NCBI GenBank assembly: GCA_021442665.1
Contig: JABUSQ010000158.1
Span: 1 to 36,802 of the forward strand
Origin: Oscillospiraceae bacterium
GTDB lineage: Bacteria; Bacillota; Clostridia; Oscillospirales; Oscillospiraceae
DNA: 36,802 nucleotides
Reading direction: 5' to 3'
Part shown: in pieces, positions 1 through 36,802 of the stretch
Layout of the letters: the number at the start of each line of letters is the position of its first letter
Position numbering within the stretch: position 1 is the stretch's first letter
Made by a program: the position numbers and the translations under genes
The notes under the pieces: model-generated
The model's database searches: none
Seen by the model: the letters and a program-made list of their open reading frames with translations, nothing else
What the model was told of the DNA's origin: nothing

Positions 1-11
1 TGACTGCTTTT

Positions 12-455
12 TCAATCTATGGCTATGCTCATGAGCTGCTGCTTTATTCTGAATATCTGAGTTGTCTGACTGGTGCTCAGGGAGTCAAGCTGACGGTTGA
101 GCTCGTCTATGAGGTCAAGCTGTTTCTCGGACAGACCGACGCTGACGGTCTCCGGGGCGGGCTTTGCGGAGCCTACTATGCTGCGGGCCTTTTCGTTTGC
201 CTCTTTGATGATGGCGTCGGCTTTGCGCTGAGCCTCCTTCAGCTTTGCGTCGGCGGCCTGCTGCGCCTTCAGCTCGGCTGCTGCGGCTTTTTTGCTGCTC
301 TCAAGCTGCGCCTTAAGCTTTGTGTTCTCCTCCAGAAGCTCACTCACGGCAGTTCTGAGCTCCTCTATCTTGGCATTGACCTTGTTTGCGTTGTAATATT
401 TCTGCTTGACGATCTCAAGACCGAGGTCATCAAAGGCTTCGAGTGTGATGGACAT
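12..455 (-). CDS. coiled-coil protein, possibly DivIVA-like
   Basis: 147-aa ORF rich in Ala/Glu/Lys heptad-like sequence (KAAAAELKAQQAADAKLKEAQRKADAIIKEANEKA); ATG with upstream purine-rich RBS on the minus strand. Confidence 0.6.
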   Translation of the reverse strand: MSITLEAFDDLGLEIVKQKYYNANKVNAKIEELRTAVSELLEENTKLKAQLESSKKAAAAELKAQQAADAKLKEAQRKADAIIKEANEKARSIVGSAKPAPETVSVGLSEKQLDLIDELNRQLDSLSTSQTTQIFRIKQQLMSIAID

Positions 456-614
456 ATTGCGGCCTCCTTTTTGTCATGAAAAAATATTATCAGAAATGAG
501 CACAAATATCAATCATTCTTTCGAGAAAACTTTTTCCACGGCATATGACCGGACAAATCCCGGGTTTTGTCGAAAAATTGTGGCAAACTTATCAAAAAAT
601 GAACTAATTTGCAA

Positions 615-642
615 TTGCAATTTTCGCTGAATATGTTACAAT
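615..642 (+). promoter_or_regulatory. sigma70-type promoter of ferredoxin gene (TTGCAA-N16-TACAAT)
   Basis: TTGCAA 615-620, 16-nt spacer, TACAAT 637-642; RBS aggaggt at 674-680. Confidence 0.6.
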
Positions 643-687
643 GCATTTGTCGGAGTATTCTGACTATTATCATAGGAGGTACATATC

Positions 688-858
688 ATGGCATTTGTTA
701 TCGGTCCCGATTGTGTCCAGTGCGGCACCTGCAAGGAGAACTGCCCCGCAGAGGCTATCAAGGAGAACGACGGCGTTTTCACCATCGACGCAGAGGCTTG
801 TGTTGAGTGCGGCACCTGCAAGGATAACTGCCCCGCAGCAGCAATCGTAGAAGAGTAA
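688..858 (+). CDS. 2[4Fe-4S] ferredoxin (56 aa)
   Basis: MAFVIGPDCVQCGTCKENCPAEAIKENDGVFTIDAEACVECGTCKDNCPAAAIVEE; two CxxCxxCxxxCP motifs; strong SD AGGAGGT. Below the ORF-track length cutoff. Confidence 0.95.
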   Translation: MAFVIGPDCVQCGTCKENCPAEAIKENDGVFTIDAEACVECGTCKDNCPAAAIVEE

Positions 859-870
859 TAGCTTTTCAAT

Positions 871-904
871 AAAAAACCGGTATGCGATGCATACCGGTTT
901 TTTA
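871..904 (+). terminator. Rho-independent terminator after ferredoxin
   Basis: aaaaaaccggtatgc-gat-gcataccggttttttattt; A-rich on the left, so it may act bidirectionally. Confidence 0.85.
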
Positions 905-906
905 TT

Positions 907-1386
907 TTATCCCACAGCAAAGAGCATTGCCGCAAGAAAACAGCACTGACCGAGGGAGTTGACGATCTCCGCCACCCAGTTGGTTTTGGCGTCGTACTTG
1001 TCAAAGCGGTTTTTCTTGTACCACACCATGGTTCCCATGAGGACGAGCCACAGGATGAAGAATATAAGCTGGGGCAGACCCGAGACCGCAGAGAGCACGG
1101 CAGGGAAGCTGATGCGGCGTATGTTCAGAATAACCGCCAGCAGCATGACCAGCCAGCCGCCTGCCTGCAGCGGCAGAAAGCTCCTGTTGAGCCACTTTAT
1201 GTCCTTGCCGGAGGTGCCGAGGATGAGCTTCCACAGCACCTTGAACACGCCTGCCAGCAGGCTTGCCACGGCGCCGATGAGAAAAAGAGGACTGTTAAAA
1301 ACACCCGCCAGCAGTATGATGGCAATTCCGAAGGCGACTACGGGTATAAAGTCCACAAGAGCGAGAGCAAGAGTAAATTCGGTCAT
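907..1386 (-). CDS. integral membrane protein of unknown function
   Basis: 159-aa ORF with several hydrophobic helices. Confidence 0.7.
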   Translation of the reverse strand: MTEFTLALALVDFIPVVAFGIAIILLAGVFNSPLFLIGAVASLLAGVFKVLWKLILGTSGKDIKWLNRSFLPLQAGGWLVMLLAVILNIRRISFPAVLSAVSGLPQLIFFILWLVLMGTMVWYKKNRFDKYDAKTNWVAEIVNSLGQCCFLAAMLFAVG

Positions 1387-1437
1387 AGTTTATCTCCTGA
1401 TAAGCTTTTTTAAATATTATAATCATTATAATATAAA

Positions 1438-1466
1438 TTGACGGAAAAAACAATTCGTGTTAGATT
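1438..1466 (+). promoter_or_regulatory. candidate promoter of corrinoid methyltransferase operon (TTGACG-N17-TAGATT)
   Basis: -35 1438-1443, -10 1461-1466, upstream of the ATG at 1496. Confidence 0.5.
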
Positions 1467-1495
1467 ATTTACAGATAAAATTTGTGAGGTAAGCT

Positions 1496-2677
1496 ATGAA
1501 CGCAAAAGAATTAAAGGCGGGCAGGATAGCTCTGTTCAGAGACGCCGCCGCCTTCAGGCCAACGGAGAGAATACCCTATTTCTCCTCGGCGGTCACATGG
1601 AAGATATTCGACGCAGGACACACACTGGACGAGGCCATGACGGATTTCGGGATCATGGAGGAGTGTGTGCGTCATTTTCTGGATACTTATCCCGTGGACG
1701 GACTTCTGGATACGGGCATCCGCAACCAGTTTAATGTAACCGAGGCCTTCGGCGGGGGCGGATATTATTACTACACCCCCGACGCCGTGGGCATACACGA
1801 TCATGCTCACTGCACCGTGGACACGCTGGAGGATTACCTTAAGGACCCGGAGAGATACATATGGGAGACGGTGCTGCCGAAAAAATACGGCGAGGCCTGG
1901 GGACAGAAAACCAGGGAGATTTGGAAAAAGACCTTTAAGGAGTACATGGCGTACACGAAATTTGTCATTCACATGGCAAATGTCACGGGCAAGGAGTACG
2001 GTATACCCGGGCTGGCTCCCAATAACCCCATGAAAGGTGCCATCCAGTTCGGCATCGAGGAGCTGGAGGCAAATCTTCTGGGCATAAAGCAGCTCTCCAT
2101 CGCCATGCGCAGGAATGCCGACCTTATCGAGAGTTTCTGCCGCAGCTGGGATGCAGAGCACATAGACCCCGTCGTGGAAAAGGTGCTGAGCGGCAACGGC
2201 CCCGACAGGAAATACTGCTTTGACGCGTCCTTAATGATGCTGGCGCACAATATCACGGGACCGAAGCAGTTCGAGCGCTTCTACTGGCCGAGCCTGAAGA
2301 AGCTGCTGGACGCCTACGCCGAAAAGGGCATGAGCGTGCGTATCTTCGCCGAGGGCAGCATAGGAAGATATGCGGATTACTTCAAGGATTATCCCAAGGG
2401 CGTCATAACCCTGCATCTTGAGCAGGATGACCCCTTCGAGATCCGTGAAAAGCTCCCCAACATAGCAATCATGGGCGGCATGACCACGGATATGCTGGCA
2501 AATGCAAGCCCGGAGGACTGCGTCGCCTATGCGAAGCGGCTCTGCGACGAGCTGGGAAGAGAGGGCGGCTTCATCTTCAGCGAAAACAAGATGTTGTCCT
2601 ACCGCAACGACGCAAGGGCAGAAAATCTTGCGGCTGTGACGGAATTCGTGAGCGGCTACCGCCCTGAGAGGAGTTAA
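1496..2677 (+). CDS. uroporphyrinogen decarboxylase (URO-D)-like methyltransferase, probable methyltransferase I of a corrinoid system
   Basis: 393 aa; C-terminal URO-D/MtaA-like pattern (IAIMGGMTTDMLANASPEDCVAYAKRLCDELGREGGFIFSENK...AENLAAV); directly upstream of corrinoid protein and activator. Confidence 0.85.
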   Translation: MNAKELKAGRIALFRDAAAFRPTERIPYFSSAVTWKIFDAGHTLDEAMTDFGIMEECVRHFLDTYPVDGLLDTGIRNQFNVTEAFGGGGYYYYTPDAVGIHDHAHCTVDTLEDYLKDPERYIWETVLPKKYGEAWGQKTREIWKKTFKEYMAYTKFVIHMANVTGKEYGIPGLAPNNPMKGAIQFGIEELEANLLGIKQLSIAMRRNADLIESFCRSWDAEHIDPVVEKVLSGNGPDRKYCFDASLMMLAHNITGPKQFERFYWPSLKKLLDAYAEKGMSVRIFAEGSIGRYADYFKDYPKGVITLHLEQDDPFEIREKLPNIAIMGGMTTDMLANASPEDCVAYAKRLCDELGREGGFIFSENKMLSYRNDARAENLAAVTEFVSGYRPERS

Positions 2678-2680
2678 GCT

Positions 2681-2809
2681 ATGGAGAATAAATATACATC
2701 CTATCCCGAGGGATACAACAGACTGGTGAGGGACATCGTGCCCTTTTATATGCGCCCTGCAAAGAAGATGCTCATGCGCCTTCTGCTGACCATACTCACC
2801 GACGGCTGA
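2681..2809 (+). CDS. small ORF (42 aa) inside the corrinoid methyltransferase operon
   Basis: MENKYTSYPEGYNRLVRDIVPFYMRPAKKMLMRLLLTILTDG*; ATG 3 nt after the URO-D-like stop, preceded by gagaggag; followed at once by the SD of the corrinoid gene. Confidence 0.6.
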   Translation: MENKYTSYPEGYNRLVRDIVPFYMRPAKKMLMRLLLTILTDG

Positions 2810-2816
2810 GAGGAGA

Positions 2817-3452
2817 ATGAAAATGGATTATAACGAGATAAAGACCGCAATGCAGGAGCTGGACGAGGATACTCTGCTGGCGCTTATGAGGAAGGTCATT
2901 TCCGGCGGAGCCGACGCAATGGAGGCTGTGCGCGCCTGTCAGGAGGGTATGGAGGCCGTGGGTCAGCTCTTCGAGGACGGGGAATATTTCGTGGGTGACC
3001 TCATCTACGCCGGAGAGATACTCACCGACGCTCTTGAGATAATAAAGCCCGCTCTCTCCGAGGGCGAGGGAGGAAGTCTGGGCAGAATGCTTATCTGCAC
3101 CGTGCGTGACGATCTCCACGACATCGGCAAGAACATAGTGAAGAGTCTGCTGGAGGCGGGCGGCTTCGAGGTACTGGATCTGGGCGTTGACGCAGCCCCG
3201 GAGAAGATAGTTGAGACCGCAAAGAGCGAGGGTATCGGCATCATCGCCCTCAGCGGCGTTCTGACCCTTGCGCTGGAGTCCATGAAGGATACCGTCCGGG
3301 CATTCTGCGATGCGGGTCTGCGCGAGAACGTGAAGATAATCATAGGCGGAGCGCCGGTGAATGAGAATTCCGCGAAGACCGTGGGAGCCGACGCTTGGGC
3401 AAGCAGTCCCCAGAGGACGGTTTCCATATGCAGAGAGTGGGCAGGAGGCTGA
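2817..3452 (+). CDS. corrinoid (B12-binding) methyltransferase protein, MtaC/MtvC-like
   Basis: DDLHDIGKNIV (DxHxxG), SGVL and GGAP cobalamin-domain motifs, N-terminal helical cap. Actual start may be the second ATG at 2823. Confidence 0.92.
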   Translation: MKMDYNEIKTAMQELDEDTLLALMRKVISGGADAMEAVRACQEGMEAVGQLFEDGEYFVGDLIYAGEILTDALEIIKPALSEGEGGSLGRMLICTVRDDLHDIGKNIVKSLLEAGGFEVLDLGVDAAPEKIVETAKSEGIGIIALSGVLTLALESMKDTVRAFCDAGLRENVKIIIGGAPVNENSAKTVGADAWASSPQRTVSICREWAGG

Positions 3453-3453
3453 A

Positions 3454-4263
3454 ATGATACATTTACTTGACGGCTCCGCAGGCACAGCCCTGTGGGCTAT
3501 GGCAGAGGCTGCGGGAGTTAAGAAAAAATCCGTGTGGCTGTATAATATCGAGCAGCCCGAATTCGTCACCGAGCTTCACCGCCGCTATATCGAGGCGGGC
3601 AGCGAGCTGATACAGGCCAACACCTTCAGCGTAAACCGGTTTTCCGTGGAGCGGGAATCGGAGCTCAGCGCCGCCGAGGTGGTCACCGCCGCGGTTAAGC
3701 TGGCAAAGCAGGCAGCGGAGGGAACCGGGGTCAGGGTCTACGCCACCTTCGGACCTCTGCCCATACTCATGGAGCCCTACGGGAAGCTCAGCATTGCCGA
3801 GACCGAGGCGGCATACACGGAGCTTGCCTCCGCCGCCGCGGAAGCGGGCGCGGATATCATCGTGCTGGAGACCTTCATGGATCTGCGCATGATGGAGGTG
3901 GCTGCCAAAGCCGCAAAGAGCTTCGGCCTGCCCGTGTTCTGCTCCATGACCTTTGCCAAGCGTCACCGCACCATGATGGGCGACACCGTGAAGAAGATAG
4001 CTCAGTCTCTGGAGACCATAGGCGCAGACGCCGTGGGCATGAACTGCTCGGCAGGCCCCGTGGAGGCGCTGGAGATCATCCGTGAGTTTAAGGAGAATAC
4101 CGCTCTGCCCCTGTACTTCAAGCCCAACTCCGGCATGGGCGAAAGCTACGGCGCTGATCAGTTTGCCTCAGAGATAGCTCCCGCTCTGGAGTTTGTATCC
4201 TATGTGGGCGGCTGCTGCGGCTGTGACGAGGAATATATAAAGGAGATAAAAAAGCTCCTGTGA
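3454..4263 (+). CDS. homocysteine S-methyltransferase-family (HMT-domain) protein
   Basis: LDGSAGTAL..., IQANTFSVNR, MNCSAGP and C-terminal GGCCGC Cys cluster, as in zinc-binding HMT domains. Confidence 0.9.
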   Translation: MIHLLDGSAGTALWAMAEAAGVKKKSVWLYNIEQPEFVTELHRRYIEAGSELIQANTFSVNRFSVERESELSAAEVVTAAVKLAKQAAEGTGVRVYATFGPLPILMEPYGKLSIAETEAAYTELASAAAEAGADIIVLETFMDLRMMEVAAKAAKSFGLPVFCSMTFAKRHRTMMGDTVKKIAQSLETIGADAVGMNCSAGPVEALEIIREFKENTALPLYFKPNSGMGESYGADQFASEIAPALEFVSYVGGCCGCDEEYIKEIKKLL

Positions 4264-5750
4264 GTGTTTTTTCGGTTAAGGTGCACTGCGGAGGCGGGGA
4301 GCTTCTGCTGTGCGCCGGGGAAGATAAGAGCATATTGGAGCTTCTCACCGCCGCATCCGTCATCGTTGACGCACCCTGCGGAGGCAGAGGGACCTGCGGC
4401 AAATGCAGCGTGGAGCTCAGAGGAGCGGTGCGGAGCAGGGACAGCGGAGAGACGGTACAGGCGGAGGGCAGGCTTCACGCCTGCCGCTTTATCCCCGCAG
4501 GGGACTGCGAGCTATGGCTTGACACCGAAGGCGAGGCGAGGATAGTCCTGCCGGATGCCGTGAGGACAGACGGCGGAGGCGAGGGTCTGGGGCTTGCCGT
4601 GGATATAGGCACCACCACAGTGGCGGCGGCTCTGTACGACCTTGCCACCGGGGAATGCATCGCCGAAAAGAGCGAGCGCAATGCCCAGAGAAGCTTCGGC
4701 GCCGATGTCGTGAGCCGCATGGAGCATTGCAGAAGGGGAAGCTTTACGGAGCTTGCGGAGGCGACCCGGACACAGCTTGCGGCACTGTTTGAGGACAGAG
4801 AGGGCATACGCCGTGTGGCACTGGTGGGAAACACCGTGATGCAGCATCTGGCGTGGGGTCTTGACCCCTCGGACATGGCTGTCCCGCCCTTCAGACCCAA
4901 AAGCCTTTTTGGCTTCAGTGCAGGCTCGGAGCTGTGGCAGGACGCCGAGGTATATCTTGCACCCTGCGTATCCGCGTATGTGGGAGGAGACGTGCCTGCG
5001 GGCATGCTGGCCTGCGGCATGGACAGCGCAGAGGGCCTGTGGCTGTATGTGGATATCGGCACCAACGGAGAGATGGCTCTGGGCGATAAAAACGGCTATG
5101 TCACCTGCGCAACAGCGGCAGGGCCTGCCTTCGAGGGCGCTGAGATAGCCTGCGGAATGATCGCCGCCGAGGGAGCCGTGGACAGAGTATGGTGCGAGGG
5201 CACTGAGCTTTTTGCCCACGTAATCGGCGGGGGAGAGGCGAAGGGCATCTGCGGCAGCGGACTTATCGACGCTGCTGCCGCCATGCTGCGGCTGGGCGTG
5301 CTTGACCGCAGAGGACGGCTCCTTGATGAGGAAAAAGCACCCGTACAGCTGCGGCGCAGATTTATCCGGCATGATGGCGTGAGAGCCTTTGTCCTCCGGG
5401 ACGGGGTCTTCGTCACCGCTAAGGACATACGGAAGATACAGCTTGCCAAGGCAGCCATAAGAGGCGGCATAGAGACACTGCTTCAGGGGCGAGTACCCGA
5501 CGGTGTGGTCATCGCAGGGGGCTTCGGAAGCTATATCGACGTGAGAAACGCCGTGGAGATAGGTCTGCTGCCCCCCATACCCGTAAGCCTTGTCCGTCAG
5601 GCGGGAAACGCCGCAGCCAAGGGGGCGGCGATGCTTCTGAACGACGGCACTGCCGAAAGACTGAAGGCTCTGACGGAAAGCTGCAGCTACCTTGATCTTT
5701 CCTCTTCAAAGGAGTTTTCCGACAGCTATATTTCCTATCTGGACTTCTGA
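4260..5750 (+). CDS. corrinoid activation protein (RACE/RamA-type functional class; N-terminal 2Fe-2S ferredoxin plus ASKHA/DUF4445 domain)
   Basis: N-terminal CGGRGTCGKC; ASKHA-like VDIGTTTVAAALYD and VDIGTNGEMAL; GTG start overlaps the HMT stop (GTGA). Confidence 0.9.
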   Translation: MSVFSVKVHCGGGELLLCAGEDKSILELLTAASVIVDAPCGGRGTCGKCSVELRGAVRSRDSGETVQAEGRLHACRFIPAGDCELWLDTEGEARIVLPDAVRTDGGGEGLGLAVDIGTTTVAAALYDLATGECIAEKSERNAQRSFGADVVSRMEHCRRGSFTELAEATRTQLAALFEDREGIRRVALVGNTVMQHLAWGLDPSDMAVPPFRPKSLFGFSAGSELWQDAEVYLAPCVSAYVGGDVPAGMLACGMDSAEGLWLYVDIGTNGEMALGDKNGYVTCATAAGPAFEGAEIACGMIAAEGAVDRVWCEGTELFAHVIGGGEAKGICGSGLIDAAAAMLRLGVLDRRGRLLDEEKAPVQLRRRFIRHDGVRAFVLRDGVFVTAKDIRKIQLAKAAIRGGIETLLQGRVPDGVVIAGGFGSYIDVRNAVEIGLLPPIPVSLVRQAGNAAAKGAAMLLNDGTAERLKALTESCSYLDLSSSKEFSDSYISYLDF

Positions 5751-5770
5751 AAACAGCATTTATCAGAATA

Positions 5771-5799
5771 CTGACAGCTTCAAAAGCTGTCAGTTTTTT
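5771..5799 (+). terminator. Rho-independent terminator of corrinoid operon
   Basis: ctgacagctt-caaa-agctgtcagtttttta. Confidence 0.88.
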
Positions 5800-6141
5800 A
5801 ATTAACAGAAATAAGCATTGACTTCAGCGGACGAATGTATTAATATATTAATGTGTTACATTATTGAAACAAATCCGCGGCAATGCAGCCGGTCGTTATC
5901 CCTGCCCTTGTCCGGAGCATTCCTAAGACATGGAAGCTGACGTCGGCTTTAAAGTGATAGGGTACGCAGGTATTTTTAGTGTTAAAATTTTATTTATTAC
6001 TAATAAACATTGACATATTAAATCAATTGTAATTTACTATACACAACAGCGTTTCATTTAGTGAAACCGGACTTGCTTGCATTTCACGGACGGCGGCCGG
6101 GCTTGTTTTATTCATAAAGCCGGAGCTTTCAGATGTATTTT

Positions 6142-6167
6142 CGGGCAGTGATGCGATATAATGCCCG
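6142..6167 (+). promoter_or_regulatory. -10 element (TATAAT 6157-6162) flanked by inverted repeat CGGGCA-N14-TGCCCG
   Basis: Arms 6142-6147 and 6162-6167, immediately upstream of the GntR-family gene. Confidence 0.4.
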
Positions 6168-6191
6168 TTTTCAGATAAGGAGAGTCCGCCC

Positions 6192-6911
6192 TTGACTCCA
6201 CTGCAGCTTGAAGAACTTAAAGAAAAGAATCCTGCCATGTCCCTTAACGACATGGTGCATGAGCTTGTTTTGCAGGAGATAATAAGCTTCAGAGCAGCAC
6301 CGGGGACACGCCTCAGCGAGAGCGGCATCGCTCAGGAGCTGGGGGTGAGCCGCTCACCGGTGAAGTCGGCTCTTGACCGTCTTGCGGAGCGGAAGTTTGT
6401 CCGTGTGCAGAGCAGCCGATACTATGTTGCGGAGTTTGACGAGCAGGAATACAGGGAGATATGCGACTTTAATATGATGGTGGAGCCCTATGCCACGTCA
6501 AAGGCAGCCCTCCATGCCACTCCCGAACAGCTGTCCGAGCTTTATGAGCTTGCCTATGAACTGCGTGACATTTACGATGAGGCCTCCAGAAGCGGGGCTC
6601 ATTTCAGTTACTCAAGGATTCTCGAGACGGAGATAAGGTTCCATCTGGGCATTGTCAGAGCCTCCGGAAACCGTCTATTAACCCAGCTGTACGAGGAGCG
6701 CAGGCACGAGATATGGCGCTACAGAGGCTACCTGCTGTACAGCCGTCCCGAGGGCTTCTTCGATACCTGCGACACAGACCATGTGCTTATCTGCGATCTG
6801 CTGAAGCTGAGAGACGACGAGCTTGCGGCGGCCATAGCCCGCAGACATCTCCACGTTTCCCGTGACGGCATCGAGAGATATGAGCTTCTTTCAAATCACC
6901 CTAAAATGTGA
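6192..6911 (+). CDS. GntR-family transcriptional regulator (FCD-like C-terminal domain)
   Basis: wHTH PGTRLSESGIAQELGVSRSPVKSALDRLAERKFV; helical C-terminal half. TTG start per ORF track. Confidence 0.88.
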   Translation: MTPLQLEELKEKNPAMSLNDMVHELVLQEIISFRAAPGTRLSESGIAQELGVSRSPVKSALDRLAERKFVRVQSSRYYVAEFDEQEYREICDFNMMVEPYATSKAALHATPEQLSELYELAYELRDIYDEASRSGAHFSYSRILETEIRFHLGIVRASGNRLLTQLYEERRHEIWRYRGYLLYSRPEGFFDTCDTDHVLICDLLKLRDDELAAAIARRHLHVSRDGIERYELLSNHPKM

Positions 6912-6950
6912 GTAACCGGCTAAACCGGAAAAATAGAAAAGGAGAAAGCA

Positions 6951-8165
6951 ATGGAAAACAAAAGCAAACTCAAGGCCTCGTGGGCTGTCGGCTTTACCGT
7001 AGCCTCCATGTGGTTCGGAACCCACGTCGGCGGCGGCTTTGCCTCCGGCAACCAGGTCGTAACGTACTTCTCTCAGTACGGCGGCATATCCCTGATTTAC
7101 CCCATCATAGCGATGGGACTTCTGGCTCTTGTTATGTACGTCATGATGGACTACTCCAGACTCATAGGAGCCACCAACTATAAGGACACCTTCCGCTCAA
7201 TCTATCCCGCACCCTGGATGGAAGTGTTCTTCGAGATTTTCTACATAATCATCCTTCTTGCCGGTGTTGCAGGCGCAGTCGCCGGCGCAGGTGAGGTTCT
7301 TGCAAACTTCATAGGCGTTGCCTATGTGGGCGCAGGCAGAATCATAATGAACCTCATAATCGTCGTATTGCTCATCGTTCTGTGCATCTTCGGCGTAAAC
7401 CTCGTCAGAGCGGCCTCCACCGTTCTCTCCATCGGCATCCTTATCACCACCGCTATCGTCGTCATTGCCGGCTTTGCCGCTGACTTCGACACCATCTGCG
7501 CACAGCTCCTTGCCGAGAACAACATCGAGGCAGCAGCCCACAGCTCCGCTCCCGTAAAGCAGTTCATCATGGGTGTTATCAACTACGCAGGCTTCCAGTG
7601 CGTATCCATCCCCGTGCTTATCGTCGGCTGCACTGAGCTTAGCCACAAGGGCGTAAAGCGTGCCTCCATTCTCGGCTGGCTCATGAACGGTCTTGCACTG
7701 TGCGCATCCGCAGCAATGCTCAGCCGCTGGTATCCCCTGCTTCAGGCTCTGCAGGCCAACGGTATCGAGGGCTTCCTCCGTGCAACCTCAGGTATCCCCA
7801 ACCAGACCGTGCTTAACCTCATAGGCATCAAGTGGATAATCTTCATCTTCAGCGTCCTGCTGTTCTGTGCCTTCGTCTCCACCTCCGTAACTCTGGTCTA
7901 CACCATGATCCAGCGTTTCGAGGGCTCCTTCTTCCCCAAGAGCGTGAAGAGCGAGAAGGTCCGCAGCATCTGCGTGGGTGTCATCGTTATCGCCATCTGC
8001 TTCAGCATCTCCCTGCTGGGCCTCGGCAACATCGTCAAGTACGCCTACGGCTACGACGGCTACTACGCCATCCTTGTAGTCTTCATCCCCGTGCTTATCT
8101 GGGGCATCCCCAAGCTCAAGAAGCTCAGAGCACTTCAGGCGGATACCGACTACATGAAGAACTGA
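6951..8165 (+). CDS. YkvI-like membrane transporter (LeuT-fold type)
   Basis: 404 aa, about 10 TM segments, N-terminal GTHVGGGFASGNQVVTYF signature. Confidence 0.75.
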   Translation: MENKSKLKASWAVGFTVASMWFGTHVGGGFASGNQVVTYFSQYGGISLIYPIIAMGLLALVMYVMMDYSRLIGATNYKDTFRSIYPAPWMEVFFEIFYIIILLAGVAGAVAGAGEVLANFIGVAYVGAGRIIMNLIIVVLLIVLCIFGVNLVRAASTVLSIGILITTAIVVIAGFAADFDTICAQLLAENNIEAAAHSSAPVKQFIMGVINYAGFQCVSIPVLIVGCTELSHKGVKRASILGWLMNGLALCASAAMLSRWYPLLQALQANGIEGFLRATSGIPNQTVLNLIGIKWIIFIFSVLLFCAFVSTSVTLVYTMIQRFEGSFFPKSVKSEKVRSICVGVIVIAICFSISLLGLGNIVKYAYGYDGYYAILVVFIPVLIWGIPKLKKLRALQADTDYMKN

Positions 8166-8191
8166 TAACCCGGTCAGATAAGATTCGGAAA

Positions 8192-8220
8192 AATACCACC
8201 GGCATCGCCGGTGGTATTTT
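8192..8220 (+). terminator. terminator between transporter and first dehydrogenase
   Basis: aataccaccggc-at-cgccggtggtatttt. Confidence 0.7.
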
Positions 8221-8246
8221 GCAAAACTGAAAAACGGAGATATATT

Positions 8247-9197
8247 ATGAAAATAGCAATGATAGGCTCCGGCGCGGCGGGCAGTGTTTTCGCCGCTTAT
8301 CTCCGTAAGGGCGGCGCGGAGATGTACCTTGTTGACCGATACAAGGCCCACATGGACAAGATAGCCGCCGACGGACTCACCTTTGTCACACCCTCCGGCG
8401 AGGAGCTGCTCACGGGCTTCACAACCGCAGCCACCGCCGCCGAGATAGGCAAAATGGACATGGTCATCCTCATGGTGAAGGCAACGCAGACCGAGGATAT
8501 CATGCCCACGCTGGCCCCCTGCATGAGCGACAGCACCGTGGTGGTGTCCCTGCAGAACGGTCTCGGCAACGATGAGGTACTGCAGAAGTACGTTTCCGCT
8601 GACCGCATCCTCTACGGCTTCGGCACCATCGGCACGGAGCTTCCCGAACCCGGCAAATGCGTATCCAAGCCCGAGAGCGGCGTTATCATGCGCTTCGGTG
8701 CCGTTGAAAAGTGCGAGGCCTCCGAAAAGGCGGGCAAGGCTCTGGAAAAGCTCTTCAATGACGGCGGCTGCGAGACGGTATTCGAGGAGGACATTCGTCC
8801 CTTCGTCTGGAAAAAGGCAATCTCCAACAGCGGCTACAACACACTGAGCGCACTGCTGCGGCTGAAGGTGGGCTTCATCCTCGACAGCGACGAGGGCTGC
8901 GAGCTTATAAAGCGCATATGGTCGGAGGGCTGCGATGTGGCTCAGGCGGTAACTGGCGTTGACCTGTGGCCGGATATGGAGCTGGAGCTTCCCCGGCTGA
9001 AGGAGGGCTTTGCGGATTATTACCCCTCCATGGCTCAGGACGTGCTTATGCATCACCGCCAGACGGAGGTAAAGCTCCTCAACGGAGCCATAGCTGATTA
9101 CGGAAGACTCTACGGCGTGGACACCCCCGTCAACGACGCCGTGACCCTCATGGTGGGCGCAATTCAGGAAAATTACGAAAATCAGTACAAAAATTGA
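8247..9197 (+). CDS. ketopantoate reductase family (ApbA/PanE-like) dehydrogenase 1
   Basis: MKIAMIGSGAAGSVFAAYL (GxGxxG), VSLQNGLGND, WKKAISNSGYNTLSALL. Confidence 0.88.
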   Translation: MKIAMIGSGAAGSVFAAYLRKGGAEMYLVDRYKAHMDKIAADGLTFVTPSGEELLTGFTTAATAAEIGKMDMVILMVKATQTEDIMPTLAPCMSDSTVVVSLQNGLGNDEVLQKYVSADRILYGFGTIGTELPEPGKCVSKPESGVIMRFGAVEKCEASEKAGKALEKLFNDGGCETVFEEDIRPFVWKKAISNSGYNTLSALLRLKVGFILDSDEGCELIKRIWSEGCDVAQAVTGVDLWPDMELELPRLKEGFADYYPSMAQDVLMHHRQTEVKLLNGAIADYGRLYGVDTPVNDAVTLMVGAIQENYENQYKN

Positions 9198-9205
9198 AAA
9201 TAATG

Positions 9206-9234
9206 TTGCATTTGCAGCTGTTTTGATTTACAAT
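9206..9234 (+). promoter_or_regulatory. promoter for second dehydrogenase (TTGCAT-N17-TACAAT)
   Basis: -35 9206-9211, -10 9229-9234; RBS aaaggag near 9276. Confidence 0.65.
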
Positions 9235-9288
9235 AATTACATTAAGGTCAGTTAATTAATGACAATAATATTAAAAAGGAGAAAAATT

Positions 9289-10377
9289 ATGAAAATTGCA
9301 ATGTATGGCTCCGGTGCAGCCGGCAGCGTATTCGCCTGCTACCTGAAAAACGGCGGCGCAGACATGATCCTCATTGACCGCTATGAGGCACATATGAACA
9401 AGGTCAACGCCGAGGGCATGAAGTTCACCGTTCACGCAAAGCGTGAGGGCAGCAACGAGTACGACAAGATCGCAGCTCCCCTGGTGGCAAAGGGCTTCAC
9501 CGTGACCAAGTCCGAGGTTGACCCCACCTATGACGACATCGAGACCGTTCTCCCCGGCTTCCGTGCCTACACCAGCTCCGTTGCCGCTGCAGAGGCAGAG
9601 GGCAAGGTCGACGTCATCATCTACATGACCAAGGCAACCCAGCTTGAGGCAGCAATTCAGGACTCCCTCCCCGTAGTAGGCGAGGACACCATCGCAGTTT
9701 CCCTCATCAACGGTCTGGGCAACGACGACAACCTGTTCAAGGTATTCCCCAAGAACCGCTGCATCATCGGCTCCGGCGTTCTGGGCACCAACCTGCCCGA
9801 GCCCGCACACTGCATCTCCACTCCTGCCGGCGGCGTTCAGATGAACTTCGGCGGCGCAGAGAAGGACGAGCTGAACAACAAGGTCTGCGCATATCTGCTC
9901 AAGTGCTTCAAGGACGGCGGCTGTGACGCATACTGGCGTGACGGCGATCCCGGCGAGGAGAGCAACATCTACAAGTTCATCTGGAAAAAGGTCTGCGTAA
10001 ATGCAACCGTCAACACCGTCTGCGCCGTTCTGCGTCTGAAGATCGGCGAGGTCGAGAACGACGAGTGGGGCCAGAAGCTGTTCCACGGCGTCATCAATGA
10101 GACCTGCGCAGTCGCTACCGCCAAGGGTGTCCCCATGTCCGCTGAGGAGTTCATCGCTCACGACCACCACGACATCGTAACCAACATCGCAGACTACTAT
10201 CCCTCCATGTGCCAGGATATGCTCTTCTTCCAGCGCCAGACCGAGATCGACGTGCTCAACGGCAAGATCGCCGAGTACGGCAAGGAGCTGGGCATCCCCT
10301 GCCCCACCTGCGATATCCTCACCAAGGTCGTTCACGCAATCCAGAACAACTACGACAAGCAGTACTTCAAGAAGTAA
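9289..10377 (+). CDS. ketopantoate reductase family dehydrogenase 2 (extended paralog)
   Basis: MKIAMYGSGAAGSVFACYLKNGGADMILIDRYEAHM, clearly paralogous to the 8247 gene. Confidence 0.88.
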   Translation: MKIAMYGSGAAGSVFACYLKNGGADMILIDRYEAHMNKVNAEGMKFTVHAKREGSNEYDKIAAPLVAKGFTVTKSEVDPTYDDIETVLPGFRAYTSSVAAAEAEGKVDVIIYMTKATQLEAAIQDSLPVVGEDTIAVSLINGLGNDDNLFKVFPKNRCIIGSGVLGTNLPEPAHCISTPAGGVQMNFGGAEKDELNNKVCAYLLKCFKDGGCDAYWRDGDPGEESNIYKFIWKKVCVNATVNTVCAVLRLKIGEVENDEWGQKLFHGVINETCAVATAKGVPMSAEEFIAHDHHDIVTNIADYYPSMCQDMLFFQRQTEIDVLNGKIAEYGKELGIPCPTCDILTKVVHAIQNNYDKQYFKK

Positions 10378-10391
10378 TTCAGACTCAAAGC

Positions 10392-10428
10392 AAAACTCCC
10401 GATGGCTTTTGCCATCGGGAGTTTTTTT
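10392..10428 (+). terminator. Rho-independent terminator
   Basis: aaaactcccgatggc-tttt-gccatcgggagttttttt. Confidence 0.9.
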
Positions 10429-11707
10429 ACGGCTCGGTGTGCCTGTATTCGGTGTTCTGCCATTTACCGCCCCTATAGCGGTGCATTTCCTCGGTGAGAT
10501 GATCCCAACGGAGAACATCGCCGTCATCGGGGTAGAACTCGATGAAGCGACCCTCCACAAAGGTGTAGAAGCGGCTGATGTCGGTGCACATGCCGAAGGT
10601 GGGCACCTGCTCCGTGGACAGACGGAAGCTGAAGGGCTCGCCCCTGAGGCTACCCTCAAAATGCAGACCGTCGCCGTCCAGCCGCAGCATGCCGTCGCCG
10701 CATATGACGGAGGTGCTGTCGCCGGTGAGGTTTTTATAGTCCGGGAGCACGCCTATCCTGACATGACCCTCGTGGAAGAAGCCCTCTCTGCGCACATCCT
10801 CTGCTGCTTTTTTCCGCTCTGCTATCGTCCAGTCCGTCACCAGCTCGGGACAGACGGAATCACCCACGGGACGGAGATTGTAGCGCTCGTCCAGTTCCAC
10901 GGTGTTTCCGCAGGCTCTGCAGCGCATGGTGTTGCCGCTGCACTCCATATCGTACATTTTACCGCACCGGGGACACATGTACAGCAGGGTGTCCAGCTGC
11001 TTTGCCATCTGACCCTTGCCCTTGAAGGTGACCTGCTGCTGTTTATTCCATATGTAGTCGTCGTGAGCCAGAAGGCGGTTCATGGTGTCCTCGATTTCCT
11101 CAAGGCTCAGCTCCCTGAGCTGCTGAGGCGTGAACATCCTGTTCACGGAGACGTCGATTCGTCCCACGCGCTCGTCAAGACAGTGCTTGGTGTAGGTCAA
11201 GTAGCCGCCGGATATCTTGGAGTAATAAACGGGCAGCCCCAGCTTTTTAAGCAGCTTCGCTCCGCCGGGGATGACAGGCTGCGCCATGCCGGTTATGGAG
11301 CTCATGCCCTCGGGCATGATACAGATGCTGCCGCCCTTCTTCACCACACGCAGTATCTGACGCACCGTGTAGGTATCGGGGGTGAAGTTCTTTTTGGGGA
11401 TGACCTGCATGAGCTTCAGCAGGATGCAGGTGGGGAAGCGGAAAAATTCGTTGTAGCCCACCACATAGTTGAGCTTCTTGGGAAAGCACACGGGAGCGGT
11501 GAACTGGAAATCCACACGGGAGGCATGGTTTGCAATGAGCACGATGGGCCCCTCCTCCTCGGCGGGACGGGCGTTGTAGGTGAAATTGGTTTTGGTCTTC
11601 ATGTTTAAGAGCTTCACCACGACCATGAGTATGCGGTAGAGCAGACCGTTGGGAAGCTCAAGCTGTCTTGAGCAGAGCTTTTCGTCAAGAGTGGCTTTCT
11701 GTTTCAT
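10427..11707 (-). CDS. PlsC-like 1-acylglycerol-3-phosphate acyltransferase with C-terminal zinc-ribbon and extra domain
   Basis: NHASRVDF (NHx4D), MPEGMSS motif; CPRCGKMYDMECSGNTMRCRACGN zinc ribbon. Confidence 0.82.
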   Translation of the reverse strand: MKQKATLDEKLCSRQLELPNGLLYRILMVVVKLLNMKTKTNFTYNARPAEEEGPIVLIANHASRVDFQFTAPVCFPKKLNYVVGYNEFFRFPTCILLKLMQVIPKKNFTPDTYTVRQILRVVKKGGSICIMPEGMSSITGMAQPVIPGGAKLLKKLGLPVYYSKISGGYLTYTKHCLDERVGRIDVSVNRMFTPQQLRELSLEEIEDTMNRLLAHDDYIWNKQQQVTFKGKGQMAKQLDTLLYMCPRCGKMYDMECSGNTMRCRACGNTVELDERYNLRPVGDSVCPELVTDWTIAERKKAAEDVRREGFFHEGHVRIGVLPDYKNLTGDSTSVICGDGMLRLDGDGLHFEGSLRGEPFSFRLSTEQVPTFGMCTDISRFYTFVEGRFIEFYPDDGDVLRWDHLTEEMHRYRGGKWQNTEYRHTEP

Positions 11708-11929
11708 GTCTTATCCCCCTGTATATATACACTGTGTTGATTTTATACGATAATCCCGGATTTGTAAACCACCTGCGGAGCATTGTTTTACGAAAAGACA
11801 TCATTTTCACGGCATAGCGGTGCAAAACGGAAGAAATACCAAACAGGAGAATTACCGGGGTACACGTCTAATGCAGAGTAGGTGTGCTTCCGAATCAGGC
11901 GAGATAACAGACAAATAGGAAGAAAACAG

Positions 11930-11957
11930 TTGACTTTTCGTGGATTTTCGCTAAACT
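11930..11957 (+). promoter_or_regulatory. promoter (TTGACT-N16-TAAACT)
   Basis: Upstream of the SCP2-like gene at 12002. Confidence 0.55.
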
Positions 11958-12001
11958 TAATGTGTAAAAACTCCGTTAAATTATGAAAGGAAGAACAGAA
12001 G

Positions 12002-12388
12002 ATGAAGTTTTTAAGTGAAGAATGGTTTGCCGCCCATGAGAAGAAGATAAGAGAAGACCTGACCCCCGGCAAGGCAAGCACCACCATGACCGAGCTGTAT
12101 CTGGACTGTCCCGACGGCACGGATAAGTGGATATACTACAGCGTGGAAAAGGGCCTGCTGGCTGAAATAAAAATGGGCGTCGGCAGGGACACCATGCCCG
12201 CCGCCAAGTTCGGCGGCATCGGCAAGTATACAAGCTACGTCATGTCCGCAAAGGGCGAGATCGACGCCGTCAAGGCCATAAGTCAGGGTCATTTCAAATT
12301 TGAGGGCGGACTTGTGAAGGCTCTACCCATGCTGGGTGTTTACAACAAGATAAACGCCGCAAAGGTCTTCCCCGACAACGAATACTGA
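12002..12388 (+). CDS. SCP2 sterol-binding-domain-like protein
   Basis: 128 aa; pattern ...AVKAISQGHFKFEGGLVKALPMLGVYNKI resembles SCP2 proteins. Confidence 0.6.
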   Translation: MKFLSEEWFAAHEKKIREDLTPGKASTTMTELYLDCPDGTDKWIYYSVEKGLLAEIKMGVGRDTMPAAKFGGIGKYTSYVMSAKGEIDAVKAISQGHFKFEGGLVKALPMLGVYNKINAAKVFPDNEY

Positions 12389-12421
12389 TACCGGAAATAT
12401 TAAAAAATTTTAAACTTTCTG

Positions 12422-12450
12422 TTGCAACACCGGGAAAATCGGTGTAAAAT
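12422..12450 (+). promoter_or_regulatory. promoter (TTGCAA-N17-TAAAAT) with inverted-repeat spacer
   Basis: -35 12422-12427; CACCG 12428-12432 and CGGTG 12440-12444; -10 12445-12450. Confidence 0.6.
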
Positions 12451-12480
12451 CAGCGTATAAAACAGAAAGGGAGGACGGCT

Positions 12481-12840
12481 ATGACCTTCAAACAGTCCGT
12501 AAAATCAGTTTTTTCAAATTATGCAACCTTTAAAGGCCGTGCCCGCCGCAGTGAGTACTGGTACTTCTTCGTATTCACTCTGCTGGTAGACACCGTGCTT
12601 TATGTGCTGGGGGAGAGTACTCAGCTTGGACTTTTCTCAACGGTTTCATCTCTCTTCGCTCTGGCAGTTCTGGTACCCAACCTTGCGGTGACCTGGCGCA
12701 GACTGCATGATATCGGAAAGTCCGGCGCAAATTTCTTCTTCTGCCTTATCCCCCTTGTCGGCTGGATTCTGCTTCTCGTATGGCTTTGCAAGGACAGCCA
12801 GCCCGGAGAAAATCAGTACGGCCCCAATCCCAAGGAATAA
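12481..12840 (+). CDS. DUF805-family membrane protein
   Basis: FKGRARRSEYWYFFVF...VTWRRLHDIGKSGANFFFCLIPLVGWILLLVWLCKDSQPGENQYGPNP. Confidence 0.92.
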   Translation: MTFKQSVKSVFSNYATFKGRARRSEYWYFFVFTLLVDTVLYVLGESTQLGLFSTVSSLFALAVLVPNLAVTWRRLHDIGKSGANFFFCLIPLVGWILLLVWLCKDSQPGENQYGPNPKE

Positions 12841-12858
12841 GCTCAGCTTTAAGAGTAT

Positions 12859-12892
12859 AAAAAATCCTCTGTCAAAGGACAGAGGATTTTTT
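12859..12892. terminator. bidirectional terminator between convergent genes
   Basis: aaaaaatcctctgtc-aaa-ggacagaggatttttt. Confidence 0.85.
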
Positions 12893-12903
12893 GCGTCATC
12901 GGC

Positions 12904-13428
12904 TTATTCGGCGTTTGCCGCCACGGCATATTCCACGGCGGTGACGGTGCCGTCGCTGCCCTCCTCAATCATGAGAAGGGTGGAGCCCGTGAGATACTTA
13001 TACACGGAGCCGGCATGAGTGTAGCCGTCGCCCATGAGGGAGAGGGCCTCGCTGACAGCCATGCCGATCTTCACGCCCTGGGGATTTGCCACGGTGTCGT
13101 CTGCGAGGGTGATGCCGGTGATGCGCATGGCTCCGTCAATGTCGTTTGCCATGACCTCAAAGCCGTCGTAGTAGTAGAAATAGTCCTTGCCCTGATAGGC
13201 GCAGCTCTCGGACTCAAAGGTACCCTGCGGCTCACCGAGGGCGTCCAGCACCTCGTCGGCAAAGTCCATGATGCCGAAGACAACGTCGCCGGAGGCGAAG
13301 CTCAGCTCGCCGTAATCGGGGGCGTAGGGCTCGCTGCTGCTGTCGGGGGCGGGGTCTTCGTTCTCGCCGCAGGCGCAGAGCGCAAACAGCATGAGGGCGG
13401 CGAGCATAAGTGAAATAAGCTTTTTCAT
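12904..13428 (-). CDS. lipoprotein of unknown function
   Basis: MKKLISLMLAALMLFALCACGENED lipobox; start overlaps the upstream gene's stop (ATGA). Confidence 0.8.
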   Translation of the reverse strand: MKKLISLMLAALMLFALCACGENEDPAPDSSSEPYAPDYGELSFASGDVVFGIMDFADEVLDALGEPQGTFESESCAYQGKDYFYYYDGFEVMANDIDGAMRITGITLADDTVANPQGVKIGMAVSEALSLMGDGYTHAGSVYKYLTGSTLLMIEEGSDGTVTAVEYAVAANAE

Positions 13429-14510
13429 TTTTCTTCTCCTAATGTCCATGACTTTAAATAGCCGTATTCTTTCAGCTCCGCCTGCTGCGCATCGTACAGT
13501 GCGTGGTAGGCTTCGCTCTTTTCCGCCCAGACAGCGGCAATTTCCGTATCGTTTCTTCGGTCGGGAACACCGTACTCCTCCGTGAGCAGCTCACCGAACC
13601 AGAGCCCCAGCTTCTCCGCACCGTAGACATTCAGGTGCAGACCCGCATCATAGGTGTCACGGCTCCAGTCAATGCCTATCTCCTCGGTTAGAGGCAGCAT
13701 GTTGATGTAATCAAGCCCGTACTTCTCCGCATAGCCGCTTATCTGCCTGTCCCACTCCTCATACCAGTAGGGCCATTGGCTGGGTGACTTGATAAGCAGC
13801 AGCCTTGCGCCGTTTTCCTCGCAGAGCAGGCGGAGCCGGTCGAGATACTCCCAGCAGGTGTCACCGATGGCGTAATCGTCCAGCACCGGGGGACTGGGCA
13901 GCTTGCTCATGGGCTTTATGTCCGAGCGCATGAGATAGCCCGACACGGTAACGGGGTCACGGCGGAACATATAGCGGAGATCCTCGGAGCTAAGCTCGCT
14001 CCACCTGTCGTGATAGCGGAGCAGAGGAATAAAATAGCTGATAAGCGCCTCCTCCTCCGTAGCGGAGGCACGGATTGCGGCAAGCTTGTGGGCGGACAGC
14101 GGCATTCCGTCGAGACTCATGCGGTTGTACGCCTCGCTCTGGGGCTCGGAATACTTCATGGCCTGCACGTTGTAGACCACCACCTTGGGGCTGTCTCTGT
14201 CGAAGGCCTCCTCCAGCAGATAGTAGGACTGCCATATAAGCTGCTGTGCCGAGCCGCGGATATAGCTTGTCACGCCGTACTCCTCCCACATGGTGACCGG
14301 GGAGAAGTTCTCATATACCTCGCAGTCGCCGATGAATATCACATCGTGGGGACTGGTCTCATTATAGTACTCCGCGGTCATGGCACCCTCCAGCACGCCG
14401 GACATATACTTGGGCTGCAGGAGCTTTCCCAGAAGCCAGACGGCAAGCACTGTGAATATCACCGTACAGAGCAGGGCGATAATATGTACTTTTGTCTTGG
14501 TTTTTGTCAT
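13425..14510 (-). CDS. SGNH-like (DltD/AlgJ-like) protein of dlt-like operon
   Basis: N-terminal TM; VIFIGDCEVYENFSP (block I-like) and DAGLHLNVYGAEK (DxxH block V). Confidence 0.75.
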   Translation of the reverse strand: MTKTKTKVHIIALLCTVIFTVLAVWLLGKLLQPKYMSGVLEGAMTAEYYNETSPHDVIFIGDCEVYENFSPVTMWEEYGVTSYIRGSAQQLIWQSYYLLEEAFDRDSPKVVVYNVQAMKYSEPQSEAYNRMSLDGMPLSAHKLAAIRASATEEEALISYFIPLLRYHDRWSELSSEDLRYMFRRDPVTVSGYLMRSDIKPMSKLPSPPVLDDYAIGDTCWEYLDRLRLLCEENGARLLLIKSPSQWPYWYEEWDRQISGYAEKYGLDYINMLPLTEEIGIDWSRDTYDAGLHLNVYGAEKLGLWFGELLTEEYGVPDRRNDTEIAAVWAEKSEAYHALYDAQQAELKEYGYLKSWTLGEEK

Positions 14511-14511
14511 A

Positions 14512-16092
14512 TCAGAACTGATTATAGATAAACTGAGCGGAATCATAGCCCACACCGTAGGCGCCGAAGACTAAGACAGCCAGCACCAGCAGGGTGAACA
14601 GCACATAGGGCAGAAGCTTTTTCTGCCAGATAAGCTCACGAACCTCGCCGTGCTTTTCCTGAATACAGCTCACGGTGAACATCATGACAACGCCGATGCC
14701 GGCAATGATATAATCCCCTGCGCTGAGACCGATATTCAGCAGGTCGCCGAAGGCACTGCCCCAGTTAAAATCCGTGAACACGGAGAAGAAGGCCTTGAAG
14801 GACACTGCCACGTCACGGTAGCAGTCGAGTATCCTGAAGGAGCTTACCAGCAGGAAGGTGCGCAGAGTCTCAAACACCCGGTAGCCGAAGCTGCTGACTA
14901 GCCGCTCATGCTTTGTGCGGAAGCGGTGGGACAGGGGCTTGAATTCCTCCGCCGCAAGGATGAATACGGCATTGAGAAGTCCCCAGACCACAAAATTCCA
15001 CGCCGCACCGTGCCACAGACCCGTAAGGAACCAGGTTATGATGGTTGACACGTACACGGAGAGCTTCCTGCCGAAGCTGTCGGAGATTTTCTTCCGTGCG
15101 GCCTTGGAGAGCTTCAGCAGCCAGGGAGCCACGGACAGGGGATAGAAGATGTAGTCCTTGAACCAGGTTCCCATGGAGATGTGCCAGCGCCGCCAGTATT
15201 CCGCAATATTGCGGGAGAAGAAGGGCCGGATGAAGTTTTCCTGCACCCTGATGCCCAGCACCTGAGCGATGCCGATGGTGATATCGATGCCACCGGTGAA
15301 GTCCGCGTATAGCTCGGCGGCGTAGAACATGGCGCCGAAGAAGACATAGGCTCCGGTGTAGAGGGTGGGATCGCCGCAGAGGGTGGTCACCGCTGCAAGA
15401 AGACGGTCTGCGATGACGAGCTTCTTGAAATAACCCCAGATGATGCGCTGAAGACCGAAGGATATCTGCTTGAAATCCGGCTCATGCTCTGCGAAAAGGG
15501 TACGGCTCAAATCTCCGAAGCGGGAAATGGGGCCCTGAATGAGGAGAGGGAAAAAGGAGGTGAACAGGGCGACCCGCAGGATGTTCTTCTCAGCCTCCGT
15601 CTTCTCCCAGTACACGTCGATGATGTAGCTCACGGTCTGGAAGGTGTAGAAGGATATGCCCAGCGGCAGCAGCCAGTCAACACCCGCAATATTTGCGCCG
15701 AAGAGGGAATTCACGTTGTGTATGACGAAATTCGTGTACTTCAGCGCCGCAAGGATACCAAGATCCAGCACCAGCGCAAGGATGAATATACGCTTTCTGT
15801 ACTTTTCTCCCTGCTTTTTGACCGCTTTGCGCTCCTCTCTTGAGAGCTCCTTTCCCGGGGGAGAGGAGAGAAAGGACTTCTGCTTTGCAAGGGAGGAGGA
15901 CATGAGGTTGGTGGATGCCCAGGCGACGGTCACGGTTGCCGCCATGAACACAAGTCCCTGCCAGCCTGCGCAGTAATAGAACAGAGCGTCGGCTATGAGC
16001 AGCAGCAGCCACTGGAAGCGGCGGGGAATGAGATAGTACAGCGCAAAAAGGACTATCAGAAAGGCTATGAAGCCGTAGGACGTAAACAGCAC
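14512..16092 (-). CDS. MBOAT family O-acyltransferase (DltB/AlgI-like)
   Basis: Multi-TM, YWRRWHISMGTWFKDYIFYPLS and FLTGLWHGAAWNFVVWG with conserved His. Confidence 0.93.
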   Translation of the reverse strand: MLFTSYGFIAFLIVLFALYYLIPRRFQWLLLLIADALFYYCAGWQGLVFMAATVTVAWASTNLMSSSLAKQKSFLSSPPGKELSREERKAVKKQGEKYRKRIFILALVLDLGILAALKYTNFVIHNVNSLFGANIAGVDWLLPLGISFYTFQTVSYIIDVYWEKTEAEKNILRVALFTSFFPLLIQGPISRFGDLSRTLFAEHEPDFKQISFGLQRIIWGYFKKLVIADRLLAAVTTLCGDPTLYTGAYVFFGAMFYAAELYADFTGGIDITIGIAQVLGIRVQENFIRPFFSRNIAEYWRRWHISMGTWFKDYIFYPLSVAPWLLKLSKAARKKISDSFGRKLSVYVSTIITWFLTGLWHGAAWNFVVWGLLNAVFILAAEEFKPLSHRFRTKHERLVSSFGYRVFETLRTFLLVSSFRILDCYRDVAVSFKAFFSVFTDFNWGSAFGDLLNIGLSAGDYIIAGIGVVMMFTVSCIQEKHGEVRELIWQKKLLPYVLFTLLVLAVLVFGAYGVGYDSAQFIYNQF

Positions 16093-16095
16093 GGC

Positions 16096-16323
16096 TTACT
16101 CGTCCATGAGGCGGAGCACCATGCTGTACATAGCCTCGGCGGAATTGAAGTTCTCGGGGATGATCTCTCTGGCGGGGATGGTGATGTCGTAGGCGTCGGA
16201 CAGCTCGGCGATGATGCTGACGATGTCCAGAGATTCAAGATAACCGTCGTCGATGAGGGTGTCGCAGCTTTCAAAGTCCACGTCGGGGGCGATATCCTCC
16301 AGAATTTCAAGCAGTTCGTTCAT
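16096..16323 (-). CDS. acyl/peptidyl carrier protein (DltC-like)
   Basis: 75 aa; DDGYLESLDIVSIIAELSDAYDITIPAREI with predicted 4'-phosphopantetheine Ser. Confidence 0.88.
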   Translation of the reverse strand: MNELLEILEDIAPDVDFESCDTLIDDGYLESLDIVSIIAELSDAYDITIPAREIIPENFNSAEAMYSMVLRLMDE

Positions 16324-16325
16324 AA

Positions 16326-17822
16326 TTAATTCTCCATTAAAGCTTTTCTGTCAATTTTTCCGTTGGGAAGCAGGGGAAGTCTGTCCATGCGAAGGAATTT
16401 TGCGGGTATCATATGGCGGGGAAGCTCGCTGCGCATATAGCCGCGAAGCTCCTTTTCATCCGCGGAGCCCATGTAATACAGCCGGAGTCTGCCCTTTTCC
16501 CTGTCAAACAGGCAGCAGGCGCTTTCAACGCCCTCCGCCATGCAGGCGCAGGCCTCGATCTCGCCGAGCTCAATGCGGTGACCCATGTTTTTTATCTGGC
16601 TGTCCTTCCGGGAGACGAAGACAAGCTCGCCTCTTTCGTTGAGCCTGCCCAGATCTCCGGTGCGGTAGATAAGCTCCGGGTAGTGGGGGTTCAGGGGGTT
16701 CTGCACGAAAACGGCGGCGGTACGCTGAGGGTCGTCATAGTAGCCCAGAGTTACGGCGGTGCCGCGGATGCATATCTCACCGGTCTCACCCTCCTCCGCA
16801 GGGCTGTTATCCTCCCGCAGAAGCATGAAATCCGTGTTGTCGAAGGGCTGACCCACGGGGATGGGCTCGCCGTCCTCAAAGGCTCTGTCCACCTCGTAAT
16901 AGAAGCTCATGCCCGTGCACTCCGTGGGGCCGTAGAGGTTAATAAACCTTGCGCCGGGGCAGACTGCCTGCCATGCACGGAGCTGCTTCACGGGAAACAC
17001 CTCGCTGCCGAAGCAGACCGTGCGGAGGTATTCCGGTCTGCCCTCCTCGAAGGCTCCCAGACCCGAAACAAGGGTGAGAGCGGAGGCGACCCAGCAGACG
17101 GTGTTTATTTTATGCTCGTTTAAGAAGCTCAGCACATTAAGCGGAGAGGTGAACAGGCTCTGCTGCATGAGAAATACCGTGGAGCCGCATTTTACGGCAG
17201 AGAGTATTTCCTTCATGCAGGCGTCAACATACAGAGGCACCTGCATGGCAAAAACGCTGTCCGGGGACGCTCCGATGACGGGGCAGAGGGCGGAGGCGTA
17301 ATCGATAAGCGAGCGGTGGCAGGCGGTTACGCCCTTGGGCTCTCCCGTGCTGCCGGAGGTAAAGACGATGTAAACGGGGTCGATGTCCACGCATTTTCTG
17401 CGCACGGCGGACAGCTCGGGGCCTGCCTCGCAGGAGAAAAGCTCCTCTGCGGGGAGTATCCTGTCGCCGTAGCCCAGCTCTGCGCATTTTTCCGCACTGC
17501 TCTCGTCGCAGATGACGGTCCGGGGCTCGAGCTTTGCGATGATTCTGCGGATACGGTGCATGGGAAGACCCATTTCCAGAGGCACATAGCAGCAGCCTGC
17601 GTATATGACGGAGAAGAAGGCGGCAACCGTGGCGGGGCATTTTTTCATGAACACCACCACGCATTCGCCTCTGCGGGCGCCCCGCCGCAGAAGCTGTGTG
17701 CCGCCCCGCCTCGACAGGGAGAGAAGCTCCGAAAAGCTCAGAGAGCTTTCACCGTCGGAAAAAGCGGTCTTATGGGGATATTCAGAGGCGGTCGCCTCCA
17801 GAAATTCAAGAATGTTTTTCAT
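16326..17822 (-). CDS. stand-alone amino-acid adenylation enzyme (AMP-binding, DltA/NRPS A-domain-like)
   Basis: VFTSGSTGEPKGV, NLYGPTECT, YRTGDLGRLNERGELVFVSRKDSQIKNMGHRIELGEIE, PNGKIDRK motifs. Confidence 0.93.
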   Translation of the reverse strand: MKNILEFLEATASEYPHKTAFSDGESSLSFSELLSLSRRGGTQLLRRGARRGECVVVFMKKCPATVAAFFSVIYAGCCYVPLEMGLPMHRIRRIIAKLEPRTVICDESSAEKCAELGYGDRILPAEELFSCEAGPELSAVRRKCVDIDPVYIVFTSGSTGEPKGVTACHRSLIDYASALCPVIGASPDSVFAMQVPLYVDACMKEILSAVKCGSTVFLMQQSLFTSPLNVLSFLNEHKINTVCWVASALTLVSGLGAFEEGRPEYLRTVCFGSEVFPVKQLRAWQAVCPGARFINLYGPTECTGMSFYYEVDRAFEDGEPIPVGQPFDNTDFMLLREDNSPAEEGETGEICIRGTAVTLGYYDDPQRTAAVFVQNPLNPHYPELIYRTGDLGRLNERGELVFVSRKDSQIKNMGHRIELGEIEACACMAEGVESACCLFDREKGRLRLYYMGSADEKELRGYMRSELPRHMIPAKFLRMDRLPLLPNGKIDRKALMEN

Positions 17823-17826
17823 GATA

Positions 17827-19890
17827 TCAGGGCATTACAAAGGGAGTGGTGGCGACCTCGGGGTAGAGGCTCTTGTCAAACACCCAGTACTGGGGGCTGA
17901 GGGGAGCGACGTCGGAGTTCATCTTCATGAAGCACTTGTAGTGCTGGGGACCCACGTTGCAGGTGTCGAAGTGATACCAGCCCGTGCCCAGATTGACAAG
18001 GCACCAGAAATGCTGGGTCTTGCCGTTCATGCGCTCCACGCTCAGCACCTGACAGTCTATCTCCTGAAGAAGTATATAGGTGGCGGCGTAGAAGGTGTAG
18101 CAGTCGCCCACACCCTTGGTGAGCCCCCTGTACGCCTCGCCGCAGAGGTCCTGCTTGTTGGAGTCGCCCCAGTAGGTGATATTGTCATAGCAGTAGTTGA
18201 ACACAGCCAGAGCCTGCTCTGCGGGGGTCATATCCGGGGTAAATATCTTGTCGGTGACCGCCTTGACCGCCTGCTTGAGCTGCTCCTCGGTGACTGTCCG
18301 CTCAATGAAGGTGAATTTTACGGTGACGGAGGAGGAATTGCCCTCGTGGTCGGTGGCGGTGTAGGTCACGTCGTAGGTGCCGGCCTTTTTGGAGTCCACC
18401 TTGGACTTGTCAACGGTGAGCTCGGGCTCGGGATCGGTGTTATCCTCGGCAAAGACCTCCTTGAAGTAGCTGACGGCATCGCCCACATAGAAATTACGGT
18501 CGATGGCGGCGTAGATAACGGGGGCGATGCTGTCGGGAGCCACCACCGCCTTTGCCTTGACGGTGGAGGTATTTCCGCAACGGTCGGTGAGGATTATCTC
18601 AACCTCCTGCGTGCCCTCGGTGTTCCAGTCGGGCTCCTGAGCGAATTTCGCCTTGACGGCGCTCATATCCGTGATGTTGGTGACGAATTTGATGGGCTCG
18701 CAGTAATAGCCGGTGCTGCAGGGACATTCGATGCCCTCGGCGGTGGGAGCGGTGGTGTCCTTCACCACCACGGCTACCAGCACCTGCTGACCGCTCCTGA
18801 TGAAATACACCGGGTGCGCGCCCAGCTCTGTCAGAGAGAACTCCGCATCCGCAGCCTCGGGGTCGAGGATGCAGCCGGCGAACTCCGTAGGAAGCAGCTT
18901 CCTCAGCTCCGCCTCGTTTGTATTTCTGTTTGCCGCCTCTATCTCGATGATGTAGTCCGCAACGATGAGCTTTGCCTCGAAGTCCACGCTGTTGCCGCAG
19001 GCATCCTCGGCGTTCAGGGTGCAGGTAAAGATGCCGCATTTGTCGGTTACGGGGACCTCGGTGAGAGTGCTTGTGACCTCGCTGACATCCTCAAAGCCCA
19101 GAGTGAAGGCGGAGGCCTCCGGCTCTTTGCCCTTCAGAACCGCGGCGGTGACGGCATCGGGAACGGGGGCGGTGGTGTCCACGATCTCCACGACGGTGGT
19201 ATAGGTCTGACCGTCAAAGGCAATCTGAACCTCGTATTCGCCTACCTCATCCCATTTGACCTCCTCGTAGCCTCCGGCAAACTCGGCGTTCTCACGCTCC
19301 ACCACCATAAAGTCCTTCAGAGCGGGTCTGTCGCCGCCTGCCTCGACCTTCAGACGGTCGACGGCGCCGAGGATAATGACCTTCACGGTGATGACGTCAC
19401 TGTTTCCGTGTATGTCGGCGAGAGCGATCTCGGCGTTATAGGTGCCTGCCTTGCCGAATTCGGGCGTTACCTTCCACTCGACGGTGTAGTCGCTGGCCTC
19501 TTTTATATTGGTGAGAGCTTCCTCAGGCCCGATGGTGTCGTCAATGGTTATTTTGACGTCACCGTTATCGGCGGCGGGAGCCTTTGTGTCACTGACGATG
19601 AGCAGCACCTTGCGCCTTGCGCCGTCCTTTTCAACGGTGATGATATATTTGCCCTCCTCCGTGAGGCTTATGTCATTGTCACCCACATAGGAGGCGGAGC
19701 CTTCACCGCGGACGAAGACGGAAATGTCGGGCAGTCCCTCGCCCAGCTCGCCGTGCGCCCATAGATTAACGCCCCGGTAAACACCGAACACGGTGACTGC
19801 CGCCGTCGCTGCCAGCACCAGCAGCACGGTAAGCAATACGACAGGCCATCTGCGTGATTTTTTCTTTTCTGCAGACTTATTTCTACTCAA
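17827..19890 (-). CDS. membrane-anchored protein with Ig-like repeats and C-terminal transglutaminase-like domain
   Basis: Repeated D(T/S)xAP Ig-like modules; GVGDCYTFYAATYILL (Cys), QHFWCLVNLGTGWYHFDTC (His/Asp). Start proposed at TTG 19890 after GGGGG; ORF track extends to 19965. Confidence 0.85.
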   Translation of the reverse strand: MSRNKSAEKKKSRRWPVVLLTVLLVLAATAAVTVFGVYRGVNLWAHGELGEGLPDISVFVRGEGSASYVGDNDISLTEEGKYIITVEKDGARRKVLLIVSDTKAPAADNGDVKITIDDTIGPEEALTNIKEASDYTVEWKVTPEFGKAGTYNAEIALADIHGNSDVITVKVIILGAVDRLKVEAGGDRPALKDFMVVERENAEFAGGYEEVKWDEVGEYEVQIAFDGQTYTTVVEIVDTTAPVPDAVTAAVLKGKEPEASAFTLGFEDVSEVTSTLTEVPVTDKCGIFTCTLNAEDACGNSVDFEAKLIVADYIIEIEAANRNTNEAELRKLLPTEFAGCILDPEAADAEFSLTELGAHPVYFIRSGQQVLVAVVVKDTTAPTAEGIECPCSTGYYCEPIKFVTNITDMSAVKAKFAQEPDWNTEGTQEVEIILTDRCGNTSTVKAKAVVAPDSIAPVIYAAIDRNFYVGDAVSYFKEVFAEDNTDPEPELTVDKSKVDSKKAGTYDVTYTATDHEGNSSSVTVKFTFIERTVTEEQLKQAVKAVTDKIFTPDMTPAEQALAVFNYCYDNITYWGDSNKQDLCGEAYRGLTKGVGDCYTFYAATYILLQEIDCQVLSVERMNGKTQHFWCLVNLGTGWYHFDTCNVGPQHYKCFMKMNSDVAPLSPQYWVFDKSLYPEVATTPFVMP

Positions 19891-20003
19891 AGCAATAACC
19901 CCCAAAGTTATTTTAAGCATATTTCGACAAATACATATAATATCACAGCAGTGATGTATAAACAATGATTTTTTCTTAAATTTACAATGAAATATGCTTG
20001 GTG

Positions 20004-20032
20004 TTGAAAAGCTTTCCCCGCCGTGGTATTAT
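20004..20032 (+). promoter_or_regulatory. promoter (TTGAAA-N17-TATTAT)
   Basis: -35 20004-20009, -10 20027-20032, upstream of the racemase-like gene. Confidence 0.55.
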
Positions 20033-20056
20033 TAATAAGCAACAACTGATATCAGG

Positions 20057-20767
20057 GTGATGACGATGATTAATTCCCGGCGGGTAATCGGAATTATCGG
20101 AGGCATGGGCCCCATGGCCACCGCCGATATATTCCGGAAAATCATAGAAAAAACCGATGCCGAGCGGGACTGCGAGCATCTGCATATCCTCATAGACAAC
20201 AACACCGATATTCCCGACCGCACCGCCTGCATAATCGAGGGCTCGGATGCGCCTGCGCTGCTTATGTCGGAGTCTGCGAAGCGTCTTGAGAGCATGGGAG
20301 CCGACCTGCTGATAATTCCCTGCAACACGGCGCATTTCTTCCACGGCAGGGTCTCGGAGTGCTGCGGCATACCCGTGCTGCATATGCCCCGTGAGACGGC
20401 AGAGGCGGTGCGGAGTCTGGGCATAAAATGCGCAGGGCTTCTCGCCACGGAGGGAACTCTGCTCAGCGGGATTTACGACGGTATTTTTGAGGAGTACGGC
20501 ATAGAGCTAAGAAGGCCCTCGGAGCAGGCGCGGAAAATGCTCATGCATATCATATACAACGAGGTCAAGGCGGGAAGACCCGCAGACACCGAAGTGCTGG
20601 AGGAGGAGCTTTGCCGCATGGAGGCAGAGGGCTGTGAGGCGTTTATCTTAGCCTGCACGGAACTTCCCATAGCCTTTGCCGGGAACACTCTCCACCGCTT
20701 TATAGACCCCACATCCGTCCTCGCAGAGGCTGCGATAACAGCCGCCGGAGGCAAGCTGAAGAGGTAA
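20057..20767 (+). CDS. aspartate/glutamate racemase family protein
   Basis: IGIIGGMGPMATADIFRKI; two catalytic-Cys contexts IPCNTAHFF and LACTELP. True start may be ATG 20060 or 20066. Confidence 0.9.
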   Translation: MMTMINSRRVIGIIGGMGPMATADIFRKIIEKTDAERDCEHLHILIDNNTDIPDRTACIIEGSDAPALLMSESAKRLESMGADLLIIPCNTAHFFHGRVSECCGIPVLHMPRETAEAVRSLGIKCAGLLATEGTLLSGIYDGIFEEYGIELRRPSEQARKMLMHIIYNEVKAGRPADTEVLEEELCRMEAEGCEAFILACTELPIAFAGNTLHRFIDPTSVLAEAAITAAGGKLKR

Positions 20768-20771
20768 CACA

Positions 20772-21725
20772 ATGAAAAGACTGACCGCATTTCTGCTTTG
20801 CATATTAATGCTGCTCTCCCTGTGCGCCTGCACGGAGGAGGAGCCGGAACCCACGGAGCCTGCGGAGACCTATGCCCCCGTGAGCTTTGAAAACCACGGC
20901 AGGACCGTAACCGTCGGCCGGGCGCCCCGGAAAGCGGTCACCGCGGGGCCCCACTGCACGGAGATATTCTGCGCGCTGGGGCTTGCGGATCTTGTGGTGG
21001 GCAAATGTATGTCAAACCACAGTCAGGGAGCGCTTGAGGAGTTGGCGGACGACTATTATACCATCCCCGACCTTGCCGTGGGCTACCCCGACTACGAGGA
21101 TATTATCTCCAGCGGCTGCGATTTCCTCCTTGCCACGGACTGGATATTCGGCGAAGACCTGACCATAAAGTCCCTTGAAAAAGCCGGTATCACCGTTTTT
21201 GTCCTCAGCACGGACAGCATCGGCAGTCTCTGTGCCGATCTGCGCACCGTGGCGAAGATATTCGAGGTGAGCGGCAGAGCCGAGGAGATAATAGCCCTGC
21301 AGGCTCCCGTTATCTCCCAGATAATCGAAAAACTGCCCGAGCAGGAGCCTCTTAGGGTGCTGGTGCTGGACAGCTTTGTCGGTGAAAAGGTCTATGTCAC
21401 CGGCAGCTACGGCTATGAAAACGAGCTTATCTCCGCGGCCGGAGGCGTGAATATCTTTGCCGGGCTGGAGAAGAAATGGGACGCCGTCACCCCGGAGGAG
21501 ATCATGGAGGCCCGGCCGGACTTTATAATCATCCACGACTATGAGGGCTCCTCCGCCGATGAAAAGCATGCGGCTCTCAATGAGCATGCGCTGCTGGGTC
21601 AGCTCCCCTGCGTGTGGGAGGGACGTGTTCTGCACCTGCCTCTGGAAAACAGCTTTCCCGGCGTCCGCTGCGCCATGACGGTGGAGCTGCTGGCGGCGGA
21701 ATTCTTCCCGGAAATGTTTGAATGA
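20772..21725 (+). CDS. ABC transporter solute-binding lipoprotein (Fe-siderophore/cobalamin type, PF01497-like)
   Basis: Lipobox LLSLCACTEE; RTVTVGRAPRKAVTAGPHCTEIFCALGLADLVVG; GGVNIFAGLEKKWDAVTPEEIMEARPDFIIIHDY. Confidence 0.85.
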   Translation: MKRLTAFLLCILMLLSLCACTEEEPEPTEPAETYAPVSFENHGRTVTVGRAPRKAVTAGPHCTEIFCALGLADLVVGKCMSNHSQGALEELADDYYTIPDLAVGYPDYEDIISSGCDFLLATDWIFGEDLTIKSLEKAGITVFVLSTDSIGSLCADLRTVAKIFEVSGRAEEIIALQAPVISQIIEKLPEQEPLRVLVLDSFVGEKVYVTGSYGYENELISAAGGVNIFAGLEKKWDAVTPEEIMEARPDFIIIHDYEGSSADEKHAALNEHALLGQLPCVWEGRVLHLPLENSFPGVRCAMTVELLAAEFFPEMFE

Positions 21726-21731
21726 CGCGCC

Positions 21732-22568
21732 ATGTTCAGTAAGGTCTACGTTGAGATAACCAACATCTGCAATCTGAGCTGCTCCTTCTGCCACGGCACG
21801 AAAAGAGCACCCCGGCGGATGAGTGCAGGGGAGTTTCGCTGCGTACTGGAGAAGCTTCGGGGTCATACGAGGTATGTGTATTTTCACCTCATGGGCGAGC
21901 CTCTGAGCCATCCCGAGCTGCCGGAGCTTTTAAGCATCGCCGCGGAAACGGACATGAGCTGCTGTATAACCACCAACGGCTTTCTGCTGGATAAGTGCGC
22001 CGGGACTCTGCTGAGCGCGGAGCGGCTGTACAAGCTCAGTGTGTCTCTCCACAGCTTCGAGGCAAACAGAACGGACCTGACCCTGGAGGAATATCTGGAC
22101 CGTGTTCTGGACGTGGCTCTGCCTCTGTCCCGGAAGGGCTGCATCGTGGCCCTGAGGCTCTGGAACGAGGGCGGAGAAAACGAGCTGAACGGCAGGATAA
22201 AGGAGCAGCTCCGCAGCCGCCTCGGCGGTGACTGGCAGGAGAACCGCAGCGGCAGCCTCCGCCTCGCCGACAGGCTCTATCTTGAAAACGCCGCTAAATT
22301 CGAATGGCCCGACATGGACGCCCCGGAGTGCGGCGTGCAGTTCTGCCGTGGTCTGAGAGATCAGATAGCCGTCCTCTGCGACGGCACCGTGGTGCCCTGC
22401 TGTCTGGATGCCGAGGGGGACCTTGCGCTGGGAAATATCTTCGGGCAGAGCCTTGAGGAGATACTTGAAACGGACAGAGCCGCAGCCTTTTACGAGGGCT
22501 TTTCAAACCGCAGACCCTCGGAGGAGCTGTGCCGTAAATGCGGCTATGCGCTGAGATTCAACAGGTAA
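21732..22568 (+). CDS. radical SAM protein with SPASM-like C-terminal Cys cluster
   Basis: CNLSCSFC (CxxxCxxC); C-terminal CGVQFC, VVPCCLDAEGDLALGNIF, CRKCGY. Confidence 0.9.
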   Translation: MFSKVYVEITNICNLSCSFCHGTKRAPRRMSAGEFRCVLEKLRGHTRYVYFHLMGEPLSHPELPELLSIAAETDMSCCITTNGFLLDKCAGTLLSAERLYKLSVSLHSFEANRTDLTLEEYLDRVLDVALPLSRKGCIVALRLWNEGGENELNGRIKEQLRSRLGGDWQENRSGSLRLADRLYLENAAKFEWPDMDAPECGVQFCRGLRDQIAVLCDGTVVPCCLDAEGDLALGNIFGQSLEEILETDRAAAFYEGFSNRRPSEELCRKCGYALRFNR

Positions 22569-22601
22569 ACTGACGGTAGAGCGGACTAAACCTGCCGTCG
22601 G

Positions 22602-22631
22602 TTGAGTAATTCCCGCCCCCTGCGTTATACT
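22602..22631 (+). promoter_or_regulatory. candidate promoter (TTGAGT-N18-TATACT)
   Basis: -35 22602-22607, -10 22626-22631; followed by a terminator with no convincing ORF. Confidence 0.4.
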
Positions 22632-22670
22632 TTCATCACAAAAACACGAAAGGTCGGACAAAGCTATGAA

Positions 22671-22707
22671 AAAGCTGAGAGTCAACAATGAAGTGACTCT
22701 CAGCTTT
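22671..22707. terminator. bidirectional terminator between convergent genes
   Basis: aaagctgagagtca-acaatgaag-tgactctcagctttt. Confidence 0.85.
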
Positions 22708-22717
22708 TATTATATGT

Positions 22718-23218
22718 TCAGAAGCTTCTCAGGGGTGCGCTGCCGTCGTCCTCGGCCTTGGTTATGGAGCGTATCTCCGCCTCATAGCTGTAGCTGTCGG
22801 ACACCTGCACGGTGACTCTGTCACCGACTCTGCGTCCCAGCACGGCCTTGCCGAAGGGCGATTCACGGCTGACGAAGCCCTTCAGGGGGTCACACCTCAC
22901 CGTGGTCACCACCTGAATGACCTGAGTTTCGCCGTCCTCGGGTATATAGACCTCGACCCTGTCGAAAAGTCCCACCTCGTCGTTTGCCGAGCGGGTGTCG
23001 ATTATCCGTGCCGAGGCTATCATCCGCTCCAGATATCTTATGCGGCTGCGGTTGCGGTTCTGGGCACGCTTTGCCTCCTTGTACTCGAAATTCTCGCTGA
23101 GGTCGCCGAAGGCTCTGGTGCGTTTGACCTCCTCGATTATTTCGGGCATCATGGCGTTCCGCTCGTCAAGCTCCTTCTGCAGCTTCTGTATGTCAAGGGC
23201 GGTCAGCTCGTCGTTCAT
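22718..23218 (-). CDS. greA: GreA-type transcription elongation factor
   Basis: LQKELDERNAMMPEIIEEVKRTRAFGDLSENFEYKEAKRAQNRNRSRIRYLE and C-terminal SRESPFGKAVLGRRVGDRVTV. Confidence 0.88.
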   Translation of the reverse strand: MNDELTALDIQKLQKELDERNAMMPEIIEEVKRTRAFGDLSENFEYKEAKRAQNRNRSRIRYLERMIASARIIDTRSANDEVGLFDRVEVYIPEDGETQVIQVVTTVRCDPLKGFVSRESPFGKAVLGRRVGDRVTVQVSDSYSYEAEIRSITKAEDDGSAPLRSF

Positions 23219-23280
23219 GAATTGTCCTCCTTCCGGGTCTGCCGAATACCGTATTTGTCCGAAAAGCACCGAAAGGGTGC

Positions 23281-23637
23281 TTATGCGTATCTGTTGTTTT
23301 CCGTCCTGCTTTTCAGACAGAGGAGGACGAGGAGATATATCCAGCCGATGACCGGCAGGAAAATGAAAAAGAAGTTTGCGCCTCTTCTTCCGATATCATG
23401 CATACGCCGCCAGACAAGACTGATGCAGGGGAGTATGACCCCCAGCTTGAACAGCCAGGAGAAGCTGAGCAGCACGGTGCCGCCGCCCGTGGTGATATCC
23501 AGCGCCAGTATCGCCGCCCTCACAAGGAGAACAAACAGCATGAAAAACCAGAACTCTCGCCGTCCGGTGCGCCCCCTGAACACGGCGTATTTTTTAAATC
23601 CGTCGGCGACGGCTGCGAAAAATCCCAAAATCAACAC
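23281..23637 (-). CDS. DUF805-family membrane protein (second copy in window)
   Basis: FRGRTGRREFWFFMLF...LVWRRMHDIGRRGANFFFIFLPVIGWIYLLVLLCL. Confidence 0.9.
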   Translation of the reverse strand: MLILGFFAAVADGFKKYAVFRGRTGRREFWFFMLFVLLVRAAILALDITTGGGTVLLSFSWLFKLGVILPCISLVWRRMHDIGRRGANFFFIFLPVIGWIYLLVLLCLKSRTENNRYA

Positions 23638-23791
23638 TCCTCTTAATATTTTGCCCCATTATACGCCTTTTGTGAAGCTTTTTCAACCAATAATGGAAAT
23701 ACATGACACGACATTTACGCATTATTATCGCCTGCGAGCCGATAAATGAGTAGCGAATATAATAATTCGTGATAAAAATTATATAAATATA

Positions 23792-23820
23792 TTGACAAAT
23801 TATCGGGAGCGGATTATTAT
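23792..23820 (+). promoter_or_regulatory. strong promoter (TTGACA-N17-TATTAT) of RHH-clpB operon
   Basis: -35 23792-23797, -10 23815-23820. Confidence 0.7.
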
Positions 23821-23847
23821 ATAAGCATAGAAAGAGAGGAAAAGCCA

Positions 23848-24498
23848 ATGAAAAAGACACTGTACAGCCTTATGCTCAGCGATGAGGTGGTGGCGGAGGT
23901 AGACCGCCTCGCCCACAAATACGGCACGAACCGCTCGAATCTCATAAATCAGATACTTGCCGAACGGGTGGGTCTTGTGACCCCCGAGCGGAGGATAAAC
24001 GACATTCTCGCACAGATAGAGCAGCTGCTGCTGCCCTCAAGGGATATCGTGCCCTTTTTTGCACCCAATGCCATGACCATGAGCATGAAAAGCTCGCTGG
24101 AATACAAATACCGCCCCACGGTAAAATACGAGGTGGAGCTGTTTCGGGGCAATGAGGAGGCGCTGGGGGAGATAACGGTGAATTTCCGCACCCAGTCTGC
24201 GGCCCTGCTGGGCTCCATGGCGGAGTTCTTCCGTCTGTGGAAGAGCATTGAGGACGTGCATCTCCGTCCCCTGCTGGGGGCCAATGCTCCCCGCTATGCA
24301 CTGTGCGAGGGCAGGTTTGTCCGCTCCATTGCAGTGCCCGAGGGCGATTGCTCCTCAGAGGAGCTGGCCAAGGTCATCTCCGAATACATCAAGCTTTTCG
24401 ACACCATGATGAAGGGCTACCTTGCGGGACGCTTCGACGCCCGTGAGGTCGAGGCATGCTACTTCTCCCTCATGAGGAAAAGCCGTGTCCTAATATAA
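23848..24498 (+). CDS. ribbon-helix-helix-like protein with unknown C-terminal region
   Basis: N-terminus KTLYSLMLSDEVVAEVDRLAHKYGTNRSNLINQILAERVG resembles CopG/RHH; remaining ~165 aa not recognised. Confidence 0.7.
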   Translation: MKKTLYSLMLSDEVVAEVDRLAHKYGTNRSNLINQILAERVGLVTPERRINDILAQIEQLLLPSRDIVPFFAPNAMTMSMKSSLEYKYRPTVKYEVELFRGNEEALGEITVNFRTQSAALLGSMAEFFRLWKSIEDVHLRPLLGANAPRYALCEGRFVRSIAVPEGDCSSEELAKVISEYIKLFDTMMKGYLAGRFDAREVEACYFSLMRKSRVLI

Positions 24499-24512
24499 CA
24501 GGAAGTGATATA

Positions 24513-27092
<2,580 letters not shown>

Positions 27093-27124
27093 CAAAAAAT
27101 CCAAAATGGCTTCTTTGGAGAGCA

Positions 27125-27156
27125 GAAAAAAGTCGAGATTACCTCGACTTTTTTGC
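27125..27156. terminator. terminator between convergent clpB and GH13 gene
   Basis: aaaaaagtcgag-attac-ctcgactttttt. Confidence 0.85.
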
Positions 27157-27259
27157 TTTTCCCGCTCCGGGAGCAGTGAGCGCATAGCTCATGTCCGGAA
27201 GCATTTTTATTATTTCACCGTCGGCGCTTCCGTCAAGTGCCGCGGATATCCGGTTTGTC

Positions 27260-28930
27260 TCAGAACAGATAGACCCGCATCTCATAGGGTCTTGTGGTGA
27301 AGCCGTTGCAGATGACAAAGCAGCTCTCGTAATTGCCGAAGACCTGCTCGCCGGACTCAAGGTCTATGCCCTCGGGGGCGTCGAATCTCACGGGCTCCTC
27401 GGTGAAGGAGCATATCACCAGCAGCTTTCTGCCCTCGTAATTCCGCTCATAGACATATAGCTCGTCGCTGTCCTTCAGGTGCTCCCTGTAGTTTCCGTAG
27501 ATGACCACCTCGTTTTCCCTGCGGAACTCCAGTGCCGAACGGTAGAAATTCAGCAGAGAGTCGGGGTCCTCCTCCTGAGACGCCACATTGACGGAGCTGT
27601 AATTGGGATTGACGGCAAACCAGGGTCTCACATCGGAAAAGCCACCGTTTTCCGAGGCCGACCACTGCATGGGCGTGCGGGCGTTATCCCGGGAGCCTCT
27701 CTGCGCCATGAACAGGGCACGCTTTTCGGGGATGCCGAGCCTGCGGGCGATGCGGTAGTTGTTCTTCGTCATGATGTCCCGATAATCCTCAAGCCTCGGG
27801 AGATAATGGTTCAGCATGCCTATCTCCTGACCCTGATAGATAAAGGGAGTGCCTCGGAGGAAGAGATAGCCTGCAGCCAGCATCTTGCCGCTCTCCACGG
27901 GATATTTTTCGCTGCCGTAGCGGCTTATGACGCGGGGATGATCGTGATTTTCGAGGTACAGGCAGTTCCAGCCCCTGCCGAACAGCGCATCCTGCCATTC
28001 GGACAGCGCCTTCTTGAGCTTCCGCAGGCTGAAGGGACGCTGAATGAAATCAGTCATAAAGCAGTCCGCCTGCATGTGGGAGAAGCTTATCATCATGTTC
28101 AGCACCTGCTCCTCGCCCTCACGGATGTAGCCGAGAGCGGTCTCCGGACTCATGAGAGAGCCCTCTCCCACGGTGAAGCAGTCGTAATAATCCAGCACGT
28201 CACGCTTGAATTCCGCCAGATAAGCCTTTACCTTCGGACCGTCGGCGTAGTATTTCATGCCCGTGGCGGCGGGGAGCTTCACCCTTGCCGAGGGCAGACC
28301 CTCCGCCTTGGAGATATAGGTTATAACGTCCTCACGGAAGCCGTCCACGCCCATATCCAGCCAGAAGCGCATGATGTCCTTGACCTCCTCACGCACTCTG
28401 GGGTTATCCATGTTGAGGTCGGGCTGTTTTTTTGAGAAGATGTGGAGATACCACTCGTCCGAGGCCCTGTCATACTCCCAGGCCCTGCCCTCGAAAAGAC
28501 TGTCCCAGTTGTTGGGGGGACGGTGTCTGCCCCTGCCCTTACGCCAGAAATAGTAGTCGCGGTAGGGATTTCCCGGGCCCTTTTTCGATTCGGTAAACCA
28601 GGGATGCTCATCGGAGGTGTGGTTTATGACCAGATCCATGAACACTCTCATGCCCCGCTCGTGAGCGCCCTCCAGCACCTGACGGAATATATCAAGATCG
28701 CCGAAATCGGGATGAATGCTTTTATAGTCGGATATATCGTAGCCATAGTCTGCGTTGGGAGAGGGATACAGGGGCGAGAACCATATGCCGTCCACGCCCA
28801 GACTTTTTATATAATCAAGCTTGGACAGAACACCCCACAGATCGCCTATACCGTCGCCGTTGCCGTCGCAGAAGGAGCGGCACCATATCTGATAAACGGA
28901 CATTTCCTTGTACCATGCTTTGTTTTCCAT
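27260..28930 (-). CDS. GH13 alpha-glucosidase (oligo-1,6-glucosidase / trehalose-6-P hydrolase-like)
   Basis: YQIWCRSFCDGNGDGIGDLWGVLSKLDYIKSLGVDGIWFSPLYPSPNADYGYDISDY; GVDGFREDVI, ENHDHPR. Confidence 0.93.
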   Translation of the reverse strand: MENKAWYKEMSVYQIWCRSFCDGNGDGIGDLWGVLSKLDYIKSLGVDGIWFSPLYPSPNADYGYDISDYKSIHPDFGDLDIFRQVLEGAHERGMRVFMDLVINHTSDEHPWFTESKKGPGNPYRDYYFWRKGRGRHRPPNNWDSLFEGRAWEYDRASDEWYLHIFSKKQPDLNMDNPRVREEVKDIMRFWLDMGVDGFREDVITYISKAEGLPSARVKLPAATGMKYYADGPKVKAYLAEFKRDVLDYYDCFTVGEGSLMSPETALGYIREGEEQVLNMMISFSHMQADCFMTDFIQRPFSLRKLKKALSEWQDALFGRGWNCLYLENHDHPRVISRYGSEKYPVESGKMLAAGYLFLRGTPFIYQGQEIGMLNHYLPRLEDYRDIMTKNNYRIARRLGIPEKRALFMAQRGSRDNARTPMQWSASENGGFSDVRPWFAVNPNYSSVNVASQEEDPDSLLNFYRSALEFRRENEVVIYGNYREHLKDSDELYVYERNYEGRKLLVICSFTEEPVRFDAPEGIDLESGEQVFGNYESCFVICNGFTTRPYEMRVYLF

Positions 28931-28982
28931 AGCTTAGCTCCGTTTCTTTTTTTCTGAATATTGTATCATAAGCGCAAAGACC

Positions 28983-29011
28983 TTGCAATGCCCGAAATAA
29001 GGTGATAAACT
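28983..29011 (+). promoter_or_regulatory. promoter (TTGCAA-N17-TAAACT)
   Basis: -35 28983-28988, -10 29006-29011; RBS aaggaggagg upstream of 29030. Confidence 0.6.
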
Positions 29012-29029
29012 TAAGGAGGAGGCGAGAAT

Positions 29030-29674
29030 ATGAAAAATGTACTATTTTACGGTGATTCTAATACATGGGGCTATATGCCCGTTACCGGCCTGAGATATCC
29101 CTACGAGCAGAGATGGACCAGCATAGCCGCAAAGCTTCTGGGAGAGGATTATCACTGCGTGGCGTCGGGTCTCAGCGGACGTACCACGGTGTTCGACGAT
29201 ATGTGGAAGGACGGACGCAACGGCAGGGACGGCCTCGATCAGGAGCTGCAGACCCACAAGCCTCTGGATCTGGCGGTCATAATGCTGGGCACCAATGACC
29301 TTAAATTCGCAGACGCCTGCCGCAGTGCCAGAGGCATAGAGACTCTGCTGATGATGACGAAGAACGCAAACGCACGGTTTTCCATGGTTTCGCCCGTGTT
29401 CCCCGGCAAAGCCGAAATACTGCTCATCTCTCCCATACTCGTGGGGGACAACTACGAAAACTACGAGGAACGGGAAGTGTCACCCAACGGCCGCGAGGAG
29501 AGCAAAAGGTTTGCTTCTCTGTACAGAGCCGCTGCGGAAAGATGCGGCGCGCATTTCCTTGACGCAGCCGAGCTTGCCGAGCCCTCCCCGGAGGACTGCG
29601 AGCATCTGACCGTGGAGGGACACAGAGTCCTCGGCGAGGCTGTGGCGGCGAAGATAAAGGAGATACTGGGCTGA
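29030..29674 (+). CDS. SGNH/GDSL hydrolase (arylesterase-like)
   Basis: VLFYGDSNTWGY, MLGTNDLK, DCEHLTVEGH. Confidence 0.92.
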   Translation: MKNVLFYGDSNTWGYMPVTGLRYPYEQRWTSIAAKLLGEDYHCVASGLSGRTTVFDDMWKDGRNGRDGLDQELQTHKPLDLAVIMLGTNDLKFADACRSARGIETLLMMTKNANARFSMVSPVFPGKAEILLISPILVGDNYENYEEREVSPNGREESKRFASLYRAAAERCGAHFLDAAELAEPSPEDCEHLTVEGHRVLGEAVAAKIKEILG

Positions 29675-29712
29675 GCGGCTGAGTATAAATTTAAGTGAAA
29701 GGCGGGAGAAAC

Positions 29713-30489
29713 TTGATACTGACAGTGGATATAGGCAATACCAATATAGTTTTCGGCTGCGTTGAGGACGGCAGAGTCATCGCCAAGGGGCGCATTGCCA
29801 CAAACCGCAGCGACCTCACCAACGATTACTACCTGCGCCTGCGCCAGATGTTCGAGATTGAGGACATAGATTACAGAATGATAGAGGGAGCCATCATATC
29901 CTCCGTGGTGCCTCAGATCGTACCTCTTATAAAGGGCGCGGTGAAAAAGCTCATGGGCATCGACTGCATGGTGGTGGGCATGGGCATAAAAACAGGCATG
30001 AATATCAAGATAGACGACCCCGGAACTCTGGGAGCGGATCTCATCACCACCGCAGTGGGAGCCGTATCGAAATACAGCAAGCCCTTAGTTATCGTGGACA
30101 TGGGCACCGCAACAACGATGATTGCCGTGGACGGTGACGGCGCATTCATAGGCGGCTCAATAATACCCGGCGTGAAGCTGGGCTACAGGGCGCTCTCCTC
30201 CGGGACGAGTCTCCTGCCGGAGATATCCATAGAATCGCCTAAGAGGTGCATAGGCACCAACACCGTGGACTGCATGACCTCCGGGGCTGTCTTCGGAGCC
30301 GCCGCCATGATAGACGGCATGCTGGAGCGCATGGAGGAGGAGATAGGTCAGCCCGTCACCGCCATTGCCACCGGCGGCATAGCACGGCATATTGTGCCCT
30401 ACTGCAAACGAAGCTTAGCCTACGATCCCGACCTCATCCACACGGGTCTGGAGATTATCTATAATAAAAACAGCAGAAAAAAGAAGTGA
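29713..30489 (+). CDS. coaX: type III pantothenate kinase
   Basis: LTVDIGNTNIVFG, DLITTAVGAVSKY, VIVDMGTATTMIAVDGDGAFIGGSIIPGVKLGYRAL. TTG start proposed after gcgggag; ORF track begins at 29695. Confidence 0.94.
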   Translation: MILTVDIGNTNIVFGCVEDGRVIAKGRIATNRSDLTNDYYLRLRQMFEIEDIDYRMIEGAIISSVVPQIVPLIKGAVKKLMGIDCMVVGMGIKTGMNIKIDDPGTLGADLITTAVGAVSKYSKPLVIVDMGTATTMIAVDGDGAFIGGSIIPGVKLGYRALSSGTSLLPEISIESPKRCIGTNTVDCMTSGAVFGAAAMIDGMLERMEEEIGQPVTAIATGGIARHIVPYCKRSLAYDPDLIHTGLEIIYNKNSRKKK

Positions 30490-30502
30490 ATGAATATTAA
30501 CC

Positions 30503-30532
30503 AAGCCGGGGACGAAATTCCGTCCCCGGCTT
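30503..30532. terminator. terminator-like hairpin after coaX
   Basis: aagccggggacg-aaatt-cgtccccggctt; short U tract. Confidence 0.7.
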
Positions 30533-30557
30533 CTGCTTTGCGATGCCGTTCTGTTTT

Positions 30558-31169
30558 TCAGCTGAGCCGGAAGACCACGACCCTGCGGGACGCTTCGGAT
30601 ACCTCCCATGAGCTGCCCTCAAGATACTGAATGTCCGATTCGGGGTACAGGGACAGAAATTCGCCGGACTCCGCCACGTTCTGCAGACCCCTCTCTCCGC
30701 ATCTGTAATGCATGGGCACGATGCATCGGGGCTTAACAAGGTCGCAGAGCTTTTTGGCCTCCGCCGCATCAAGGGTGTAAATACCACCCACGGGAATGAG
30801 CAGAACATCCACGGCTCCCAGCTCTCTGAGCTGACTGCGGCTGAGCTGATGACCCAGATCCCCGAGATGAGCGACCCTTTTCCCCTCTGCCTCTGCCACG
30901 GTGATGAGGTTTCTGCCCCGCTTCAGGCCTCTGACCTCGTCGTGAAAGCAGGGTATCTGCGTGATGCCGAGCCCGTGAGAAGCACCTGTCAGCTCCACGC
31001 CCCCGGCGTTGCTGTGGTCGCCGTGACCGTGGCTGCATATCACCGCATCCGCGCTGAGCTTCGGGAGCCTCAGCCCGGGAAGATAGTCGTCCTCATAGGG
31101 GTCGAACACAAGGCTGCCCCGGTCTGTCTCCAGCCTGAAGCAGGCGTGACCGTACCATGTTAGTTTCAT
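30558..31169 (-). CDS. MBL-fold metal-dependent hydrolase (UPF0173-like)
   Basis: MKLTWYGHACFRLETDRGSLVFDPY, SHGHGDHSNAGG, HLGDLGH, PMHYRC. Confidence 0.88.
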   Translation of the reverse strand: MKLTWYGHACFRLETDRGSLVFDPYEDDYLPGLRLPKLSADAVICSHGHGDHSNAGGVELTGASHGLGITQIPCFHDEVRGLKRGRNLITVAEAEGKRVAHLGDLGHQLSRSQLRELGAVDVLLIPVGGIYTLDAAEAKKLCDLVKPRCIVPMHYRCGERGLQNVAESGEFLSLYPESDIQYLEGSSWEVSEASRRVVVFRLS

Positions 31170-31254
31170 GCTGTCATCTCCTTTTTTCTCAAGTGTAACA
31201 GATTATCCCGCCCCCGGCAATATAAACCTCAGGTTAATTTTCATTAACTTTATT

Positions 31255-31293
31255 TTCGGAAAAATAAAAACCGGAGGGCAAAGTCCCTCCGGT
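31255..31293 (-). terminator. terminator of lipoprotein gene (minus strand)
   Basis: accggaggg-caaagt-ccctccggt with A-rich left flank (T-run on minus strand). Confidence 0.75.
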
Positions 31294-31303
31294 ATCTGTC
31301 TTA

Positions 31304-31774
31304 TCAGCCCTCGAAGCAGCCCTTGAAGGCCGTCTCTGCGGAGCCTGTGGCGTCCGAACCGAGGATGACGTACATGACGTAGTCGCCCACGACCCAGAGC
31401 TTTGCGTTTTCCAGCTTGGGGAATTCCTCCGGGAGATATTCGTCCATCCAGATATCGTTGCGGTAGCTGAGATATGCCTCCAGCAGAGCCTTGAGAGCCT
31501 CGGCGTCGTCGGTTTTGAACACGCCGAACTCGTCGATGCTGGTGCCTGTATTTGAAATACGCAGGCAGGCCTCGCTGTAGGCGTCGGAGCCAAGCTTCAT
31601 GGTGTTTTCGACATAGGCTGCGGGAATGTCCTGCAGGCCTTCACTGTCAACGGCGGCGAGGACTGCGGACTTCACCGCATCGAAGCCGGGGTCGGCGGCA
31701 CTGTCCTTACCGCAGGCGGCAAAGACGCAGAGCACCATTATAAGTGCCAGTACAAGTGCAATGTTTTTCTTCAT
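31304..31774 (-). CDS. lipoprotein, DUF4358-like
   Basis: MKKNIALVLALIMVLCVFAACGKD lipobox; EFGVFKTDDAEALKALLEAYLSYR...ENAKLWVVGDYVMYVILGSD. Confidence 0.75.
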   Translation of the reverse strand: MKKNIALVLALIMVLCVFAACGKDSAADPGFDAVKSAVLAAVDSEGLQDIPAAYVENTMKLGSDAYSEACLRISNTGTSIDEFGVFKTDDAEALKALLEAYLSYRNDIWMDEYLPEEFPKLENAKLWVVGDYVMYVILGSDATGSAETAFKGCFEG

Positions 31775-31791
31775 AGCGGAAGCTCCTTACA

Positions 31792-32583
31792 TCAGAAAAG
31801 GGCATGGGTGCGCAGGTAATTCAGCACACGGTTGAAGCCCTCGGCACAGAGGTGGATGCCGTCACCGTTGCCGAACTGCGGGTCAAGGCAGCCGTCTGCG
31901 GCTCTGAGGACGGAGGCGGAGTCGGCGTAGTGGGTGCCGGTGGCCTCGGCGATGTCCAGTATCCAGATGTTGGCGTTGTTGATCTTGGCGTTGTTGATGC
32001 CGTTGTCCTTCGCCTCGTAGGAGGCCTCCACGGGATAGATGGAGTTGCAGATTATCTTCGTATCGGGGCTTGCAGCCTGAATACGCTGAATGAGGTCGAT
32101 ATACTCACGCTTGAAGGACTCCTCGTCCATCATGGCTACGCCGTTGACGCCGATGGTGAGCACCAGATACTCGGGCTGAGCGTCGGCAACTGCGTCCACG
32201 ATGAGAATCTCCTCACCGGTCTTGGGGTAAACTATGGTGGCGATGCTCTGGTTGAAGAGAGCGAGGGTGCCGCTGGTGGGAGTCCAGACCTGCTCCGTCT
32301 CGGTGCCGCCGCTGAGAACACTGTAGGCCTTGAGACCGTAGGTGGTGCTGTCGCCGATGAAAATCAGCCTGTCGATGTATTCCTGACCTGCGTCATCGGT
32401 GAGGGGCAGCCACACGGGGACCGGGGCGGGAGTCTCCTCGGGAACGGGCTCGGGGTTGCCGCTTTCGGTGGGGACGGGCTCGGAGGTGTTTTCGGGCTCG
32501 GGCTCGGAATTCTTGTCACCGCAGGCGGTGAGCAGACACAGACAGAGCATGAGAGCAAGTATAAGAGCAATATAGCGTTTCAT
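31792..32583 (-). CDS. SGNH/GDSL-fold lipoprotein with Pro/Glu-rich linker
   Basis: LCLCLLTACGDKN lipobox; EPEPENTSEPVPTESGNPEPVPEETPAPVPV; IFIGDSTTYGL, TIGVNG, GDGIHLCAEGF. Confidence 0.85.
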   Translation of the reverse strand: MKRYIALILALMLCLCLLTACGDKNSEPEPENTSEPVPTESGNPEPVPEETPAPVPVWLPLTDDAGQEYIDRLIFIGDSTTYGLKAYSVLSGGTETEQVWTPTSGTLALFNQSIATIVYPKTGEEILIVDAVADAQPEYLVLTIGVNGVAMMDEESFKREYIDLIQRIQAASPDTKIICNSIYPVEASYEAKDNGINNAKINNANIWILDIAEATGTHYADSASVLRAADGCLDPQFGNGDGIHLCAEGFNRVLNYLRTHALF

Positions 32584-32735
32584 GAACGTTCTCACTTTCC
32601 TGTATTTTTCATCACTGATGAATGCTAAATAATTATACATCACGGGAAGCGAAAGAACAAGATATAAATTACAGCCGACTGTCACGAAGGAAAGCAGGGA
32701 GGTAAGGAAGGCCTGCCGCTGCTTTGGCGCCGCCT

Positions 32736-34076
32736 TTATTGCTTTTTCAGCGTCAGGGTGAAGGTGCTGCCCTTGTCCGGGGCGCTTTCAAGGCTCATGC
32801 TGCCGCCGTGGAGCCGGGCGATCTCCGCAACCATGGCGAGCCCGAGACCGCTGCCGCCGTCCCCGGAGCGGGAGGTGTCGGCCTGCCAGAAGCGCTGCCA
32901 GATCTTGTCCCGGTCCTCGGGAGCGATGCCGATGCCGTCGTCGGACACAGACAGACTTATCGCTCCGCCGCTCTCCCGCAGACATACGCCGATGCTGCCG
33001 TTTTCCCTGCCGTATTTGAAGGCGTTCTGCAGAAGATTCTGAAGCAGCCTCGCCATGAGAAAGGCGTTGAGCTCCGCCGTGACGCCGGTCTGAATATCCC
33101 GTGTCAGGCTGATGCCCCGGGCCTCCGCAGGGGCAAAATCGTCACAGACCTCGTTGACCAGAAGGCTCAGATCCTCCGTGACCATCGGGTAAAGCTCCGT
33201 GCCCTGCTGCAGCCTTGTGAGGCTCAGTAGCTGGCTGACCAGCTCCGACATCTTGTCCGCCTGAGCCTCAATAACATCCACGGCGCCGAGGAAATCCTCC
33301 CGTGACGAGGCCTTGCGCCGGGCACGGTCGCAGTAGGCCTTGATGACGGCGATGGGGGTGCGAAGCTCGTGGGAGGCATCGGAGGAAAACTGCCTTTCGG
33401 CGTTAAAGGACCGCTCGAGACGGTCAAACATATCGTCAAAGGTCCTGCCCAGAGCCACCATCTCGCTGCCTCCGGTCTGAAGGTCTATGCGCTTGGTGAG
33501 GTCGTCGCCGTCCTTGATGGAGTTCGCGGTCTTTGTCAGCTCCTCCATGGGGGCAAAGGCACGCTTGGAAATCAGCCAGCCGCCTGCTACGCTGAGTATC
33601 AGCAGAGAGGGGAGAAGGGTGTAGGCCATCACGGAGATGGTGTGCATTATTCCGGAGTCGTCGTTTTCCGGGACTATGCCCCGTATCCATATCTTCGAAA
33701 TGTCGGCTATCTCAAGATAGGCATCGTAGATATAGAAGGTATCGCCGTCCACGGTGACGGTCTGCAGCTCGTACTCGTCAAAGGCTATATCCCCGGGGCC
33801 CAGCTCGTCCACGGTCATGCCCCGGAGCAGGCTGCCCTTTTCATCGTAGAAGGCGCAGTAGACCCCCCGGGTGTAGAAGTCGACATCCTCCCAGTCGATG
33901 GAGCCCCGCTCGAATTCGAAGCTGTCCTCGTTGTGCAGCACCGTCTCAGTGAGACGCTCTATGGCGTCATCCACCACGTCCGCCTCGTTGACCCAGATGA
34001 TGAACGCCATGGTGACGGTGGAGAGTATGAACATGGAAATTGCTATCCATGAGGTGAGCTTCAGCTTTGCGGACAT
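32736..34076 (-). CDS. sensor histidine kinase (HAMP, HisKA, HATPase_c)
   Basis: FSSDASHELRTPIAVIKAY H-box; SVSDDGIGIAPEDRDKIWQRFWQ, GGSGLGLAMV. Confidence 0.95.
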   Translation of the reverse strand: MSAKLKLTSWIAISMFILSTVTMAFIIWVNEADVVDDAIERLTETVLHNEDSFEFERGSIDWEDVDFYTRGVYCAFYDEKGSLLRGMTVDELGPGDIAFDEYELQTVTVDGDTFYIYDAYLEIADISKIWIRGIVPENDDSGIMHTISVMAYTLLPSLLILSVAGGWLISKRAFAPMEELTKTANSIKDGDDLTKRIDLQTGGSEMVALGRTFDDMFDRLERSFNAERQFSSDASHELRTPIAVIKAYCDRARRKASSREDFLGAVDVIEAQADKMSELVSQLLSLTRLQQGTELYPMVTEDLSLLVNEVCDDFAPAEARGISLTRDIQTGVTAELNAFLMARLLQNLLQNAFKYGRENGSIGVCLRESGGAISLSVSDDGIGIAPEDRDKIWQRFWQADTSRSGDGGSGLGLAMVAEIARLHGGSMSLESAPDKGSTFTLTLKKQ

Positions 34077-34077
34077 T

Positions 34078-34749
34078 TTACTCCTCCTTCAGCACCCAGC
34101 CCATGCCCCAGACATTGTGGATGAGCTTTTTGTCAAAGCCTGCGTCTATCTTTTTCCGCAGATAGCCGATGTAGACGTTCACCACGTTGGTGCCGCCCTC
34201 GTATTCGTAGTTCCAGATGTTGTTCTCTATCTGCTCTCTTGACAGGGTCACGCCCTGATTGCGTATCATGTACTCCAGCAGGGCGTATTCCTTCCCCGTG
34301 AGCTCTATCTCTCTGTCCGCCCTTGTGACTCTCCGCCTTGAGGTGTCCACGGTGAGGTCAGCGAGTGTGTAGATATTGCTGGCACTGGGAGTGTGCTTGC
34401 GCGCCATGACATGGATGACGGCAAGAAGCTCACGGGATTCGAAGGGCTTCACAAGGTAGTAATCCCCGCCGCCCTCAAGCCCCTTCACTTTGTCGGTGAC
34501 GGTGTCTCTGGAGGTGAGAAACACCACGGGCGTCATATCCCTCCGCTGGCGCAGGAGCTGCAGAAGCTCCATGCCGTCCAGCTTGGGCATCATGATATCC
34601 AGAATTATCACGTCATATTTCGCGCAGGCGAGATAGTCCAGCGCCTCAAGACCGTTAAAGCAGCTGTCCACGCTGTAGCCCTCGTCTTCCATGAGCTCCG
34701 TTATAACACGGTTTAAATATTTTTCATCCTCAACAACAAGAATCCTCAA
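34078..34749 (-). CDS. OmpR/PhoB-family response regulator
   Basis: MRILVVEDEKYLNRVI, VIILDIMMPKLDGMELL, C-terminal winged helix LTGKEYALLEYMIRNQG...VVNVYIGYLRKKID. Confidence 0.95.
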   Translation of the reverse strand: MRILVVEDEKYLNRVITELMEDEGYSVDSCFNGLEALDYLACAKYDVIILDIMMPKLDGMELLQLLRQRRDMTPVVFLTSRDTVTDKVKGLEGGGDYYLVKPFESRELLAVIHVMARKHTPSASNIYTLADLTVDTSRRRVTRADREIELTGKEYALLEYMIRNQGVTLSREQIENNIWNYEYEGGTNVVNVYIGYLRKKIDAGFDKKLIHNVWGMGWVLKEE

Positions 34750-34782
34750 GCCGATTTCCCCCCGAACAGTTCTTCTATGGGC

Positions 34783-34811
34783 ATTGTAGAGGCATTAAAA
34801 AGCCTTGTCAA
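34783..34811 (-). promoter_or_regulatory. promoter of response-regulator operon (TTGACA-N17-TACAAT, minus strand)
   Basis: Reverse complement: TTGACA at 34806-34811, TACAAT at 34783-34788. Confidence 0.75.
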
Positions 34812-34826
34812 TGGCGACACTCATTC

Positions 34827-34846
34827 TTTTCTAATTTTTTCTAATT
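34827..34846 (+). repeat. tandem direct repeat TTTTCTAATT x2 in divergent regulatory region
   Basis: ttttctaattttttctaatt, exact 10-bp period. Confidence 0.85.
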
Positions 34847-34887
34847 AGAATATCGTAGAAGAAATATATCTCGGGGAGCGGTTTCTT

Positions 34888-36802
34888 ATGAAAAACACAG
34901 GAAAAAGAATGATAAGCCTTCTGCTGTGCGCGGTCATGCTGTGGGGGCTTTGCGCATTTATGCCCTCCGCCTCGGCTGCGGGCTATACCGCCGACGGCAC
35001 CGTGCGTCAGCTTGCGGGAGGCGATACCGACGCCGCAGAGGGCGAGTGCTACCGCATATCCACGGATGACGAGCTGCTCGACCTTGCGGAGTATGTCGCC
35101 GCAGGCAGGAATACTCTGGGCGTGACCTTCTATCTGAGCCGCGACATCGCCATGGGCAGAGAGTCCTGGGACGGCATCGGCACGGATATGAATGCCTTTC
35201 AGGGAGTTTTCGACGGCTGCGGCTATGCCGTGACAGACCTTATAAGCTATCTGTTCAAAAAGGTGGGCACCGAGGGCGTTGTGAAGAATCTCGGCGTAAA
35301 CGGTGTCAGTCAGGGCGTGAACGCCGCAGGCATCGTCTCGGAGCTTCAGGGCAGCGTAATAAACTGCTGGAGCGCGGTGAATGTCACGGGAACCGAACGC
35401 TGCGGAGGCATAGCCGCCGTATGCGCGGGAGGCAGGATAGCAAACTGCGCCGTCTACGGCAGGGTGAAGGGCAGCGGCATAGCGGGAGCTGTGGCAGGAG
35501 AGACGGTCTTCGGCACTATCATGGACTGCTACTATCTCTACTACAGCGCAGACAGGGGCGTGGGTCTTGAGGGAGAGGGCAGCAGCTCGGACATCCTTCG
35601 CTTCGCCACCAGTCCCACAGTGTGTCCCACGGAGGAGGAGAAGACCGTGGGCAGCGTTACCAGCTCCGACCTTACGGAGCTGCTGACCGCATGGGTTGCC
35701 CGAAGCGGTGACGAGAGCCTGAGGAAATGGGCCTTTGACACCTCGGAGGAGAGCACGGGTCGGACGGGAGGCCGCTTCCCCATGCTCATCTATCCGGGCT
35801 TTGTGGCGGAAGCCTCCGTATATCCCGACAGCGTTCCCATGGAGACGCTGTACGAGTCTCAGGCGGATGCACAGCCGGGGGTGTGCTACAGCATCGGCGA
35901 CATGAGAGAGCTTACCCTCCTGGCGGACTTCGTAAACGAGGGGCACAACACCGAGGGAGCCACCTTCTTCCTGACGGCGGATATGAGCGTAATCGTGGAC
36001 GGCTCCTTTTACAAGGGTGAGAGCTGGGTTCCGATAGGGACAAGCTCCGCCAACAGCTTCCGAGGGGTGTTCGACGGACAGGGCTTCATCATCGCCGAGT
36101 TCGTGATAAAGGACTGCGACACCCCCGCAGGACTGTTCGGCTATGTAAACAGCGAAAACGCAGTGATTAAAAACGTGGGCATCGGCAGCGGAAGCCTTGC
36201 CGCCAACGCCTACGCCGGTGGCATCGTGGGCAGCCTCAATGCCGGCAGGGTTATAAACTGCTTCGTGCATATGGACGTGACGGGCGACAAGGCCGCCGGT
36301 GGCATCGCGGGCTATGCCGACAGAGGCGAGATAATAAACTGTGTTTACTACAACACCGCCTCGGATAATCACAAATACGGCGCCATCGTGGGTCAGACCA
36401 CGGCGAATTCCTCCGTGCAGTACTGCTATTACAGCACCGACAACACCGCAGTATCCGGCACTCCCGATAAGGGCACCTACGGCGTCAGCATCAGCTTCAG
36501 CGGCGGAGACGAATACACCCTCACACGGTCAGTGAACGTCAACGGCGTCAAGACTCTGAAGCTTTGCAACGCCCTGAACTACTGGATAGACACCATGGGC
36601 AAGGGTCAGAACCTGCGCTACTGGAAGCACGACGGCACGCCGGAATCCATTGCCCGGGCAAGGGGAGATTACCCCATACACATATACTACGCAGATGCCA
36701 CGGCAGTGGAGTATATAAAGGAGACGGAGGAGGAGCTGAACCGTACGGACAATCCCTACAGGGTGTTCTATAAGGAGACCTCCACCATGACGGAGCTCTA
36801 CG
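34888..36802 (+). CDS. secreted GLUG/beta-helix-like surface protein, partial (runs off window end)
   Basis: Open frame to window end (>=638 codons); signal peptide MKNTGKRMISLLLCAVMLWGLCAFMPSASA; repeated FxGVFDGxGxxI / AGGIVG / VINC segments; SD cggggag. Absent from ORF track because it has no stop in the window. Confidence 0.88.
   Translation, partial: MKNTGKRMISLLLCAVMLWGLCAFMPSASAAGYTADGTVRQLAGGDTDAAEGECYRISTDDELLDLAEYVAAGRNTLGVTFYLSRDIAMGRESWDGIGTDMNAFQGVFDGCGYAVTDLISYLFKKVGTEGVVKNLGVNGVSQGVNAAGIVSELQGSVINCWSAVNVTGTERCGGIAAVCAGGRIANCAVYGRVKGSGIAGAVAGETVFGTIMDCYYLYYSADRGVGLEGEGSSSDILRFATSPTVCPTEEEKTVGSVTSSDLTELLTAWVARSGDESLRKWAFDTSEESTGRTGGRFPMLIYPGFVAEASVYPDSVPMETLYESQADAQPGVCYSIGDMRELTLLADFVNEGHNTEGATFFLTADMSVIVDGSFYKGESWVPIGTSSANSFRGVFDGQGFIIAEFVIKDCDTPAGLFGYVNSENAVIKNVGIGSGSLAANAYAGGIVGSLNAGRVINCFVHMDVTGDKAAGGIAGYADRGEIINCVYYNTASDNHKYGAIVGQTTANSSVQYCYYSTDNTAVSGTPDKGTYGVSISFSGGDEYTLTRSVNVNGVKTLKLCNALNYWIDTMGKGQNLRYWKHDGTPESIARARGDYPIHIYYADATAVEYIKETEEELNRTDNPYRVFYKETSTMTELY

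Follow-up and report, generated by a model that had tools for sequence, protein, structure and literature searches.

The textbook amino acid placed on Gram-positive envelopes by the MBOAT/SGNH route is D-alanine, and we know of no acidic amino acid that reaches these envelopes in the same way; a search of the open-access literature, most subscription journals being outside its scope, for D-Asp or aminoacyl teichoic modification with cassettes like the one described below returned nothing relevant. In the Dlt route, the acyl group passes from a carrier-protein thioester through DltB to the Tyr in the FxYxxF motif of DltX, then to the Ser of DltD and finally to the polymer (PMC12148441). In PatA, the FxYxxF motif is fused to the MBOAT and the donor is acetyl-CoA (PMC12148441). 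The operon analyzed here resembles PatA/PatB and the AlgI/AlgX-type O-acetyltransferases in its longer MBOAT, its fused C-terminal FxYxxF and its SGNH partner (PMC12148441); these systems, however, use acetyl-CoA and work without an adenylation enzyme or carrier protein.

The window, that is, the whole stretch of 36,802 nucleotides of Oscillospiraceae DNA that was analyzed, carries six intact minus-strand ORFs at 12904-19890 in the order TG, ADEN, ACP, MBOAT, SGNH protein and LPP, with a racemase gene (RAC) diverging from TG:

17827-19890, minus strand: TG, membrane-anchored or secreted, with Ig-like domains plus a transglutaminase-like domain at the C-terminus (Pfam, triad alignment)
16326-17822, minus strand: ADEN, an adenylation enzyme (TIGR01733, code, tree clade)
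16096-16323, minus strand: ACP, a carrier protein (PP-binding, invariant Ser)
14512-16092, minus strand: MBOAT protein with the C-terminal acyl-shuttle motif FIYNQF (Pfam MBOAT, motif)
13425-14510, minus strand: predicted SGNH-fold membrane-anchored acyltransferase (conserved Cys, AlphaFold/Foldseek)
12904-13428, minus strand: LPP, a small lipoprotein that matches no known family (homologues in clade loci)
20057-20767, plus strand: RAC, an aspartate-racemase-family enzyme, divergent neighbor of TG (TIGR00035, 1jfl match)
19891-20056, no strand: TG-RAC divergent intergenic region with promoter-like sites (a consensus scan only, which is not evidence of function)

With the refined starts (TTG at 19890 for TG; ATG at 14510, 1 nt past the MBOAT stop, for the SGNH gene; ATG at 13428 for LPP), the gaps from TG to LPP are 4, 2, 3, 1 and -4 nt, the last being an ATGA overlap with the SGNH gene, and co-transcription is therefore likely. 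The six-gene minus-strand operon with 1-4 nt gaps or ATGA overlap described in the initial annotation thus stands; not noted there were RAC, the acyl-shuttle motif fused to the MBOAT and the Cys in the nucleophile position of the SGNH protein. Pfam matches above cut-off are Transglut_core, Ig-like, AMP-binding, PP-binding and MBOAT. On the plus strand, 20057-22568 holds a tight divergent operon of the racemase, a periplasmic-binding-type lipoprotein and a radical SAM/SPASM protein.

Relatives were sought in 201 genomes of the same family, whose neighborhoods were fetched, and in an additional scan of named genomes; the compared genomes are mutually related and several are fragmentary MAGs. This neighborhood survey, which had been proposed in the initial annotation, recovered the same cassette order in 18 further loci, hence 19 with the window, among which adenylation-enzyme identity goes down to about 44%. 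Recurrence of the order across the 19 loci rules out a chance juxtaposition of the six genes. Their adenylation enzymes form one clade (support 100/100), apart from other MBOAT-linked adenylation enzymes, near-canonical DltA and NRPS domains, in a tree where long branches lead to the DltA and to some of the NRPS rows. A lack of transglutaminase co-conservation had been set beforehand as a refutation of the initial reading; TG is found within the cassette in all 18 loci whose contig permits checking, and 16 LPP homologues occur in clade loci. The named clade members are MAGs of Oscillospiraceae, Clostridiales and Clostridia, several of them from rumen or colon.

The Dlt-like envelope acylation architecture originally proposed is well supported by these sequences: like DltXABCD, the operon has an adenylation enzyme, a carrier, an MBOAT with the catalytic His and an SGNH protein, with a thioester-Tyr-SGNH route to be expected. 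Its components, however, all fall below the Dlt family cut-offs (ADEN against DltA TIGR01734, 232.7 bits, cut-off 559.85; MBOAT against DltB TIGR04091, 149.3 bits, cut-off 375; ACP against DltC NF003464, 28.9 bits, cut-off 68), the SGNH protein has no NCBIfam match to the DltD sequence family and only fold likeness to 3bma, and the substrate code differs. Moreover, the shuttle Tyr is fused to the MBOAT and not carried by a separate DltX, the SGNH protein has Cys where DltD has Ser, and TG, the lipoprotein and the racemase are additions. Family cut-offs and code together rule out a canonical Dlt identity. Elsewhere in the genome, no match over the DltA-model cut-off and no canonical Dlt system were found, and the only other MBOAT adjoins an AlgX/DHHW-type protein. 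This second MBOAT (locus L073, contig C100 of the same genome) is AlgI-like, has an FxYxxF end of its own (FLYFRF) and also adjoins a polysaccharide deacetylase with S-layer domains.

The claim that ADEN is closer to NRPS A domains holds only insofar as ADEN scores 329 bits against the NRPS-type model TIGR01733, above the cut-off of 317; in the tree, with its long DltA and NRPS branches, it is part of a family of MBOAT-linked enzymes distinct from DltA and NRPS domains alike. The A10 motif, earlier taken as a sign of NRPS kinship, is not diagnostic, since GrsA also has NGKIDRK; the alignment of VDACMKE with FDASVWE was reproduced, Asp included. Read by alignment to the GrsA sequence, the numbering of which agrees at D235 and K517, the ten-residue specificity code of ADEN is DAKCCGLGMK (D200, K204); the clade code is DAKC(A/C/G)(G/A)(L/F)G(M/I/V)K, in which the Lys at GrsA position 239 is fixed. 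The near-canonical DltA in L176 reads DLLILCLVAK and differs from ADEN at seven of the ten positions, among them 239, where ADEN has Lys for Leu, and 301, where it has Gly for Cys, which supports the non-alanine substrate suggested before. The surfactin synthetase module-1 code DAKDLGVV is predicted to specify Glu/Asp (PMC10548584), and Glu and Gln are recognized by the code DAQDLGVVDK (PMC12283262). ADEN has D235, A236, K239 and G301 of the code of NRPS Glu adenylation domains of the SrfA-A module 1 type, from which it differs in being free-standing, without a condensation domain, and in forming a separate clade. Counting against an acidic reading, its code positions 322-331 (L, GM) are unlike those of the Glu (V, VD) and Asp (DLTKVGHI) codes. 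Judged by code rules that derive from NRPSs and predict with uncertainty outside them, the field of substrates for ADEN can be reduced to acidic amino acids, probably in the D form.

Further along the predicted route, ACP scores 21.7 bits against Pfam PP-binding (cut-off 20.8), with its phosphopantetheine site at S31, a Ser that is invariant in the homologue alignment. The MBOAT protein (54.5 bits against Pfam MBOAT) has H361, the WHG His conserved among its homologues, and its extreme C-terminus reads FIYNQF (Y523), which agrees with FxYxxF; FIYNxF recurs in 16/16 clade members. Set against the mechanisms of PMC12148441, the operon therefore unites carrier loading of the Dlt type with a fused shuttle as in PatA. 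Lipase_GDSL_2 remained below threshold for the SGNH protein in Pfam, and a profile of the SGNH protein gave no meaningful match to PDB sequences, so that fold comparison was used instead: the AlphaFold model (pLDDT 82) is matched by Foldseek to SGNH hydrolases, PatB and DltD 3bma, and at the level of this modeled fold the SGNH assignment is confirmed. The operon thus unites the general marks of an MBOAT-SGNH acyltransferase, namely the MBOAT His, FxYxxF and an SGNH-fold partner, here with a Cys nucleophile. The nucleophile position is Cys in 17/17 clade members, block I reading GDC, whereas most sister systems have GDS, GAS or GSS. In the window, this Cys is C63 (C78 in the longer ORF) and the Asp and His lie in DAGLH; two clade members have Asn in place of the block V Asp. 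No other conserved Ser lies near the nucleophile in the clade, the nearest, in NFSP, being missing in L077, and a thioester intermediate is therefore predicted.

RAC passes TIGR00035 (219.9 bits, cut-off 93.1) and finds its best PDB match in PhAspR, the aspartate racemase of P. horikoshii (1jfl, E 4e-56). The two Cys and the equivalents of R48 and K164, which we take to be the catalytic Cys pair and functional residues of PhAspR, are kept in RAC and conserved in all 30 aligned homologues; what sets RAC apart from PhAspR is its linkage to an acylation operon. An aspartate-racemase-family gene accompanies the cassette, inside it or adjacent to it, in 10/19 loci as against 0/32 sister loci (p 7e-6), and a strong racemase is present in 14/14 searched cassette genomes as against 62/187 without the cassette (p 5e-7), although both p values flatter the association because the genomes are related. 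Eight relatives have the racemase homologue inside the operon, and four positions occur across the loci: between TG and ADEN, after LPP, before TG, and upstream and divergent. The operon-linked racemases belong to several lineages, and their tree needs at least four gains or losses of operon linkage, which together with the variable position suggests repeated origin or renewal of the association. Two observations count against an acidic D-amino acid system served by this racemase. In 9/19 loci no racemase is placed within or next to the cassette (it is elsewhere in the genome for the six of these that come from searched genomes, the other three being named loci), and in the window RAC heads its own divergent operon with two unrelated genes. 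In the congener L035, those two downstream genes are present without the racemase, which is located elsewhere in that genome.

Sister MBOAT-linked cassettes of the same bacterial family share the adenylation enzyme, carrier, MBOAT and often the SGNH protein, many with an FxYxxF-like end, but they have other codes, a GNAT or PLP decarboxylase in place of racemase and TG, and a Ser in most of those where an SGNH protein was found. A GNAT gene lies between adenylation enzyme and carrier in seven sister loci (L048, L049, L050, L058, L059, L061, L062), with codes DxKxxGLVDK, close to the NRPS Glu code, or DAVMMGLVCK. Eight others (L053, L055, L056, L057, L080, L082, L083 and L060, the last with the decarboxylase gene beyond that of the carrier) have a LysA-like PLP decarboxylase by the adenylation enzyme and mostly the code DVKxxSLCNK; these possibly export a decarboxylated aminoacyl group. 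In each clade a particular pocket seems to go together with a particular tailoring enzyme, and this favors reading the racemase likewise. Such cassettes suggest that gut Oscillospiraceae modify their envelopes with a broader range of amino acids, most of it still little explored. L060 also has one MBOAT beside three tandem SGNH genes (1439-4810). In loci L064-L069, a short DltB-like MBOAT that lacks the fused shuttle motif is accompanied by one or two adenylation enzymes and by a large upstream protein, which in L065 contains FG-GAP repeats.

With moderate confidence, we read the operon as a Dlt-like machine for trans-envelope aminoacylation whose substrate is an acidic D-amino acid, D-Asp most likely and D-Glu second. 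We infer the substrate, the chemistry, the acceptor and the roles of TG and the lipoprotein from what can be read in the sequences, namely gene order, conservation, catalytic residues, shuttle motif, the Ser-to-Cys change and the racemase association. The aspartate-type racemase would produce the D-amino acid, which ADEN would activate with ATP and load onto the carrier protein. The MBOAT would then transfer the acyl group through the membrane to the Tyr in the FIYNQF shuttle at its C-terminus, and the SGNH protein would take it up on Cys, as a thioester, rather than on the usual Ser and hand it to an extracytoplasmic acceptor, perhaps a teichoic-type polymer, a glycan or a protein. TG and the lipoprotein may contribute to this process, at the acceptor or next to it. 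The cassette would thereby predict an acidic envelope amino acid and join carrier loading and a fused acyl-shuttle MBOAT in one operon.

A component set equal to that of Dlt is also what would be expected of a diverged but orthodox D-alanylation system, in which drifted sequences would still yield the usual D-Ala ester of teichoic acid. The genome encodes two LtaS-like sulfatase-family proteins, which make a teichoic-type acceptor polymer possible, and no other Dlt-like system; yet the failed DltA, DltB and DltC cut-offs, the missing DltD match, a code unlike that of the L176 DltA and the association of an aspartate-type racemase with the cassette make this explanation improbable. A small non-ribosomal assembly with an exported product, rather than an envelope modification, would account for the NRPS-type score of ADEN, but the operon has no condensation or thioesterase gene and the combination of MBOAT, SGNH protein and shuttle motif is the hallmark of systems that acylate the envelope (PMC12148441), which leaves very little room for it.

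It is unlikely, though to be taken seriously, that the same machine handles an L-acidic amino acid or D-glutamate while the racemase serves another use, such as D-Asp for peptidoglycan cross-bridges. K239 agrees with Glu, strong homologues of the racemase occur widely (in 76/201 genomes) and often stand alone, and D-Glu is already supplied by a separate MurI present in the genome. The same MurI, on the other hand, could supply D-Glu without an extra racemase, which leads us to prefer D-Asp, and the racemase linkage is repeated, position-independent and confined to this clade. As for D-cysteate, or a different acidic amino acid bearing a sulfonate or some other modification, seven operon-linked racemases were scored against the NCBI cysteate racemase (CuyB) model with its cut-off of 190 bits. 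Four pass (window 217.7, L041 235.8, L042 224.5 and L076 194.8 bits), but the in-operon racemases of L043, L044 and L045 do not, and CuyB and aspartate racemases are closely related; we regard such an acyl group as highly improbable.

If the operon does export an acidic D-amino acid, the SGNH Cys thioester might pass it to an amine, giving an amide and not an ester, or to an acceptor that TG cross-links via the side-chain carboxyl. We offer this as a rather unlikely extension, which, if true, would amount to an extracellular, non-ribosomal pathway of envelope cross-linking. TG begins with a hydrophobic helix and scores 30.6 bits for Transglut_core and 30.5 bits for Bact_surface_Ig-like (Pfam); its triad is C597, H627 and D642 (numbered from the TTG at 19890), the Cys, and likewise the His and Asp, being invariant in 21 homologues. 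LPP has a conserved Cys in SCAxxG; no match was found in Pfam or NCBIfam, and its fold search returned weak likeness to YfeY/YjgB with no match below E 0.001.

Elsewhere on the plus strand of the window, 1496-5750 encodes a corrinoid methyltransferase set (URO-D-type methyltransferase, B12-binding protein, S-methyltransferase and RACo-type activator), and 8211-10377 holds a tandem pair of reductase-like genes, of which one, the first, is assigned by Pfam as a homologue of ketopantoate reductase (PanE/ApbA) and the second looks alike by eye.
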